The position numbers were made by a program, and so were the translations under genes. This document shows positions 1-64,000 of a DNA stretch of 64,000 nucleotides, piece after piece. This stretch comes from Algibacter mikhailovii (GTDB lineage Bacteria > Bacteroidota > Bacteroidia > Flavobacteriales > Flavobacteriaceae): positions 1-64,000 of the forward strand of contig NZ_BMWZ01000010.1 of the NCBI RefSeq assembly GCF_014651495.1. Direction: 5' to 3'. A model generated the notes under the pieces. It saw nothing but the letters and a program-made list of their open reading frames with translations, made no database searches and was not told the origin of the DNA. How positions within the stretch are numbered: the stretch's first letter is position 1; every line of letters starts with the position of its first letter.

Positions 1-51
1 AATAAGATTACATTTATCTTTAGACTTCAAAACACCGAATATGGTATATAA
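1..51 (+). CDS. possible 3' tail of an upstream gene (partial)
   Basis: Frame 1 is open from the first base of the window for 16 codons and ends at TAA 49-51 (NKITFIFRLQNTEYGI). It could be the C-terminus of a gene lying to the left, or a chance open frame. Nothing in the peptide identifies a family. It is recorded only because the next gene starts 85 bp later on the same strand. Confidence 0.2.
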   Translation, partial: NKITFIFRLQNTEYGI

Positions 52-136
52 ATTATCAGCTTAATTTCAATTTTAACCTGTAGCCATATTTCAGGACGAG
101 ACATTGTAAGATCACTAATTAATCCAAAATTTACAT

Positions 137-1567
137 ATGGTAAACTTTTTCATAATATCTTACTTGATAAGTACTCTCGGAATTGGATTTTGGGCCTCGA
201 AGAGAATTAAGACTTCTGGTGATTTTATACTTGCTGGAAAAAGTCTCTCAACTTCGCTTGTTGGAGTAACATTATTTGCAACTTGGTTTGGGAGTAGTCA
301 AATTATGGGAAATCCTGGTTATTTTATTTTGGATGGATTTTCTTCATACATAACTTTAATCCTATCGGGAGGAATTTGTTTGTTTGTTGTTGGACAATTC
401 TATGCACGAAAACTGTATAGAATGAATATTGTTACTATCAATGATTTTTTTAGAGTAAAGTATAATAAAAAACTTGAATTATTATCTTCATTAATAATGG
501 TATTATCTTATCCGCATTGGATTGCTGCCCAATTTGTTGCTTTGGCTTATTTATTTAATACAGTAATGGGTATTCCCTTTAATTACGGTGTTTTTATAGG
601 AGCCTCAATAGTGGTTTTTTACACCTATATTGGTGGTATGTGGGCTGTAGCTTATACAGACATGGTACAAAGTATCATGATTCTTTTAGGCTTATTCATA
701 CTTCTATTTGAAGTGTTAACTGAAACTAAAGGTATTGTGCCTATTTTTGCAAACCAATCAAAAGATTTTTTTGATTTAACACCTCATGGAGGCCTTGAAG
801 AATGGTCAGCATATATTGCTCTTTTATTAGCTTTTATAGCTGGGGCTATACCTGTTCAAGAAATATATCAACGCGTGTTTTCTGCTAAGAATGAAAAATC
901 CGCTAGAAATGGTCTTTTCCTAGGAGCCATTCTTATGATTCTTATTCCTAGCATTCCTCTAATAATTGGATTAGGAGGTGTTTACTTGCATCCCGAATTG
1001 TTGAACAATGGGAATAGTCAAGATATAATACCATCTTTGGTTAAAATAATGACAAGCATGCCAGTTCAAGTTCTTTTTTATGGTGCAATGATATCCGCGA
1101 TTTTGAGTACTTCAAGTGGAGCTATGCTTGCGCCATCAACGATAATAGGAGAAAACCTAATTAAACCTTATGCAAAAAATCTTTCAGATAAACATTTACT
1201 CCTCTACACAAGACTAAGTGTGATTTTAGTAGCTGCTATATCTTGTTATTTTGCCTTTGATGATTCAGATATTGTTGGATTAGTTGAAGCCTCTTTAAGT
1301 CTTATTTTAGTTTGTCTTTTTGCACCTTTTACATTTGGTTTGTTCTGGAAAAAATCTTCAGTTATAGGAGCATGGTCAGCGATTTTAATTGGAGGTTTAA
1401 GTTGGTTGTTTTGTCATATATATAATACCAGAATTGACCCAACTATTTATGGTTTTGTAATTAGTTGTTTGAGCATATTAATTGGAAGTATCCTTTACCC
1501 CGATAAAATAAGCACTAAACAAAATAGTGAAAAACAAAAAACTGCAGCTAACAAGGGCTATAAGTAA
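137..1567 (+). CDS. sodium:solute symporter family (SSS/SLC5) transporter
   Basis: A 476-residue polytopic inner-membrane protein of the sodium:solute symporter family, which couples sodium entry to uptake of a sugar, amino acid or similar solute. The N-terminus has the family pattern of one membrane segment followed by a short loop and an ARKL-type turn. The SSS signature region (FYTYIGGMWAVAYTDMVQS) lies near residues 157-175. About 12-13 hydrophobic segments follow, with a polar Lys-rich C-terminal tail. The substrate cannot be read from the sequence. A GH29 fucosidase lies 1 kb downstream, so a sugar is possible, but the spacer contains another gene and no shared operon is evident. The ATG at 137 has only a weak Shine-Dalgarno sequence, as is usual in Bacteroidetes. 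Confidence 0.88.
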   Translation: MVNFFIISYLISTLGIGFWASKRIKTSGDFILAGKSLSTSLVGVTLFATWFGSSQIMGNPGYFILDGFSSYITLILSGGICLFVVGQFYARKLYRMNIVTINDFFRVKYNKKLELLSSLIMVLSYPHWIAAQFVALAYLFNTVMGIPFNYGVFIGASIVVFYTYIGGMWAVAYTDMVQSIMILLGLFILLFEVLTETKGIVPIFANQSKDFFDLTPHGGLEEWSAYIALLLAFIAGAIPVQEIYQRVFSAKNEKSARNGLFLGAILMILIPSIPLIIGLGGVYLHPELLNNGNSQDIIPSLVKIMTSMPVQVLFYGAMISAILSTSSGAMLAPSTIIGENLIKPYAKNLSDKHLLLYTRLSVILVAAISCYFAFDDSDIVGLVEASLSLILVCLFAPFTFGLFWKKSSVIGAWSAILIGGLSWLFCHIYNTRIDPTIYGFVISCLSILIGSILYPDKISTKQNSEKQKTAANKGYK

Positions 1568-1670
1568 TTGCTTGTTATCGCCAACTTAGAAAGTTAAGTG
1601 CTAAGCCACGCAACTACTCAAAGCCTAGACGCTGCGTGTCACTTGACTGAATTAATAATGAAAAAAACTT

Positions 1671-2432
1671 ATGAGGAATTCTTACAGAATATTTTTTATA
1701 GTATGCATTGCTGCTTTTTCGTATAGCACTGCACAATCACAATCTACCTCCAAATCTGTTTACCTTTTTACACATGGAATGTCGACAGGAGGATGGACAA
1801 ATAAAAATATAGACTCACTACTTACAGCGACTGGTAACAATGTATACCGCCCAACGCTTACAGGACTTGGAGAACGAGTGCATTTAGCTTCATCTAATAT
1901 TACTTTGAACACTCATATTTTAGATGTTGTAAATGTTATTCTTTACGAAAATTTGAATGATTTAGTCTTGGTTGGTCATAGTTATGGAGGTATGGTAGTT
2001 ACAGGTGTAGCTGATAGCATTCCTGAAAGAATAAAGAAACTCATTTATATTGATGCTTTTCTACCCGAAGATGGCGAAAGTGTGATTTCTATTACTGGAA
2101 CTCCAGTTGATTCATCATTAAAAATTGAAAAAGGTCTTTTCTATCACGATTGGATTTTTGCAGAACAAGATCCTCCTAAAGATGTACCACATCCTGTCTT
2201 AACATTTATAGATGATATTAGGCTCAATAACCCACAGAGGTTAGAAATTCCTACCACATATATTCTAACTGTAGAGAAAGGTAAAAACCCCGAAGATGAT
2301 GACTTCTTTGTACATGCCGAGCGTGCACGAAAAAAGGGGTGGCCTGTCTTGCAGTTGGAGGCCGATCATACACCAGAACGTTCTGCTCCTGAAGAGCTTG
2401 TAAAGATGCTCCAAGAAATAGTAACGAACTAA
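1671..2432 (+). CDS. secreted alpha/beta hydrolase (EstC-like esterase)
   Basis: A 253-residue serine hydrolase with an N-terminal Sec signal peptide (about residues 1-24). The nucleophile elbow GHSYGG places the catalytic serine at about residue 104. The oxyanion-loop region is HGMSTGGW (residues 35-42). A C-terminal ADHTPERSAP supplies the likely catalytic histidine. The family includes salicylate-esterase and hydroxynitrile-lyase-like enzymes, so a small ester substrate in the periplasm is plausible. The protein is a close paralogue of the - strand gene at 45203-45958: both share long identical stretches such as GERVHLA and GMVVTGVADSIPERI. An out-of-frame ATGAAAAAA at 1657 precedes the chosen start. 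Confidence 0.85.
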   Translation: MRNSYRIFFIVCIAAFSYSTAQSQSTSKSVYLFTHGMSTGGWTNKNIDSLLTATGNNVYRPTLTGLGERVHLASSNITLNTHILDVVNVILYENLNDLVLVGHSYGGMVVTGVADSIPERIKKLIYIDAFLPEDGESVISITGTPVDSSLKIEKGLFYHDWIFAEQDPPKDVPHPVLTFIDDIRLNNPQRLEIPTTYILTVEKGKNPEDDDFFVHAERARKKGWPVLQLEADHTPERSAPEELVKMLQEIVTN

Positions 2433-2523
2433 TCATATTTCTCTCTTTTGTTCTTTCTATTTAAATTTAGTGAAAGACAAACTTAAGACGTGCATAATTC
2501 ATTGCGAGTTCTTGCCCACTTAC

Positions 2524-2600
2524 GAAAGTCTTCGCGGACTTTCTATCTGTAATTTATTTGCTAACTTTAGTGTTTTAACACGCAATGAAATCATATACAA
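2524..2600 (+). repeat. recurring intergenic element, copy A (divergent)
   Basis: Begins with a perfect 7-bp hairpin (GAAAGTC 2524-2530, GACTTTC 2537-2543, loop TTCGCG). It continues with TATTTGCTAACTTTAG and then an ACACGC segment. The layout of hairpin, TATTTG, (C)TAA.nTTAG and ACxCGC is shared with 10150-10250 and 11405-11490. This copy is the most diverged of the three. Confidence 0.4.
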
Positions 2601-2649
2601 AACCTGTCAATTAGCATAAGGATAGTAGGCACTAATATTAATTTATTCA

Positions 2650-4026
2650 ATGAAAAAAATAATTATTCTCACAACTTTATGTTTTATTTTTTTTGGTTCA
2701 AATGCTCAGCAGAAAAAGATTTGGAATGAAACTGAAGAAGAAAAAAAGGAGCGACTTGCATGGTGGACTAACGACCGTTTTGGGATGTTTATTCATTGGG
2801 GTACCTATTCATTAGCAGGGCGACATGAATGGGTAAAAAAAAAGGAGCGGATAGATAATGAAACCTACCAAAAATATTTTGATAATTTTAATCCCGACTT
2901 ATACAACCCGCAAGAATGGGCAAAATTAGCCAAAGCTGCAGGTATGAAATATGCGGTAATTACGACTAAGCATCATGAAGGTTTTACGCTATTTGATTCT
3001 AAATACACCGATTACAAAATCACCAATACTCCTTATGGTAAAGATGCTATTAAAGAATGGGTAGAAGCATTTCGAGCAGAAGGACTGAAAATAGGATTTT
3101 ATTATTCAATAATTGATTGGCATCATCCCGATTATACCATTGACAGGGTCCATCCCAAAAGTGTTGGGAGCCAAAAAGAATATGATAAGCTAAACAAAGA
3201 CCGCGACATGTCTGTATACCGTGAGTATTTAAAGAACCAGGTTATAGAGATTTTAACTATTTATGGTAAAGTGGACATCCTATGGTTAGATTATTCTTTT
3301 CCTGGTGAATTTGGTAAGGGGAAAGATGATTGGGGATCAATCGAGCTCATAAAACTTGTTCGAAAACTTCAGCCTGAAATCATTGTGAATGATCGTCTTG
3401 ATTTAAAAGAATATTGGGGAGGATGGGATTTTACTACGCCCGAACAGTTTAAAATAAAAGAATGGCCGACCCACAATGGAAAAAGAATTCCTTGGGAAAC
3501 ATGTCAAACATTCAGTGGCTCTTGGGGTTATTACAGGGATGAAATGACTTGGAAAAGCAACAAACAACTATTGGAATTGTTGATAGAATCAGTAAGTAAA
3601 GGAGGAAACCTTTTGTTAAATGTAGGACCAACAGGAAGAGGTGTCATTGATTATCGTGCAGAAAAAGCATTATATCAAATAGGAGATTGGATGAAATACA
3701 ACTACAGATCTATTTATGGTTGTACGCAGGCTCCAAGTACATTTGAGATTCCCGATAACGGATTGTTGACTTATAATCCAACAACGAATAGACTTTATGT
3801 TCATTTGCTCAATTATCCGTTACAAAACTACACTCTTAAAGGAATGAAAGGCAAAATAAAATATGTGCAGTTTCTGCATGATGCATCGGAGGTTAAAATT
3901 GCATCTCCAAAAGGCCACTGGATAAAGCAGGAATTGGGAGAAGGAGATGTGAATTTAATCTTACCTGTTAATAAGCCCCCAGTTGAAATCCCAGTGATAG
4001 AGATTATCTTAAATTCGACAAATTAA
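2650..4026 (+). CDS. alpha-L-fucosidase, GH29 family, secreted
   Basis: A 458-residue glycoside hydrolase with a Sec signal peptide (MKKIIILTTLCFIFFGSNAQ, about residues 1-20), so it acts in the periplasm or at the surface, releasing L-fucose from glycans by a retaining mechanism. Family landmarks are in order: RFGMFIHWGTYS (43-54), AVITTKHHEGFTLFDS (102-117), GFYYSIIDWHHPDY (149-162) and DILWLDYSF (209-217). Asp214 in the last is the expected nucleophile, by analogy with the Thermotoga enzyme. The length matches a catalytic (beta/alpha)8 domain plus a short C-terminal beta domain. No SusC/SusD pair is nearby, so this is not part of a recognisable polysaccharide utilisation locus within the window. 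Confidence 0.93.
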   Translation: MKKIIILTTLCFIFFGSNAQQKKIWNETEEEKKERLAWWTNDRFGMFIHWGTYSLAGRHEWVKKKERIDNETYQKYFDNFNPDLYNPQEWAKLAKAAGMKYAVITTKHHEGFTLFDSKYTDYKITNTPYGKDAIKEWVEAFRAEGLKIGFYYSIIDWHHPDYTIDRVHPKSVGSQKEYDKLNKDRDMSVYREYLKNQVIEILTIYGKVDILWLDYSFPGEFGKGKDDWGSIELIKLVRKLQPEIIVNDRLDLKEYWGGWDFTTPEQFKIKEWPTHNGKRIPWETCQTFSGSWGYYRDEMTWKSNKQLLELLIESVSKGGNLLLNVGPTGRGVIDYRAEKALYQIGDWMKYNYRSIYGCTQAPSTFEIPDNGLLTYNPTTNRLYVHLLNYPLQNYTLKGMKGKIKYVQFLHDASEVKIASPKGHWIKQELGEGDVNLILPVNKPPVEIPVIEIILNSTN

Positions 4027-4092
4027 TCAACACAAAACATTTTGCATAAGTAATGGCAGGAAAAGTTTTAAATATCAAGGTTTGTAGCCAGC

Positions 4093-4170
4093 TCAAACTG
4101 CATAGCGGTTTGACAGGATAGAAGCCCGAAAACTGTGACTACTCATACAATTTGCCGTTAGGCAATTTTA
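4093..4170 (+). other. two small hairpins in the 4027-4282 spacer
   Basis: TCAAACTG (4093-4100) pairs with CGGTTTGA (4106-4113), including one G-T pair. TTGCC-GTTA-GGCAA (4152-4165) is followed by TTTT, which resembles a short terminator after the fucosidase gene. Both are seen directly; their function is inferred. Confidence 0.3.
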
Positions 4171-4282
4171 AAAACAACATAACAATGAAAAAATTGGGTT
4201 ACATTTTAAGTATAGTATTTGACTTTTATTTCTTACTATTATAAAAGGAGAATCTAAAATTTCAGACATAAACAATATTACT

Positions 4283-4591
4283 ATGGAAGAGAAAAAGAAA
4301 GGAACAATAATGCAGATCGTTAAATTAAAAACGGAATTGTCTGAAGAAGAACTTCTAAAGGTAGCCAAAGAGCGAGAACCACAATTCAAGGCGATTTCTG
4401 GAATCGTTCAGAAATACTATGTTAAACTTGGAGCTCCTGGTGAATACGGAGGCGTATACATATGGGATTCAATGGAATCGTTGCAGGAGTTTAAAAAATC
4501 TGAACTTGCAGCTACAATTCCAAAAGCTTATAAAGTAGTCGAAACTCCATCAGTGGAAATTGTTAATATAATGTTTGAGTTAAGGGAATAA
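4283..4591 (+). CDS. YdhR-like/ABM-fold small protein, probably missing its signal peptide
   Basis: A 102-residue protein of the dimeric alpha/beta-barrel type. Its conserved core is QIVKLKTELSEEELL, then REPQFKAISGIVQKYYVK, then GGVYIWDSMESLQEF. Such proteins are putative monooxygenase-like or ligand-binding proteins of unsettled function. The best Shine-Dalgarno sequence (AAAGGA) precedes the internal ATG at 4310, so translation may start there. Upstream, an ATG at 4185 opens a signal-peptide-like reading frame (MKKLGYILSIVF) that hits a stop at 4242. Shifting frame near 4219-4222 would join it to LLFLTIIKGES and run straight into this gene. The gene therefore looks like a formerly exported protein with a frameshifted N-terminus, unless the shift is a sequencing error. 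Confidence 0.7.
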   Translation: MEEKKKGTIMQIVKLKTELSEEELLKVAKEREPQFKAISGIVQKYYVKLGAPGEYGGVYIWDSMESLQEFKKSELAATIPKAYKVVETPSVEIVNIMFELRE

Positions 4592-4691
4592 ACACATGGC
4601 CTAACCTGTAAATAATTTAATTGCTTATTCCCCACTACTTCTAAAAACCCGGGCAACTATCCTACCGCCCTAACCAACAATAAAAAATCAT

Positions 4692-5258
4692 ATGGACGAA
4701 ATTAGGAAGTATATTGATAATATATCCCCAATGACCGATTCTGATTGGACATTTTTCGCTTCGAAACTACAAAAAGTAGAGCTTGAGAAAAATACTATAA
4801 TATTAGAAATTGGTAAAACTGAAAAGTATTTATCCTTTATTTCAAAAGGCGTCGTCCGACTTTATATTCCAAGAGTAGAATCTGATTTAACTTTTGGTTT
4901 TCTATTTGACAATGAATTTGTTACCGCCTATGACTCATTTTTAACCCAAAGTCCATCAGAATATCAAATTGAAACATTGACAGAAACAAGCTTGTGGAGA
5001 ATTTCGAACAACGATTTACAAGAAGTGTATAACAGCACAAACAACGGCAATATTATTGGCAGGAAAATGGCTGAAAAAATGTTTCTAATAAAATCAAAAA
5101 GAGAACTTTCTTTATTAAATAGAAGCGCTGAAGAACGTTATTTAGACTTATTCTCTGACAGGCCAAACCTATTGCAACAAATTCCTTTGAAATATATTGC
5201 CTCCTATATTGGAATTACTCCTCAAGCATTGAGTAGAATACGAAAACGTATTAATTAA
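4692..5258 (+). CDS. Crp/Fnr-family transcriptional regulator
   Basis: A 188-residue regulator with an N-terminal cyclic-nucleotide-binding-type beta-roll (about residues 18-120; ILEIGKTEKYLSFISKGVVRLY) and a C-terminal helix-turn-helix (about 165-187; LKYIASYIGITPQALSRIRK). This is the short form typical of Bacteroidetes, in which the effector is usually unknown. No cysteine cluster for an Fe-S sensor is present. It sits 100 bp after the ABM-fold gene and about 50 bp before a DoxX-like gene on the same strand. In many Flavobacteria such regulators control an adjacent small membrane protein, which is inference here. Confidence 0.85.
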   Translation: MDEIRKYIDNISPMTDSDWTFFASKLQKVELEKNTIILEIGKTEKYLSFISKGVVRLYIPRVESDLTFGFLFDNEFVTAYDSFLTQSPSEYQIETLTETSLWRISNNDLQEVYNSTNNGNIIGRKMAEKMFLIKSKRELSLLNRSAEERYLDLFSDRPNLLQQIPLKYIASYIGITPQALSRIRKRIN

Positions 5259-5320
5259 CTTGGGTTCATTTAATTTATTTGTCCTTTTCTGACCTTTGTA
5301 TTTCACAAATGCAGAAAAAC

Positions 5321-5773
5321 ATGAAACCTTTAATTATTCTTTTAGTAACCTTTATTATCGCTCTTTTTGCAATTAAGTTTATTAAAAAAGCATATGACTT
5401 TGCCTTATCTGCTAGAATAGCAATGGCAATAATGCTTGTATTTACGGCTATTGGACATTTTGTCTTTACAAAAGGAATGTCTATGATGATACCCGCATGC
5501 ATTCCATTTAAAGAACAATTTGTTCACCTAACAGGAATCTTTGAGGTATTACTTGCCATAAGTCTTTTAATTCCTAAACTAAAGGTTATATCTGGATGGA
5601 CATTAATTATTTTCCTTCTGCTCATGTTACCCGCAAATATTTATGCTTCTATAAATCATGTAAACTATCAAAAAGGAACGTTTGATGGGTATGGCATTAC
5701 CTATTTATGGTTTCGAATCCCATTACAAATCCTATTTATTATATGGACTTATATGAGTACCATCCGATTTTAA
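5321..5773 (+). CDS. DoxX-like membrane protein
   Basis: A small integral membrane protein of about 150 residues with four hydrophobic segments: residues 4-20, then AIMLVFTAIGHFVFT, FEVLLAISLLIPKL and TLIIFLLLMLPANIY. The order GHF, then EVLLAISLLIP, then LPANIYASINH is typical of the DoxX/MauE-like superfamily. The open frame extends upstream to a TTG at 5279. ATG codons at 5309 and 5321 are more likely starts, because the added residues are not hydrophobic and MKPLII begins the first membrane segment directly. It is probably co-regulated with the preceding Crp-type gene. Confidence 0.75.
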   Translation: MKPLIILLVTFIIALFAIKFIKKAYDFALSARIAMAIMLVFTAIGHFVFTKGMSMMIPACIPFKEQFVHLTGIFEVLLAISLLIPKLKVISGWTLIIFLLLMLPANIYASINHVNYQKGTFDGYGITYLWFRIPLQILFIIWTYMSTIRF

Positions 5774-5850
5774 GAGGCAAAGGTATTGGAAAAAAAACAT
5801 AACGCACTTGGCCTTAGCCAAAATGACTTACCTCAAATATAAAGTATGGC

Positions 5851-6561
5851 TTAAGGATTTCTTAGAGTCTTATGCACATCCTTTTTATAACTAACGCCTA
5901 TAGGAAGCTCTAATGCTCCTACTTCAACATCATGTGCTGTATAGGCAGTAACTTTATCAATATTAACAATATATGATCTATGAATTCGAAGAAAATTTTT
6001 CGGTAACTTTTGTTCAAAATCACTGATTTTATCCTTGGTTACTATAGTTTTTTCTTTAGTATGTATTTGTATATAGTCTTTTAAACTTTCAGCATAAACA
6101 ATTTCTGAAAACAAAACTTTATGGTTTTTCTTATTTACATTGACATATATAAATTCTGATTTTTGATTGTTTTCTGAAACAACAGTTTCTAGTTTAGTAT
6201 GGCTTTCAAGTGATTTAAAATATTTATTAATCGCTTTAAAAAAACGCTCGAATGAAATGGGTTTCAACAAATAATCTACCACATCCAATTCATAACTTTC
6301 AATAGCATATTCTCTATAGGCCGTTACAAAAATAACTTTAGGCGGATGACTCAAAGATTTTAAAAAATCAATTCCTGTTAACAACGGCATTTGAATATCT
6401 AAAAAAATCAAGTCTACAGATTTCGATTTCAGTACCTCAAAACCTTCCAATGCATTATTACAAGTCGCTATGATTTCTAAATTCGGAATTTTTGAAACAT
6501 GTGCTTCTATTAATGCTATGGCAAGCGGTTCATCATCTATAATAATACATTTTATCTTCAC
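5851..6561 (-). CDS. LytTR-family response regulator
   Basis: A 236-residue response regulator. The receiver domain (1-120) has the acidic pair IIDDE (8-12), phosphoacceptor Asp55 in DLIFLDIQMP, the conserved Thr in FVTAYREYA, and Lys in LLKPISFERF. A LytTR DNA-binding domain follows (about 135-233), with VYAESLKDYIQIHT and FLRIHRSYIVN motifs. The kinase gene lies 30 bp upstream on the same strand, forming an operon with the kinase first. These pairs regulate cell-surface and metabolic genes in Bacteroidetes, usually with few targets; none can be named here. Confidence 0.93.
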   Translation of the reverse strand: MKIKCIIIDDEPLAIALIEAHVSKIPNLEIIATCNNALEGFEVLKSKSVDLIFLDIQMPLLTGIDFLKSLSHPPKVIFVTAYREYAIESYELDVVDYLLKPISFERFFKAINKYFKSLESHTKLETVVSENNQKSEFIYVNVNKKNHKVLFSEIVYAESLKDYIQIHTKEKTIVTKDKISDFEQKLPKNFLRIHRSYIVNIDKVTAYTAHDVEVGALELPIGVSYKKDVHKTLRNP

Positions 6562-6591
6562 TTTTTTGTTTTTAGTTTTTGCTTCTTAGGT

Positions 6592-7668
6592 CTATAAATT
6601 GATTTGTAGTTTTACATGGTATGAGGTTTCATCTTCTATAACTTCCATTCTATGCTTATTAGGATACAGTAATTGTAATTGACTATTTGTGTTTACAAGT
6701 CCAATGCCCTTTTTAAAATTCGTAAAATCTTTTTGAACATGCGTTGGTTTTGTATTAAATATAGAAAATAATAACTGCTTATTCTTAACGGTAATATCTA
6801 TTCTTATCTCGGGAATAGTTACTGTTCCACTCGCTCCATGCTTAAATGCATTTTCAATAAGTGAAACCAAAATTAACGGCGCTATTTGAGTTTGAGGATC
6901 ATCAATACTTTTATTAAAAAAGAGATCTAGCCTATTTCCATAACGCAACCGTTCCAAATCTATATAGTTTTGTATTAACTGAATTTCTTCAGCTACTGTA
7001 ACACTCATGCCATTGCATTTGTACAACATATAGTCTAACATTTCTGATAGTTTTAGAACAACATCAGAAGCTTCGTCAGATTTTTGAAGCGTTAGTACAT
7101 ATAAATTATTTAAGGTGTTAAATAAAAAATGAGGATGAATCTGAGCCTTCATAAAATTCAACTCGGCAATTACCTTTTCCTTTTGCAATACTTCTAACCT
7201 GCTTTTTTCCTCAAAACGTTCTTTTATAAGTTTAACGCTTGCAAAAAGAAATACAGGTAAATACACTTTATAAAAAAAATCTTTATAAAGTCTTTTTAGA
7301 TCGGTGGCAATTTCAAAAAATGATTCTTGCTTAAAGGGTTGTTCTCTGTATAATTCTTCTACTACATGAATTACTAAAACACGAGCCAGAACAGAGAAAA
7401 CATAGGTTCCTATAAAAAAAAGAACGCCAAAAAGCACATACTTCTTCTTATATAAAAAACGGGGGTTTAAAAAATAGACAAGATAATACGAAGCTATTAT
7501 TTGTGGAACTAATAAAATAACATTCCGGTTAAAGGATTCATAAATTGAATCATAACCATCTTTCATAGCCACTGTGTAACAAATCAATAAAACAATCCAA
7601 AATGTCACATGACGCAGCCAACGTTTCTGAAACATCTTATTGATAAACTGCGTAAAAGGATTATTCAT
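6592..7668 (-). CDS. LytS/YehU-type sensor histidine kinase
   Basis: A 358-residue kinase. The N-terminal half has four hydrophobic segments (about 22-37, 50-68, 77-102, 133-148) with little periplasmic sequence. It is followed by a His_kinase domain with QIHPHFLFNTLNNLY (176-190, phospho-His about 178) and a C-terminal ATPase with N-box LVSLIENAFKHGA and G-box GIGLVNT. It pairs with the LytTR regulator at 5851-6561, which it precedes by 30 bp. A second pair of the same architecture lies at 46702-48467. Confidence 0.92.
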   Translation of the reverse strand: MNNPFTQFINKMFQKRWLRHVTFWIVLLICYTVAMKDGYDSIYESFNRNVILLVPQIIASYYLVYFLNPRFLYKKKYVLFGVLFFIGTYVFSVLARVLVIHVVEELYREQPFKQESFFEIATDLKRLYKDFFYKVYLPVFLFASVKLIKERFEEKSRLEVLQKEKVIAELNFMKAQIHPHFLFNTLNNLYVLTLQKSDEASDVVLKLSEMLDYMLYKCNGMSVTVAEEIQLIQNYIDLERLRYGNRLDLFFNKSIDDPQTQIAPLILVSLIENAFKHGASGTVTIPEIRIDITVKNKQLLFSIFNTKPTHVQKDFTNFKKGIGLVNTNSQLQLLYPNKHRMEVIEDETSYHVKLQINL

Positions 7669-7892
7669 ACTTACAAAAGTACGTAATAACTATAGCGATG
7701 ATTAAAAAATCGATGAGTTATAGTTTGTACACCCTTAATTGGCATTTACTGCGGATGAATTAAACATACCATATAGAATGAACGCTCTATAGCGCATAAA
7801 CGCTGGTTCGTCGATATACCAAAATCACAACTTCTTTAATGCTGTTCTTTGTCACATCAAAAGAGATTCACTAACACATAAAATCAAAACTA

Positions 7893-8867
7893 ATGAACAC
7901 TAAATTATTAACTTTTATAACCATTGTTTGTATAGCATTTATCAATCATTCGTTTGCGCAAAAAGACACTGCAGAAACTATTACAATTAATGAGGGCTCA
8001 GGCTTTTTTAATATTAAAGGGGGAACAGGACATGAGACGGATACAATTACGGTATATTACTACAAGCCAAAAAATTTAACCTCCAAATCCAAAATTTTGA
8101 TGGTCATTCCCGGAGCAGGAAGAAATGGTGATAGTTATCGCGATTCTTGGATTGAAGCCTCAGAAAAACATAATGTGCTAATACTTGCTCCCGCATATGC
8201 CGAAAAAAATTATTCTTATGCTAATTACCACTTGGGTGGATTAATAAAAGATTTGGACATGAGCAAAGGGGTAACTTTCAAAAAGAATTCGAACCAAGTC
8301 ATAGTCGATGAAGACATCGTTAAATTTATACCAAATTCAGATTCTAGTCAATGGATTTTTCATGATTTTGATCGCATTTTTATGATCGCCAAAAGTGCTG
8401 TAAAATCTAAGCAACATAAATATGATATGTTTGGGCATTCGGCAGGCGGGCAAATTCTACATCGTTTTGCCTTGATTTATCCCAATTCAAAAGCAAACTG
8501 GATATTGGCTTCGAATGCTGGATCCTATACACTTCCCGATACAAGAACAGCTTATCCATTTGGCGTAAAAAGCACCGGGATAAACAACAAAAGTTTAAAA
8601 AAATCTTTCAAGAAAGATTTAGTGCTCTTTCTGGGCGAACTAGATAATGCCAATGAAAAGGGTGGTAAACTTCTAAGATCAAAAACCGCAGACAAACAGG
8701 GCACCCATAGATTAGAAAGAGGTACTTATTTTTACAAACAAAGTAAGGCTACAGCAGAAATGTTGGAAACTACATATAACTGGAAATTAGAAATTATTCC
8801 CGGCGTAGGCCACAATCAACGAAAAATGGCAAAAGCAGCAGCTGTTTATCTTTATGAGAACCATTAA
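7893..8867 (+). CDS. secreted alpha/beta hydrolase (poly(3-hydroxybutyrate) depolymerase-like)
   Basis: A 324-residue protein with a signal peptide ending at SFAQ (residues 20-23). The alpha/beta-hydrolase landmarks are VIPGAGRNGDSYRDSW (71-86), nucleophile elbow FGHSAGG (Ser183), acidic LGELDNAN (about 245) and PGVGHNQRKM with the likely catalytic His near 308. The organisation is that of the secreted esterase/depolymerase group with a short lid. The exact substrate cannot be deduced. A hairpin with a following T-rich tract at 8916-8953 probably ends its transcript. Confidence 0.8.
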   Translation: MNTKLLTFITIVCIAFINHSFAQKDTAETITINEGSGFFNIKGGTGHETDTITVYYYKPKNLTSKSKILMVIPGAGRNGDSYRDSWIEASEKHNVLILAPAYAEKNYSYANYHLGGLIKDLDMSKGVTFKKNSNQVIVDEDIVKFIPNSDSSQWIFHDFDRIFMIAKSAVKSKQHKYDMFGHSAGGQILHRFALIYPNSKANWILASNAGSYTLPDTRTAYPFGVKSTGINNKSLKKSFKKDLVLFLGELDNANEKGGKLLRSKTADKQGTHRLERGTYFYKQSKATAEMLETTYNWKLEIIPGVGHNQRKMAKAAAVYLYENH

Positions 8868-8915
8868 TTCTACGTAAAGGCACCTAAACAGTTTTCTTTA
8901 AACTCCTAATTAATC

Positions 8916-8953
8916 ACTGCTTGCGTTTTTATTCAAGCAGTTATTACTTTTTA
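8916..8953 (+). terminator. rho-independent terminator candidate
   Basis: ACTGCTTG (8916-8923) pairs perfectly with CAAGCAGT (8934-8941) around a 10-nt loop, followed by TATTACTTTTT. It lies 49 bp after the hydrolase stop codon. Confidence 0.6.
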
Positions 8954-9044
8954 TTATGTCAATTACCTCTGGAATGTTAGTAATAAAACCGCGCTTCTAA
9001 TTGAATACAGAACGTTCTGCTTTATTATAACACTTAGCTAAGCA

Positions 9045-9444
9045 ATGATATTTTTTTTAGAACGATTCGACAAAAATTACTTTCCGAAAATAAATTCAGT
9101 AAATATCTGCTTTATGCTATTGGAGAAATAATACTTGTTGTCATTGGTATTTTAATTGCGCTTCAGGTTAGCCATTGGAATGTTGAAAGAAAAAATGACT
9201 TTAAGGTAAAGATATTTTCAATGCAGCTGAATTTTTAGATCGTAAAGGCGCTTGAGATAAAAAAACAACAGGTAAAATCTTAGAAAATATTCATACTGAT
9301 GCTAAACTAAAATACCTGCTTTCAGCTAAACTCCAAATTCTTCGATTCAAATATAAATCTCTAAAAAACCGTAACTACCAAACAGTTGAAGAACTAATTC
9401 ATTACTTTGAAAATAGAAAGAAGTATTTTTTTTATTTCATTTAA
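9045..9444 (+). pseudogene. relic of a DUF6090-family membrane protein
   Basis: From the ATG at 9045 the frame reads MIFF and then shifts in a run of eight T bases. Removing two T restores RTIRQKLLSENKFSKYLLY, AIGEIILVVIGILIALQ and VSHWNVERKNDF. That is the typical start of the small flavobacterial DUF6090 proteins: a basic N-terminus, then one membrane helix. The middle of the gene is missing or scrambled. Another frame then gives DIFNAAEFLDRKGA, an in-frame TGA (9250s) where a Trp codon would fit, and a C-terminal segment KYLLSAKLQILRFKYKS with NYQTVEELIHYFENRKK. Both ends are recognisable but at least one frameshift, one stop and probably a deletion separate them. Family assignment is from memory of the conserved N-terminus. 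Confidence 0.7.
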
Positions 9445-9550
9445 AAACAAAAGGTTAACATTGTATCTTAAATGCTTTACAGGTATGTACTAGAAACAAC
9501 TCATACACAAAACCAGTAGTAGGTAGTTAACAATAAAAAAGAAAAAAACG

Positions 9551-10129
9551 ATGAAGCGATTAACTAATTTTATTGATAAGCATACCTCTGGAAAAAAAGT
9601 TTTAGGACTTTTTATTTTGACCAATAGTGTTTACATCATAATGCTGACTGTTACAATTCCAAAAACAATGGAATTTTCTAACGGAATGAAATTATTAGAT
9701 ATGATGCCTTCTGGATATGATTTGAATTATGTCAATGAATTATTCAGTACCCTAGGAGAAAATGGACGAGCAACTTATCTAACGAATCAAATTCCTATGG
9801 GTATGATTTACCCATTACTTTTCGGACTTTCTTACTGTTTGCTTTTGGGCTATTTCTTAAAAAAACTAAATAAACTTCATATCCCATATTTATATTTATG
9901 CATACTTCCATTAATTGCAGGAATTTCAGATTATTTGGAAAATACAGGAATAATTATAATGTTAAACCATTATCCTGACTTGACGGAAACTATGGTTAAT
10001 ACAAGCCATACATTTACAATTCTAAAAAGTATTTCAACAACTGTATTTTTTATTGCCTTGATAATCATCTTAATACTACTTGGTTTAAAGTTCTTAAAAA
10101 GCAATAAAAAAAGTGCTAACACCCCATAA
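9551..10129 (+). CDS. hypothetical four-helix membrane protein
   Basis: I do not recognise the family. The 192-residue protein starts with a Lys-rich segment and has about four hydrophobic segments (residues 18-35, 85-102, 112-130, 160-182). A loop of about 50 residues between the first two, containing the GMKLLDMMPSGYDLNYV region, lies on the side opposite the N-terminus if the positive-inside rule holds. The C-terminus is Lys-rich (KSNKKSANTP). The A-rich leader AAAAAAGAAAAAAACG precedes the ATG. It stands alone between a gene relic and an EthD gene, and is followed by copy B of the intergenic repeat element. Confidence 0.65.
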   Translation: MKRLTNFIDKHTSGKKVLGLFILTNSVYIIMLTVTIPKTMEFSNGMKLLDMMPSGYDLNYVNELFSTLGENGRATYLTNQIPMGMIYPLLFGLSYCLLLGYFLKKLNKLHIPYLYLCILPLIAGISDYLENTGIIIMLNHYPDLTETMVNTSHTFTILKSISTTVFFIALIIILILLGLKFLKSNKKSANTP

Positions 10130-10149
10130 AACGAATGCCTTGTGCAGGC

Positions 10150-10250
10150 CTAATGAATAAAATCCTGGCCAATTATATATTCGGTTTGTATTTGTAACAT
10201 TAGGTGCTTAAACGTGCCACCAACCATACACAACCGTTTTGTTCCTTATC
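10150..10250 (+). repeat. recurring intergenic element, copy B
   Basis: Contains GGCC...GGCC flanking AAAATCCT, then TTCGGTTTGTATTTG (10180-10194), ACATTAGGTGCTTAAACG, then CACAACCGTT. The TTCGGyTTGTATTTG core and ATTAGGTrCTTA segment match copy C (11425-11456) nearly exactly and copy A more loosely. Confidence 0.5.
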
Positions 10251-10355
10251 CCAGAAAAAGCCCTAATTAAATCGTTTCAAAGCTGTTTAGTCAAGATTGA
10301 ATCATTAAAAGCCTTAACTTGTAGTTTGTAAATAACAAGCTAAATATAAAATAAG

Positions 10356-10679
10356 ATGAAAAAAGGATTGATTAAAGTAACTGTAGTGTATCCAAACTCA
10401 GAAGGAAAAGAATTTGACATGGATTATTATTGCAATAAGCATATTCCATTGGTTGGTTCCTTATTAGGTGATGCCCTTAAAGGTGCAACAGTTGAAAAAG
10501 GAATCGGTGGTGGTGCACCTGGATCATCTGCTCCATATGCAGGAATGGGTAATATGTATTTCGATTCCGTAGAAACTTTTGAAAACGCTTTTGGCCCCAA
10601 TGCCAATAAAATAATGGGAGATTTACCAAACTTCACTAACATTGAGCCTGTAATTCAAATAAGTGAGGTTATGATTTGA
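10356..10679 (+). CDS. EthD family protein
   Basis: A 107-residue small alpha/beta-barrel protein of the EthD family. Markers are the opening IKVTVVYPNSEGKEFDMDYYCNKH, with the DYY..KHIPL motif at residues 24-33, and the C-terminal SVETFENAFGPNANKIMGDLPNF. EthD proteins are cofactor-free and were first described beside an ether-degrading P450. Most, like this one, sit alone and have no proven reaction. No partner oxygenase is adjacent. Confidence 0.88.
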   Translation: MKKGLIKVTVVYPNSEGKEFDMDYYCNKHIPLVGSLLGDALKGATVEKGIGGGAPGSSAPYAGMGNMYFDSVETFENAFGPNANKIMGDLPNFTNIEPVIQISEVMI

Positions 10680-10898
10680 TTTAGTACATCAATTACCGGC
10701 AATTGCATACACACGCAGACATAACACGGTTTGTATTAATTTTTTTGTTTTTTTAGTCCTCCAAAAAACGGACGGGTGCTCTCTGGCTCGATTGTTTTTA
10801 TGAACTTAATTACAGACAACGGCACGAATCATGTACAAAAACTTTGTGGTAAATATGGGAGGACGTAACCCTGTAAAAATTACTAGCATCAATACCAA

Positions 10899-11345
10899 AT
10901 GAAAAAAACAAAACACCTCTGCTTTGTAATACTCTGTATTCTCATTTTCCCAACGAAACTATTCTCTCAAACCGACAGAGATGAGATACAAGCGACTAGA
11001 AAGGCTTCAAATCTAGCCTATAAGTCATACAACAAAGCGGAAATACTTTCATTTTTAACAGATGATGTATTAATAACAGCCGGAAATGGAACATTACTTT
11101 CTGGAAAAAAAGCAATAAAACAATATTTTTCAAACCATACAGACAGTAAAATATACTACACAAGAACGGCTAAGGAAATTGTGGTAAATGAAAAAAGAGG
11201 TCTAGCTTGGGAAAGTGGAATATGGGATGGTTATAATCCCGAACAAGGAAGTGGTTCTATTATTTCTGGCAATTATTCAGCCATGTGGACTAAAGCCTCT
11301 GGCGTTTGGAAAATAAAATCTCAATTATTTGTAACCCTAGATTAA
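10899..11345 (+). CDS. secreted SnoaL/DUF4440-like (NTF2-fold) protein
   Basis: A 148-residue protein with a signal peptide (about residues 1-24, ending KLFSQ). The mature part begins DEIQATRKASNLAYKSYNKAEILSFLTDDVLITAG and continues through GTLLSGKKAIKQYF to GNYSAMWTKASGVWKIKSQLF. This matches the NTF2-like fold of the DUF4440/SnoaL group: a helix pair, the D-D-V motif and a final beta-hairpin with a Trp. Such proteins can be enzymes, immunity proteins or ligand binders. No function can be assigned. It sits between two repeat-bearing spacers. Confidence 0.78.
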   Translation: MKKTKHLCFVILCILIFPTKLFSQTDRDEIQATRKASNLAYKSYNKAEILSFLTDDVLITAGNGTLLSGKKAIKQYFSNHTDSKIYYTRTAKEIVVNEKRGLAWESGIWDGYNPEQGSGSIISGNYSAMWTKASGVWKIKSQLFVTLD

Positions 11346-11404
11346 TACTAAATCACAATGCCTTAGTAAGGGTGATAATTAATGACTAGGTCAGCCTACT
11401 AACA

Positions 11405-11490
11405 AAAATCCTAACGGATTTTCAATTCGGCTTGTATTTGCTAAATTAGGTACTTACAACGCGTAAAATAACAGACACAACACGCTGTGC
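11405..11490 (+). repeat. recurring intergenic element, copy C
   Basis: A perfect 7-bp hairpin (AAAATCC 11405-11411, GGATTTT 11416-11422, loop TAAC) is followed by TTCGGCTTGTATTTG (11426-11440), CTAAATTAGGTACTTA and CAACGCG. It has the same order and wording as copy B, with the same hairpin-first layout as copy A. Confidence 0.5.
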
Positions 11491-11536
11491 TTCGTACCAT
11501 GAACAACTTTACTTCAGCATACATTAAAAGAATAAG

Positions 11537-12700
11537 ATGATATTATTTATATTTTATTTACTGGCAATTTTATCACTATTGATAGGAACCGCTGCTATTT
11601 ACATGGCTTTAATAGAGACATTTCCCGTTAAGTGGTTATACTATCATTATTTTATTAGAAAACCGATAAATTGGACAATCCTTATAGTTATTTTACTATG
11701 GACTTTCTATATTTATCAACAAGAAAACCATTTCCCCCTATGGTCTCTAGTTCCAATTATTTTGACGAGCATTGCTGTTATATTAACATACAAAATGCAT
11801 CAAGAAACGGCCTTTAAGGCCGTTGACTTCCCTATATTCACAAAAGATATTTCAATATTACCCATAAAGGATGAAATGCAATTGGCAATTATTGAATATG
11901 ATGGAATCACAAAGTGCTATCCTTTGGATTATGTCATACATCATCACATTATCAATGATAAATTCAATTCAAGAATTGTTGCACTTACCTATTGTGCAAT
12001 GTGTAGAAGCATAATACCTTTTGACGTTACTGAAATAGGACCTTTATTTGTCGGCTCTTTTAAAGATGCCAATATGATAGTTGCTGATAAAAAAACGAAA
12101 ACATTTTTTCAGCAAGCTACATTTCAATCAATTATTGGAAAATTACACCCATACAATTTGACCATGATTCCATTTCAGATATTATCGTGGTCAGACGTCA
12201 AGAAATCAATCCTCAAACCACAAGTTGTTAATGTAACCAAGAAGGATTTTCGAGAATTTCAACTACCCATTCCCGGAATCTGGAAAAAAATAGTTGCCAC
12301 TGAAAACACTCCAGGACTATCCTCAAAAAATAGAGATAAGACCTTCCCTTCTCGGACTCACGTTATTGGTCTCATTGATGAATCCATAAAGAAAAAAATT
12401 GTCTATTTAAAAAAAGAAGTGATTTCAAACGAAGTAGTATTAAATAAAGAACACAATGTCTTTCTTATTGGAATTGCTGATACTGTCAACGGATTTAAAA
12501 ATTCGGTTAATAATTTCGTATTGAATGTTACATTAGACAATGCTGAAATACTGGATTTGAATAGTCAAACACGATGGAACATGCGTGGCAAATACATTAA
12601 AGGAAAGCTAAACACAAATTTAGAACCAATTGCAATATCAGATGAGTACTGGTTTTCGTGGAAAAAATTCCATAGAGATTCTAAATTAATTAGGTTATAA
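11537..12700 (+). CDS. DUF3179 domain membrane protein
   Basis: A 387-residue protein with three N-terminal membrane helices (about 3-25, 45-61, 68-86) and a large soluble DUF3179 domain. The diagnostic ALTYCAMCRSIIPFD segment (149-163) carries Cys153 and Cys156 in a CxxC pair, and a downstream THVIGL segment follows. The family function is unknown. The paired cysteines suggest a metal or redox role, but this is speculative. Most homologues lack or have fewer transmembrane helices, so the anchored form is worth noting. The spacing to its neighbours (190 and 160 bp) suggests its own transcription unit. Confidence 0.82.
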   Translation: MILFIFYLLAILSLLIGTAAIYMALIETFPVKWLYYHYFIRKPINWTILIVILLWTFYIYQQENHFPLWSLVPIILTSIAVILTYKMHQETAFKAVDFPIFTKDISILPIKDEMQLAIIEYDGITKCYPLDYVIHHHIINDKFNSRIVALTYCAMCRSIIPFDVTEIGPLFVGSFKDANMIVADKKTKTFFQQATFQSIIGKLHPYNLTMIPFQILSWSDVKKSILKPQVVNVTKKDFREFQLPIPGIWKKIVATENTPGLSSKNRDKTFPSRTHVIGLIDESIKKKIVYLKKEVISNEVVLNKEHNVFLIGIADTVNGFKNSVNNFVLNVTLDNAEILDLNSQTRWNMRGKYIKGKLNTNLEPIAISDEYWFSWKKFHRDSKLIRL

Positions 12701-12862
12701 AAAGTACGAATACACAATAACGTTTACAAAAAGTAGCGGTTAATGACTTAAACGAAAATGAATTTTATACATTTAAGGCTAGTTATAAGCTGAAAAAGTA
12801 GTTTCTAAAATCCGTTACCTTATGATACAAAATCGTTGGTAAGAATTAAAACAAATTAAATA

Positions 12863-13768
12863 TTGAGAAATAATAGCCTTAAAATTTCAATACTTGTATT
12901 GCTCGTATTTTTCAATGCTTGCAAAACTGAGAAATCCAACAGAGAAGATCACAAGAATTCTTCAGAAAACAGTCCTTATCTTGGTCAAAATCCACCTGGA
13001 TCAATACCTGAACCTTTTGCCCCGGGATTAGTCACCACATTAAATTGGGAGAATGATGGCGTTTTTACACCAGACCTAAAGGAGTTTTATTTCCTAAGAG
13101 AGGTTGGAGCAACAGAGCATGATAAAAAAATGGAATTTGTGGTCTTGCAGTATAAAGACAACGAGTGGCAAGATTCTATTATCTCGGCACGAGTAGGACA
13201 ACCCTTTATATCATCTGATGGCAAGATAATGCACTTAGGAAAAAAATATAAAGAGCGCTTGACCAATGGAGCATGGTCTGAAATAAAACCACTAGATTCT
13301 AGTTTATATAAGATTCCCATAATGCGACTTACCGCTTCGGCGAAGGGAACGTATGTCTTTGATGCTATGGGTGAAGGTGTACTCAGGTATTCTAGAATAA
13401 TTAATGGAAAAAGAGAAAAACCCGTGCTTTTTGATAAAAACATCAATTCTGGCACAGCCAATGCGCATCCCTTTATTGCACCGGACGAATCCTATATGCT
13501 TTGGGATAGTAGACGAGATAACGGCTATGGCAACGCTGATATCTATGTTAGTTTTCGGCAAAAAGATGGCTCTTGGAGTCAAGCTATGAATCTGGGCGAT
13601 AAGGTAAACACAGCGGCATCTGAATACGGCGCAAGTGTAACACCAGATGGAAAATATCTTTTCTTCAATAGAAATGTAGGCAAAGTAAACCCAACAGATA
13701 AATATGAGAATACAGATATATTTTGGGTAGACGCGCAAGTCATTTATAGCTTAAGACTTGAACAATAA
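12863..13768 (+). CDS. PD40/WD40-like beta-propeller lipoprotein
   Basis: A 301-residue lipoprotein. The lipobox FFNAC puts the acylated Cys at about residue 20, followed by a Ser/Asn/Lys-rich linker. The mature domain has TolB-type propeller blades: ENDGVFTPDLKEFYFLRE, ISSDGKIMHLGKKYK, IAPDESYMLWDSRRDNGYGNADIYVSFR and VTPDGKYLFFNRN. No ATG is available upstream in frame, so the start is the TTG at 12863. The domain probably binds a ligand or protein at the outer membrane. No partner gene is adjacent. Confidence 0.78.
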   Translation: MRNNSLKISILVLLVFFNACKTEKSNREDHKNSSENSPYLGQNPPGSIPEPFAPGLVTTLNWENDGVFTPDLKEFYFLREVGATEHDKKMEFVVLQYKDNEWQDSIISARVGQPFISSDGKIMHLGKKYKERLTNGAWSEIKPLDSSLYKIPIMRLTASAKGTYVFDAMGEGVLRYSRIINGKREKPVLFDKNINSGTANAHPFIAPDESYMLWDSRRDNGYGNADIYVSFRQKDGSWSQAMNLGDKVNTAASEYGASVTPDGKYLFFNRNVGKVNPTDKYENTDIFWVDAQVIYSLRLEQ

Positions 13769-13969
13769 AAACACAGCTACGGCCAAAACATGTTATCCGT
13801 TACGATGTTTACAGTGACAATACAAAATATTAAAGCGTACAATTAGGCCACTACGCATGCATTTATCCGAAGGGTATCATTTATCTGCATAGCACATTCT
13901 TTTTTATAATTATGTCATTTGCCTGTAATAATTTATACTTTATACCACTAACTACAAAAAAGGACACTA

Positions 13970-14461
13970 TTGAGTAGCGATTTTTACAAAACATCCATTT
14001 TGCCGTTTGCCGGAATAATCATCAAATTATGTCGAGCTTATACCAACTCGCAAGAAGATTTTGAAGATTATTATCAAGAAGTGTGTTTACAAATTTGGCG
14101 GAGTAAAGACAACTTTCGTGAAGAATCGCAATGGAGCACTTGGGTATACAGAATTTCACTAAATGTTTGTCTAACCTTACTTAAGAAAAAGAAAAACAAT
14201 GTTCAACATTTTGTATCTGATTCAGTAACTACCGAAGAAACCGAAGACAACTTTGCATTTTCAGACGAATCTCTAAATGTATTATACGATGCTATTAGAG
14301 AACTTTCAGAAATAGATAGAGCCGTTATCATGCTTTATTTAGAAGAAAAATCACAAAAGGAAATTGCTGAAATTATAGGAACGAACCCTAATAATATTGG
14401 AGTACGTGTGAAAAGAATTAAAACAAGATTAAAAAAAATATTAGATGGAAAAATCAATTGA
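13970..14461 (+). CDS. ECF-type RNA polymerase sigma factor
   Basis: A 163-residue sigma-70 family protein. Region 2 spans about residues 20-72 (SQEDFEDYYQEVCLQIWRSKDNF, then WSTWVYRISLNVCL). Region 4 spans about 105-158 (LSEIDRAVIMLYLEEKSQKEIAEIIGTN, then GVRVKRIKTRLKKIL). The start is TTG at 13970, preceded by AAAAAAGGACACTA, a good Shine-Dalgarno sequence at the right distance. Its last 17 bases overlap the next gene, a membrane protein. That translational coupling is the usual layout of an ECF sigma factor with its anti-sigma factor. Confidence 0.9.
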   Translation: MSSDFYKTSILPFAGIIIKLCRAYTNSQEDFEDYYQEVCLQIWRSKDNFREESQWSTWVYRISLNVCLTLLKKKKNNVQHFVSDSVTTEETEDNFAFSDESLNVLYDAIRELSEIDRAVIMLYLEEKSQKEIAEIIGTNPNNIGVRVKRIKTRLKKILDGKIN

Positions 14462-15101
14462 AAATATATGGAAAGAAGGTTTTCTTAAGAGTGATGCATT
14501 GGTAGCTCCAAAAATAAACAACCTTTACAACCAAAAGTCAATTCATATTATTGATAAATTCAAACGCATGTTTAAAATAAATTTGATTGCCATTGTTGCA
14601 TTCTCATTTGCCTTTTTAATCGTCTCTTTCTTAATAGGAATTCCAATAACGGGCATCATATTTTTTGCCACCCTTTCAGTGCTTGTTTTTATAAATAAGC
14701 AACTATTAAACGATTTAGAAAAAATTGACCTAGGCATAAGCAGTTATCAATACCTGAAAGCATTTAGCCAATGGATAAACAAACAAATATCTATTAATAA
14801 GAAAGTTTCGAGATTTTTATACCCCATCATTTTTATATCCATGATTTTAGGTTTTTGGTTTAAAGATGCAGAAGGCATGCCTTTGGGAGAAAAACTTGTA
14901 GGTGAAATTCTTGTTGGTTTTCCTGATGTCTATTTGATCTTTGGAGTGCCACTTATAGGAATCGTAATTGTATTATTAATCTTGGCTTTACTGGCGTTTT
15001 TTGGTGGTAGAATTTACACCTGGGATTTAAACATAGTTTATGGAAGGCTATTCAAAAAGCTAGAAGAAATGATGACTGATATAGAAAGTTTAAGAAATTA
15101 A
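14445..15101 (+). CDS. membrane protein coupled to the ECF sigma gene, putative anti-sigma factor
   Basis: A 218-residue protein overlapping the sigma gene by 17 bp. It has a cytoplasmic N-terminal segment of about 43 residues (IENIWKEGFLKSDALVAPKINNLYNQKS) and four membrane helices (about 44-62, 66-83, 124-139, 165-187). It ends with a cytoplasmic tail LFKKLEEMMTDIESLRN. The N-terminal helix ahead of the first membrane segment is where an anti-sigma domain would sit. I see no zinc-binding ZAS motif and no close match to FecR. The anti-sigma role is inferred from gene order only. Confidence 0.65.
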   Translation: MEKSIENIWKEGFLKSDALVAPKINNLYNQKSIHIIDKFKRMFKINLIAIVAFSFAFLIVSFLIGIPITGIIFFATLSVLVFINKQLLNDLEKIDLGISSYQYLKAFSQWINKQISINKKVSRFLYPIIFISMILGFWFKDAEGMPLGEKLVGEILVGFPDVYLIFGVPLIGIVIVLLILALLAFFGGRIYTWDLNIVYGRLFKKLEEMMTDIESLRN

Positions 15102-15213
15102 ACATATCTAAATAGGCCGTTACAACAACATTTTTTAAAAAAATTAAAGAAAAACAGTTTTTAAGTGTAATATTTTGGGTTGGCAGCCACTAACCAAGAA
15201 AACAGTAAAAATT

Positions 15214-15666
15214 ATGACACTAAAAAATGCAATTAACCTCTTTGAAAGCTATGTAAATGAGACGAGTAAGACTTCTGAAATTAAGATATATCGTGAATTT
15301 ATCGAAATTATAAAGAGCTTAGAAATGAAAGATTTGTCTAAAAATGACATTCAATCTATAGAAAATGAATTAGAAAATTTAAATTTAAAATCAAACTTTG
15401 CGAACAGAAAAAAACACTTCAGTAAGGCTATCAGTAATTTTAAAACATATTTAAAAGACACCTTTTCCTTAACGACCAAAGGGCATTATACAACTTTTTA
15501 TGGCGGATTAGGATTAGTATTTGGTTTGCTATTTGGGGTTGCCATTTTATCTAGCCTAGAACGCTCATTAGGCATTTCTCTTGGTTTAATTGGTGGTATG
15601 GTAATTGGTTCAATTATGGGCCGCAGCAAAGATGCACAAGCCAGAGCTGCAGGAAAAATGCTTTAA
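15214..15666 (+). CDS. small membrane protein with a glycine-rich helix, function unknown
   Basis: About 150 residues from the ATG at 15214; the frame is open back to a TTG at 15175, but the added residues look non-coding. The first two thirds are helical and charged (LFESYVNETSKTSEIKIYREF, then FANRKKHFSKAISNFKTYL). The rest holds two glycine-zipper-like hydrophobic segments (GGLGLVFGLLFGVAILSSL and LGLIGGMVIGSIMG). It follows the sigma/anti-sigma pair by 110 bp on the same strand, so it may be a target or third component. I do not recognise the family. Confidence 0.6.
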   Translation: MTLKNAINLFESYVNETSKTSEIKIYREFIEIIKSLEMKDLSKNDIQSIENELENLNLKSNFANRKKHFSKAISNFKTYLKDTFSLTTKGHYTTFYGGLGLVFGLLFGVAILSSLERSLGISLGLIGGMVIGSIMGRSKDAQARAAGKML

Positions 15667-15734
15667 TTAGTATACGGATTACACCATAAACATCAACCTA
15701 AATATAAAGCCAACCACAAAACCGCATATAACAA

Positions 15735-15791
15735 ATAGCAGATAAGAGCTAAATTCTAAGTTTGGTTCTTTTCTGCTATCTTTGTTTTTAA
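15735..15791 (+). terminator. terminator candidate in the 15667-15971 spacer
   Basis: ATAGCAGATAAG (15734-15745) pairs with CTTTTCTGCTAT (15768-15779), with one T-T mismatch, around a 22-nt loop, then CTTTGTTTTTA. It probably ends the transcript of the preceding gene. Further on, AAAAGTTGA (15879-15887) and TCAACTTTT (15921-15929) form a 9-bp inverted repeat of unknown role before the next gene. Nothing else was seen in this 305-bp spacer. Confidence 0.5.
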
Positions 15792-15971
15792 ACTAAGCTT
15801 ATAGTTCATATAATACTACCTATTTTCATTGTAAATACGGTGGGCGACATTCAATTCAAGTATTCTAAATAAACAGATAAAAGTTGATTTGAACTTGTAA
15901 CAGCATTGGATTTAATACTGTCAACTTTTAAACCGTAATTATTATGTTTCAGTAACTAAAAATCAACAATC

Positions 15972-16424
15972 ATGAAAAACGTCATAATAATCTTAACCAT
16001 TTGTTTCGGTTCAATCGCTTCAATGGCTCAAAATTTTAACACGGAACTTGAGCATATTAGTATCATAGTTAAAGATGTTGAAAAAAGTGCAGCCTTTTAT
16101 AAAAACATTCTACACCTTAAGGAGCTGCCAACACCATGGGGAGAAAACACACCTCTCCCTGCAGTTTTTTTTGATCTTGGCAATAAGCGTGAACTTCACG
16201 TTACCGAATATAATTCTGAAATAAAACTACACAAGTTTATCCATTTGGCATTTGCCATAAATGATTTTGACGCCTACTTGCAATTTTTAAATAAAATTGG
16301 CATTTCATATGGAGAATTCTCAGATAAAAACATGAAATTCCAAACAAGAATAGATGGCGTCAGACAGATTTATTTTCAAGACCCTGACGGATACTGGATT
16401 GAGGTAAATGATGCAAAACATTGA
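15972..16424 (+). CDS. secreted VOC/glyoxalase-like protein
   Basis: A 150-residue protein with a signal peptide (MKNVIIILTICFGSIASMAQ). It has a single vicinal-oxygen-chelate module: LEHISIIVKDVEKSAAFYKNI (residues 26-46), then ELHVTEYN, then HKFIHLAFAINDFDAYL, then QIYFQDPDGYWIEVND. The pattern contains the usual metal ligands (His near 28, Glu near 76, His near 91, Glu near 146). Export of a VOC protein to the periplasm is less common than the cytosolic form. The reaction is unknown. Confidence 0.82.
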   Translation: MKNVIIILTICFGSIASMAQNFNTELEHISIIVKDVEKSAAFYKNILHLKELPTPWGENTPLPAVFFDLGNKRELHVTEYNSEIKLHKFIHLAFAINDFDAYLQFLNKIGISYGEFSDKNMKFQTRIDGVRQIYFQDPDGYWIEVNDAKH

Positions 16425-16567
16425 TATTCTATTTCAAGAAATTAAATTAAACTATCGCGGTGAACTAAGCATACAAATACTATGAAATTAAAACTGCCCT
16501 ATTTTGAAATAAGGCTATCTATTTGAAACATTAAGCACAAAAATGACAAGTTAAAATAAAAAGATTC

Positions 16568-16726
16568 ATGACTAATGTATTCGAACATATAAGAGAACAT
16601 GGACCCTACAAAAAATTTACCATAGATGAATTATTGTTTGTGGAATTTAAATGCGTGTCTACAATAAAGTTTGGTAATCTTAAAAAAATCATTAGCAACA
16701 TTTTGATCCTTAGACAAAACAACTAA
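16568..16726 (+). CDS. short ORF (52 residues), possible gene relic
   Basis: ATG at 16568 to TAA at 16724-16726, with the next gene's ATG following immediately. The N-terminal half (NVFEHIREHGPYKKFTIDELLFVEFKC) reads like the first residues of a flavobacterial AraC-type sensor domain. This is from memory and unverified. The second half then turns into a Lys/Ile-rich stretch that does not fit. The direct abutment with the downstream start could couple translation. It is either a truncated relic or a short leader ORF. Confidence 0.35.
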   Translation: MTNVFEHIREHGPYKKFTIDELLFVEFKCVSTIKFGNLKKIISNILILRQNN

Positions 16727-17050
16727 ATGCAATACGACAAAGATTTACAATCAGAGTATAAGGCATTGTTTCTGGAAGCCCGATCATTTTTACCATCGTT
16801 TGATGGTATTTTAGAAACAAAAAAAGAACGAATCACAACGTATTCTAACGAAAAAGGCGGCATATGTCATATAAGGACTATGTCCTACGGCATTGATTTT
16901 GGCCTTTTGAAAGGTGCCAAAATGGAAGACAAATTGAGTCTATTAACGGGTAAAGGAAAAGCAATACGGGTACTGCCTCAAAAAAAGTTAGATAAAAAAG
17001 TTGTTGAATATGACATCAAACAAGCCATAGAAATTAACTCAAAAAAGTAG
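16727..17050 (+). CDS. DUF1801-like small protein
   Basis: A 107-residue protein related to DUF1801/YdhG-type proteins: SYGIDFGLLKGAKMEDKLSLL, then a positively charged region AIRVLPQKKLDKKVVEYDIKQAIE. That C-terminal half, with basic residues and the K-K-x(4)-Y-x(2)-K pattern, is the family's conserved part. Its TAG stop overlaps the GTG start of the next gene by one base (TAGTG), so the two are co-translated. The family function is unproven; a ligand- or nucleic-acid-binding role is suggested by the fold. Confidence 0.65.
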   Translation: MQYDKDLQSEYKALFLEARSFLPSFDGILETKKERITTYSNEKGGICHIRTMSYGIDFGLLKGAKMEDKLSLLTGKGKAIRVLPQKKLDKKVVEYDIKQAIEINSKK

Positions 17051-17772
17051 TGATTTATAATGAAGTCATAGCTTGTCTTTATGATTTGAGAGATGCGGAT
17101 AAAGTAGCTCTGAAAGCGAAAAAATTTGGCGTAGTCGGAAATAATGCTTTGGGTATTTATCATAAAGAACTAAAAATGATCGCCAAAGACACCGGGTTTG
17201 ACAAGGAACTTGCCATTCAACTCTTTGACAGTGGCATTTATGAAGGACGTTTGCTTTGTAGTAAAATGATAAAACCAGAAGATGTGACAGAAGCCTTAAT
17301 GGAAAAGTGGGTAAAGACATTCGAAAACTGGGAGATTTGCGATAGCTTTTCTATGGGACTTTTCTCCAAAAGTGAATTTGCACTTGTCAAAATATTTGAA
17401 TGGACTAAAAGAAAACCTGAATTTGAAAAGAGAGCAGGTTTTACAATTATGGCTTCCTACAGCATGGCAGACAAAAACTCAGGTAATGACTTATTTGAAC
17501 AGTTTTTCCCTATAATCACGCGAGAAGCTAATGACGACAGATTATATGTAAAAAAAGCTGTAAACTGGGCTTTGAGAAATATTGGAAAACGCAATATTGA
17601 CCTGAATAAAAAAGCGATAGAAGTTGCACAGGACCTATTGGAATTTCAAAGTTCATCGGCCAAATGGATCGCAAAAAATGCGCTCAATGAACTGCAAAAA
17701 GAGCATGTAAGAATGTCTGATTACCCGAGAGCGATATATAGAAACCCTTTGGCTAACACCGGGCATAGGTAA
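17050..17772 (+). CDS. DNA alkylation repair enzyme-like HEAT-repeat protein
   Basis: A 240-residue all-helical protein of the AlkD type. AKKFGVVGNNALGIYHKELKMIAKDTGFDKELAIQLFDSGIYEGRLLCSKM covers the first two HEAT-like pairs. It continues with KWVKTFENWEICDSF, then KKAVNWALRNIGKRNIDLNKKAI. The NWEICDSF segment resembles the region that in AlkD-type glycosylases faces DNA (the WD.cD motif). Start is GTG at 17050 within TAGTG, coupling it to the DUF1801-like gene. AlkD excises bulky alkylated bases; catalysis is not proven for this divergent member. Confidence 0.75.
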   Translation: MIYNEVIACLYDLRDADKVALKAKKFGVVGNNALGIYHKELKMIAKDTGFDKELAIQLFDSGIYEGRLLCSKMIKPEDVTEALMEKWVKTFENWEICDSFSMGLFSKSEFALVKIFEWTKRKPEFEKRAGFTIMASYSMADKNSGNDLFEQFFPIITREANDDRLYVKKAVNWALRNIGKRNIDLNKKAIEVAQDLLEFQSSSAKWIAKNALNELQKEHVRMSDYPRAIYRNPLANTGHR

Positions 17773-17915
17773 AGACTGTTTAAGTATTATAACAAGACCA
17801 TAGCCATGTATTAAAGTTCATCACAAAACCAATAGGTTCTTGAACAGAAATCTATGACTACGCATATAAAAACCATTGTCAATCCTAAAATAGGCATTGT
17901 CATAAAATTAATATC

Positions 17916-18788
17916 ATGAGAAAACTAGTTCTAGTAGGTATTGCTATTTCCACTTTTATAGGATGCAATAATCCTAAAAATAGCGCCAAACAAGACGATT
18001 TTAATAGGACAATAGCACTTGAGGGTCAAGACAACTTTCGAGATCCGGGCAACTATAAAACCAGTGAGGGGAAAACAGTACAGCAAAGAAAAATATATCG
18101 ATCAGGAACGTTATCTCAAATATCCGAAGAAGATAAAGCGATCATTCAACAATTGGGAATTAAAACAGTAATAAATTTTCTAACGCAAGAGGAAATATCA
18201 AAACGTGGAGCAGATAACCTACCTGATAATATAAAGTCGGTGTATTTACCTATTTCAGGTGATAATGACGAAGCGGCAATAGTCCTACAAGCAAGACAAA
18301 CCGGAGATTTTTCTAAAGTACCTATTGAATTGAATTATAATATTCATAAACTATTACCCGAGGTTGGGAAAGACTCTTATTATGGATTGTTTCAACTGCT
18401 TACAGATGCATCCAATTATCCCGTTCTATTCCATTGTTCACATGGCGTGCACAGAACAGGTACAGCCTCGGCTTTATTACTTAGCGCATTGGATGTGCCA
18501 TGGCCAACTATTGAATCTGATTATTTATTGTCAAACGAATGCAGACAACATGAAAGTCAAATGCGTATAAATCAACTTGATTCTGTAGCAAGATACAATC
18601 TGGATATTATAGATTTTAAGGAAAACAGAAAAAACATTGAAGCTTTTTACATATTACAGCCTGAATATATTTTAGGAACGAAAAAGCATATTGAAGAAAC
18701 ATATGGTTCTTTTGCTAAATATTTTGAACACCTGGGAATATCAGAGCAAGATATACTAGCGATACAGCTAAATTTAATTCAAAAGTAA
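17916..18788 (+). CDS. tyrosine-phosphatase-like lipoprotein
   Basis: A 290-residue protein with lipobox FIGC (Cys17). It belongs to the Y_phosphatase3 (SIW14/LMW-like) group: the opening DNFRDPGNYKTSEGKTVQQRKIYRSGTLSQ matches the family's start. The P-loop HCSHGVHRTG (173-182) carries nucleophile Cys174 and Arg180 in CX5R. The family's usual GKDRTG is GVHRTG here, so Lys and Asp are replaced, which may change activity or substrate. It is expected to be membrane-anchored in the periplasm. It stands alone, 140 bp after the previous gene. Confidence 0.8.
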   Translation: MRKLVLVGIAISTFIGCNNPKNSAKQDDFNRTIALEGQDNFRDPGNYKTSEGKTVQQRKIYRSGTLSQISEEDKAIIQQLGIKTVINFLTQEEISKRGADNLPDNIKSVYLPISGDNDEAAIVLQARQTGDFSKVPIELNYNIHKLLPEVGKDSYYGLFQLLTDASNYPVLFHCSHGVHRTGTASALLLSALDVPWPTIESDYLLSNECRQHESQMRINQLDSVARYNLDIIDFKENRKNIEAFYILQPEYILGTKKHIEETYGSFAKYFEHLGISEQDILAIQLNLIQK

Positions 18789-18833
18789 AAACCTAGGGCA
18801 ACACAGTAAAGTGTAATTTGTAAATTGAAAACG

Positions 18834-19082
18834 ATGAAACCTATTAGAGTCATTTTATTTCTGTTAATTACTCTAAATCTTTATTTCGCTCCACATAACA
18901 AACCGGTACCTGATTTGGCACATGTTCATAATGGCAAGCTGGAAGCCCTTATTTTAGATGTTTGGTTTACACATTTTCATAAATCTACCAAAAAGTATAC
19001 GACATTTGAAAATGCGTATAAGAAAACAAGACCTCTACTCCCCGACCTTTGCGATATATTTTTTAAACTTAAAAACAGGTAA
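18834..19082 (+). CDS. small protein with signal-anchor, function unknown
   Basis: About 82 residues from the ATG at 18834 (a TTG at 18825 is also in frame). It opens with a hydrophobic segment (IRVILFLLITLNLYFA), then a His- and Lys-rich region (PDLAHVHNGKLEALILDVWFTHFHKSTKKYTTFENAY). It ends 2 bp before the SDR gene, so the two are probably co-transcribed. I do not recognise a family. It could be the remains of a larger protein. Confidence 0.4.
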   Translation: MKPIRVILFLLITLNLYFAPHNKPVPDLAHVHNGKLEALILDVWFTHFHKSTKKYTTFENAYKKTRPLLPDLCDIFFKLKNR

Positions 19083-19084
19083 CA

Positions 19085-20035
19085 ATGAATTCAAATCAAT
19101 TTGGCAAAAGAGGTTGGACACCCGATAGAATAGAACCTTTGAATGGAAAAATATTTGTTGTAACAGGTACCACAAGCGGAACAGGTTTTGAAGCAACAAA
19201 AATATTGCTATCCAAAGGGGCCAAAGTGGTCATGCTTAATAGAAACAAAAAAAAAGCTGAACACACCATTCATATTTTAAAACAAGAGCTTGGTAACCAA
19301 ATCGAGGTATTAGCTATAAACATGGATTTAGCCGACCAAGTTTCTGTAAAAAAAGCGGCTGAAGACGTATTAAAAGTTGTTCCTAAAATTGATGCCTTAA
19401 TCTGCAATGCTGCCATAGCGCAAGTCCCTCAACAAAAGCTCACAGTAGATGGTTGGGAAAGTCAAATGGGAACCAATTATTATGGCAATTGGACATTACA
19501 AGCATTATTGTACCCACTGATAGAAAAATCAAAAGGACGTATTGTAACCGTCGGAAGTTTAGGATATGATATGGGTATTAAAACTATAAAATTTGATGAC
19601 TTGAATTGGGATAAAGATTACAGCCCTAATGACGCCTACAGTCAAAGTAAACTTGCCCAGATAATGTCGATATACGAATTGCAAAATAGACTAAAAAAAG
19701 CAGGAAAAAATAATGTTAAGGCGTACGCCTGTCATCCTGGCTCTTCAAGAACCAACTTGATAAATACCAGTGGTAGTTTTATGATGAAATTCATCTTTAA
19801 CTTGATGAAATTATCCCCATTGACACAATCAGCTGAGAAAGGTGCTTATCCGCAATTAATGTGTGCCACAGAACCAGATTTAGACCAAAGTGGATTTTAT
19901 GGTCCCACAGGAAGAAGCAATTGGGTAGGTCCTGTAGGTGCACATGAAATAAAACCACATGCTAAAAATAAAACAACAGCTAAAAGGCTATGGGAGCTAT
20001 CAGAAAAAGAAACCGGTGTAACATGGAATTTTTAA
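19085..20035 (+). CDS. short-chain dehydrogenase/reductase (SDR)
   Basis: A 316-residue NAD(P)-dependent oxidoreductase of the extended retinol-dehydrogenase-like SDR type. The dinucleotide-binding TGTTSGTGF spans 27-35. NAA is at 108-110. The catalytic triad fits Ser158 (TVGSL), Tyr185 and Lys189 (YSQSK). The C-terminal part carries QLMCATEPDLDQSGFYGP. It is the first enzyme in a same-strand cluster with an AraC regulator 9 bp downstream and a membrane protein 4 bp after that. The substrate is unknown. Confidence 0.88.
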   Translation: MNSNQFGKRGWTPDRIEPLNGKIFVVTGTTSGTGFEATKILLSKGAKVVMLNRNKKKAEHTIHILKQELGNQIEVLAINMDLADQVSVKKAAEDVLKVVPKIDALICNAAIAQVPQQKLTVDGWESQMGTNYYGNWTLQALLYPLIEKSKGRIVTVGSLGYDMGIKTIKFDDLNWDKDYSPNDAYSQSKLAQIMSIYELQNRLKKAGKNNVKAYACHPGSSRTNLINTSGSFMMKFIFNLMKLSPLTQSAEKGAYPQLMCATEPDLDQSGFYGPTGRSNWVGPVGAHEIKPHAKNKTTAKRLWELSEKETGVTWNF

Positions 20036-20044
20036 ATTTGTAGT

Positions 20045-20956
20045 ATGCAACATTTTAAAACACTTTCATCCTATTTAGATTATTTAAAATTGCCTAGACC
20101 AGAGCATCCCATGCTGAGCGTGTTCAATTCAAAAGGTGATGGCTACCTACCTTGCCCACGAGAAAGTTCACCTCCAATTACCAATGATTGCTATACTATT
20201 AGTTTTAAAAAGTATGTAAAGGGAGATTTAAATTACGGACGAACCACATACGATTTTACTAATGGCGCTTTGATATTCATATCACCAAGACAAGTATTAC
20301 AATGGGATAATAGTGTGGTTTTTGAGCAAAAAGGGTTTTCTATAAACTTTCACGAAGATTTTTTAAAAGGGACGGATTTGGGTTTGCAAATAAAAAAATA
20401 TGGTTTCTTTTCTTATTCGGTAAATGAGGCCTTACATCTTTCGCCAAAAGAAGAAAAGCAGATAGAATCTATTGTTGAAAATATTGAAATAGAGTATCAA
20501 AACAACCAAGATGTCTTTAGTAAAGACATTATCATTTCTCAATTGGACACGTTACTAAAATATGCACATCGTTTTTATGACCGACAGTTTCTAAACAGAA
20601 AGGACCTATCTAATGATTTACTAGAGCAATTTAATAAGCAGGTATACCAATATTTTGAATCAGGACAATTGCAAGAAAAAGGTATGCCAAACATAGCACA
20701 GATAGCCAATGAAATGGGAGTTTCACAGCGTTACTTGAGTGATACCCTAAAAAAAGAAACAGGTAAAACCACCACCGAACATTTGCATTTACAGCTCATA
20801 GAAGAAGCAAAGCATATTTTATTACAACCAAATAAGAGTATTTCTGAAGTGGCTTATGAATTAGGATTCGAATATCCGCAGTATTTTTCAAGATTATTCA
20901 AAAAGAAACAAGGCATAAGTCCAACGGAGTACAGAGCGCTATATAAAATGAATTAA
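20045..20956 (+). CDS. AraC-family transcriptional regulator
   Basis: A 303-residue regulator. The N-terminal cupin-like effector domain (about 1-190; GALIFISPRQVLQWD in its middle) is followed by a C-terminal double helix-turn-helix (about 205-300). The HTH holds IANEMGVSQRYLSDTLKKETGKTTTEHL and SEVAYELGFEYPQYFSRLFKKKQGISPTEYR. It lies 9 bp after the SDR gene and 4 bp before a membrane-protein gene, so it probably regulates this cluster, including itself. Confidence 0.9.
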   Translation: MQHFKTLSSYLDYLKLPRPEHPMLSVFNSKGDGYLPCPRESSPPITNDCYTISFKKYVKGDLNYGRTTYDFTNGALIFISPRQVLQWDNSVVFEQKGFSINFHEDFLKGTDLGLQIKKYGFFSYSVNEALHLSPKEEKQIESIVENIEIEYQNNQDVFSKDIIISQLDTLLKYAHRFYDRQFLNRKDLSNDLLEQFNKQVYQYFESGQLQEKGMPNIAQIANEMGVSQRYLSDTLKKETGKTTTEHLHLQLIEEAKHILLQPNKSISEVAYELGFEYPQYFSRLFKKKQGISPTEYRALYKMN

Positions 20957-20960
20957 AACT

Positions 20961-21473
20961 ATGGAAATTTTAAAGACAGCAACAGATTGGGCCAAAGCCG
21001 AACTTTTTTCAACCCCATTTTTCATGCTCTTCGGACTCGTATTTATGGCTGCTAGTTTTGGGTTTTGGCAGTTAGGCAAAACGGAAATGGCAAGAGCATA
21101 CATAATTCCAACCTTGGTAGCAGGTCTTTTACTTGTAACTATTGGACTTGGATTATTTTTCACTAATAAGTCAAGAATAACACAATTTGAAACGGCTTAC
21201 AATACCGATGCCTATGCATTCGTTGAATCAGAAATCACTCGTGCCGAAGCCACGCTCAAAGAATATAAAACCATCGTTTTTAAAGTTATTCCTGTTATAA
21301 TCATTGTAGCCGCTTTGTTAATTGTTTTTATTAATACACCAACTTGGCGTGCAATCAGTATTACAACGATTGCTATGATGATTGTGATTTTATTAATAGA
21401 TGGCACGGCCCATGCCAGAATGGCCCCCTACTATAATGAATTAAAAGCGGTGAATATTAAAAATAAAAACTAA
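20961..21473 (+). CDS. hypothetical membrane protein in the SDR-AraC cluster
   Basis: A 170-residue protein with about four hydrophobic segments (20-38, 45-66, 102-123, 129-146) and a central charged helix (SEITRAEATLKEYK). Start ATG at 20961, 4 bp after the AraC gene. No recognised domain. It is probably translated from the same message as the SDR and AraC genes. Confidence 0.65.
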   Translation: MEILKTATDWAKAELFSTPFFMLFGLVFMAASFGFWQLGKTEMARAYIIPTLVAGLLLVTIGLGLFFTNKSRITQFETAYNTDAYAFVESEITRAEATLKEYKTIVFKVIPVIIIVAALLIVFINTPTWRAISITTIAMMIVILLIDGTAHARMAPYYNELKAVNIKNKN

Positions 21474-21588
21474 TGAGGCAACAAGTTATAAAAGCTATGT
21501 AATGTAAAACATGATCTGTGAATAGAACCCAGCAGTTATCATGTGGTATTCAGCAGCGCACTAAATTAGAAATGCTTAACATGGAAAA

Positions 21589-22254
21589 CTAAACCAACCC
21601 AAACGCCTTAGCCTTATTACTCAACTCCATTAAGTTTTTAACTTCTAATTTTTTCATAAGGTTAAAACGATGCACTTCGGCTGTTCGTTTACTAATTTTA
21701 AGTTCTTCTGCGATATCCTTATTATTCTTGAGTTGTAATACCAAGTTAAGTATTTGCTTTTCTCGCTTGGTTAATTTAAACGGATCCTCCTTAGTTTCCA
21801 ATATGGGCTTAGAAGTCTTCTTTATATTACCATTCACAAAATTATTCATAATTATAGCAGATACATCACCCGTAAAGTACTTGCCACCAGAAGCCACTTT
21901 GGTAACTGCTTTTAGGAATTCCTCTTTACTTGCTCCTTTTAATAAATAACCATCTGCACCAGCTTGAATGGCTTGTAACACATATTCCTCTGAATCATGC
22001 ATGGACAAAACCAATGTTTTTACTTCAATTCCTGATTTTGTAATTGCTCTAACCGCCTCAATCCCATTCATTTCAGGCATCCTAATATCAATAATTAATA
22101 CATGTGGTTTATTTCGTGCTATGACCTCTAGAGCTTCTTTCCCATTTGAGGCCTCATCAATAACTAGGATTCCCGACTGGTCTTCCAATAAAGCCTTAAT
22201 ACCATCTCGTACTAAAACATGATCATCAGCAAGTACAACGTTTATTATATCCAT
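21589..22254 (-). CDS. NarL/FixJ-family response regulator
   Basis: A 221-residue regulator. The receiver has Asp10/Asp11 (VLADDHVL), phosphoacceptor Asp56 in LIIDIRMP, Ser in VLSMHDSEEYV and Lys in YLLKGASKEEF. A LuxR-type helix-turn-helix spans about 155-215 (LTKREKQILNLVLQLKNNKDIAEELKISKRTAEVHRFNLMKKLEV). It is the likely partner of the sensor at 22626-24461, which precedes it on the same strand with a 371-bp gap holding its own promoter. Confidence 0.92.
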   Translation of the reverse strand: MDIINVVLADDHVLVRDGIKALLEDQSGILVIDEASNGKEALEVIARNKPHVLIIDIRMPEMNGIEAVRAITKSGIEVKTLVLSMHDSEEYVLQAIQAGADGYLLKGASKEEFLKAVTKVASGGKYFTGDVSAIIMNNFVNGNIKKTSKPILETKEDPFKLTKREKQILNLVLQLKNNKDIAEELKISKRTAEVHRFNLMKKLEVKNLMELSNKAKAFGLV

Positions 22255-22625
22255 AAATATCTAATTACAAGTACAAAAGTAATAAAATTAAGTAATACTA
22301 CGTATTTTTTATATGCAGGGCAGTCGTTTGAATCTCAATATTCATCTTTTCATCAACTTGTACAACAAAATTATTATTAGCCACTGACTTTATTGCCTTG
22401 AGAATTCTATTAATTTAGACCTTAACAACCTAAATGCCTCCCTATTTAACAGAATATAAGGTTCACTAACAATATCTTACAAACGCTGTTTGCTTTTTCA
22501 CTGCTTCAAGATGTACCATTGTTTAAAGAAAAAACTGCCGTTCAGCAAATTGACATCCATATGCTTAGAATTCCAGCTAGGTAATAGCCTATAAATTTCT
22601 CAAAAGCTGGTTTCTAATGACATGA
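22255..22625 (-). promoter_or_regulatory. promoter and candidate operator of the NarL-like gene; rest empty
   Basis: On the - strand, TACTTTTG (22281 to 22274) matches the Bacteroidetes -7 consensus TAnnTTTG and lies 20 bp before the start codon. No -33 TTTG is present. Instead the palindrome AATAC-TAC-GTATT (22294-22306) occupies that position, as expected for an activator-dependent promoter. I see nothing else in this 371-bp gap: no ORF of note and no terminator. Confidence 0.45.
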
Positions 22626-24461
22626 TTAGTTCTCCTTCCGTAATGAACTGGTTAAGGGTATATTCAATGTAACTCGAGTCCCTCTACCCTTGCTTGATGT
22701 TAAAAACAAACGTCCGTCTATATATTTAATACGCTCTTGCATAAATGTCATTCCCATTCCACCATCACCTGTTTTAACACGCTTTATAGTCTTAGGGTCA
22801 AACCCTTTTCCATTATCATCAATCACCAAACTCAAAATGTTTTGACTATGAGATAGTGAAACCAAAATATGCGTAGATTCGGCATACTTAATGGCATTAT
22901 TTATAGCCTCCTGTGTGATGCGATAAATATTGATTTCTGCCAATGAATCTAGGCGTTGCGTGAAATCTGTCTTATTAAAAAACACAATTTCCTTCCCGGT
23001 TAAACGCGCCAGTTCCTGAGTTAGTTTTGTAATAGCAGGGACAATACCATGGTCTGTTAACTCCGGGGGGGTTAGATTAAAGGTAGCCGTCCTAACGCCT
23101 TTTATAATGTTAGAGGTTAACTCTTTTAAATGTTCAATTTTAGCGGTAGCCTTTTTAATGTCTGTAGCATCAATACTCTCTAAATTATACTTTAATCCTG
23201 TAAGCATTTGACCAATACCGTCATGAACATCTTTAGCAATACGGTTCTGTTCCTTCTCTTGATTTTCAATAATTTTACTAGAAATGACTTTTTGCTGACT
23301 CATCTTTTCCTCAAAACTTTTATTGGTCAGTCTATCAATTTCTATTTGAGCAATTTTGCGCTCAGTAATTTCTGAGGCAATAATTAACAGTTCGGATTTA
23401 TCATCATTGGGACTATAAGGTATAATGGCCATTTCCAACCATACAGATTCATCTTCCTTTGTGCTCGCTTTTACTTCACCTTGCCAGCCCGTCTTTTTAT
23501 TTTTGTTTATTAAATCTTCAATAACCGCACGTTCATTTTCTTCAAAAGACAAGATCTCCCAAAAAAGGGCATTCATATTAAATTTAGAAAACTTAAATAA
23601 GCGGCTAAACTTATTTCCCATATGAATCACACTGCCATTTGGTAAAATGCGAGCAAACAAAAGCGTATCATCCATAGCACGGCTTAAGGCACGCAGCTCT
23701 TTCATAGATTTTTCTTTTGCTGCACTAAGTTCATCGGCATCAAAAGCCATTTTTTTGGCTCGCTTTTCCGCTCTGAGCAAATCAGCTAAAATGGATTTAA
23801 CCGACTTTGCCGCTGGCCAAAAAATAAACAAAAATTCGCCAAGCAATATGAACAACGTAAGTAAAGTAAGCCATAACTCTAACTTGCGTAACCAATCTAC
23901 TTTTTCATCTGCTTCTAAATCATACTGATTTACAATAGCATCCATCATGTTTAAAAAATCACCTTCATGAGCCTTTACCTGCTCTATTTCTGAAGTATAA
24001 ATTTTAAGGGCAGCATTGGGATTAGTTTCTATCTTATTAATTATGGTATTGGCAGCAACACTGATAGTGTCAAAAACGGGGTTTAAAAGATTAAACTTTT
24101 CAATGACTTCCTTACTGTTTTTTTTAGGCAAGCCTAAACTGTCATTTCCATTTTGAAGGGCTTCGTGCGAAACTGTCCATAACTGTAAGGTAGACTTTAT
24201 GTTGTCCTTAAGATCTATTTTTTTTGAAATCGCAGTTTCTGAAGATAACGAAACAATATCTTTAGTTAATTTCTGACTCAACATCCGCTGCCGCCCCGCA
24301 ATATTAATTACTGTAGAGTCACTTTCCTGACGTCTTAAATGTGTACGAATTAGAATCTGACTAATCACTACAGACAAGGCAATGGTACTCAGGGCAATAA
24401 TATATAAACGGCGTAATTTATCAAACGTACTTTGGTCTAATGAATTACTATGCTGCGACAT
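22626..24461 (-). CDS. NarX-like sensor histidine kinase (PilJ-type N-terminus, PAS, HisKA_3)
   Basis: A 611-residue kinase. Domains in order: TM1 (about 20-39); a periplasmic helical sensor with the GRQRMLSQKL motif (56-65), the PilJ/NarX-type signature near the nitrate-binding P-box; TM2 (about 196-215); a coiled linker; a PAS domain (about 262-370); HisKA_3 with KDVHDGIGQMLTGLKYNL (His413); and a C-terminal ATPase (DDNGKGFDP, GGMGMTFMQERI). The gene follows DUF4202 by 7 bp and lies downstream of nirD and nirB. It is therefore likely to sense nitrate or nitrite; the sensing role is inferred from the motif and context. Confidence 0.87.
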   Translation of the reverse strand: MSQHSNSLDQSTFDKLRRLYIIALSTIALSVVISQILIRTHLRRQESDSTVINIAGRQRMLSQKLTKDIVSLSSETAISKKIDLKDNIKSTLQLWTVSHEALQNGNDSLGLPKKNSKEVIEKFNLLNPVFDTISVAANTIINKIETNPNAALKIYTSEIEQVKAHEGDFLNMMDAIVNQYDLEADEKVDWLRKLELWLTLLTLFILLGEFLFIFWPAAKSVKSILADLLRAEKRAKKMAFDADELSAAKEKSMKELRALSRAMDDTLLFARILPNGSVIHMGNKFSRLFKFSKFNMNALFWEILSFEENERAVIEDLINKNKKTGWQGEVKASTKEDESVWLEMAIIPYSPNDDKSELLIIASEITERKIAQIEIDRLTNKSFEEKMSQQKVISSKIIENQEKEQNRIAKDVHDGIGQMLTGLKYNLESIDATDIKKATAKIEHLKELTSNIIKGVRTATFNLTPPELTDHGIVPAITKLTQELARLTGKEIVFFNKTDFTQRLDSLAEINIYRITQEAINNAIKYAESTHILVSLSHSQNILSLVIDDNGKGFDPKTIKRVKTGDGGMGMTFMQERIKYIDGRLFLTSSKGRGTRVTLNIPLTSSLRKEN

Positions 24462-24468
24462 ATCGGAC

Positions 24469-25053
24469 TTATGAAATAGCTTGTTTTACTAAGGCTAAGC
24501 TTTTTTCTGAAAAAGCAATTTGTAAAGCTGCCTCATGGCCCTTTTCAGACATCTTAACCCAAGTTTTCTTTAAAATATCAATGATCTTTTCATCGGAATG
24601 CTTTTCGGCAAACTCATCAAAATAATAATCCAAAAACACTAAACAGATGGTGTCTTCAAAGGTTTGGGATTCTTCGTTTTTCTTAATAAGTTTCTTAAGA
24701 ATAATAGCCTTTACCCGATCTGCAAACTGATCATCAAAGCCTACCTCTTTTAAAATGTCTACCGTTAAATTGGCATGCATTTTCTTTAAAGTTTCTCGCC
24801 ACTTTAAATAGCCCACACGATCCATTGGATATTCATCTCGAGCAATTTTCCAACGGCAAATATGCTGTGCTCTAGCTGCTATTTGCAAAGCTTTAGAAGC
24901 ATTTGGTTCAAACTGTAATAATTTACGAGTCATTCGTTGAGAGTACAGTAACTCTTTTGGGTAATCCATACCTGCTACTTGATAGGTATTTACATCTTCT
25001 GAATTAGCTTTATCAATCAAAGCTATGGCCGCTTCAAATCTGGTGGGTTTCAT
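24469..25053 (-). CDS. DUF4202 protein
   Basis: A 194-residue soluble helical protein. It opens RFEAAIALIDKANSEDVNTY, has the conserved LYSQRMTRKLLQFEPNASKALQIAARAQHICRW (35-67, two His/Cys) and then RDEYPMDRVGYLKWRETLKK. The His-rich pattern resembles a metal-dependent phosphohydrolase-like fold, but no reaction is known. DUF4202 genes are commonly found beside assimilatory nitrite reductase in Bacteroidetes, as here: nirD lies 200 bp upstream. The sensor kinase follows by 7 bp, suggesting a shared message. Confidence 0.85.
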   Translation of the reverse strand: MKPTRFEAAIALIDKANSEDVNTYQVAGMDYPKELLYSQRMTRKLLQFEPNASKALQIAARAQHICRWKIARDEYPMDRVGYLKWRETLKKMHANLTVDILKEVGFDDQFADRVKAIILKKLIKKNEESQTFEDTICLVFLDYYFDEFAEKHSDEKIIDILKKTWVKMSEKGHEAALQIAFSEKSLALVKQAIS

Positions 25054-25253
25054 ATATTCTTGTAAATTTAAACGCTAAAAAGCCAATATACAGAATTACT
25101 ACTTCAATTGTAATGCGATTTTTAGAATTTTAAAACTATGCGCTAAAATTTAGTCTCATTTTAAATTAATGCCCTGGTAAAGCTGACCATTGTTTTTTCC
25201 ATTACAAACGAACTTAACTTTTAATAACTGATAGTGCTCCATCAATAATCCAA

Positions 25254-25631
25254 CTATTCCTCAAAACCAATGTATACATAACCTGCTTCTACTTTTACAG
25301 GATATACGGCTATGGCATCTAAGTCAGAATTTAAGTTTTCTCCCGTCTCTAACGAGAATGTTTTTTTGTGTAAAGGACAGGCCACTTTTGGAATCCCTTT
25401 ATCATCACCTATCATACCTCTACTAAGCACCATTTCCATTTTATGCGGACAAAGATTTTGACAGGCATACCATTTACCTAATCTTTCAAAGTTAAAAACA
25501 GCGATTTGCTTTTCTTTATATTTTACACAAGCACCGCCATCTTTGGGAAAATCATTAACTGATGCTGCTTTAAACCAAACGTTAACGTTTTCAACTTCGG
25601 TAGCTTTATATTTATCTAGAATTGTTTCCAT
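25254..25631 (-). CDS. nirD: nitrite reductase small subunit, Rieske-type
   Basis: A 125-residue Rieske-fold protein. It carries both iron-sulfur ligand pairs: CPH (in CQNLCPHKM) and CPLH (in VACPLHKKTF), spaced as in a Rieske [2Fe-2S] centre. The well-known enterobacterial NirD lacks these ligands, so this form may carry a real cluster. It forms the NADH-dependent cytoplasmic nitrite reductase with NirB, whose gene ends 27 bp upstream on the same strand. The two are one operon. Confidence 0.92.
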   Translation of the reverse strand: METILDKYKATEVENVNVWFKAASVNDFPKDGGACVKYKEKQIAVFNFERLGKWYACQNLCPHKMEMVLSRGMIGDDKGIPKVACPLHKKTFSLETGENLNSDLDAIAVYPVKVEAGYVYIGFEE

Positions 25632-25658
25632 ATTGATTTTAAATTTTAGTACTGTTAA

Positions 25659-28175
25659 TTACACCCAAGGTTCTGGCATTTTTTGATCTCTCATTGGCAC
25701 AAAGACTAAGTTTTCATCTTCGTCTTCACTATTTATAAAATGATTGAAACGTTTCATCATTTCCGGATTGTTAACCGCTTGAGTCCACTCACATTCAAAC
25801 TTGTTTACTAGTGTTTGCATTTCCTTTTCAAGATCTTCTGCAATCCCTAATTTATCTTCAATAATAACTTCTTTCAAATAATCTAGACCACCTTCTAATC
25901 GTTCTTGCCATGCAGCAGTACGTTGTAATGGCTTGGCAGTACGCATGTAAAACATGAGGTATCTATCAAGATATTTTATGACTGTTTCATTATCAATTTG
26001 CTCAGCGAACAACTCGGCGTGACGTGGATTTGCACCTCCATTTCCACCTACATATAAATTCCATCCGCCTTCAACAGCTATTAATCCGAAATCTTTTCCT
26101 CTAGCCTCTGCACATTCACGAATACATCCCGAAACGCCACCTTTAATTTTATGCGGTGCACGAATACCACGATAACGGTTTTCTAATTCGATACCAAAAC
26201 TAACGCTTTCATCCATACCGTATCGACACCATGTTGATCCCACACAGGTTTTAACCGTTCTTAAAGACTTGCCATAAGCATGTCCGCTTTCAAAGCCATG
26301 ACTTATTAATTCTTTCCAAATTAGAGGCAATTGGTTAAGCGTGGCACCAAATAAATCAATACGAACACCACCAGTAATTTTAGTATATAAATCGTACTTT
26401 TTAGCTATTTCTCCAAGCGCTATTAACTTATCTGGAGTAATCTCCCCCCCTGGCACTCTTGGTACTACAGAGTAAGTTCCATTACGTTGAATATTAGCAA
26501 GGAATCTATCATTAGAATCTTGGATGGCATATTCTTCATTTGCTGTATCGGCATGAATACTTGCCATTAATGAAGCGATTAGCGGTTTACATAATTCACA
26601 GCCATGTCCACCATTTCCGTGATTATCCAATACTTCATTAAACTTCTTATACCCTTTAACCTGAATTATTTTATATAAATCTTGTCTGTTTAAATCAAAG
26701 TGTTCACAAACAGAATCCTTAACCTCAATACCTAAAGACTTAAGTGTTGCATTGGTTAAATCTGCTACCATAGGTTTACAACCCCCACAGCCAGTACCTG
26801 CTTTAGTACAACTCACTACACCTGCTAAATCTGTTGCTTCTCCATTTTCAATAACACCACAAATTTGTCCTTTAGTCACACTTTCACAAGAACATATTTG
26901 AGCTTCATCAGGTAAATCCATTACATCACCTAGTACAGCCCCACCTTCACTAGCAGGCAAAATTAATTGTGAAGGATCTTCTGGAATGGCCATAGCGTTT
27001 AAGTATACCTGATGTAGCATACTGTAATCGGATGCATCTCCAACTAGAATACCTCCTAATAATGTTTTACCATCAAGACTAACATTAATTCGTTTATATA
27101 AATGTTGTGTTTTATTTTCAAATATAATTGAATGCCCTTTTGAAGCAGGCATGAAAGGCTCTCCAAAACTTGCTACATCCACACCAATTAATTTTAATTT
27201 AGTTGACATATCAATATCAGCAGGCATTACAGCCTCAGTATTACCAATGATTTGCTCAACAGCCACCGCAGCCATATCATACCCAGGAGCTACTAATCCA
27301 TATATCATTTGATTATAAAGTGCTATCTCACCAATGGCGTAGATATTTTCGTCTGAGGTTTTCATGGTATTATCAACTACAATACCTCCACGAACTCCAA
27401 CTTCCAGACCACAAGCACGACCTAGTTCATCTCTTGGACGAATACCAGCTGACACGATTAGCATATCAACATCCAAAAAATCATCCTCGCCAAACTCCAT
27501 CCCCGTGATGGCTCCATCACCTAAAACTTGATTCGTAGCCTTACTTAAATGGATGTTTAGACCTATCGATTCTAATTTCAATTTTAAAACTTGAGAACTT
27601 CTAGAATCCAATTGTCTTGGCATTAACTTGGGTGCAAACTCCACTATATGTGGTTCTAACCCCATATCCATTACGGCTTTACCTGCTTCTAAACCTAATA
27701 ACCCACCACCAAGAACAGCAGCTCTTGCGTCAGGTTTTTCAGCCTTTAGTTTAGCAGCATAAGCCAACATACCTTCTAAATCTTCAATGGTTCTATATAC
27801 AAATACGCCCTCTTTTTCAACACCTTTAATTGGCGGAACAAAAGGAGAAGAACCTGTAGCTAACACTAAATAGTCATATGAAAAATCACGGTCTCTTGCC
27901 GTCGTAATGGTTTTTGAAGTTCTATTGATGTCTGCAACGCGCTCCCCAGTAATTAAATCAATATTATTGTCGGCATACCATTCTGCGGTTGCCATCTCTA
28001 AAGCCTTTGCGTTTTGGCTTTCAAAAAACTCACTTAAATGCACTCTGTCATAAGCTGGTCTTGGTTCTTCACCAAAAACCGTTATTTTAAAGTCCTTACT
28101 CTCAGCCTTTTCAACAAATTTTTCACAAAATTTGTATCCAACCATTCCATTTCCAACTACAATAATATGTTGCAT
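25659..28175 (-). CDS. nirB: nitrite reductase large subunit (NADH, siroheme)
   Basis: An 838-residue protein reducing nitrite to ammonium with NADH in the cytoplasm. Domains in order: FAD-binding (VVGNGMVGYKFCEKF, 6-20); NAD-binding (AVLGGGLLGLEAG, 153-165); a BFD-like [2Fe-2S] domain with CSC (428-430) and CGGC (463-466); a sulfite/nitrite reductase ferredoxin-like half-domain; and the siroheme/[4Fe-4S] domain with CVGSTWC (644-650) and GCIREC (683-688). It leads the nirB-nirD operon. A promoter with palindromic elements lies just upstream. Confidence 0.97.
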   Translation of the reverse strand: MQHIIVVGNGMVGYKFCEKFVEKAESKDFKITVFGEEPRPAYDRVHLSEFFESQNAKALEMATAEWYADNNIDLITGERVADINRTSKTITTARDRDFSYDYLVLATGSSPFVPPIKGVEKEGVFVYRTIEDLEGMLAYAAKLKAEKPDARAAVLGGGLLGLEAGKAVMDMGLEPHIVEFAPKLMPRQLDSRSSQVLKLKLESIGLNIHLSKATNQVLGDGAITGMEFGEDDFLDVDMLIVSAGIRPRDELGRACGLEVGVRGGIVVDNTMKTSDENIYAIGEIALYNQMIYGLVAPGYDMAAVAVEQIIGNTEAVMPADIDMSTKLKLIGVDVASFGEPFMPASKGHSIIFENKTQHLYKRINVSLDGKTLLGGILVGDASDYSMLHQVYLNAMAIPEDPSQLILPASEGGAVLGDVMDLPDEAQICSCESVTKGQICGVIENGEATDLAGVVSCTKAGTGCGGCKPMVADLTNATLKSLGIEVKDSVCEHFDLNRQDLYKIIQVKGYKKFNEVLDNHGNGGHGCELCKPLIASLMASIHADTANEEYAIQDSNDRFLANIQRNGTYSVVPRVPGGEITPDKLIALGEIAKKYDLYTKITGGVRIDLFGATLNQLPLIWKELISHGFESGHAYGKSLRTVKTCVGSTWCRYGMDESVSFGIELENRYRGIRAPHKIKGGVSGCIRECAEARGKDFGLIAVEGGWNLYVGGNGGANPRHAELFAEQIDNETVIKYLDRYLMFYMRTAKPLQRTAAWQERLEGGLDYLKEVIIEDKLGIAEDLEKEMQTLVNKFECEWTQAVNNPEMMKRFNHFINSEDEDENLVFVPMRDQKMPEPWV

Positions 28176-28193
28176 AAATTACGTATTTGAAAA

Positions 28194-28251
28194 CAAAACT
28201 AAGTATTTTTACTTATTTTTATTCAATTAAAAGAAAGTATTTTACGTAAAA
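28194..28251 (-). promoter_or_regulatory. nirB promoter with palindromic candidate operators
   Basis: On the - strand, TAGTTTTG (28201 to 28194) is a -7 match, with TTG at 28226-28224 as a -33 element 22 bp away. Two dyads lie here: TAAGTA-N4-TACTTA (28200-28215), inside the promoter spacer, and TTTTACGTAAAA (28240-28251), centred about 58 bp upstream of the expected start. The TACTTAT half (28210-28216) fits the enterobacterial NarL heptamer form (TACYYMT), but the spacing differs from the classical 7-2-7 pair. Confidence 0.45.
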
Positions 28252-28333
28252 AGATGATTATTATCAAATTGATAAATTGGATTAAGAATAATTGATTATT
28301 ACTAAAATAAGGGGTTTAGATTTTACTGAAAAC

Positions 28334-30628
28334 TTAAATATTCTCAATAGTGATTATAACGCTCTTTGACGCGGGAGTCTTTGCTGTATGCGCAAAACTA
28401 TCTAAAGGTACTAGCACATTGGTTTCAGGAAAATAGGTGGCACAACAGTTTTTGGGTATATCAAAACCAACCACTTTAAATTTATTGGCTCTACGGATTA
28501 CACCTTTAAATTCAGATTTAAGATTAACGACATCATAGTCTTTTAAATTACGTAGTTTCATATCTTCCCTATTCATAAAAATGATTCGTCTTTCATTAAA
28601 AACACCTCTATATCGGTCATCTAAGCCATAAATAGTGGTATTAAATTGATCATGACTACGGATGGTCATCATAATTAATTCATCGCCTTTTAATTGCCAT
28701 TCCGGTAGTTTATTGATTGAAAAATTAGCACGTCCCGTTTTGGTTTTAAACGCCCTATTACGTGCCCCATTAGGCAAATAAAAACCAGATGGATTCTTAA
28801 TCTTCTTATTGTAATCCTTAAACCCATCAACAACCTCTGCAATATCATTTCGGACTAAATCATAATCATCTTGATACGCCAACCAATTAATTTTTGATCG
28901 TCCCCTTAATGTGGCATTTGCAATACCACAAACCACGGCCACTTCACTTATTAAGTCATTTGAACAGGGTTCTAAAACCCCTTTTGTAGAAGATACCACA
29001 CCCATAGAATTTTCTACACTTTGGGTTTGTACTCCGGTTTTTTGATAGTCCTTCTCCGCACGTCCTAAACATGGAAAAATGAGAGCCTCTTTACCCGTAA
29101 CAAGGTGAGAACGATTCAATTTAGTACTTACATGGACCGTAAGATTACAATTAGCCATAGCTTGCGAAGCATATGCAGTATCCGGAACAGCGGAAATAAA
29201 ATTCCCACCCATACCAAAAAACACTTTTACCTTATTCTCATACATCGCCTTAATAGCTTCTATTACCGAATACCCATGTTTTACTGTTGGCTTAAACCCG
29301 TATTTCGCTTCAATTTTATCTAAAAACGCTTGTGGCGCAGCTTCCCAAATACCAACAGTTCTATCGCCCTGAACATTGGAATGCCCGCGAACAGGACACG
29401 TTCCTGCCCCTTCTTTACCTATACTGCCTTTCAATAATAGTAAATTAACCAACTCTCGAATATTATCCACTGCATTTTCGTGCTGGGTTAAGCCCATGGC
29501 CCAACAAATAATGATATTATCATTATTCAGAATTAATTCAAATGCCTTATCAAATACATCTTTTGATACCCCAGAGGCTTTTAAACACGCTTCAAAATTA
29601 TAGGTTTTTATATCTGAAATAAAATCATCATAACCATTGGTGTACGTTTCAATAAAAGCCTTATCAAAAACATTACCCTGCTCCTCTTCTTTAGCCAAAA
29701 GTTTTAATAATATGGCTTTGAAAAAAGCGACGTCACCATTTATAGTGACAGGCACAAAAACATCGGAAAGCTTGGTTCCTCCAGTAAGCATTTTAATTGG
29801 ATTTTGTGGATCCGTAAATTTCATTAAACCCGCCTCTGGCAATGGATTAATTGCAATTATTTTACCGCCATTCTTTTTAGTTTTCTCTAAAGCAGATAAC
29901 ATCCTGGGATGATTAGTTGCTGGATTTTGCCCAACAACCATGACCAAATCTGCTTTGTATAAGTCCTTTAAAGTAACAGAGCCTTTGCCAATACCTAAGG
30001 TTTCAGAAAGCGCACTTCCACTGGCCTCATGGCACATATTAGAACAATCTGGTAAATTCGCAGTACCAAACTCTCGCACAAATAATTGGTATAAAAAAGC
30101 AGCTTCGTTTGTGGTTCTTCCAGAGGTATAAAATACCGCCTCATCTGGATGATCTAAAGCATTTAAATGCGCAGCCACCTTTTCAAAAGCCTTTTCCCAA
30201 GAAATAGGTTCGTAATTTGCACTACCCTCAGCTAAAAACATTGGTTCAGCTAGTCGACCCGATTTACCGATTTCAAAATCAGACCATTCCGATAAATCAT
30301 CGATCGTGTGTTTTGCGAAAAAGTCTCGGGTAATTAATTTGTTTTGCATTTCTTCGGCCATGGCTTTTAAACCATTTTCACAATACTCACCTAATACAGA
30401 GCGCTCATCATCTGGATCCGGCCATGCACAACCTGGACAATCAAAACCACCTTTTTGATTTAAATTAGTAGATATTTTAAAAATATTATTTGGCTTAATA
30501 TATTTAAAAGCATGGGAAGTTGCCGCAACTATTCCCCCCAATCCAGCCGAATTTGTTGGAGGTGTTTTTATTTTCAAATTATCGAGAGTTTCAGGTGTCA
30601 ACCCTTTGTCTATAGGTGATTTGCTCAT
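28334..30628 (-). CDS. FdhF/YdeP-family molybdopterin oxidoreductase
   Basis: A 764-residue molybdopterin protein matching E. coli YdeP along its length. The N-terminal GFDCPGCAWPDPDDERS...YCENG (Cys64, Cys67, Cys83) is followed by EAVFYTSGRTTNEAAFLYQLF, SNMCHEASG, GQNPATNHPRMLSAL, CPVRGHSNVQGDRTVG and the C-terminal SHDQFNTTIYGLDDRYRG. No Sec or Cys catalytic residue of formate dehydrogenase is evident, and the reaction of YdeP proteins is not established (YdeP is linked to acid resistance). A -7 element ends 4 bp before the ATG. The nirB gene begins 160 bp downstream. Confidence 0.9.
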   Translation of the reverse strand: MSKSPIDKGLTPETLDNLKIKTPPTNSAGLGGIVAATSHAFKYIKPNNIFKISTNLNQKGGFDCPGCAWPDPDDERSVLGEYCENGLKAMAEEMQNKLITRDFFAKHTIDDLSEWSDFEIGKSGRLAEPMFLAEGSANYEPISWEKAFEKVAAHLNALDHPDEAVFYTSGRTTNEAAFLYQLFVREFGTANLPDCSNMCHEASGSALSETLGIGKGSVTLKDLYKADLVMVVGQNPATNHPRMLSALEKTKKNGGKIIAINPLPEAGLMKFTDPQNPIKMLTGGTKLSDVFVPVTINGDVAFFKAILLKLLAKEEEQGNVFDKAFIETYTNGYDDFISDIKTYNFEACLKASGVSKDVFDKAFELILNNDNIIICWAMGLTQHENAVDNIRELVNLLLLKGSIGKEGAGTCPVRGHSNVQGDRTVGIWEAAPQAFLDKIEAKYGFKPTVKHGYSVIEAIKAMYENKVKVFFGMGGNFISAVPDTAYASQAMANCNLTVHVSTKLNRSHLVTGKEALIFPCLGRAEKDYQKTGVQTQSVENSMGVVSSTKGVLEPCSNDLISEVAVVCGIANATLRGRSKINWLAYQDDYDLVRNDIAEVVDGFKDYNKKIKNPSGFYLPNGARNRAFKTKTGRANFSINKLPEWQLKGDELIMMTIRSHDQFNTTIYGLDDRYRGVFNERRIIFMNREDMKLRNLKDYDVVNLKSEFKGVIRRANKFKVVGFDIPKNCCATYFPETNVLVPLDSFAHTAKTPASKSVIITIENI

Positions 30629-30632
30629 TCAC

Positions 30633-30640
30633 CAAATATA
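30633..30640 (-). promoter_or_regulatory. -7 promoter element abutting the YdeP-like start codon
   Basis: TATATTTG on the - strand (30640 to 30633) fits TAnnTTTG. Only 4 bases separate it from the ATG at 30628, so the message is probably leaderless. TACTTA (30646-30651) just upstream repeats a hexamer found in the nirB promoter. Confidence 0.4.
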
Positions 30641-30697
30641 GCAAATACTTAACTAAATTGAAGGAAAACATTAGCTTCACAAAAAACATAAAATCAA

Positions 30698-31336
30698 TTA
30701 AATGTTGTCCGTAGAAGAATTAGCAGCTCTCAATTGTTTTAAAACTCGCCTATAATCTTCTTTAGTATCGATGTCGATATTCTCGAAACCCGGGTTTAGC
30801 AGAATCAATTTTTCCTTTTGTTTTATTAACACGTCTTTAGCACCATTATCTCCATTTAAAAGCGCTAATTCAGAAAAGTAGCTACTATCAAATAATGCTG
30901 GCACCCCCATTTTATTGTTATCATATGAGGTCCCTATAATCATAGCCTCTCCATTTTTGAATCGGGCAAGCATGTTTTCTATATAAATTGGGGTTACAAA
31001 AGGTTGGTCGGCTAGAACAAATAAAACGCCTTCCATATTTTGTTTTGATTCTAAAATATGACTTACCGCACAGGCAATAGAACTACCCAGCCCCATATGC
31101 CAATTTGAATTAACAATGGCGGAGATGGAATCATCCTGAATACTATGGGCTACTGTTTCGCTATGTGCACCTAGAACGACAACAATGTCGGCTACTTTAA
31201 CTTCTTTTATCGTTTTTATAGCATGCCTAAGTAATGTTGATCCTCCCCAATCCAAGAGCTGTTTAGGCTTTCCCATTCGGCTAGAAGCGCCTGCCGCTAA
31301 AATAACTACTGCAATATTAGAGCTATGCTTAGTCAC
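30698..31336 (-). CDS. MocA/MobA-like nucleotidyltransferase
   Basis: A 212-residue NTP-transferase. The signature VILAAGASSRMGKPKQLLDW (11-30) binds the nucleotide and pterin phosphate, followed by VVLGAH, then LFVLADQPFVTP, then NGDNGAKDVL. The MocA group transfers CMP to molybdopterin for xanthine-dehydrogenase-type enzymes; MobA transfers GMP for DMSO-reductase types. Adjacency to XdhC (the genes abut) and to an isoquinoline-oxidoreductase-like enzyme favours MocA-like cofactor maturation, which is inference. Confidence 0.82.
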   Translation of the reverse strand: MTKHSSNIAVVILAAGASSRMGKPKQLLDWGGSTLLRHAIKTIKEVKVADIVVVLGAHSETVAHSIQDDSISAIVNSNWHMGLGSSIACAVSHILESKQNMEGVLFVLADQPFVTPIYIENMLARFKNGEAMIIGTSYDNNKMGVPALFDSSYFSELALLNGDNGAKDVLIKQKEKLILLNPGFENIDIDTKEDYRRVLKQLRAANSSTDNI

Positions 31337-32359
31337 TTATTGTATGGAATGAATACTTCCCTTCTTTTCATTGAGAGACATGGGGTGGCGTTTTCTTGTA
31401 AAAGCTAATATTTCTGACACAATGGAAACAGCAATTTCTTGGGGCGTTTCAGAACCTATATTAAGTCCGGCTGGGCCATGTACTTTTTCTAGGAACCTAT
31501 TGGAAATGTCTGGACAGTATTCTATAAATTGTGATAATAAATCCTCCCTTCTTTTACTAGGCCCTAGTAATCCTATGTAGCTAGGTGTTGTATCCTTCAG
31601 AGCGACCAAATAACGCAAATCATATGCAAAATTATGGGTCATTAACACCACAGCTGTATGTTCATCTATTTGTGACACATCAGCACTTTCCGGAGTTAAA
31701 GCATAGAAACTTTGAGTACCTGGAAAATCAGTAATAGACTTGTGTTCCTGAAGGCCTGCCATTATGGTTACTACCCACCCTGTGAGTGCCGCATATTGAC
31801 ATAGTTGAACAGCATCGTGCTCAGCACCAACAATAACTAACTTAAAACAAGGTGGCATCTCTTGTTCAAAGGATAATAATCCCATGACACGTTCCACCTT
31901 ATTATCTTTATTCAAAGGATACAAGTCACCACTTATTTCAACATAAGAGCCATAATCAATATTTGTCTTGTTATTCTTTTCAAAATAAGACTTGACCTGA
32001 AAAATTTCTCGTTTTTTAATACAATTAGAAAATTCAGAAACTAAAAGTTCATTCGGGTTAAAAAGCTCTATTAATATATATAACACACCTTCACAACCTA
32101 AACGGTACCGACCATCATAGGTCATTACCTTTGATTGACCCGTTTTAAAAACAGACTTAGAATGCAGCAATATCTCTTTTTCAACACAGCCTCCGCTTAC
32201 GGCTCCAATCATTTTGCCATTTTCAAGAATAAGCATTCTTACTCCAGGTCTGCGGTAAGAAGAACCATCTAAAGCAACAACTGAGGCCAAAACAGACTTA
32301 AGGCCTGTCGCATTTGCCTTTACCCCTTCTTCTACAATGTTTTTAAACTCGTGTGTCAT
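31337..32359 (-). CDS. xdhC: XdhC-family molybdenum-cofactor chaperone
   Basis: A 340-residue protein. The N-terminal XdhC/CoxI domain has SSYRRPGVRMLI (33-44) and GAVSGGCVEKEI (52-63). The C-terminal Rossmann-like domain has VIVGAEHDAVQLC, then VLMTHNFAYDLRYL, then YIGLLGPSKRREDLL and GSETPQEIAVSIVSEIL. XdhC binds and sulfurates the molybdenum cofactor and delivers it to xanthine-dehydrogenase-type enzymes. Its partner here is probably the IorAB-like enzyme just upstream, from which it is separated by a terminator at 32376-32402. Confidence 0.9.
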   Translation of the reverse strand: MTHEFKNIVEEGVKANATGLKSVLASVVALDGSSYRRPGVRMLILENGKMIGAVSGGCVEKEILLHSKSVFKTGQSKVMTYDGRYRLGCEGVLYILIELFNPNELLVSEFSNCIKKREIFQVKSYFEKNNKTNIDYGSYVEISGDLYPLNKDNKVERVMGLLSFEQEMPPCFKLVIVGAEHDAVQLCQYAALTGWVVTIMAGLQEHKSITDFPGTQSFYALTPESADVSQIDEHTAVVLMTHNFAYDLRYLVALKDTTPSYIGLLGPSKRREDLLSQFIEYCPDISNRFLEKVHGPAGLNIGSETPQEIAVSIVSEILAFTRKRHPMSLNEKKGSIHSIQ

Positions 32360-32375
32360 ATGCTAAAACTACCAA

Positions 32376-32402
32376 AAAAGCCTTTTAAAGAAAGGCTTCT
32401 TT
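32376..32402 (-). terminator. terminator between the IorB-like and XdhC genes
   Basis: AAGCCTTT (32378-32385) pairs perfectly with AAAGGCTT (32391-32398) around a 5-nt loop. On the - strand the stem is followed by TTTTTT. It ends the IorAB-like message 26 bp past its stop codon. XdhC therefore needs its own promoter or read-through. Confidence 0.7.
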
Positions 32403-32423
32403 TTATCATAAATCAATATTATT

Positions 32424-34643
32424 TTATCCTAATACCTTTTCTGAAACATTCATATTATTCATATAAGGTTGCTTTCTCAATCGCTTTCCTGTTGCTTTAT
32501 AAATGGCGTTTGCAACGGCAGCTCCTACGGGAGGTAAAGTGGGTTCTCCCAAACCAGTAGGATCAATATTACTTTCTATAAAATGCACATCTACCTTTGG
32601 GGTTTGCCCGATTCTGATGAGTTGAAACGTATTAAAATTATTAGACTGCGGGACACCATTATTAAAACCAAAATCAGAATACATAGCATGCCCTATGCCG
32701 TCTAAAACACCACCCTTTATTTGATTCATGGCACCAAGGGGATTTACTACTATACCACAATCTACAGCACAAGTGACCTTTACAACATTAGGCACACCAT
32801 TTTCCATAGTGATATCCGCAACTTCGGCAACGTGGGTATTATGACAATAATAAACAGATAATCCCTGATAAACACCTGGCTTGGTATTTCCCCAATTGGA
32901 TTTTTCAACAACTAATTTTAAAACGCCCTGTAAGCGTTCGGGGCTATATTCTATGTTCGGTTCTGGATTGTTCTTAGCTTTCTCAAGCAGGTCCATATGC
33001 AACCTCACACGATCTATTTTTAAAACCTCAGCAAGTTCATCAAAGAAACTTTGTTCTGCACTTGCCAAGAAATTGGTATAAGGGGCTCTCCAAGCTCCAG
33101 TTGTTATATTACTTTTATAGTTTGCAGAATCAACCTGATAATTTTCAATGGCTGCAGCCGGAAAAAAATTAGGTATTAGTCCATACATATTACCATTAAT
33201 ACATGCTTCTTTCAAATGATACCCCGTTAGTTTACCATCCTTAATGGAAGCTGCTATTTTATATTTGGTAGCAGGCCTGTAAACACCTGTAGTCATGTCA
33301 TGCGCTCTTGAAGAAACCATTTTTATAGGTTTTTTAACCGCATTAGAAATCTCCGCAGCTTCATACACAAAGTCCCCATAAAGTCGGCGTCCAAAACCAC
33401 CACCCATTCTAGTCATCTCAACATGAACATCCTCAATATCACGTTCTAGAAGTTCAGAAACAACTTTCTGAGCAGATGCCGGTGTTTGAATAGGGCCTAC
33501 CAAATGTACTTTTTCCGGTGTTACATTGGCATAGAAATTCATGGGCTCTAAACAGTTATGCGGTAAAAATGGTGCTTCATAAACACGTTCTAAAACAGCA
33601 TCTGCTTCAGCAAAAGCTTTATTTATATCACCATCTGAACGTCTTGTTTTTAAACTATCACCATCCAAGAGGTCAAATAAAACTTTATCGTGATCTTCTG
33701 TACTTTCTAGTTCTGATTCTATTTTCCAATGGGCCTTAATAGCCTTTAACCCCTTCATGGCATCCCAAGTGGTTTTTCCAATAACTACCACTTTATCAGA
33801 AGAACTCATTTGCATAGACCAATTCTTTTTACCACTATCATTATAGGCTCTTAATTTTTCACCTATGGTTATTACGTCCACCACCCCGGGTAAAATTCGG
33901 GCACCAGAATCATCAAAAGATTCCAAAACCTGACCAAAAGCAGGCGGCCTTAAAACTGCAGCATACAACATGCCTTCTGCCTTATAATCTAAACCATAAA
34001 GTGGTTTACCTGTTATAATTTTATCAATATCAACATTGCCTTTTCCTTGACCTATAATTTTAAAATCTTTAGGGTCTTTTAACGTAACATCCTCTGGAAC
34101 CTCAAGAACAGCAGCTTCTAATACCACATCGCCATAACCTAAAGTTTCACCTTTACTATTCGATATGACGCCCTCTTTAACAGTACATTCCGATGCTTCT
34201 ACCTGCCATCTTGCAGCAGCTGCATTGACCAACATTTGTTTAGCCGTAGCCCCCGTTTGGCGCAACGCTTCCCAACCATGGCGGATAGACTGACTCCCTC
34301 CAGCCATTTGTCTTGTATAATTTTTAGTATCTAAAGGGGCTTGAACTACATGAACATCACCCCAAGCTACCTCTAGCTCTTCGGCGATAATCATGGGCAT
34401 GGATGTTTTCACGCCTTGACCAATTTCTGGATTAGGCGAAAAAATGGTTACTTTTCCTTCTTCGGAAATTTTTATAAAGGCATTAAAGTCATTGTAGTTT
34501 AATTGACTTAAATCTATAGGAAGTTCTACTTCTGATTTACAGGCGTTAAATAAGTTAAACCCTATTATCATTCCACCACTAGCCAATGCAGATGACTTTA
34601 AGAAGGCTCTTCTACTGAATGTTGTTGTTTTTGAAGGTCTCAT
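32424..34643 (-). CDS. molybdopterin-binding subunit, IorB-like (isoquinoline 1-oxidoreductase beta type)
   Basis: A 739-residue enzyme subunit with a twin-arginine signal (SRRAFLKSSALASGG, residues 10-24), so the folded holoenzyme is exported. The aldehyde-oxidase/xanthine-dehydrogenase-type molybdopterin domains follow: NPEIGQGVKTSMPMIIAEELE, AGGSQSIRHGWEALR, MGGGFGRRLYGDF and GAWRAPYTNF. Such enzymes hydroxylate N-heterocycles or oxidise aldehydes. The 2Fe-2S subunit gene lies 21 bp upstream. No heme or FAD subunit is evident. The substrate is unknown. Confidence 0.9.
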   Translation of the reverse strand: MRPSKTTTFSRRAFLKSSALASGGMIIGFNLFNACKSEVELPIDLSQLNYNDFNAFIKISEEGKVTIFSPNPEIGQGVKTSMPMIIAEELEVAWGDVHVVQAPLDTKNYTRQMAGGSQSIRHGWEALRQTGATAKQMLVNAAAARWQVEASECTVKEGVISNSKGETLGYGDVVLEAAVLEVPEDVTLKDPKDFKIIGQGKGNVDIDKIITGKPLYGLDYKAEGMLYAAVLRPPAFGQVLESFDDSGARILPGVVDVITIGEKLRAYNDSGKKNWSMQMSSSDKVVVIGKTTWDAMKGLKAIKAHWKIESELESTEDHDKVLFDLLDGDSLKTRRSDGDINKAFAEADAVLERVYEAPFLPHNCLEPMNFYANVTPEKVHLVGPIQTPASAQKVVSELLERDIEDVHVEMTRMGGGFGRRLYGDFVYEAAEISNAVKKPIKMVSSRAHDMTTGVYRPATKYKIAASIKDGKLTGYHLKEACINGNMYGLIPNFFPAAAIENYQVDSANYKSNITTGAWRAPYTNFLASAEQSFFDELAEVLKIDRVRLHMDLLEKAKNNPEPNIEYSPERLQGVLKLVVEKSNWGNTKPGVYQGLSVYYCHNTHVAEVADITMENGVPNVVKVTCAVDCGIVVNPLGAMNQIKGGVLDGIGHAMYSDFGFNNGVPQSNNFNTFQLIRIGQTPKVDVHFIESNIDPTGLGEPTLPPVGAAVANAIYKATGKRLRKQPYMNNMNVSEKVLG

Positions 34644-34664
34644 TAGTTTTATTTTACAGGTTGA

Positions 34665-35126
34665 TTAACTTAAATTCTTAGACGCCACCTTAACAGCTTC
34701 TTCTATACTATTATAAGAAGCGCACCTGCAAATATTTCCGTGCATGGCGTTTCTAATCTGAGATTCTGTTGGTTCTGGATTTTTATCCAAAAAAGCGGCA
34801 GCAGTCATAATTTGTCCCGCCTGGCAATACCCGCATTGTGGAACATCTATGGCTTTCCATGCCTTTTGAACAGGATGATCTCCATGTTCAGAAAGTCCTT
34901 CTATAGTTGTAATATTCATACCTTCCGCTTGAGAAACCTGTACCAAACAGCTCCTCATCGCATTACCGTCTAAATGAATGGTACAAGCGCCACATTGGCC
35001 AATACCACATCCATATTTGGTACCTACTAGGTTTAAATGATCTCTTAACACCCACATTAGAGGCGTATCCATATCTGCCTCAACAGTATGGGTTTTGTTA
35101 TTAATTTTCAAATTGAATGTTGGCAT
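34665..35126 (-). CDS. [2Fe-2S] subunit, IorA-like
   Basis: A 153-residue ferredoxin-like subunit with two clusters. The plant-type N-terminal cluster uses Cys40, Cys45, Cys48 and Cys60 (CGIGQCGACTIHLDG). The C-terminal cluster uses Cys98, Cys101, Cys133 and Cys135 (CGYCQAGQIM, ICRCASYN). It transfers electrons from the molybdenum centre of the downstream subunit (21 bp away). It has no Tat signal of its own, so it would be exported with its partner. Confidence 0.93.
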   Translation of the reverse strand: MPTFNLKINNKTHTVEADMDTPLMWVLRDHLNLVGTKYGCGIGQCGACTIHLDGNAMRSCLVQVSQAEGMNITTIEGLSEHGDHPVQKAWKAIDVPQCGYCQAGQIMTAAAFLDKNPEPTESQIRNAMHGNICRCASYNSIEEAVKVASKNLS

Positions 35127-35257
35127 GATTATATTTAGGATAGTTTATTTAATGAATATGGTAAGGAAAGTACAAAAAAATTGAAGTTCAATTCCATAAT
35201 CTAATTTATTTTAACATTGTTTTAGTAAGTTAGAGGATGAAAATAAACTAACCATTT

Positions 35258-36727
35258 ATGACAAACGCAAAACGCATTGGGATAGTTCTTGGTCCTTTAT
35301 TATTTATTCTAATACGATTATTTTTTTCATCAGAAGGCTTAACAGAAGAAGCTAATGGCATTCTAGCCACAACAGTATGGATAGCTGTTTGGTGGATAAC
35401 TGAAGCGATACCTATTGCTGCAACAGCACTACTACCTATAATTCTTTTCCCTTTGACTGGAAGTTTAGATATAGCAAGTACTACGGCGTCCTTTGGTCAT
35501 AAATTTGTATTTCTATATTTAGGCGGTTTTATAATTGCCATTACTATTGAAAAATGGAATTTACATAAGCGTTTAGCTTTGAATATTATCAACCTTATTG
35601 GCTCAGACATTAAAAGAATCATATTAGGATTCATGATAGCGACTGCGTTTTTATCTATGTGGATTTCAAACACAGCAACTTCTGTTATGATGCTTCCTAT
35701 AGGTGTAGCCATTATATCGCAACTCAAAGATAATCCACTCACAAAAAAGGATGAAAATTTAGTTTTTGGCAAAGCACTGATGCTAGCTATTGCCTACAGT
35801 GCTTCCATTGGAGGAATTTCCACTTTAATAGGTACGCCTCCTAATTTAGTCCTTGCGGGAATTGTTTCAGAAACCTATGGCTATGAAATCAGTTTTGCGC
35901 AATGGTTTATATTTGGCTTCCCAATATCAATAATTCTACTTTTCATTTGTTGGAAATATTTAACAGCATACGCGTTTTCTTTTAAAAGAACAGAGTTTCC
36001 AGGCGGTAAACTAGAAATTAAACGCCTACTAAAAACCTTGGGGAAAATGAGTTATGAAGAGAAAACAGTAGCTATAATATTTGCCGCTACCGCGTTTTGT
36101 TGGATAACCCGATCCTTTATTCTTAAGAAACTATTACCTCAAATAGACGACACTATAATCGCAATTGCTTTTGCCTTAGTGCTGTTTTTAATTCCTGCCA
36201 AATCGAAACATACGAAACTAATGAGTTGGAAAGACACCAAAGATTTACCCTGGGGTATAATTCTTTTATTTGGAGGCGGCATGGCTTTAGCAAAGGGTTT
36301 CGAAACCAGCGGACTCGCCCTTTGGATTGGTAATCAAATGACCACATTAACTGGTTTGAGTACACTCATTTTAATTTTTATAATAATTGCAGCTGTTAAT
36401 TTTCTAACTGAAATCACCTCAAACTTGGCCACTACAGCTATGCTTTTACCTGTGCTGGCCCCAATGGCTTTAACCATAGATATTCATCCTTTCATTTTAA
36501 TGGTTGGTGCTGCCGTAGCGGCTTCATGTGCCTTTATGCTTCCTGTGGCAACTCCGCCCAATGCTGTTGTTTTTGGAGCCGGGTATTTGCGTATTCCAGA
36601 CATGGTAAGTAAAGGAATTATAATGAATATTATTTCAATAATTATACTGACCCTGTTTGTATATTTTATACTTCCAGAATTATGGCATATTGTTATTGAA
36701 GGCTTCCCTGAAGAATTAAAAAACTAA
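35258..36727 (+). CDS. SLC13/DASS-family anion symporter
   Basis: A 489-residue transporter with about 12 membrane segments. Landmarks are WWITEAIPIAATALLPIILFPL (45-66), the SNTATSVMMLPIG motif (SNT), the ASIGGISTLIGTPPNLVLAG hairpin region, and near the C-terminus the ITSNLATTAMLLPVLAPM and MLPVATPPNAVVFG motifs. Substrates of the family are dicarboxylates, sulfate or similar anions with sodium. Its promoter region is divergent from the IorA gene. Its 3' end overlaps that of the YheT-like gene by 4 bp. Confidence 0.9.
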   Translation: MTNAKRIGIVLGPLLFILIRLFFSSEGLTEEANGILATTVWIAVWWITEAIPIAATALLPIILFPLTGSLDIASTTASFGHKFVFLYLGGFIIAITIEKWNLHKRLALNIINLIGSDIKRIILGFMIATAFLSMWISNTATSVMMLPIGVAIISQLKDNPLTKKDENLVFGKALMLAIAYSASIGGISTLIGTPPNLVLAGIVSETYGYEISFAQWFIFGFPISIILLFICWKYLTAYAFSFKRTEFPGGKLEIKRLLKTLGKMSYEEKTVAIIFAATAFCWITRSFILKKLLPQIDDTIIAIAFALVLFLIPAKSKHTKLMSWKDTKDLPWGIILLFGGGMALAKGFETSGLALWIGNQMTTLTGLSTLILIFIIIAAVNFLTEITSNLATTAMLLPVLAPMALTIDIHPFILMVGAAVAASCAFMLPVATPPNAVVFGAGYLRIPDMVSKGIIMNIISIIILTLFVYFILPELWHIVIEGFPEELKN

Positions 36728-37683
36728 GTATTTTGTTTCACGAACTCCAAGGCTCGTTTTTCATTGTAATAAACATTCTTTTTATCAATGAGTCCAGAAT
36801 GTCCGCCATGAGGTGGCATTTCCAAATATAGTTCAGGATTATTTTTAGCGGCCTTTACAGGATAACATTCTGCAGACAAAAACGAATCATTTAAGGCGTT
36901 AATAATCAAGGTAGGTGTTTTAATATATGGCAAGAACTGCAGACTACTACATTTTTCATAATAATCTAAAGCATCCTCAAAACCATGCGCCTTTGCCGTG
37001 TATACATTATCAAAATCCCATAATGTCTTAATGGATTGAAATTCATTGTCACTAATAAATTCAGGAAAACGTTTTTGCTTAATCTTTAAACGCTCTAATA
37101 AATGTCTTAAAAACCTATCGTGATATAATCTATTTTTAAAAGTAAGTAATTCTTGAGCTGCCCCCAATAAAAAGCATGGCACAGAAACTGCAATAGCAGC
37201 CTTAATAGCATCAGGAACTTCTTGTCTTTCTCCCAAATATTTCAAAATCACATTAGCCCCGAGACTAATCCCTTTAAGGTAAATTTCAGAATACCCTTTA
37301 ACATTAATGGCGTGTTCTATAACGGCTTCCAGATCTTCAGTCCCTCCTGAATGATAACTTCTAAACTTCAAATTATCTTCGCCACTACAACCTCTAAAGT
37401 TAACACAAACGGCATCTGTACCATTTTGATTAAATAGTTTGGCTGGTGCAGTCATATAAGGTCGTTGTCCATTACCCTCCAATCCATGAAGTAAAATGAT
37501 GAGTTTATTAGATTTCTCCTCAGAATAACTCCAATCTAAATCCATAAAATCACCATCTGACAAGGTTATTCTTTCGCGCTTCTGTTCTAAATAAACACGC
37601 CTTACCAAACCTGAATAAACCGTTGAAACAAAGCCATTTCTAAAGTAAAAACGAGGTTTATATTTTGAGTCTATTATTGGCAT
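36724..37683 (-). CDS. YheT-family alpha/beta hydrolase
   Basis: A 319-residue UPF0017/YheT protein. The family opening YSGLVRRVYLEQKRERITLSDGDFMDLDW is followed by LIILLHGLEGNGQRPYMTAPAKLF (61-84), VNFRGCSGEDN (94-104), nucleophile elbow GISLG (Ser140) and C-terminal PPHGGHSG with the catalytic His. It is a putative esterase/lipase of unknown substrate. Tail-to-tail with the DASS transporter, sharing 4 bp; 34 bp separate it from the adenine deaminase gene. Confidence 0.9.
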   Translation of the reverse strand: MPIIDSKYKPRFYFRNGFVSTVYSGLVRRVYLEQKRERITLSDGDFMDLDWSYSEEKSNKLIILLHGLEGNGQRPYMTAPAKLFNQNGTDAVCVNFRGCSGEDNLKFRSYHSGGTEDLEAVIEHAINVKGYSEIYLKGISLGANVILKYLGERQEVPDAIKAAIAVSVPCFLLGAAQELLTFKNRLYHDRFLRHLLERLKIKQKRFPEFISDNEFQSIKTLWDFDNVYTAKAHGFEDALDYYEKCSSLQFLPYIKTPTLIINALNDSFLSAECYPVKAAKNNPELYLEMPPHGGHSGLIDKKNVYYNEKRALEFVKQNT

Positions 37684-37717
37684 TCCTTAAATTCTATATT
37701 TTTAGTTGTTAGATGTT

Positions 37718-39340
37718 TCATTCCAAATATAAAGATGTAAATTCAAACTTAGTACCATCAAAGAGTCCTTTATCACTTAATTTTAATGCTGGAATCACTA
37801 GTAAAGCCATAAAAGACAAGGTCATATATGGTGCCGCTAGCGTGCTTCCTAATTGTTTAGCCATGGCATCTAATTCTTGGTACTGCTTCCCAATACTCTC
37901 GCCAGATTTATCACTCATTATACCAGCCAAAGGTAGTGGCATTACTTTCTCCTGTTGTTTTGAAATTGCTGAAATACCGCCTTTATGTTCTATAATTAAA
38001 TTAATGGCTTTACAAAGTGCCTCATCTGTAGTTCCTACTGCAATAATATTATGTGAATCATGCCCTACTGATGACGCTATAGCCCCTTCTTTTAATCCGA
38101 AATTTTTTATAAAAGCAATGGCCGGTTTTTCGTTTTTGTACCGATTTACAACGGCCATCTTTAAAATATCTCTATCGGTATTGGACATTAAATTGCCATT
38201 TTCTAAAATAGCTTCATCAATAATCTCATTGGTTACCAATTGACCTTCTAAAGCTTCAATAACTCTTATTTGCTTGGTTGATGATTCCACCCTAAAGGCT
38301 GAAACGTCCTTTCTATCACAATTGAAGTTATTCAAAACCTCAAAAGAAACCGGACTTATCAAAGTCGTATTATCGTTAAACACCAGTTGTCCATCTATAA
38401 AGGTCTGTAATGTTTTAAAATGAATTAAATCTTCAACAACAATGCAATCCGCTGAATCACCAACCTTTAATAAGCCAACATCCAAATTATAATGCTTCAC
38501 GGGATTAACACAAGCTGCTTGTAACACCTTAAAGACATCTATACCTTTGGCAATCGCTCTGGAACATAACGTGTTAATATGTCCTTCAATTAAATCATCC
38601 GGGTGCTTATCATCGCTACAAAACATCAGACTTTGGTAATGCTCAGGCAACAAATCTATTAAGGCTTCAAAATTCTTTGCAGCACTACCCTCACGCACCA
38701 ATATTTTCATACCTTTTTCAAGCTTTTCTAAAGCTTCTTCTTTGGTAAAGCACTCATGATCTGTTGATATACCAGCTGCAATATACTTTGTCACGTCCGC
38801 TCCTCTTAGTCCTGGTGCATGTCCATCTATAGGCTTATTAAAAGATTTAGCCCAAGCTATTTTTTTCATGACCTCATCATCTTCAAAAAGAACCCCAGGG
38901 TAATTCATCATTTCTGCTAAATACTTAATATCAGGATTTTCTAGAAGCGTCTTAATTCCATCTGAATCGATAACTGCCCCTGCCGATTCAAAATTTGTAG
39001 CTGGAACGCAGGATGGTGCTCCAAAATTAAATTTGAATGGCACTTGCTTGCCGTTTTCAATCATAAACTCCACACCTTGCACCCCTAAAACATTGGCAAT
39101 TTCATGGGGGTCAGAAACCGTAGCTACTGTGCCATGCTGCACTGCTATTCGAGCAAATTCAGAAGGTACAAGCATAGAACTTTCAATATGAATATGCGCA
39201 TCAATAAAACCAGGCAGGATGTAATGACTCACATTATGGTCCTTCTCTACTATGGAACTTATTCGACCTTTTTCAAAAGTGATTTCTCCTTTGTAAATAC
39301 GTTTATTTTCTATGTCTACTATTTGTCCTTGAAGTTTCAC
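37718..39340 (-). CDS. ade: adenine deaminase
   Basis: A 540-residue amidohydrolase converting adenine to hypoxanthine plus ammonia, with a di-metal centre. Evidence includes [13 protein letters not shown] (44-56; metal ligands His49, His51), [39 protein letters not shown] and the C-terminal region [17 protein letters not shown]. This is the Ade type and not the adenosine-deaminase-like type. The start appears to be GTG at 39340. It lies 34 bp from the YheT-like gene; purine salvage is the expected role. Confidence 0.95.
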
Positions 39341-39390
39341 TTTAATATTTTTTCTATACCCTAGATTCCTATTTTCGTTGGAATTTTAAT

Positions 39391-40707
39391 TTATTTTAGT
39401 TCAATTTTCAGAATACGTTTTGTGTGTTCAGTAACTCTAAATCTATTATCCGCTCTTCTATTTAACACCCAAACGATATCGTTTCCTGACAGTAATAACC
39501 AGGTATTCTCTTTTTCAAGTAATGAAAGTTTTTCATCTTTGAAATACTTACTAATTTTCTTTTTCCCTGTCATCCCAAGAGGATAAAACACATCGCCTGG
39601 GGCATACTTTCTTATGGTCAAGGGAAATTCCAATTTATCATGATCAACAAAAATTAGATTTGAGCTTGTAGCCAGAATTGCGTCAGCTTCATCAAAAAAT
39701 AACGTACCAAATGAGGTTTGTACTTGCTTTTCATAATTTAAATCTAAGACTGAAAACACCGCATTGGTTTCTAAACTAATTTCACTTAAAAGAAGATGCG
39801 CTCTGTTTTTTATTAATCGATGTGTTGGTGAGTACACTTGCTTTCCAGTTTCTGCATCTAAAAGCTTTAAAACATCATTCCACTCTGTAAATCCGTAAGG
39901 CTTAAAAACTTCATATAAATAGGCTTTGGGATTATTCACTTTCTTAAATTCCGAAATTTTAAACACTATTTTATCATCATCCATAGTCTCGATAGCACGC
40001 TTTAAAACAGCATTTGTACTTTCTTCAACAATATCTGCTGTCGCTTCCAAATGATCTACAGTAGACTTGAAACTTTGCAATAAACTAGGATTTATTTCTT
40101 TTAGAATAGGAATAACATCATGCCGCAGTTTATTTCGTAAATATTTCACCGATTTGTTACTACTATCCTCTCTCCATTTTATATGTTGTTCTTTAGCAAA
40201 GGTTTCAATATCTGAGCTCGAAAATGGCAATAACGGACGTACAAAAATATCATTCACCATAGGAATACCCGTTAAACCATCTAGTCCTGTACCGCGAGTA
40301 AAATTTATTAAAACAGTTTCTAAATTATCATCAGCATGATGCGCAGTTAAGACGTAATCAAAACCTAGTTCTGCTGATAATTCACTAAACCAAGAATAGC
40401 GCAATTCTCTCGCAGCCATTTGAATGGAACACTTATTTAATTCAGCATACTCCATGGTATCAAAACCCTGCACGAAGGCTTCTAATTCTAGAGAATCAGC
40501 TAACTCCAACACAAAATCCTCATCTGCTTCACTTTCTAAATCCCTTAATTTAAAATTACAGTGCGCCAATGCTACATTTAAATCCAACTGATAACATAAA
40601 TGTGTTAAAACCACACTATCAATACCGCCAGAAATAGCGATAAGCAACTTGCCTTGTTTTAAAAAGGAGAGGTGATTCTCAATATGGTTTTTGAATTGTT
40701 TCAGCAT
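39391..40707 (-). CDS. tilS: tRNA(Ile)-lysidine synthetase
   Basis: A 438-residue enzyme modifying C34 of the tRNA-Ile CAU anticodon to lysidine, which is essential for decoding AUA. The PP-loop AISGGIDSVVL (24-34) binds ATP. It is followed by HCNFKLRDLESEADEDFV, TAHHADDNLETVLINFTRGTGLDGLTGIP, RPLLPFS and RNKLRHDVIPIL. The C-terminal TilS substrate-binding domain includes LGMTGKKKISKYFKDEKL. It is transcribed divergently from the sigma-region-4-like gene. Confidence 0.96.
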   Translation of the reverse strand: MLKQFKNHIENHLSFLKQGKLLIAISGGIDSVVLTHLCYQLDLNVALAHCNFKLRDLESEADEDFVLELADSLELEAFVQGFDTMEYAELNKCSIQMAARELRYSWFSELSAELGFDYVLTAHHADDNLETVLINFTRGTGLDGLTGIPMVNDIFVRPLLPFSSSDIETFAKEQHIKWREDSSNKSVKYLRNKLRHDVIPILKEINPSLLQSFKSTVDHLEATADIVEESTNAVLKRAIETMDDDKIVFKISEFKKVNNPKAYLYEVFKPYGFTEWNDVLKLLDAETGKQVYSPTHRLIKNRAHLLLSEISLETNAVFSVLDLNYEKQVQTSFGTLFFDEADAILATSSNLIFVDHDKLEFPLTIRKYAPGDVFYPLGMTGKKKISKYFKDEKLSLLEKENTWLLLSGNDIVWVLNRRADNRFRVTEHTKRILKIELK

Positions 40708-40831
40708 GCCACCAAAGATACAACTTTGGCTATTTAAATGTACAGTTAAGTTTTATTATCAAATGATATATGTCATAAGGAAAAACTATAGATTTCGTAT
40801 ATTTAAAGTATTAATTTTAAAACCGTTTGCT

Positions 40832-41524
40832 ATGTCTTCTCTTGAAAAATTAAACGATAAAACGACTCAAACAGAATTTAATAAAAAAGTAGTTTCTGCA
40901 ACCCAACATTTGCAGGCCTATGTAAAGCATAGGTTATATATTGCTGAGTCCACCAAGATTATACCAAAAAACATGTATAAATCTAATGATATTATTGATG
41001 AAGGTATTGCCAAATTTTACGAACAAGGCTATAATATTGAGGCAGATGCTGCTCATATTAAAATTGCACTTTTTAAAATAGTAGATACGGATTTGGATAA
41101 CCTCTTCAAAAATGAAGCCTTCCATCAAAAGACACTTAGCACTGATAGTATCTTAATAGATGAACTGGATGGTTTAAATGAAGAATTTACAGTTGATGAA
41201 GACTATGACTTGATTATGAACGATGAGTTAAGTGACATCTCTTACCATCAAGACAATGAGGAAAAACATATTTTTGTTTATGATGACAACAATATGTCAT
41301 TACAGAACACCTTTGAAATCTCAGACATTTCTACAAAGCGAAATAAACACTTGTTAGGGAAATACTACACCTGGCTGCCTCTTAGAGTTTCAGATATTGT
41401 AGACTTATTTGTTTTTGGAAAATTATCTTTTGAGGAGATAGCTACTGTCAAGAATATTGAAACCAAACGCGTAGAGCGGGTTTTAGAATTGGCTATTGAA
41501 GACTTTAAGGAGCATCTTATTTAA
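40832..41524 (+). CDS. protein with C-terminal sigma-70 region 4-like segment
   Basis: About 230 residues from the ATG at 40832. The frame extends upstream to 40691, but those residues overlap tilS and lie in the divergent promoter region. The N-terminal half is helical and acidic (AHIKIALFKIVDTDLDNLF, then DELDGLNEEFTVDEDYDLIMNDE). The C-terminus (LPLRVSDIVDLFVFGKLSFEEIATVKNIETKRVERVLELAIEDFKEHL) looks like a sigma-factor region 4 helix-turn-helix. It may be a transcription-associated regulator. Its function is not known. Confidence 0.7.
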   Translation: MSSLEKLNDKTTQTEFNKKVVSATQHLQAYVKHRLYIAESTKIIPKNMYKSNDIIDEGIAKFYEQGYNIEADAAHIKIALFKIVDTDLDNLFKNEAFHQKTLSTDSILIDELDGLNEEFTVDEDYDLIMNDELSDISYHQDNEEKHIFVYDDNNMSLQNTFEISDISTKRNKHLLGKYYTWLPLRVSDIVDLFVFGKLSFEEIATVKNIETKRVERVLELAIEDFKEHLI

Positions 41525-42813
41525 TTCTCTAAAACGGTACGCATCGCTTTCGCTTTTACTAAACACTCTTCATATTCTTTAAACGGATCACTCTTAGCCG
41601 TAATGGCTCCGCCTACAGAATAGGAAACATATTTTTTAGTTTGATTATAGAGAATACTTCGAATAACCACATTAAAATCAAAATCTCCTGAAGGGGAAAA
41701 ATAGCCTATTGCCCCTGAGTAAATACCGCGTTTAGACGCTTCTAAGTGCTCAATTATTCGCATTGCTGATATTTTTGGGGCCCCTGTCATACTCCCCATG
41801 GGGAAGGTGCTTTTTATAATATCAACCGGATGTGTTTCAGAACTAACTTTTGATGTTACCGTTGAAATCATTTGATGTACCTGATCAAACGTGTATACTT
41901 CGCAAAGCTCTTCAACTTGTACACTTCCTTTTAATGCGGTTTTAGACAAATCATTACGCACAAGATCAACAATCATTATATTTTCACTACGCTCTTTGTT
42001 GTCATTCTTGAGATTGACTATGTGGCGCTTATCAGCATCAGGGTTTAAATCCCGCTTACCTGTTCCCTTAATGGGTTGAGAAACTATATTATTTCCTATT
42101 TTCTTTATATAACGTTCTGGCGACGCACTCAGCGCGTACTTATCGTCCATTTTAAGAAATGCTGCAAATGGTGGTTTTGATATACCATTTAATTTTTGAT
42201 ACGTTTCTAGAGGGTTAATTTGAGTGTCTTCAGCGTAGAACTCTTGACAAATATTAGCTTCATAAATATCTCCTCTATGAATATGCTCTAGCATATTTTC
42301 TACTTTTGAAAAGTAATCGTCTTTATGAATCCTTAATTTTATTTTAATGTCATTATGAATGGTGCCTCTTGGGGCTTCACGCACATATTCCACAGCAAAC
42401 AAATCATCACTAATCTCATCTGAAACGACATTCATGTATTGCATTTCCAATTGATCGCCTTTTATCAAGAATAAACGCTTAGGCTGAAAAAAACATAAGT
42501 CTGAAAAACCTAAACCATCATGATTTTGTGAGTTTAATGATTCGACATCATTTTTTAAATCGTAAGACAAATAACCAAACAACCAATCTTTACAATAAGT
42601 TTGGTATTCTTTTAACTTCTCAAAGCCTTGATGGAAATCTGTTCTTATACTCGTAAAAGCATCCACCGCCAATACAGCATCATAACTGGTGTATTGCTGG
42701 TTATAATTATTGGAATCTAACCAAACCACATCATCAAACTGTTGCGCCCAAGTTAAGAGTTTGGTCTTAAACAATGGAATATCCTGTAATTTATGAAAAT
42801 GCGTGGTTCTCAA
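41521..42813 (-). CDS. pabB: aminodeoxychorismate synthase component I
   Basis: Makes 4-amino-4-deoxychorismate from chorismate for folate. Chorismate-binding motifs are present: IYEANICQEFYAED (PabB/TrpE substrate region), KPIKGTGKRDLNPD, SENIMIVDLVRNDLS and GSMTGAPKISAMRIIEHLE, with the C-terminal GGAITAKSDPFKEYEECLVKAKAM. The frame is open to an ATG at 42894, which would overlap the divergent epimerase gene's first codon. A -7 promoter element (42838 to 42831) lies downstream of that ATG, so the TTG at 42813, giving MRTTHFHKLQ, is the better start. No amidotransferase component is adjacent. Confidence 0.9.
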   Translation of the reverse strand: MRTTHFHKLQDIPLFKTKLLTWAQQFDDVVWLDSNNYNQQYTSYDAVLAVDAFTSIRTDFHQGFEKLKEYQTYCKDWLFGYLSYDLKNDVESLNSQNHDGLGFSDLCFFQPKRLFLIKGDQLEMQYMNVVSDEISDDLFAVEYVREAPRGTIHNDIKIKLRIHKDDYFSKVENMLEHIHRGDIYEANICQEFYAEDTQINPLETYQKLNGISKPPFAAFLKMDDKYALSASPERYIKKIGNNIVSQPIKGTGKRDLNPDADKRHIVNLKNDNKERSENIMIVDLVRNDLSKTALKGSVQVEELCEVYTFDQVHQMISTVTSKVSSETHPVDIIKSTFPMGSMTGAPKISAMRIIEHLEASKRGIYSGAIGYFSPSGDFDFNVVIRSILYNQTKKYVSYSVGGAITAKSDPFKEYEECLVKAKAMRTVLEN

Positions 42814-42830
42814 TAGAAAATAATAAGGAG

Positions 42831-42838
42831 CAAAGTTA
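42831..42838 (-). promoter_or_regulatory. -7 promoter element of pabB
   Basis: TAACTTTG on the - strand (42838 to 42831) fits TAnnTTTG. It lies 18 bp before the TTG at 42813 and excludes the longer start at 42894. No good -33 TTTG was found. Confidence 0.4.
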
Positions 42839-42893
42839 CTTAGAATACTTAAAAAATTAAGATTTTTGTAAATAAGTTTAAAAGTGAAATACA

Positions 42894-43784
42894 ATGTATA
42901 CCCTAAAGAATGATATCTTAAAAATTGCCGTAAAAAAAACCGGCGCCGAACTATGTAAAATAGAAAGTATTAAAAACAATATAGATTTCATTTGGAATGC
43001 CAATCCTGATATTTGGGGAAGCTTTGCTCCTAACCTATTTCCAATTATTGGTGCTTTAAAAGATGATACCTATTTTTTAAAAAACAAAACTTATAAGCTA
43101 CCAAAACACGGTTTCGTTAGACATAACCAAGATATCATACTGGATAAGCAAACTGAAAACTGTTTAAGTTTTAAACTCACGAATAACGCTTCTTTATTAC
43201 AAGTCTATCCTTTTAAATTTGAGTTTTATATAGCGTTTAAACTCATTGATAATACGCTTGAAGTTTGTCACACTATTAAAAACATAGATGACCAACCTAT
43301 TTATTTTTCAGTTGGAGGTCATCCGGCATTTAAATGTCCTGTTTTTGACAACGAATCTTATGATGATTACAGCATAGAATTTGAACACATTGAAAGTTCA
43401 AAAACACATCTCATTAATATGGAAAATGGGCTTATTTCTTCAAAAACAAAATCCGTCTTTAATGATTCCAAAACACTGCCACTCAGGCATGATTTATTTA
43501 ATGAAGACGCACTCATTTTCAAAGATTTAAAATCAAAAAAAGTGAGCCTAAAAAGTAATCTAAACGGTGAAATATTATCCGTTAGTTACCATGATTTTGA
43601 CTATTTAGGTATTTGGGCCAAGCCCAATGGGGATTATGTCTGTATAGAACCTTGGCTAGGTATTGCCGATCATGAAGACACCAATCAAGACTTAACAACC
43701 AAAGAGGGGATAATAAAACTTGAAGCAGAAAATACCTTTAAGGCAAGTTATAGTATTGAAATTAGCAAAGCGCATTTACTATAA
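42894..43784 (+). CDS. aldose 1-epimerase family protein (LacX-like)
   Basis: A 296-residue galactose-mutarotase-like beta-sandwich. Features are GSFAPNLFPIIGALKDDTYF (43-62), KLPKHGFVRHNQDII with the conserved His near 71, SVGGHPAFKCP with the second catalytic His, and LGIWAKPNGDYVCIEPWLGIADH with the catalytic Glu. It interconverts sugar anomers. It begins back-to-back with pabB and ends 29 bp before the DEAD-box gene. Confidence 0.9.
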   Translation: MYTLKNDILKIAVKKTGAELCKIESIKNNIDFIWNANPDIWGSFAPNLFPIIGALKDDTYFLKNKTYKLPKHGFVRHNQDIILDKQTENCLSFKLTNNASLLQVYPFKFEFYIAFKLIDNTLEVCHTIKNIDDQPIYFSVGGHPAFKCPVFDNESYDDYSIEFEHIESSKTHLINMENGLISSKTKSVFNDSKTLPLRHDLFNEDALIFKDLKSKKVSLKSNLNGEILSVSYHDFDYLGIWAKPNGDYVCIEPWLGIADHEDTNQDLTTKEGIIKLEAENTFKASYSIEISKAHLL

Positions 43785-43795
43785 AATAATAAGCT

Positions 43796-43803
43796 TAACT
43801 TTG
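43796..43803 (+). promoter_or_regulatory. -7 promoter element of the DEAD-box gene
   Basis: TAACTTTG at 43796-43803 fits TAnnTTTG, with TTTA (43775-43778) 17 bp upstream as a degenerate -33 element. The start codon that fits it is the ATG at 43823. Confidence 0.4.
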
Positions 43804-43813
43804 CGTCTTATCA

Positions 43814-45175
43814 GTGACACCTATGACTTTTCAAGATTTAAATTTAAATACGCCACTTTATAATGCTTTAGACGATTTGGGCTTTACAACGCCCACGCCG
43901 ATACAAGAACAAGCCTTTAATGTGGTGGCATCTGGAAGAGATGTGGTTGGTATTGCCCAAACAGGTACTGGTAAAACCTTCGCCTATATGTTGCCTATTC
44001 TTAAAAACCTAAAGTTTTCAAAACAGGACAACCCAAGAGTACTCGTATTGGTGCCAACTAGAGAACTTGTGGTTCAAGTGGTTGATGAGATTGAAAAGCT
44101 TTCCAAATACATTAATAATCGTGTATTAGGGGTTTATGGCGGTACCAATATTAACACTCAAAAACAAGCCATAGCGCAAGGCATTGATATTCTGGTAGCT
44201 ACCCCAGGTCGTTTGTATGACCTTGCTTTAACACGGGTTTTACAGCTAAAGTCCATTCAAAAACTGGTCATTGATGAAGTAGATGTTATGTTAGATTTAG
44301 GGTTTCGACACCAATTGATTAATATTTTTGATATTCTTCCAGAGCGTAGACAAAACATCATGTTTTCAGCAACTATGACCCAAGATGTAGATTTGTTAAT
44401 CAATGACTTTTTTAAAAAACCTGAACGCGTGTCTATTGCCGTTTCTGGTACTCCCCTAGATAATATAAAGCAAATACGTTATAACGTTCCTAATTTTTAT
44501 ACCAAAGTTAATCTGTTAGTCCAATTACTTCAGGATACTGATCAGTATAATAAAGTTTTAATTTTTGTGGCATTTAAGCGCATGGCTGACCGTTTGTTTG
44601 AAAAGCTAGACGAATATTTCAAAGAAGAACTTTGTGTGATTCACTCAAACAAAACACAAAATTACAGACTGCGCAGCATAGAACAATTTAGAAATGGCGA
44701 AAACCGCATTTTAATCGCTACTGATGTTATGGCTCGTGGTTTAGATATTGACAACGTAAGTCACGTTATTAATTTTGATACGCCTGAGTATGCTGAAAAC
44801 TATATGCACCGTATTGGTAGAACGGGGCGTGCAGAACGGGAAGGTGAGGCTTTGGTTTTTTCTACAGAAAAAGAACAGGATGCCATTGAAAATATTGAGT
44901 CTTTAATGAAAATGTCTATCCCTGTATTGGAAATACCTGAAGATGTTGAAATATCTACGGATCTCATTGAAGAAGAACGTCCGCAAATTAGAGAACGAAA
45001 CAACCCTACCAAACGAAAAGATGAAGATGCTCCAGGGCCTGCTTTTCATGAGAAATCAGAAAAGAATTCTAAAGAAAACTTAGGAGGTTCTTATAAATTT
45101 AAAATAGCTGCTAAATATAAAAAGCCTAAGACTAGAGGTGACAAAAACTACAATAAACGAAATAAAAAGAAATAG
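43814..45175 (+). CDS. DEAD-box family ATP-dependent RNA helicase
   Basis: A 453-residue helicase unwinding RNA. Motifs in order: Q motif LGFTTPTPIQEQAF (22-35), Walker A AQTGTGKT (48-55), PTRELVVQV, TPGRL (Ib), motif II DEVD (154-157, usually DEAD), SAT (III), RGLD and HRIGRTGR (VI). The C-terminus is basic and low in complexity (RKDEDAPGP; KPKTRGDKNYNKRNKKK), typical of Bacteroidetes RhlE-like helicases. Initiation is more likely at the ATG 43823 (MTFQDLNLN), because a promoter -7 element ends at 43803. Role: RNA turnover or ribosome assembly, especially in the cold. Confidence 0.93.
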   Translation: MTPMTFQDLNLNTPLYNALDDLGFTTPTPIQEQAFNVVASGRDVVGIAQTGTGKTFAYMLPILKNLKFSKQDNPRVLVLVPTRELVVQVVDEIEKLSKYINNRVLGVYGGTNINTQKQAIAQGIDILVATPGRLYDLALTRVLQLKSIQKLVIDEVDVMLDLGFRHQLINIFDILPERRQNIMFSATMTQDVDLLINDFFKKPERVSIAVSGTPLDNIKQIRYNVPNFYTKVNLLVQLLQDTDQYNKVLIFVAFKRMADRLFEKLDEYFKEELCVIHSNKTQNYRLRSIEQFRNGENRILIATDVMARGLDIDNVSHVINFDTPEYAENYMHRIGRTGRAEREGEALVFSTEKEQDAIENIESLMKMSIPVLEIPEDVEISTDLIEEERPQIRERNNPTKRKDEDAPGPAFHEKSEKNSKENLGGSYKFKIAAKYKKPKTRGDKNYNKRNKKK

Positions 45176-45202
45176 ATTTTAATACCCATTCTTCGTTTTT
45201 AC

Positions 45203-45958
45203 TTATTTAGCTTCAATTCCTTTTAACATATTTACAAATGCTTCAGGAGCGGACCATTGCGCATTATGGTTAGCTTGTAGCTGAAGCGTAGGCCATTTTT
45301 TTTCATCAGCTCGCTGGAATTGAGAATAAAAGTCATCATTTTTCGGATAAGCACCTTTGTCTACTGTAAGTATGTATGTTGTATTCATTTTGAACCTATC
45401 TGGATTTTTTAATGAGATTCTATCCGTCCATGTTTTCAATGGATGCGGCACATCTTTAGGCGGCAATTCGCCTTCTGGAACCCAAGGAGGAACGATAAAT
45501 CCATTCAATTCATCTAATTCGCTTTTTTTAATACCTCGAATGGAAACTACACTTTCATTATCTTCAGGAACGAAAGCATCAATATAAACAAGTTTAGCAA
45601 TTCTCTCAGGGATACTATCTGCCACACCAGTAACTACCATACCCCCATAACTATGTCCAACTAAAATAATATTATTAAGCTCTTCATAAAGAATGGTGTT
45701 TACAACATCTTTAATATGTGTATCCAAACCAACATCTAAAGTTGCTAAGTGCACGCGTTCTCCTTGTCCAGTTAAGGTAGGTCGATAGACTATACTACCT
45801 GTTTCTGTAAGAAGGGAATCTACTTTTTTAAAGACCCAACCGCCTCCCCAAGCGCCATGAACAATAACATAGTTAGGTTTTGAACTGCGTTGTGAAAACC
45901 CGGGCTGATAAGAAATTACGAGAACTAATAAAATCAAAAATGCTTTATACTGTTTCAT
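45203..45958 (-). CDS. secreted alpha/beta hydrolase (EstC-like), paralogue of 1671-2432
   Basis: A 251-residue serine hydrolase with signal peptide (residues 1-23, ending FSQ). Landmarks are VHGAWGGGW (33-41), nucleophile Ser103 in GHSYGG, and C-terminal LQANHNAQWSAP supplying a His. Large blocks match the 1671-2432 protein (RPTLTG-GERVHLA, GHSYGGMVVTGVADSIPERI, YIDAF-PED), pointing to a duplication or a transferred copy. HGAWGGGW is the more usual oxyanion loop for the family than the HGMSTGGW of the other copy. Likely periplasmic. Confidence 0.86.
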   Translation of the reverse strand: MKQYKAFLILLVLVISYQPGFSQRSSKPNYVIVHGAWGGGWVFKKVDSLLTETGSIVYRPTLTGQGERVHLATLDVGLDTHIKDVVNTILYEELNNIILVGHSYGGMVVTGVADSIPERIAKLVYIDAFVPEDNESVVSIRGIKKSELDELNGFIVPPWVPEGELPPKDVPHPLKTWTDRISLKNPDRFKMNTTYILTVDKGAYPKNDDFYSQFQRADEKKWPTLQLQANHNAQWSAPEAFVNMLKGIEAK

Positions 45959-46060
45959 AATTCTTATATTTTAAAAATGATATTATCAAGTATATCAAAT
46001 GATGGACTAAGTTATCTTAATTTCACTAAAATCGACTTTTTCCTATTAGACATAAGCAAT

Positions 46061-46093
46061 AAACCGCCTTTTATTAATATGAAAAGCGGTTTT
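46061..46093 (-). terminator. terminator between ExbB-like and esterase genes
   Basis: AAACCGCCTTTT (46061-46072) pairs with AAAAGCGGTTTT (46082-46093), with one bulged C and a 9-nt loop. On the - strand it follows the ExbB-like gene (stop at 46116). Confidence 0.6.
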
Positions 46094-46115
46094 ATAACAA
46101 CATCCTAACAATGCA

Positions 46116-46508
46116 CTAATTCCTTTGCAAAGCCTTTAAAATAATAATTCCTATTCTAGGTAAAATGAAAGTAATACAGCCAAAAACTGTTGTTAAAAAT
46201 GCAACTTTAAGTCCGCTGGCCATCATCCCTTGACTTACATCTCCAAGCGCACTAATGGCATCAAAGGCCATAATCATTCCTATTATAGAGCCTAAAAGTC
46301 CAAATACAAGTCCTAAAATACTAATATCTGAAGCTAGGCTTGTCATTTTCTTAGATTTAACTTCATCCTTTTTTACATTTAAAAAGGCTATCACAATACA
46401 AATTAGTGCAAGTATTAGGCAAATTAAAATAAGAGACATAAATAATGGACCGCCTTCCATGAATCGATCAACAAACGGATTAACTAATAAAATTGATAAC
46501 ATTAACAT
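46116..46508 (-). CDS. MotA/TolQ/ExbB-type small membrane protein
   Basis: A 130-residue protein with three hydrophobic segments (about 22-44, 67-85, 100-128). The conserved GLVFGLLGSIIGMIMAFDAIS plus SQGMMASGLKVAFLTTVFGC is the proton-channel family signature: a G-rich helix, then the MA-GLKVA segment. It lacks the long cytoplasmic loop of full ExbB/TolQ and has no neighbouring ExbD or MotB, so coupling to an energy transducer cannot be inferred. Flavobacteria carry many such stand-alone short forms. An ATG 5 codons into the frame is the alternative start. Confidence 0.78.
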   Translation of the reverse strand: MLMLSILLVNPFVDRFMEGGPLFMSLILICLILALICIVIAFLNVKKDEVKSKKMTSLASDISILGLVFGLLGSIIGMIMAFDAISALGDVSQGMMASGLKVAFLTTVFGCITFILPRIGIIILKALQRN

Positions 46509-46701
46509 AATAAATGGTTTTGATTAAACTTGATACAAACATAAAAATCAAATACACCTCCTAAATAAAAATGCGACGGTCAACCAAATTAACAACTTTT
46601 TTAACCAAAAGCTAAATCAGGCCTAAAAACAGTCATTCGTCTACAAAACAAATACACCTACTAAAAATATAGTATTATTGTAATGAGGTTAGTTTATTAC
46701 A

Positions 46702-47748
46702 ATGAAAAAACTCATTTTAAATAAAATTGGTCAAATATTACTACACACCTTATTCTGGTGTGCAGTGCTTCTATTTTACACCTATTTTTTCGGCTTTGAT
46801 AGTAGTGATTTCAACTATGTGTTTTCATTCTCATTATTTTTGATGCCTATTACCATAGCGACCACCTATGTTGCTATTTATAATCTCATCCCCATCTACT
46901 TAATAAAAAAACGATATGGCCGCTTTGCCTTGTATAGTTTTTTTACACTGGTTATTTCGGCTTTCCTAATTATAGTATCTGTTTTTTACGGACTTATTTA
47001 CCTCTCAAATTTCCAATATGATAATATGGCTCCTATAAGCCGGAGTTTAATATTTGTAGCAACTGCGGTGTATCTCATAGTTATTATAGTTAGCGCATTT
47101 AAATTACTAAAACTTAATTTGAAGCATACGCAAGAAGCTAAAAAACTAGAAACTAAAATTTTAGAAACGCAACTAAAATTAAAAGAACAGGAATTGAATT
47201 ATTTAAAGATGCAAATTCATCCGCATTTTTTATTTAACACCTTAAATACCATGTACGGGTTTGCCTTAAAGAAAGCAGACGAAACCCCAGAAATGATTCT
47301 GAAACTGTCTAACCTGCTAGATTACTTATTGTATCAAGTAGACAAGCCTTTTGTTTTATTAACAGATGACATTAATCATATTAATGATTATATTGAATTA
47401 GAAAAAATGCGATTTAATGATACCTTAAATATTACGTTTCATAAAGAGCATATAAGTCATGATAAACAAATAGCGCCCATGTTACTTTTGCCTTTTATTG
47501 AGAACAGCTTTAAACATGGTACATTAAACAAAGGCGTATTAGATATCAATATAACCCTTTCTTGTGATGCTAAAAATATCTATTTTCATATTGAAAACAC
47601 CAGTAAAAATCATGACACAACATCAAAAGGTATCGGTTTAGAAAATATAAAAAAACGTTTAGACCTACTTTATAAAAACCAATACAGCCTTAACATCCAG
47701 AATAGTAATAACCGGTTTAAAATTGATTTAAAAATAGAATCTGTATAA
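46702..47748 (+). CDS. LytS/YehU-type sensor histidine kinase
   Basis: A 348-residue kinase. It has four N-terminal membrane helices (about 12-32, 38-66, 80-101, 114-138), a coiled linker (KKLETKILETQLKLKEQELNYL) and a His_kinase domain with MQIHPHFLFNTLNTMYGF (170-187, His about 173). A C-terminal ATPase follows (LLPFIENSFKHG, GIGLENIKKRL). Its regulator starts 2 bp after its stop codon. It has the same architecture as the 6592-7668 kinase but low identity outside the catalytic core. Confidence 0.92.
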   Translation: MKKLILNKIGQILLHTLFWCAVLLFYTYFFGFDSSDFNYVFSFSLFLMPITIATTYVAIYNLIPIYLIKKRYGRFALYSFFTLVISAFLIIVSVFYGLIYLSNFQYDNMAPISRSLIFVATAVYLIVIIVSAFKLLKLNLKHTQEAKKLETKILETQLKLKEQELNYLKMQIHPHFLFNTLNTMYGFALKKADETPEMILKLSNLLDYLLYQVDKPFVLLTDDINHINDYIELEKMRFNDTLNITFHKEHISHDKQIAPMLLLPFIENSFKHGTLNKGVLDINITLSCDAKNIYFHIENTSKNHDTTSKGIGLENIKKRLDLLYKNQYSLNIQNSNNRFKIDLKIESV

Positions 47749-47750
47749 AT

Positions 47751-48467
47751 ATGCAACAGGAGAAAGACATACGCTGCATGATTGTTGATGATGAATCGAT
47801 TGCTCGAGAAGTCATTAGCACGCACCTATCAAAAATTCCAAACACCAAGCTTATTGCTAGTTGCAGCAGTGCTATAGAAGCCTTTAATTGTTTAAGAACA
47901 CAAACCATTGATTTGGTTTTCTTGGATATCAATATGCCTGAGATGTCGGGGATTTCCTTTGCCAAAGCAATTAATAAAGAGGTTAAAATAATTTTCACAA
48001 CAGCATACCGAGATTTTGCCATCGAAGGATTTGAACTTCGAGCTGTTGACTATTTACTCAAACCTATTTCTTTTGAGCGATTGGTTAAAGCAGTGAACAA
48101 CTATTTTGACACTTATGTGGATGATAAAACCACAAATACCAATGAACAAAACAGTCATGATTTTATGTTTGTTAGAGCAGATAGGCGCATGTTAAAAATT
48201 GACTTTGATTCCATAATTTATGTTGAAAGTTATAGTGATTATATTAAAATACATTTACCAAACCAAACAGTGGTTACTCGAGAAACCATAAGCGCAGTGG
48301 AAGCCAAACTCCCTAAAAGTAAATTTCTAAGGATTCATAGATCCTACATTATATCCTTAAAGCATATTTCATCGTTTACTAACGAAGAAATTACCATTAA
48401 TAACACGGCTTTAACGATAAGTAGAAGCTATAAAAAAGAAGTATTGCAAATCTTAGAAACATACTAA
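47751..48467 (+). CDS. LytTR-family response regulator
   Basis: A 238-residue regulator. The receiver has the acidic patch IVDDES (11-16), phosphoacceptor Asp59 in DLVFLDINMP, FTTAYRDFA and LLKPISFERL. The LytTR domain (about 140-236) has IYVESYSDYIKIHLPN and FLRIHRSYIISL. Translationally coupled to its kinase (2-bp spacing). A strong terminator follows at 48517-48549. Confidence 0.93.
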   Translation: MQQEKDIRCMIVDDESIAREVISTHLSKIPNTKLIASCSSAIEAFNCLRTQTIDLVFLDINMPEMSGISFAKAINKEVKIIFTTAYRDFAIEGFELRAVDYLLKPISFERLVKAVNNYFDTYVDDKTTNTNEQNSHDFMFVRADRRMLKIDFDSIIYVESYSDYIKIHLPNQTVVTRETISAVEAKLPKSKFLRIHRSYIISLKHISSFTNEEITINNTALTISRSYKKEVLQILETY

Positions 48468-48516
48468 CCCCTCATGGTTTTAAGTGACATTTAGCATACT
48501 ATAAAATCTTAAATAT

Positions 48517-48549
48517 AAAAGGGAATCGATACTTAATCCATTCCCTTTT
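48517..48549. terminator. bidirectional rho-independent terminator
   Basis: AAAAGGGAAT (48517-48526) pairs perfectly with ATTCCCTTTT (48540-48549) around a 13-nt loop, with T-rich sequence on both sides. It lies between converging genes, the LytTR regulator and the glucosidase. Confidence 0.8.
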
Positions 48550-48593
48550 TAACAGTAAAAAAATCATGCTCAGCGCTTTAATCAGTGCTATTT

Positions 48594-51212
48594 CTACTCA
48601 TCCAGTTCCATAATGAGGTTAGCAATTAAAGCCGTCCAACCTGTTTGATGTGATGCCCCTAGACCTCTACCGTTGTCTCCATCAAAAAACTCATAAAAGA
48701 AATGTTCATTCTTAAAATGTTCATCTTTAGTAAACAACTTATCTGCATCATCAGAATGGTATTGCGCTTTACCTTCATCATTAGGTTCAAAAAGCTTTAT
48801 AAGTCGTTTACTTATTTCATTAGCAATCTGCTTTAAATTAAGCTTATTTCCAGATCCTGTTGGGAATTCATAAACGTAAGTTGGTCCGTAAAACTCATAA
48901 TACTTTCTCAAAGATTGTACAATCATATAATTTAAAGGCATCCAAATGGGGCCACGCCAATTGGAATTACCGCCAAACATATTTGACCTGCTTTCGCCCG
49001 ATTCATATTGGATTTGATGATAGCCATGATGCACGAATACAAAAGGATGTTTTTCATGATATTTTGAAAGTGAACGAATACCATATTCTGATAAGAACTC
49101 CTCTTCATCTAATAGGCGCTTTAGTAGATGTTCCAACCTAAACCCGCGCATGATAGAGAATAAATGATTACCATCTGCATTAGCTTCTTCTATATTGGAA
49201 ATTAAAGAGGCTAAATCAGGGCGTGTTCTCACAATATTAGCGGCTCTTACTTTAAATTCTTGAAGCTGTTCATAAAGATCTTCATGTATGATTTCTACGG
49301 CAAACATTGGGATTATACCCACTAAGGAGCGTACTCTTAATCTATCGGTAACACCACTTGCCATTTCTACTACATCATAATAAAATTTATCTTCATCATC
49401 CCACAGGGATATATCTCTTTTCCCGATATGGTGCATGGCCCATGCAATATTTAAAAAGTGTCTAAAAAACTTAGAAACCGACTCTTCATGTATTTTATTG
49501 GTTTTTGCCAATTCAAGAGACATGCGCATCATATTTAAGGCAAACATGGCCATCCAACTTGTGGCATCAGCTTGCTGCATTCTTGTGATACCTTGGGGCA
49601 TATGATTACGATCAAAAACGCCAATATTATCTAAACCTAAAAAACCACCTTCAAATAAATCGGTTCCATTTTTATCTTTTTGGTTGACCCACCACGTAAA
49701 ATTAATGAGTAACTTTTGAAATGCTTTTTCCAAAAACTTAGTATCCCCCTTACCTGTTTGCAGCTTATCTTTCTCATAAACATTCCAAACCGCCCAAGAA
49801 TGCACCGGTGGATTGACATCACTAAAATTCCATTCATAAGCTGGAATTTGACCATTAGGATGCATGTAGTTTTCCTGTAACACTAAGAGTAACTGTTCTT
49901 TGGCGAAATAAGGGTCAATTTCAACAAAGGAGGCCATATGAAACGCAAGATCCCAAGCGGCATACCAAGGATACTCCCATTTATCGGGCATAGAAATAAC
50001 ATGCCTGTTGGTGAGGTGTTGCCAGCTATAATTTCTTAGATTATGCCGTTCTGGTTTTGATTCACCAGGGCCACCAAACAACCATTTAAATACATCATTA
50101 TAATAAAACTGCTTGGTCCAGAGCAAACCTGAAAAGGCCTTTTTAGCAATATTCCTCTGTGTCTCTGGTATTTTTTTGTCTATTATATTGTTATAAAATT
50201 CTTCGCATTCCCGAATTCTATCATCAAAAATAGAATCAAAATCCGCCCAAGGATCAGCAATTTTCCTTTTCTTTAAACGAATTCTTATACTTTTTTCTTC
50301 ACCAGCTTTCAAGTTTAATTTATACCAAACTGCAAACTTAGAACCCGTTTTTTTCGGATTTACAGTGGGTTCTCCATGAATAACATGATCGTTTATACCA
50401 TCCTTAACATATTCAACTTCATTTGCATAATTATAAATCCTTTGGTTATTGGTCTCATTTTCACAAAATAACTGTTCACCACCTGCGTGGTGTAGATAAT
50501 AACGTCCATTTCTTACACTTCGAGATAGGACACAATCATCTTGAATAGCTTTCATGCTTGGGCGCTCAAACCGTTCATTATGCTTCCAAAAATTTCTAAA
50601 CCATAGGTGCGGTAAAACATGAATATCTGCACTTTGTTTTCCTCTATTAACTACGGTTACTTTCATTAAAATATCATCAACATCAGCTTTGGCATACTCA
50701 ATAAAACAGTCAAAATAATTACCGTCCTTAAAACATCCGGAATCTAATATTTCAAATTCATCTTCATCTCTACTTCTTTGGTTCTTATTTACAATATCTC
50801 CGTAAGGAAATTTCCCTTGGGGGTATTTATACAAATATTTACAATAAGCATGTGTTGGTGAGGATACTTGATGAAAATACAACTCCTTAACATCTTCCCC
50901 ATGATTTCCTTGATTATTAGTTAAACCAAAAAGGCGTTCCTTTAAAATATCGTCTTTTCCATTCCAAAATGCTGGGGCCATGCAGAGTATTTCTCTAGAA
51001 TCCGTAAATCCTCCAATTCCTTCCTCTCCCCATCTATAGGCATTACTTCTGGCCTTATCATGATCAACAAACTCCCATGCTTCACCATATAAACTATAAT
51101 CTTCTCGTACCGTTCCCCATTGCCGCTCTGCTAAATAGGGTCCCCATTTTTTCCATTTCCTATAAGAATTAGAACTTGCCAACCGTTCTGCTTCCTGTCC
51201 TTTTTTAGTCAT
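48594..51212 (-). CDS. large GH63-like (MGH1-type) glucosidase
   Basis: An 872-residue cytoplasmic protein (no signal peptide). The N-terminal region (RKWKKWGPYLAERQWGTVREDYS...SNAYRWGEEGIGGFTD) is a family-specific beta domain. The C-terminal half is an (alpha/alpha)6-barrel: WYAAWDLAFHMASFVEIDPYFAKEQLLLVL, HPNGQIPAYEWNFSDVNPPVHSWAVW, GGNSNWRGPIWMPLNYMIVQSL, and the final HQTGWTALIANLIMELD. The fold is shared by GH63 alpha-glucosidases and mannosylglycerate hydrolases. Substrate (glucosylglycerate or an oligosaccharide) is unresolved. A structured leader lies upstream (51454-51582). Confidence 0.85.
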   Translation of the reverse strand: MTKKGQEAERLASSNSYRKWKKWGPYLAERQWGTVREDYSLYGEAWEFVDHDKARSNAYRWGEEGIGGFTDSREILCMAPAFWNGKDDILKERLFGLTNNQGNHGEDVKELYFHQVSSPTHAYCKYLYKYPQGKFPYGDIVNKNQRSRDEDEFEILDSGCFKDGNYFDCFIEYAKADVDDILMKVTVVNRGKQSADIHVLPHLWFRNFWKHNERFERPSMKAIQDDCVLSRSVRNGRYYLHHAGGEQLFCENETNNQRIYNYANEVEYVKDGINDHVIHGEPTVNPKKTGSKFAVWYKLNLKAGEEKSIRIRLKKRKIADPWADFDSIFDDRIRECEEFYNNIIDKKIPETQRNIAKKAFSGLLWTKQFYYNDVFKWLFGGPGESKPERHNLRNYSWQHLTNRHVISMPDKWEYPWYAAWDLAFHMASFVEIDPYFAKEQLLLVLQENYMHPNGQIPAYEWNFSDVNPPVHSWAVWNVYEKDKLQTGKGDTKFLEKAFQKLLINFTWWVNQKDKNGTDLFEGGFLGLDNIGVFDRNHMPQGITRMQQADATSWMAMFALNMMRMSLELAKTNKIHEESVSKFFRHFLNIAWAMHHIGKRDISLWDDEDKFYYDVVEMASGVTDRLRVRSLVGIIPMFAVEIIHEDLYEQLQEFKVRAANIVRTRPDLASLISNIEEANADGNHLFSIMRGFRLEHLLKRLLDEEEFLSEYGIRSLSKYHEKHPFVFVHHGYHQIQYESGESRSNMFGGNSNWRGPIWMPLNYMIVQSLRKYYEFYGPTYVYEFPTGSGNKLNLKQIANEISKRLIKLFEPNDEGKAQYHSDDADKLFTKDEHFKNEHFFYEFFDGDNGRGLGASHQTGWTALIANLIMELDE

Positions 51213-51915
51213 ACTTTCATTTTTAGTTTATCAAAAAACTTCCATGGCATTGCCTTAAACAACAACCATTAATCCAAATGAAATATCTCAAGAATAAATC
51301 GAAAATAATTAAAGAAGTTTTTCTAAATATAACAGAAAAAGAGCCTTCAAACAAGTGATTTTAGTTTATGGCTCACGAATTATTAAAATTAAATTTAAAT
51401 TAATTTTTTGTGCCTTTATGTGAAAAAACACCTTAATTTTTATTGAACTTAATAAAAAAACCCTTTGCTCTCTCAAGAAAAGGGTCTAATTAATGTAGAG
51501 AGCCTTCAGTACACAGAAAAAGTAACCAACCAAAATTAACCCTAACTAAAGTTAATCCCACGCACTTTTAGAACTCTCTACAATACCTCAAATAACTTAA
51601 TTTGTAAAAACTTTGACCCTAATGGAATCTTCTTTTAGCTACCTTTTACGATGGTAGATGATTTTTAGTGAAAGCTTTTAGTCTAAGTAACAATTATGGT
51701 AAATTCTTTTACTAAAGTCCCCTAACAACATTTAATACAGATAGTTTCCAATCCTTTTTTGCGTTTAAATATCATGCTTTAAAGCCATGTTTATTACAAA
51801 CCAAAAGTTGTAAATACAGTCTTAATTAAATAAAAAAGTACAAACAATTAATTATCCTTATCAAATTTAGTAAATTGTAACAACAATAACATGTTCAAAA
51901 TCAATTATTTAAACC
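51213..51915. other. 703-bp spacer: glucosidase leader, then promoter region of the TPR gene
   Basis: This spacer holds a structured - strand element at 51454-51582, described separately. Closer to the glucosidase gene, AGAGCCTTCA (51340-51349) repeats AGAGCCTTCA (51499-51508), and CAGAAAAAG also occurs next to both copies, in swapped order. A weak - strand hairpin (GAGCC 51374-51370 with GGCTC 51345-51341), followed by TTTTTC, could be a second terminator. From 51600 to 51915 I see only AT-rich sequence. Confidence 0.4.
51454..51582 (-). ncRNA. putative attenuator leader or small RNA with intrinsic terminator
   Basis: Read on the - strand: UGUAGAGAG (51582-51574) can pair over 9 bp with CUCUCUACA (51502-51494). 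The latter is adjacent to a segment that can instead pair over 7 bp (GCUCUCU with AGAGAGC, 51473-51467) with the loop of a terminator hairpin. The hairpin stem is ACCCUUU (51485-51479) with AAAGGGU (51466-51460), followed by TTTTTTATT. A 23-codon ORF (GTG at 51561-51559, TAA at 51492-51490) ends right after the shared segment. This is the geometry of a transcription attenuator. It might also be a free small RNA. Confidence 0.4.
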
Positions 51916-53631
51916 ATGAAAAAAGGAATTATAATTTTCTTCACATTAAGCTTATTTTTTTCTTGTAAAAACTCCAAGGAAGAACCTCAGACTATTATCA
52001 TTAGAAAATCACCTAATTCTAAATACACTTGCATCCCTCCAACTACCGATGCAGATTGGTACAAAAAGGATAATATTGCACCTCTTTTAGATGGTTATGA
52101 TGTTATAGATTACCCTATAACAACGAGTAATCCATTAGTGCAACGCTATTTTAATCAAGGGTTGGCTTTGGCTTATGCTTTTAATCATGCTGAGGCGGCT
52201 AGATCATTTCATTACGCTACAAGAATTGACCCCAATTGTGCTATGGCATTTTGGGGACTTGCCTATGTCTTGGGGCCTAACTACAATGCAGGAATGGAAC
52301 CCGATAACTACGGACGCGCTTTTAAAGCCATTGAAAAAGCCAAATCCCTTGCTCAGAATTCTACAAAAAAAGAACAAGAAATCATTGAAGCCACGGCCAT
52401 ACGTTATTCGCCTGAACCTCCTGAAGATAGAAGTCAATTAGATCTCAATTACTCAAAAGCCTTAAAATTACTCCAGAAAAAATATCCTGACGACGTTGAA
52501 ATTGGAACACTATATGTTGAATCTTTGATGAATGTACATCCATGGGACTTATATAATCATGCTGGAGAAGCCAAACCTTGGACTCATGAAATTGTTAATC
52601 AATTGGAATACCTAATTAAAAAAAACCCAAAACATCCTGGAGCCCATCATTTTTACATCCATGCTGTTGAATCTTCTAATACCCCAGAACGCTCAAATGA
52701 ATCGGCAAAAGCCTTTGATAATGGTTTAGTTCCTGGTTCAGGACATCTATTACATATGCCTTCACATACTTACATTAGGACAGGAGAATATCATAAAGGC
52801 ACTTTATCGAATATTGCCTCAGTAAAAGCAGATAGTTCATATATAAGTACCTGCCATGCCCAAGGGGCCTATCCATTAGCTTATTACCCGCATAACTATC
52901 ATTTTATGGCAGCCACAGCAACGCTAGAGGGCAATAAGCATTGGGCTATGATTGGTGCGAATAAAGTTTCAAAACTTGTCCACCCGGAAATTATGAAAGA
53001 ACCCGGATGGGGAACCTTACAACACTACTATACTATCCCTTATTACATAGCAGTAAAGTTCAAAATGTGGGATGAAATTCTAGAAATGAGCTTAGACACC
53101 TACCAATTAAATTATGTACAAGCCATTCAACATTATGCCCAAGGTATGGCATATTTGGGTCAGAAAAACATGAAACAGGCTAAAATTGAATTAACGGCCC
53201 TTGATGCACTTGCTAAAGATGAAAGTATGAAAAGCATTAGCATTTGGGAAATCAATACGGTCTATGATCTTGTACAAATTGCCAAAAATGTTTTGGAAGC
53301 AGAAATTCTAGCGGAAGAAGGGCAAGTTGACAAAAGTATTATCATTTTAAAAGAAACCGTTGCAATGGAAGATGCCCTAAATTATAATGAACCTCCCGAT
53401 TGGTTTTTTTCGATTAGGCATCACCTAGGTGCCATTCAATTACAAGCCAAATTATACGAAGATGCTATTGTGACTTATAAGGCAGATTTAAAAAAATTTC
53501 CTAAAAACGGATGGGCACAACACGGCTTAAAAGAAGCTTATAGTGGATTAAATGATTTAAAAAGTCTTGCACAGGTAAACACTGATTTGGATGAAAGCTG
53601 GGCACATGCTGACTATAAAATTGAATACTGA
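51916..53631 (+). CDS. TPR-repeat lipoprotein
   Basis: A 571-residue protein with lipobox LFFSC (Cys about 17). The tetratricopeptide-like region begins near residue 75 (QGLALAYAFNHAEAARSFHYATRIDPNCAMAFWGLAYVLGP). It continues with repeats around KNPKHPGAHHFYIHAVESS, HYAQGMAYLGQKNMKQAKIEL and GAIQLQAKLYEDAIVTYKADLKKFPKNGWAQHGLKEA. Histidine-rich segments (HLLHMPSHTYIRTGEYH, GAYPLAYYPHNYHF) suggest a metal- or ligand-binding function besides scaffolding. The gene stands alone and its partner is unknown. Confidence 0.8.
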   Translation: MKKGIIIFFTLSLFFSCKNSKEEPQTIIIRKSPNSKYTCIPPTTDADWYKKDNIAPLLDGYDVIDYPITTSNPLVQRYFNQGLALAYAFNHAEAARSFHYATRIDPNCAMAFWGLAYVLGPNYNAGMEPDNYGRAFKAIEKAKSLAQNSTKKEQEIIEATAIRYSPEPPEDRSQLDLNYSKALKLLQKKYPDDVEIGTLYVESLMNVHPWDLYNHAGEAKPWTHEIVNQLEYLIKKNPKHPGAHHFYIHAVESSNTPERSNESAKAFDNGLVPGSGHLLHMPSHTYIRTGEYHKGTLSNIASVKADSSYISTCHAQGAYPLAYYPHNYHFMAATATLEGNKHWAMIGANKVSKLVHPEIMKEPGWGTLQHYYTIPYYIAVKFKMWDEILEMSLDTYQLNYVQAIQHYAQGMAYLGQKNMKQAKIELTALDALAKDESMKSISIWEINTVYDLVQIAKNVLEAEILAEEGQVDKSIIILKETVAMEDALNYNEPPDWFFSIRHHLGAIQLQAKLYEDAIVTYKADLKKFPKNGWAQHGLKEAYSGLNDLKSLAQVNTDLDESWAHADYKIEY

Positions 53632-53638
53632 TAACTAA

Positions 53639-53779
53639 CTACTTAGCCAGTTTAAAATTAAAATTGGAGTTAAACTTTAATTCAGCATGGTTTTTAGGGG
53701 TATTCATTCCGGTATACCATCCAAAACCCAAAAAGGGATTTAGTGTCTGCCTAAAAGTTATTTTTCGTCTTGTTTTCAT
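53639..53779 (-). CDS. small ORF, 46 residues
   Basis: ATG at 53779 to TAG at 53639. The peptide starts MKTRRKITFRQTLNPFLGF, continues with GWYTGMNTPKNHAELKF and ends NSNFNFKLAK. It is basic and aromatic- and Asn-rich, with balanced codon use and no internal stop. Its own spacer (53632-54110) has no other feature, and the frame ends just past the convergent TPR gene. I recognise no family. There is no strong Shine-Dalgarno sequence. A chance frame of 47 codons in AT-rich DNA is not excluded, but the composition looks coding. Confidence 0.45.
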   Translation of the reverse strand: MKTRRKITFRQTLNPFLGFGWYTGMNTPKNHAELKFNSNFNFKLAK

Positions 53780-54084
53780 GATTGTTGATTTTTGATTGAT
53801 TTATATTCTATATTGTATAGACGACCTTATTTAAAAAATGTTACTAAAAATTGAAACTATTATATAGTTTCCGAATAATGCTTTACATCTTAAAGAGAAT
53901 TAGGCCTTTCTACAAGTGCTCATTTCTTAAAGCATAAAAGAGGTTATCCAAAAAGTTAAAAAGAAAATCTAAATTCAAGATAAACTTTTAATCAAAAGTA
54001 ATATCGTAAAACATGTTACTAATAATGGGCTTTATAGGTCTAAAACCATTTTAAAACTTTATCAAATAGTTTCAATCGAATTCA

Positions 54085-54092
54085 TATATTTG
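54085..54092 (+). promoter_or_regulatory. -7 promoter element of the efflux operon
   Basis: TATATTTG at 54085-54092 fits TAnnTTTG and lies 18 bp before the ATG of the channel gene. No clear -33 TTTG was found at the right distance. Apart from this and the 46-residue ORF, the spacer 53632-54110 looks empty. Confidence 0.4.
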
Positions 54093-54110
54093 AAATAACA
54101 ATCAAATATT

Positions 54111-54557
54111 ATGGTCTTAAACATTACTATTGGCGTTATAATTATTGGAATTACCATATTAATTCATGGTTATGGCACTTTTTATTGGGTAAAAATTCTA
54201 GCTAAAAATTTTCAAGACAATCAAAAGCATTTCTTAAACACAAAAATTACTTGGTTTCTTATTTATACCGCAATTTATTTGTTGGCTTTAAACTTTATTG
54301 AAGCCATAATTTGGGGCGTTACCTATTATATCTTGCCAGGAATTTCTGAATTTGAAAGTTTAGAAAAGGCTATTTATTTCTCTTTAGTCACATTTACAAC
54401 CCTAGGTTATGGAGAAATAACAATAAGTTCAAATAATAGAATATTAGCCGGACTTGAAGCCATGGATGGCGTATTATTATTAGGTTGGACAACAGCAATT
54501 ATGTTTTCAGTCCTTCAATATAGCATCAAGAACCTATTTCAAAATAAGGAAAATTAA
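54111..54557 (+). CDS. potassium-channel-like two-pore-helix membrane protein
   Basis: A 148-residue protein with three to four hydrophobic segments (about 4-25, 45-70, 118-137) and a pore-loop signature ATFTTLGYGE-like: VTFTTLGYGEITIS (93-106), in which TLGYG is the K+ selectivity filter. This matches the Ion_trans_2 family. It starts the tight operon, lying 4 bp before the HlyD gene. An extra N-terminal helix precedes the core. The likely role is ion flow across the inner membrane, perhaps supporting the export system. That link is inferred from co-transcription only. Confidence 0.8.
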   Translation: MVLNITIGVIIIGITILIHGYGTFYWVKILAKNFQDNQKHFLNTKITWFLIYTAIYLLALNFIEAIIWGVTYYILPGISEFESLEKAIYFSLVTFTTLGYGEITISSNNRILAGLEAMDGVLLLGWTTAIMFSVLQYSIKNLFQNKEN

Positions 54558-54561
54558 TACT

Positions 54562-55701
54562 ATGGCTACTGAAACCGATTCTATACCGAATAACGAAGAA
54601 CAAGCACAAGAAGATGCTTCCAATAAAAAAGAACAGAAGAGCCCAATTAAACTTATAACAAGAATTGTATTAATTGTTTCTTTATTATTTTTTGTTTGGT
54701 ATATTTTAGCTGAGAGACACACACCATATACAGATCAAGCAAGAATTAAAGGCTTAGTTACACCTGTAACATCACGAGTATCAGGTAATATTATTGACGT
54801 CCGTATTAAACTTCATACCAATGTAAAAGCCGGAGACACTTTATTTTTAATTGACCCATCCCCCTTTGAAATAGCTGTTTTAAAAGCTGAAGCTAATATA
54901 GATAATGCCGTACAATCTGTGGCTGCGAGTTCGTCTTCTGTAAAATCGGCAGCCGGAAAACTAGGAGTAGCCAAAGCCCAATTAGAACGTGCTCAAAGGA
55001 ATTGGAATCGTGTAGAAAAAGTGATGCGGGAAAATGCTGGGGCCTTATCTGAATCTGATAAAGACCAATCGGAAACCGCCTTATTGCAAGCCACTGAACA
55101 AGTAGCCTCTTCCCAAGCTAATTTGGATAGGGCAAAACAGTCATTAGGTGATTCTGGTCCAGATAACCCAAAAATAAGGACTGCCATACAAGAATTAGAA
55201 AAAGCACAATTGGATTTGGCCTTTACTGCAATTATTGCTCCCACAGATGGTGTCATTGAGAGTTTTGATATTGACTTGGGTTATTATGCCTCTGCTGGTC
55301 AGCCCTTAACCACTTTAATATCTAACTCTGATGTATGGATTCAAGCCGATATGAAAGAAAATAATCTATCACTTCTAAAAGTGGGAGACCCCGTAAAATA
55401 CACCTTTGATATTGCACCTGGTGTTATTTATGAAGGACATGTGAGAAGCCTAGGTTATGGTGTTAGTGCAGATCAGACAAATAAAGGCGGATTACCAACA
55501 ATCAATAGTAAAAACTCATGGTTAAGAGATCCACAGCGATTCCCGGTCATCATTAGTTTTGACAGCATTGCAACCCAAGAAGTCCCAATTAGACTGGGAG
55601 GTCAAGTGGATGTTGTAGCTTATACAGGAAACAGTTGGATATTGAATGCTATTGCATCATTCCGCATTAAATTTAATTCTTGGCTATCCTATGTTAGGTA
55701 A
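54562..55701 (+). CDS. HlyD-family membrane fusion (adaptor) protein
   Basis: A 379-residue adaptor of the EmrA/HlyD type. An N-terminal charged tail and single membrane helix (about 32-50) lead into a lipoyl-like region (ARIKGLVTPVTSRVSGNIIDVRIKLHTNVKAGDTLFLIDP). A coiled-coil hairpin follows (LGVAKAQLERAQRNWNRVEK, KDQSETALLQATEQVASSQANLDRAKQSL), then the second lipoyl half (IIAPTDGVIESFDIDLGYYASAGQPLTTLI). It bridges the inner-membrane component to the TolC-type channel. It overlaps the next gene by 11 bp. Confidence 0.93.
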   Translation: MATETDSIPNNEEQAQEDASNKKEQKSPIKLITRIVLIVSLLFFVWYILAERHTPYTDQARIKGLVTPVTSRVSGNIIDVRIKLHTNVKAGDTLFLIDPSPFEIAVLKAEANIDNAVQSVAASSSSVKSAAGKLGVAKAQLERAQRNWNRVEKVMRENAGALSESDKDQSETALLQATEQVASSQANLDRAKQSLGDSGPDNPKIRTAIQELEKAQLDLAFTAIIAPTDGVIESFDIDLGYYASAGQPLTTLISNSDVWIQADMKENNLSLLKVGDPVKYTFDIAPGVIYEGHVRSLGYGVSADQTNKGGLPTINSKNSWLRDPQRFPVIISFDSIATQEVPIRLGGQVDVVAYTGNSWILNAIASFRIKFNSWLSYVR

Positions 55702-56731
55702 ACCTTCTTACTTATTATTATCTAAGTATGACTGGGCGAATTCTAGACCTGTAATGCGCTATGTGCTTGGCATAACCTTTATCCTATTTGTCAGTTCAAT
55801 TCTTAACTATCCACTTTCTTATTTAACAACAGTCTTAGCCTTAGGTTATATTGCACCTGGGGCAAAACCCGTTACAGTAAAACAAGGCTTATCTTTTGTT
55901 CTAATCTTAATACTCATTAATCTTATCACCTACGTATTTAGTGCTTATTTTAAGGACTACCCATTGGTTTTTATGCCGTTGATAGCCTTAGGCATTTTAT
56001 GGTTGTATTACACTAACAAGTTTCCTGGAATGGTTAAATTATTCGCCCTTGTCAGTCTTTTAGTGATTCCTTTATTATCGCTAGAACCTCAAGGCGTTAG
56101 CGGGTTTGTAGCCGTCAATTTAATTATGAATGCCTTTATGGCCATATTACTTACCTCTTTAGTCTTTTGGGTATTCCCATGGTCTGAATCTGATGAAGTC
56201 TTTGTGAAATCAAAAAACAACACAGAATTAAGTGAAGCAAGTCGCTTTAATTATGCTAGAAATATTTTATTAATCCTTCTACCGGTTTTACTTTTATTCT
56301 TTATTTTAAAACTCTCGGGAGGCCTATTAATATTAATATTCATAGCCATACTATCCATGAATCCTGTTTTGGCTAATGCCAAAGTTGGTGCTGTACTTAT
56401 TGTGGCAAACCTATTAGGCGGTATTATGGCCATAGCAGCCTTTAAACTTTTAGTAATGGTACCTCTTTTAGTATTTATGTTATTACTTACTTTATTCGTG
56501 GGCTTTATTTTTGGCAATAAATTGTTTTCTAAAAGCAAGCTAGCGCCTATTTTTGGTACTGGATTTTCCACCTTTCTGCTCATCTTGGGTTCGGTTACAT
56601 CCTCTAACTCGGAAGCAGGATCAGAGGTTTGGACTAGAGTCCTTCAAATATCCGTAGCTGTATTGTATGTGGTAATCGCCTTTAGAATTTTAGACCATTT
56701 TAAAACAAATAGAAAATTGAAATTACAATGA
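55691..56731 (+). CDS. DUF2955 inner-membrane protein (efflux component)
   Basis: About 346 residues from ATG 55691, which overlaps the HlyD gene by 11 bp; an in-frame ATG at 55646 is less likely. It has about 10 membrane segments in two blocks separated by a hydrophilic stretch (ESDEVFVKSKNNTELSEASRFNY). The arrangement is that of the FUSC/DUF2955 group, found as the inner-membrane partner of HlyD adaptors in aromatic-acid-type efflux. It presumably supplies the substrate path; energy coupling is unknown. Confidence 0.8.
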   Translation: MLGKPSYLLLSKYDWANSRPVMRYVLGITFILFVSSILNYPLSYLTTVLALGYIAPGAKPVTVKQGLSFVLILILINLITYVFSAYFKDYPLVFMPLIALGILWLYYTNKFPGMVKLFALVSLLVIPLLSLEPQGVSGFVAVNLIMNAFMAILLTSLVFWVFPWSESDEVFVKSKNNTELSEASRFNYARNILLILLPVLLLFFILKLSGGLLILIFIAILSMNPVLANAKVGAVLIVANLLGGIMAIAAFKLLVMVPLLVFMLLLTLFVGFIFGNKLFSKSKLAPIFGTGFSTFLLILGSVTSSNSEAGSEVWTRVLQISVAVLYVVIAFRILDHFKTNRKLKLQ

Positions 56732-58101
56732 GACGAAATAAGCTTTATAATTTTGCCCTTATTATGGTTTCAATTTTGTTTGTTACTTCATGCAAAGTAG
56801 GTGAAGACTATGTTAGAGAAGAACAAAATCTGCCTTCAAGTTTTAGACAAGATACTTCTATAGACATGTCTATTGCAAATATACCCTGGTGGGAATTATT
56901 TAAAGATCCCGTTTTAGTAGAATTGGTTAATACCGCTTTAATCAATAATAAAAGTATTAATAGCGCATTGGCAAGGTTGAAGGAATCCTATTTATTTTAC
57001 GAGATAGCAAGTGCAGACCTATACCCTAGTGTCAATTATGGTGTTGGGGCCACAACGAGTACAAATTCTAACACATCAGATTTTTCTAATTCCATTGGTG
57101 CTGGCGTTACCGCCTCTTATACGGTTGACCTTTGGCATAGAATTAGAAGTCTCAATGATGCCGCATTACAAGAGTTTTTAGCTACCGAAGAAGGTAACAG
57201 GGCACTAACAATAAATATAATCACCTCAATGGCCGTAGCCTATATATCACTCCGTGATTTGGACAATAGGTTACTTATTTCGGAAAAAACAGCAAAGAAT
57301 TTCGCAGAGAACCTAGACGTCATGCAAGCCCGATATGATGGAGGCTTTGTAAATGAAGTTGATTTAACACAGTCGAAAATTCAATTAATCGAGGCCGAAG
57401 CAACCATTGCTACTTTGAATAGATCTAGAATTCAATTAGAAAATAGCATAAGTGTACTTTTGGGAACTACACCGAAACAAATACCAAGAGGTCTACCGTT
57501 ACATGAACAAATATATTTACCCGAAGTTCCTGCAGGAATTCCATCAGAATTGATAAATAGAAGGCCTGACATTTTGCAAGCTGAACGTCAATTACAAGCG
57601 CAAACCATCAGGATAGGCATTGCTGAAGCACTAAAATACCCTTCGTTAACCATTAGCTTAAATATGGGAAGTCAATTATTGAATCCAACATCTATTTTCG
57701 GAGAATTAGGAGCGCAATTATTAGGACCTATTTTTAACGGAGGCCGAATAAAAAAAGGGGTTGAAATAGAAAAAGTAAGAACGGAACAATTATTATATAA
57801 TTATCAATTAACGTATCTTACAGCATTAAAAGAAGTTGAAGATGCCCTCATTGCCCAAAATACGTATAATAAAGAATATATTTTACGGAAAGAGCAAATG
57901 GAATTGGCAACAAAGGCAGCTCAATTATCTTGGGTGAGGTATGACGGTGGTTTAACGAGTTATTTAGAAGTGTTAACCTTACAAGAGTCTCAATTTAATT
58001 CTGAACTCAGAGCGTCTTCCTCCCTAAAACAAGAAATATTATCAATTATAGAATTATATCAAGCGCTTGGCGGTGGTTGGTCAATTAATAACCCTAACTA
58101 A
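56728..58101 (+). CDS. TolC/NodT-type outer-membrane efflux lipoprotein
   Basis: A 457-residue protein with lipobox LFVTSC (Cys about 22). Two OEP repeats are visible: WWELFKDPVLVELVNTALINNKSINSALARLKESYL in the first and RQLQAQTIRIGIAEALKYPSLTISLN in the second. Alpha-hairpin heptads (NLDVMQARYDGGFVNEVDLTQSKIQL) and the C-terminal WVRYDGGLTSYLEVLTLQESQFNSEL are typical. It forms the outer-membrane channel of this tripartite pump. Its ATG overlaps the previous gene (ATGA). Confidence 0.92.
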   Translation: MRRNKLYNFALIMVSILFVTSCKVGEDYVREEQNLPSSFRQDTSIDMSIANIPWWELFKDPVLVELVNTALINNKSINSALARLKESYLFYEIASADLYPSVNYGVGATTSTNSNTSDFSNSIGAGVTASYTVDLWHRIRSLNDAALQEFLATEEGNRALTINIITSMAVAYISLRDLDNRLLISEKTAKNFAENLDVMQARYDGGFVNEVDLTQSKIQLIEAEATIATLNRSRIQLENSISVLLGTTPKQIPRGLPLHEQIYLPEVPAGIPSELINRRPDILQAERQLQAQTIRIGIAEALKYPSLTISLNMGSQLLNPTSIFGELGAQLLGPIFNGGRIKKGVEIEKVRTEQLLYNYQLTYLTALKEVEDALIAQNTYNKEYILRKEQMELATKAAQLSWVRYDGGLTSYLEVLTLQESQFNSELRASSSLKQEILSIIELYQALGGGWSINNPN

Positions 58102-58111
58102 TCAAAAACAA

Positions 58112-59170
58112 ATGAAACCATTAAAATCTAATCCCGAGATTGATACTTTTATCAAAATCATTGTTCTTTCTATTTTAATCATCTGGAGTTTTTACATCGT
58201 AGAACCCTTTGTACTGTTATTAATGTGGTCTGTTATAGTTGCAGTAGCATTAAACCCACTTTATATCAAAGTAACTATGTTATTAAAAGGCAAAAAAAAG
58301 GGGCTTTTAGGTTCTTTGTTTATTGTTTTATTAGTTGGCCTAATTTTAATACCAACCATAAGTATTACCGAATCGATTGTTGAATCTTCAACCATGTTAT
58401 ATCAAAACTTTGATAATGGTACCCTTAAAATACCGCCACCAAATGCATCAGTAAATGACTGGCCGTTAATAGGTAAAAAAATATATGGTCTATGGAGTAA
58501 TGCTTCTAGAGACATAGAAAGTTTTATCATGAATCATCCCGATGAAATAAAAAGCTCATTAGGCTGGTTCTTTGATTCTGTTAAGGGCTTAGTAGGTGTT
58601 ATATTACTTTCTATTGTTGCTTTAATAGTCGCAGGTGTATTTATGGCATCTGCTGATGATGGCTATAAAACAGGAGTAAAATTCATGAATAAATTAAAAG
58701 AAGGTCAAGGTGAAGGTTTAATGAACATGTGTATTAGTACGATTCGTAGTGTTGTAAAAGGCATATTATTAGTTGCTGTGATTCAAGGGATATTAGCATT
58801 TGCCGGCTTTTCAATGATTGGACTTGATGCCACTGCTGGCCTATTATCTATTGTCGTTATTTTCGCAGCTATTATTCAAGTACCAGTACTTTTGGTTGTT
58901 TTGCCAGCAATTATTTATGTATTCTCATTTGCTGAAACAACACCTGCAGTTATTTTTGCAATCTACATGGTTGTTGTGTCATTGCTAGACAATGTGTTAA
59001 AACCCATGTTATTAGCAAAAGGACTACAAACACCAATGATTTTGATACTTATTGGCGCTATAGGTGGCATGATTTTTCAAGGTATTCTAGGATTATTTAT
59101 TGGTCCAGTGGTTTTAGCAATCGTGCATAATCTTTATTCAAACTGGGTGAATAACACAGAAATCACCTAA
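58112..59170 (+). CDS. AI-2E family transporter
   Basis: About 352 residues from the ATG at 58112, 10 bp past the TolC-type gene; the open frame back to 58067 overlaps that gene and is not used. It has about eight membrane segments. The family signature is at the C-terminus: DNVLKPMLLAKGLQTPMILILIGAIGG, then GLFIGPVVLAI. The family includes TqsA/YdgG-type autoinducer exporters and sodium/proton antiporters. It is the last gene of the operon; a hairpin follows at 59201-59226. Confidence 0.9.
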   Translation: MKPLKSNPEIDTFIKIIVLSILIIWSFYIVEPFVLLLMWSVIVAVALNPLYIKVTMLLKGKKKGLLGSLFIVLLVGLILIPTISITESIVESSTMLYQNFDNGTLKIPPPNASVNDWPLIGKKIYGLWSNASRDIESFIMNHPDEIKSSLGWFFDSVKGLVGVILLSIVALIVAGVFMASADDGYKTGVKFMNKLKEGQGEGLMNMCISTIRSVVKGILLVAVIQGILAFAGFSMIGLDATAGLLSIVVIFAAIIQVPVLLVVLPAIIYVFSFAETTPAVIFAIYMVVVSLLDNVLKPMLLAKGLQTPMILILIGAIGGMIFQGILGLFIGPVVLAIVHNLYSNWVNNTEIT

Positions 59171-59200
59171 AGGGTGGCCTCAAGTTTTCAGATAAGCGAG

Positions 59201-59226
59201 CAACCTAGTATTCACATATTAGGTTG
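59201..59226. terminator. hairpin between converging genes
   Basis: CAACCTAGTAT (59201-59211) pairs with ATATTAGGTTG (59216-59226), with one G-T pair, around loop TCAC. The T-tract is poor. Confidence 0.45.
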
Positions 59227-59260
59227 TTATCAAATAATTATGCCCGAAGGGTGAGTTCTC

Positions 59261-61141
59261 TTAGATTGCCCGTGTTATAGGTTTTTTTTCTAAAAATTGT
59301 TTAATTAAATTTTTAGGATGACGCGTTGTGGCAACAGGAAAATCAAACCAATCTTGTAATTCCTTTTCAAATCCAACCTGATTCAAGTAACTCGCTAAGG
59401 CTAAATTTAACCCTTTAGTAAATTTGGTATGATCTGCCCCGTTTGGATCTTCATGATATAAGTCATTATGGGCAAACCCTTGAAAAACGGGTCCCGTTAT
59501 TTTTATACCAAAAGCTTGAGGGTTCTTACCTATAGGACTATGAATTGTTGTTGTAAACTGGTGCCAAAACGCAGACTGTATACAATTCTTTTCAAACAAT
59601 TGTCTGACGACCTCAAGAGAATCAATGGTTTCTTGTTCTGTTTGGGTTGGAAACCCGTACATAAGATACGCATGAACCAATATATTTTGTTCTGAAAAAT
59701 TATGAGTTACTCTAGTGACTTGCGCTATATCGACGCCTTTTTTCATTTTATCCAATAATCTATCTGATGCTACTTCTAGTCCTCCAGTAACTGCTATGCA
59801 GCCTGACCTTGCCATTAACTCGCAAAGTTCTTTATCGAATGTTTTTTCAAATCTTATATTAGTCCACCAAGTAATTTTAAGTTTCTTTTCTATTAATTTT
59901 ATTGCTAAAGCCTTTAACATTTTTGGCGGTGCAGCCTCATCTACAAAATGAAAACCTGTGATACCAGTATCATTAATTATTTTTTCAATTTTGCCTATCA
60001 AATCATCTGCCGTTGTATTTTGATAATTTCCAATATAATCTAAACTAACATCACAAAACGAACATTGCTTCCAATAGCATCCGTGAGATACTGTCAATTT
60101 ATTCCACCTGTAATCTGTCCACATACGGTGCATTGGGTTGACGATATCCAAAAAGGACAAATATTTTTCAAAAGGTAGCCCTGAATAATTTGGCGCGGGT
60201 AAGTTCTTATGATGAAAAATAGTATTTGGCTTCTTGTCTTTGTAGACTACCCGCCCTTTTTCAAGCACAAAAGTTCTTTCTAACTCATCTATTTGCACCA
60301 AACCTTCCAGATACTTGACGATCTTAAGTAAGGGTCCCTCACCATCATCTAAAGAAATAAAATCAATATAATCAAAAACCCTTGGATCCTCAATGGCGCG
60401 TAACTCGGTATTACAATATCCACCACCAATAGCAATTTTAACTTTTGGAAAAAATTGTTTTATAAATTGGGCGCAACGTAATGCTGAGAAAAGATTCCCT
60501 GGAAATGGGATAGTAAAACACACTAGATTAGGTTTTATATGTTCCAGTTTATCTTCTAAAATAGTCAACATACAATCCTCTATTATTGTTGGTTGATAAT
60601 TCAAGAATTCGGCTATCTCATTAAAACTAGAGGCTGATGTGGCAATCTGTTCGGCATATTTAGTAAATGAAAAAAAATCATCCACATTGGCACGAATAAA
60701 ATCTCCTATTTCTTCGACAAACAATGTAGCATAATGCTTGGCTTTATCAATCACACCAATGTCACCAACTTCCCATCTTATTGCTGCATTTACGCTTAAC
60801 AATCGGTGACCAAGTGGTAAAAAGTCCTTACCCAATATTTTCTTTGCAGTGTCAATATCTTGCTTCTGAAGGAATGCTATAACCGCATCAACCCTTGCAA
60901 TGTATAGGGCTTTCATTTCCTGTATTAATGGGAAATGATTATTCCCCATTTCCTCAGCTTCTTGAAAGATTTCCTGCAAAAAATCGCCTGTAAATATTGA
61001 TGTAAATAGCTCAATACTTAAATCAACATGCGATACCAAGACCTCTTTTTCTTCTAAAAACCCTTTAATATAAGCGGTCGCCGGATAGGCCGTATTTAAC
61101 TGTGTAAAGGGTGGCGTAATGAGAAGTACTTTAGCTTGCAT
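59261..61141 (-). CDS. B12-binding-domain radical SAM protein
   Basis: About 626 residues from ATG 61141 (a longer frame begins at 61171 but starts upstream of the promoter element). The N-terminal half is a cobalamin-binding-like domain (LITPPFTQLNTAYPATAYIKGFL, then VCFTIPFPGNLFSALRCAQFIKQFFPKVKIAIGGGYCN). The radical SAM domain contains CYWKQCSFC (355-363 from this start), a CX4CX2C cluster motif, then HFVDEAAPP and HAYLMYGFPTQTEQETIDSLEVVRQLF. Such enzymes methylate or rearrange unactivated carbons. No substrate is deducible. Confidence 0.85.
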   Translation of the reverse strand: MQAKVLLITPPFTQLNTAYPATAYIKGFLEEKEVLVSHVDLSIELFTSIFTGDFLQEIFQEAEEMGNNHFPLIQEMKALYIARVDAVIAFLQKQDIDTAKKILGKDFLPLGHRLLSVNAAIRWEVGDIGVIDKAKHYATLFVEEIGDFIRANVDDFFSFTKYAEQIATSASSFNEIAEFLNYQPTIIEDCMLTILEDKLEHIKPNLVCFTIPFPGNLFSALRCAQFIKQFFPKVKIAIGGGYCNTELRAIEDPRVFDYIDFISLDDGEGPLLKIVKYLEGLVQIDELERTFVLEKGRVVYKDKKPNTIFHHKNLPAPNYSGLPFEKYLSFLDIVNPMHRMWTDYRWNKLTVSHGCYWKQCSFCDVSLDYIGNYQNTTADDLIGKIEKIINDTGITGFHFVDEAAPPKMLKALAIKLIEKKLKITWWTNIRFEKTFDKELCELMARSGCIAVTGGLEVASDRLLDKMKKGVDIAQVTRVTHNFSEQNILVHAYLMYGFPTQTEQETIDSLEVVRQLFEKNCIQSAFWHQFTTTIHSPIGKNPQAFGIKITGPVFQGFAHNDLYHEDPNGADHTKFTKGLNLALASYLNQVGFEKELQDWFDFPVATTRHPKNLIKQFLEKKPITRAI

Positions 61142-61145
61142 GAGA

Positions 61146-61153
61146 CAAAGATA
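61146..61153 (-). promoter_or_regulatory. -7 promoter element abutting the radical SAM start codon
   Basis: TATCTTTG on the - strand (61153 to 61146) fits TAnnTTTG and lies 4 bp before the ATG at 61141, so the message is probably leaderless and the longer start (61171) is excluded. Confidence 0.45.
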
Positions 61154-61296
61154 AAGTTCTTTATTATGCAATAGTTCTAAACCTTACTTTTTTCAAAATC
61201 CTCAAAACCATTTATCCCAGATGCGCACCATAGGACAATGTAGCTTAATCCTGAGATGAACTATAATAACAGAAAAACTGGGTATACAAATAAGTG

Positions 61297-62592
61297 CTAA
61301 TTTTCTGTATAAGCAGCGGTAGATTTTTCAATACGCTCCTTCTGTTTGTTACTCAAACTACGTTTAAAATAATCTTCAGGGGTGTAGTTCACCCGAGGTT
61401 CTTTCATCTCAGGATCGTGTAAATCTAAACTTAAATCACAATCAAATCTGGTAAGTTTAGAATGAAATTTTCCTTTACCGCCCAAAGCTATGAAATGTGC
61501 CATTCCCCATGTAATACCTCTACCATCTTTGGTGTCATCAAACGCATCAGGAACAAATGGCGCAGCAGCATAAGGCATCATTTCTGTTATCGAGGCAATT
61601 TCAAAATTGACACCATCTTGGGCAAACTGCACCGTATTATGTTCATTGCCATCCTTATACACTAGAGCTGCGATACCATCTTTAAATGGAAAAAGCGATG
61701 TTTCGTGCCCAGATGAAATTACTGGGTTTAAAGGGTGCTTGGTAAATGGACCTAAGGGATTATCGGCTGTTGCCAGACCTTGCATTCTAATCCAATCCCC
61801 TTTTTCTCCAAAATCCGACTTGTAATACAGATAAATTTTCCCATTATGTACTAAAGGGTAAGGATCGTGAATAGAATATTGATCCCATGCACCTTCTCCG
61901 CCATTTGGTATTACAATTTGATTATATGGTGTCCAAGGCCCGTCTGGAGAGTCTGCATAAGAAACCGCCACAGGACAATCATCACCACGTTTTCCACTAG
62001 CCTCCATAAAGCCTTGGTAATACAGATAGTATTTACCCTTCCACTTTAAAATATCGGCCGTAGTTACAGCCCGCCAGCCCACTACTGGTTTCTCTGGCCG
62101 CTTAATAGCCACCCCTTGTTCTTCCCAATTAAAACCGTCAGTACTCGTGGCATACCAGATTTCACCCAAATCCCAATCGGCAGAAGGAATTACATCACTT
62201 GATTTTTCAGCCCCCTGAGGCGGTAATGGTGTATTTCTATAGGTGTACCACACATAATACTTACCATTATAAAAAATAACTTTTGAAGGGTCTCGTCTGG
62301 AGATTGTTCCATCATGGTTATTATAATCAAAACCTTTAATATCAGTGTATTTAAATTGTGAAAACAGTTCATTATTTTGAGGCTTAGTTGCCGGGTAGTT
62401 ATCGTACAAACGCTCCAAAGCCCTACTAAGCTTAAACTCCGGTTTCACCTCTGGTAAGGTTTGCGGAAATATACCATACTTCAATTCTTCTGTTTCATCC
62501 AATTCCGACGAATCAGATAGATTTTGATTGCACGAAAACAATAAACTTAAAACTCCAATATATATAAGTGCTTTGTTCATTTTAAAAAACAT
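61297..62592 (-). CDS. GH117 family alpha-1,3-(3,6-anhydro)-L-galactosidase-like lipoprotein
   Basis: A 431-residue five-bladed propeller hydrolase. Lipobox LFSC puts the acylated Cys at 21; an internal ATG at 62580 is an alternative start. GH117 blocks are all present: SRRDPSKVIFYNGKYYVWYT (99-118; base-type Asp101), IPSADWDLGEIWYATSTDG, CPVAVSYADSPDGPWT, IHDPYPLVHNGKIYLYY (Asp243) and SGHETSLFPFKDG (His296, Glu297). Characterised members of this family release 3,6-anhydro-L-galactose from agar oligosaccharides. The gene lies 120 bp downstream of a LacI regulator on the same strand. Confidence 0.93.
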   Translation of the reverse strand: MFFKMNKALIYIGVLSLLFSCNQNLSDSSELDETEELKYGIFPQTLPEVKPEFKLSRALERLYDNYPATKPQNNELFSQFKYTDIKGFDYNNHDGTISRRDPSKVIFYNGKYYVWYTYRNTPLPPQGAEKSSDVIPSADWDLGEIWYATSTDGFNWEEQGVAIKRPEKPVVGWRAVTTADILKWKGKYYLYYQGFMEASGKRGDDCPVAVSYADSPDGPWTPYNQIVIPNGGEGAWDQYSIHDPYPLVHNGKIYLYYKSDFGEKGDWIRMQGLATADNPLGPFTKHPLNPVISSGHETSLFPFKDGIAALVYKDGNEHNTVQFAQDGVNFEIASITEMMPYAAAPFVPDAFDDTKDGRGITWGMAHFIALGGKGKFHSKLTRFDCDLSLDLHDPEMKEPRVNYTPEDYFKRSLSNKQKERIEKSTAAYTEN

Positions 62593-62712
62593 TTTATTTT
62601 ATTAAACATCTCCATATTAATTAATGTGTTTTTTTAGTATTGTAAAGAATACCTGTCGATTTTTAATTTCCCGTGTAAATTATTCCTCTTAACTAGGAAA
62701 GTTCATTTAAAT

Positions 62713-63741
62713 TCACTTGGTTTTTAAAGATGAGTTTCTAATAATGAGTTCAGAATCAATCATCGTTTTATTCAATTTAGGATCCCATTTAGAATCGTCT
62801 ACACGTTTTAAAAAGGTTTCTGCCGCCAGAGTTCCAATTAACTCACTGCGCTGATTTATTGTTGAAATAGACGGTTTCACCAACGATGTAAACGTTTCAT
62901 TACTAAATCCAACCAAAGCCATATCTTCTGGTACTTGCACACCCTGCTCCTCTAAAACCTGTAAAGCACCTAAGGCAGCAAAATCGCCCGCAGCATAGAC
63001 AGCATCCGGTGGGTCTGGGAGTTCCAATAGCTGGCTCATAATTCTTCTACCATCTTCAATTAAAAGAGAGCTTTCCGAAATTAAGGTTTCATCTATAGGG
63101 AGTTCATATTTTTTTAATGCATCCTTAAACCCTTTTACACGCTTTTTATAAATACGTGTATGCTTATAACCGCCTATATGAGCAATGCGCCTACAGTTTT
63201 GTTGTTTAAGATGTTCCACCACTAAAAAACTACTCTTATAATCATCAATTCCTACATAATCAACATCCAATTCATCTTCCCATCTATCAAACATGATTAG
63301 CGGTACGCCTTTAGATTTAATTTTTTCATAATGCTCTAATGATGTTGTCTCATTAGCCATTGAAGCAATGATGCCGTCCACCTGAATTAATAGTAAAGAC
63401 TCAATGTTTTTACATTCTCGCTCAAACGATTCATTGGATTGGGCAATAATAACATTATATCCTTCTTTACTTAGGCGCTCCACAATTTTTTCAACTGCTA
63501 ATGAAAAGAAATTACTATTTGTACGTGGAATCATAACACCTACCAAGTTACTCTTTCCTTTTCGCAAGGCACTAGCAAGGTTATTAGGCTGATAATTTAA
63601 TTTCTTGGCCACTTCCTTAACTGCGATCTTAGTTTGCTTACTAATTCTAGGATGGTCATTTAAGGCTTTTGACACAGCCGAAGGTGTTATACCTAATGCT
63701 TCAGCAATATCTTTTATTGTTATTTTTTTTTTATTTCTCAA
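62713..63741 (-). CDS. LacI-family transcriptional regulator
   Basis: From TTG 63741 the protein (342 residues) begins MRNKKKITIKDIAEALGITPSAVSKALNDH, the LacI-type helix-turn-helix and hinge (KLNYQPNNLASALRKGKS). The periplasmic-binding-like effector domain follows: VGVMIPRTNSNFFS, VPLIMFDRWEDELDVDYVGIDD, DAVYAAGDFAALGALQVLEEQGVQVP and SISTINQRSELIG. The open frame extends to 63828 but crosses the promoter, so TTG is preferred. Operators at 63754-63775 and 63860-63875 mark autoregulation and control of the divergent gene. Effector unknown; a red-algal sugar is likely from the GH117 neighbour. Confidence 0.9.
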   Translation of the reverse strand: MRNKKKITIKDIAEALGITPSAVSKALNDHPRISKQTKIAVKEVAKKLNYQPNNLASALRKGKSNLVGVMIPRTNSNFFSLAVEKIVERLSKEGYNVIIAQSNESFERECKNIESLLLIQVDGIIASMANETTSLEHYEKIKSKGVPLIMFDRWEDELDVDYVGIDDYKSSFLVVEHLKQQNCRRIAHIGGYKHTRIYKKRVKGFKDALKKYELPIDETLISESSLLIEDGRRIMSQLLELPDPPDAVYAAGDFAALGALQVLEEQGVQVPEDMALVGFSNETFTSLVKPSISTINQRSELIGTLAAETFLKRVDDSKWDPKLNKTMIDSELIIRNSSLKTK

Positions 63742-63753
63742 AAAAGTTATAAG

Positions 63754-63775
63754 TTTGTTCAATCGATTGAACAAA
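63754..63775. promoter_or_regulatory. LacI-type operator 1 (perfect palindrome)
   Basis: A perfect 22-bp palindrome with the core GTTCAATCGATTGAAC at 63757-63772. It overlaps the -7 element of the LacI promoter, so binding would block it. Confidence 0.85.
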
Positions 63776-63802
63776 TATAATCTATTATTTAATTTGAGCA
63801 AA
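63772..63802 (-). promoter_or_regulatory. consensus promoter of the LacI gene
   Basis: TTTG (63802 to 63799), exactly 19 bp, then TATATTTG (63779 to 63772): a full match to the Bacteroidetes promoter. It fixes the LacI start downstream, at TTG 63741. Four bases of operator 1 overlap the -7 element. Confidence 0.75.
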
Positions 63803-63859
63803 TATTTAGTTCGATCCTTGACAAGCAAAACGAGAATTTTGCTTTTTTTAGAAACAATA

Positions 63860-63875
63860 GTTCAATCGATTGAAC
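63860..63875. promoter_or_regulatory. LacI-type operator 2
   Basis: The same 16-bp palindrome GTTCAATCGATTGAAC at 63860-63875, just upstream of the divergent dehydrogenase ATG and 103 bp centre-to-centre from operator 1. Confidence 0.85.
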
Positions 63876-63892
63876 AGATTAAAAAATAATAC

Positions 63893-64000
63893 ATGAAATA
63901 CATTGTTTGTGAAAAACCAGGCGCTTTTGTTCTTAAAGAAAAAGATGCTCCTATAAGAAAAACCAACGAAGCATTGCTTAAAATTAAAAAGGTAGGTATA
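63893..64000 (+). CDS. zinc-type alcohol dehydrogenase family protein (partial, runs off the end)
   Basis: ATG at 63893; 36 codons to the end of the window. MKYIVCEKPGAFVLKEK and PIRKTNEALLKIKKVGI match the start of medium-chain zinc dehydrogenases (the next expected residues would be CGTD). It is divergent from the LacI gene and carries operator 2 in its leader, so it is probably the regulator's target. It likely oxidises a sugar or sugar alcohol. It belongs to an operon that continues beyond the window. Confidence 0.85.
   Translation, partial: MKYIVCEKPGAFVLKEKDAPIRKTNEALLKIKKVGI

Follow-up and report, generated by a model that had tools for sequence, protein, structure and literature searches.

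Small RNAs derived from the 3' ends of mRNAs are best known in Hfq-dependent Proteobacteria. CpxQ and MicL, which come from the ends of stress-operon mRNAs of enterobacteria, SdhX and others are described as RNAs of this origin in the part of the literature accessible to us (PMC9438474). A transcriptome study of Flavobacterium psychrophilum reports, in the sections available, strong signs that amino-acid operons are attenuated by leader peptides (PMC9723704), and the remark in the first-pass annotation of the present locus that attenuation is little described in this phylum is therefore not quite right. A mechanosensitive channel of Bacteroides is given as a predicted small RNA target in the available part of a further study (PMC10861873), which is a different relation from the one considered here.

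Here we analyse an element on the minus strand of the window, by which we mean the whole stretch of 64,000 nt taken from a contig of Algibacter mikhailovii (NZ_BMWZ01000010.1). We propose, with a rough probability of 0.6, that this element is an orphaned structured RNA which in marine relatives forms the 3' end of an operon of ECF sigma factor, small protein and MscS-like channel, and which acts in trans as a small RNA. A search of titles and beginnings of abstracts in the open-access literature, which leaves subscription journals mostly uncovered, found no paper on the element, and the available parts of PMC9723704, PMC10861873, PMC11697453 and PMC7366714 (on Bacteroides small RNAs and the F. 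psychrophilum transcriptome) contain no mention of it.

Layout and fold of the window element

The first-pass annotation had read this segment as an attenuator-like leader upstream of the GH63-like gene, and its description of the letters was accurate. The terminator with a 7-bp stem and six T is present on the minus strand, its 12-nt loop does contain GAGAGAGC, and GCTCTCTACA has two possible partners, that loop (7 bp) and TGTAGAGAG at 51582-51574 (9 bp); the GTG-started ORF of 23 codons (VGLTLVRVNFGWLLFLCTEGSLH) is likewise found at 51561-51490. The assertion that these structures exclude each other holds in part: the 7-bp loop pairing would compete, but the 9-bp stem and the terminator occur together in the minimum-energy fold and are therefore not rivals.

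The segment 51582-51454 (minus strand) folds at -41.2 kcal/mol, compared with -27.9 +/- 3.4 for shuffled sequences (z -3.87), and none of 200 shuffles equalled this value. A covariance model (R1) matches the window copy at 51493-51582 with 80.1 bits. About 37 nt separate the two P2 arms in this copy; the coordinates of all features are collected in Table 1.

Table 1. Features of the element and its surroundings in the window
Feature	Position	Strand	Remarks
Whole element: structured RNA (P1, P2, conserved core) and terminator	51454..51582	-	Covariance model and fold z
P1 5' arm TGTAGAGAG	51574..51582	-	9-bp closing stem, 51582-51574 with 51502-51494 (-); in relatives Val-Glu-Ser codons (..KDIVES..) shortly before the channel gene ends
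P1 3' arm CTCTCTACA, 3' UTR side	51494..51502	-	
P2 5' arm AGTGCGTGG	51558..51566	-	In relatives the last codons preceding the stop
P2 3' arm CTGTGTACT	51508..51516	-	
Conserved core GGATTAACTTTAGTTAGGGTTAATTTTGGTTGGTTAC	51522..51558	-	In relatives at and immediately past the stop codon; 3/36 changed here
GTTAGGG, candidate binding or seed sequence	51540..51546	-	Shared with several diverged 3' ends of the channel gene
Intrinsic terminator: 7-bp stem, 12-nt loop, T run	51454..51485	-	Stem ACCCTTT/AAAGGGT pairs 51485-51479 with 51466-51460 (-); six further T follow
Channel-gene remnant, frame GIVESSKSAWD then stop	51552..51587	-	Rest of channel, small protein and ECF sigma gene absent
23-codon "leader ORF", judged chance	51490..51561	-	Start codon in 1/82 copies
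Scar of the missing operon, intergenic	51595..51862	.	blastn matches to the same-genus locus at chance level only
GH63/MGH1-like glycoside hydrolase gene, neighbour only	48594..51212	-	Pfam PF22422, PF03200
TPR-like gene, divergent from the locus	51916..53631	+	Flanks the intact ECF-channel operon in the same-genus genome

Occurrence in Flavobacteriaceae and anatomy in relatives

A DNA search of 99 relatives matched 16 genomes, eight of which, the window's own included, carry the element; in the other eight the matches were short and weak and all fell outside the core. ORFs were listed for six of the matched loci, and in each of them the match coincides with the 3' end of a gene for a 271-275-aa protein that ends in KDIVESQ followed by five residues, and one of these proteins has Pfam matches to a mechanosensitive channel (MS_channel_1st_1, MS_channel_2nd). 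The covariance model, which was built from eight copies and whose search filters may drop weak matches, recovers the element from 40 of the 397 genomes of the family, every match scoring at least 58 bits. A pattern scan of named genomes returned 62 stretches, from genera including Algibacter, Flavivirga, Hyunsoonleella, Seonamhaeicola, Aestuariibaculum, Mariniflexile and Wocania, and the model matches 61 of these 62 loci with 67 copies. The locus without a model match (L101, Cellulophaga) was rejected as a chance match within GTPase-like coding sequence.

Both searches together yielded 82 distinct copies, 74 of them attached to an MscS-like channel gene and eight unattached. In the attached copies, the last nine or so codons pair with the 3' UTR and thereby enclose the stop codon and the core with GUUAGGGUUA. 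Read 5' to 3', the relatives present Val-Glu-Ser codons (P1), the last codons (P2), the stop, the core GTTAGGGTTAAAATTTGGTTGGTTAC, the 3' arms and usually a terminator. The latter was placed in 72 of the 82 copies within the limits of the script; by eye, most of the other ten have one with a longer loop, whereas none is visible in L087 (3474) and that of L058 is weak. In Algibacter miyuki (L097, 4734-4825 and 4992-5083), the channel 3' end, RNA and terminator are tandemly duplicated at a distance of 258 nt.

The core was also considered as coding sequence and rejected, given that indels alter the frame between copies and that a second stop mostly follows two codons past the channel stop. A mobile element was dismissed on the grounds that 39 of the 40 genomes with a model match, and 55 of 61 hit loci, have a single copy, that most copies occupy the same place, and that no viral contig carries the core. 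At the gathering threshold, Rfam 15 has no match in the window or in the loci of 10 relatives; an E-value search of 751 bases gave six matches, all below their gathering scores (E at least 1.8). A search of 246 genomes of the order matched the window genome alone, and since those among them that were listed all belong to the same family it says little on other families.

Evidence for selection on the pairing

In the model alignment of 64 distinct rows, 92.8% of the helix cells pair, double changes occur in 10 of 26 pairs compared with 5.1 +/- 1.1 in shuffles (a number reached by 0 of 500), and pairing falls to 32-50% when the partner is slid by 1-3 columns; these figures lean towards the model, because the alignment was fitted to it. 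By helix, the double-change pairs divide into eight in P1 and two in P2. None of the 12 pairs of the core helix is among them, and the inner core helix is therefore unsupported by covariation and has conservation and energy as its sole basis.

Energies of the arm duplex point in the same direction. Among 38 representatives with less than 85% similarity, counting L058 although its arms were misplaced, a copy's own arms average -18.9 and swapped arms -14.1 +/- 0.47 (z -10.2), a permutation test from which, as from the others here, shared ancestry is incompletely removed. The own partner ranks first in three of the 38 cases and within the top three in 12, and in the unattached second copy of L104 the own arms have no advantage over swapped ones. 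Without gaps, at least 9 of 10 P1 pairs form in 64 of the 82 copies; when the letters of the 3' part are shuffled, 8% of the shuffles reach this number. The first-pass annotation had named a lack of conserved pairing in relatives as what would refute it, and the 9-bp stem on the contrary shows compensatory change; the annotation's alternative of a structured small RNA is supported, and the structure is conserved in relatives.

Codon usage adds to this picture. The Glu of the coding arm is GAG in 67 of 74 copies compared with 26% elsewhere in the same genes (up to 200 upstream codons), and the Ser is AGT or AGC in 73 of 74 compared with 32% upstream. By this codon bias, the coding arm is constrained as RNA.

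Relatives of the channel occur in 130 of the 397 family genomes, and from these we read 40 channel 3' ends that the model does not match. In 17 of them (group A, chosen by eye for a hairpin directly past the stop) the pairing of last codons with 3' UTR is strong, averaging -23.3, whereas swapping the arms gives -14.6 +/- 0.96 (z -9.0). As a group, the remaining 23, among which L169 was misplaced although near-identical to L167 of the first group, lack such strong pairing (z -1.3). Several diverged ends retain GUUAGGG in different settings, in a hairpin loop or as a single strand beside a hairpin. This persistence in differing surroundings points to the sequence itself as a likely working part, an inference from sequence comparison.

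Host operon and its promoter

Where the operon was read, its order is ECF sigma factor, protein of about 58 aa, channel and RNA. The sigma factor has Pfam sigma-70 regions 2 and 4 (one member). The protein of about 58 aa has no Pfam match; its conserved sequence, MDNPFK.INQPLKEVP.ELK.KVMSDIA.AKL.., is found between sigma factor and channel at L062 (2152-2325) and in other operons, and it is possibly an anti-sigma or partner peptide.

The sigma gene is preceded by GTGAC-N17-GTCTTA, a promoter-like motif of the kind that would be expected for an autoregulated ECF factor. It is present without mismatch in 33 of 48 upstream regions of first genes and with up to two mismatches at the usual place in 40, being absent in eight; none was found in five upstream regions of second, downstream sigma-like stretches. 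In each of 10 other genomes the pattern has at least one site, which lies at the channel operon in eight and elsewhere in two (G184, G198). The window genome has no site, which is weak evidence alone because the backward control likewise gives 0-2 per genome.

The same motif precedes a lipoprotein-like gene with ..CATNPFTGKKTMALVPNSQLF.. in two loci of different genera (L216, L206), which we take to be M48-peptidase-like, and in L222 a gene for a MGLFSFIKNAGAKVFGIG.. protein, presumably LysM/BON-like. The genes behind this promoter may constitute a regulon of osmotic or envelope functions, one no longer present in the window genome.

The window copy and other unattached copies

In a second genome of the genus, the gene order is TPR gene (diverging), ECF sigma factor, small protein, channel, element, GH63 gene and two convergent genes, which by eye resemble those for a LytTR response regulator and a histidine kinase. 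These neighbours recur in the window, where they flank the element alone, and sigma factor, small protein and channel are absent. The channel query, which matches 130 of 397 genomes, has no match in the window genome, nor is there a close ECF sigma factor, the best relative having 36% identity. This genome consists of 39 contigs, so that a gene might lie in a gap; the syntenic place is covered.

The two genomes are far apart, as four-fold sites of their GH63 genes are 38.5% identical (n = 221). The element is 84% identical between them (76/90) and the aligned stretch from terminator to GH63 66% (160/242). Measured against the attached copies, 5 of 9 coding-linker positions and 6 of 8 positions in the P2 coding arm differ in the orphan (means of the attached copies, 1.1 and 1.6), in sum 11 of 17 as against at most 6 in any of the 74 attached copies, whereas P1 is unchanged (0/9) and the core has changed at 3 of 36 positions; in the remaining 3' UTR the figure is 11 of 30 (attached mean 8.2). 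Such a combination of changes in linker and P2 with sparing of P1 and core is what continued selection on the RNA rather than on the protein would be expected to leave. The orphan's own two arms pair with -23.6 kcal/mol, second best of 38 partners (swapped median -13.8), and according to these computed energies P2 is re-formed despite the changes in its coding arm. The comparison of sequences suggests that the RNA was kept after the loss of the channel gene and may have a job of its own.

A second orphan occurs in another genus (G361, L052). A stop interrupts its channel codons, and P1 has all 10 pairs. There is less change in its coding arms, at 3 of 9 linker and 2 of 8 P2 positions, together 5 of 17 and within the attached range, so that this orphan adds little to the argument from rates. 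The sole channel match of this genome is a distant relative elsewhere with 46% identity; in a genome of the same genus (G173) channel and element are both present.

Each of the other six unattached copies is the second one near an operon. In three of them the copy follows the stop of a second sigma gene, within 10 nt in L087 and L064 and after 44 nt in L060; in L104, L094 and L100 it is found where just a sigma-like stretch without an intact ORF remains. Second ECF sigma genes behind the channel operon thus carry their own RNA copy (L087 2329-2411, L064 7016-7106, L060 2088-2176), and P1 of such second copies consists partly of different letters (in L064, TGCAGAA/TTCTGCA).

Searches for targets, promoters and protein partners

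The core complement TTAACCCTAAC occurs at 70 sites in 12 genomes, 12 of which are the elements' own opposite strands, and the reversed control at 49. Loci were available for 30 of the 70 sites; four of these lie at most 150 nt ahead of an ORF, before four different genes, one of them TonB-receptor-like by eye. Of 12 matches to the complement GTAACCAACCAAA, eight are on the element's own opposite strand. Core-complement sites do not recur ahead of any one gene, and the complements of both core stretches are without clear enrichment. Two sites of TTAACCCTAAC were also seen inside glycosyltransferase-like genes with similar N termini at L241 and L251 (G184, G214; by eye), which are possibly targets and possibly chance matches.

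Taking TTG-N16..23-TANNTTTG as the housekeeping promoter consensus, we found none in the 350-400 nt upstream of any of the eight unattached copies. The region upstream of the orphan has a single TAAATTTG at 51869 without a partner element, and no ECF-type promoter was found in it.

UUAGGG is an RRM-binding sequence (compare hnRNP A1), and RbpB is an RRM protein. Searches of the window genome found neither Hfq nor an RRM_1 protein, with controls positive in other genomes, and binding of UUAGGG by an RRM protein was accordingly rejected for this genome.

Discussion

We propose the following course of events for the orphaned small RNA. The RNA would be freed from the end of the channel mRNA by cleavage close to where P1 begins, about 30 nt ahead of the stop codon; P1 and terminator would keep the released RNA stable, and it would work in trans via the conserved core around GUUAGGGUUA, perhaps as the non-coding arm of a membrane-stress response under the ECF sigma factor. 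Since codons make up the 5' arm of the RNA, a single transcript could be used either as channel mRNA or as small RNA, but not as both. In the window genome, the RNA would be uncoupled from the channel and its sigma factor. A tentative extension, which we hold to be quite possible, is a small RNA family of Flavobacteriaceae fused to the channel, with the last codons as one strand of the RNA, that has been freed from the channel in several lineages, with copies also placed behind a second sigma gene, and has become an independent regulator where no Hfq was found. We also have to consider what speaks against the small RNA: no promoter was recognised upstream of the orphan, the target searches gave no conserved complement, and Hfq and RRM_1 proteins were not found. 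The core helix has no double changes (0/12), the own partner is best in just 3 of 38 cases, and the loss is perhaps recent and the orphan in decay.

The original proposal of a ribosome-controlled transcription attenuator of the downstream GH63 gene now deserves hardly any credence. The window copy does combine terminator, alternative pairings and short ORF, but a start codon at the homologous site occurs in one of the 82 copies (five cannot be placed), and core indels alter the frame; the 23-codon ORF is not conserved, and the caveat that it might be chance was well taken. The stem strand pairs with the terminator loop over at least 6 bp, by the measure of our script, in one of the 72 copies with a placed terminator and over 5 bp in one other. 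A GH63 gene lies at most 1.5 kb downstream on the same strand in four of 69 copies, the flank being insufficient in 13 of the 82, and even in the window about 240 nt separate terminator and GH63 start. The features that suggested an attenuator, namely loop pairing and ORF start, are private to the window copy. Given its strong homology to channel 3' ends, the element, judged by sequence, is part of the channel operon and not of the GH63 gene. Within that operon it could be a cis device of the channel mRNA, in which cutting of the stem, for example by RNase III, yields a non-stop mRNA and ribosome rescue, or in which the stem protects the 3' end; ribosomes arriving at the stop codon would open the stem, by analogy with the arfA mRNA of E. 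coli. In the 74 attached copies, and likewise among diverged forms of one group, the stop codon indeed lies between the arms of the stem of coding sequence and 3' UTR, codon choice is constrained, and arfA provides a precedent in the part of PMC3989581 available to us. Yet 8 of the 82 copies persist without an attached channel ORF, the window copy retains P1 and core after the coding constraint is gone, and a purely double-stranded device leaves the near-invariant core unexplained, so that we regard the cis device as unlikely on its own. Release of the small RNA would remove the stop codon from the mRNA, and an arfA-like role in cis may therefore coexist with it.

A rather improbable alternative is that the window element no longer functions, being a leftover of the missing operon that has persisted by chance after a deletion of fairly recent date. 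Sigma factor, its promoter and any other promoter were not found in our searches, and the one other genome of the genus compared has the operon intact, both of which would fit a remnant. However, the changes fall where only the lost protein would suffer (11/17 against at most 6) and spare P1 and core, the terminator is retained and P2 apparently re-formed, and a second genus has an orphan too (L052), with a weak pattern there (5/17). The remaining alternative, a binding site at which the stems display GUUAGGG to an RNA-binding protein, with the protein and not base-paired RNAs as the partner, in a sponge or storage role, strikes us as improbable. It would account for GUUAGGG being kept in the different structural settings of several diverged channel ends, and the lack of a conserved target complement in our searches agrees with it, but it is without a candidate protein, neither Hfq nor RRM_1 being found in the window genome.

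If the orphaned small RNA is real, it would be a clear case of an mRNA tail turned independent RNA gene in a bacterium where no Hfq was found, with a closing stem that was made from channel codons, kept via matching changes in the 3' UTR, and is still there now that the channel is gone. For testing this, the window genome and the other genome of the genus are a natural before-and-after pair.

Comparison with known systems

With ribosome-mediated attenuators, the window copy alone shares the terminator, the mutually exclusive pairings and the short ORF; the difference is that here ORF, loop pairing and downstream gene are without conservation. The arfA mRNA of E. coli, as described in the available part of PMC3989581, has a stem at the 3' end of the ORF whose cutting gives a non-stop mRNA, and here, too, an ORF-end stem is present whose cutting would remove the stop codon, except in the eight unattached copies. 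The arfA stem lies within the 3' region of the ORF, whereas the present one joins ORF and 3' UTR, with cleavage being putative, contains a conserved core, and also occurs without the ORF.

FopS and GibS of Bacteroides (PMC11697453, in the sections available) are likewise RNAs from Bacteroidota that are paralogous and share a conserved stretch, and one of the members derives from a 3' UTR. FopS has a single-stranded 5' seed stretch followed by a terminator and no closing stem over coding sequence, and these RNAs involve RbpB, whereas the search of the window genome gave no RRM_1 protein.

The closest likeness in origin would be to 3' UTR-derived small RNAs, as the element lies at the 3' end of an mRNA gene in 74 of 82 copies, ends in a terminator in 72 of 82, and has a conserved secondary structure with a conserved sequence stretch. 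In contrast to CpxQ, MicL and SdhX, as far as the available part of PMC9438474 describes them, the base of the present structure is coding sequence about 30 nt ahead of the stop, where changes match from genus to genus; the RNA has outlasted its host gene, the window genome gave no match for Hfq, and processing and targets are putative. In common with them (same source and extent), it has a 3' UTR with its own fold and the terminator of the mRNA, its host operon comprises a sigma factor and a membrane protein, and it is through such RNAs that sigma factors gain a repressing arm.
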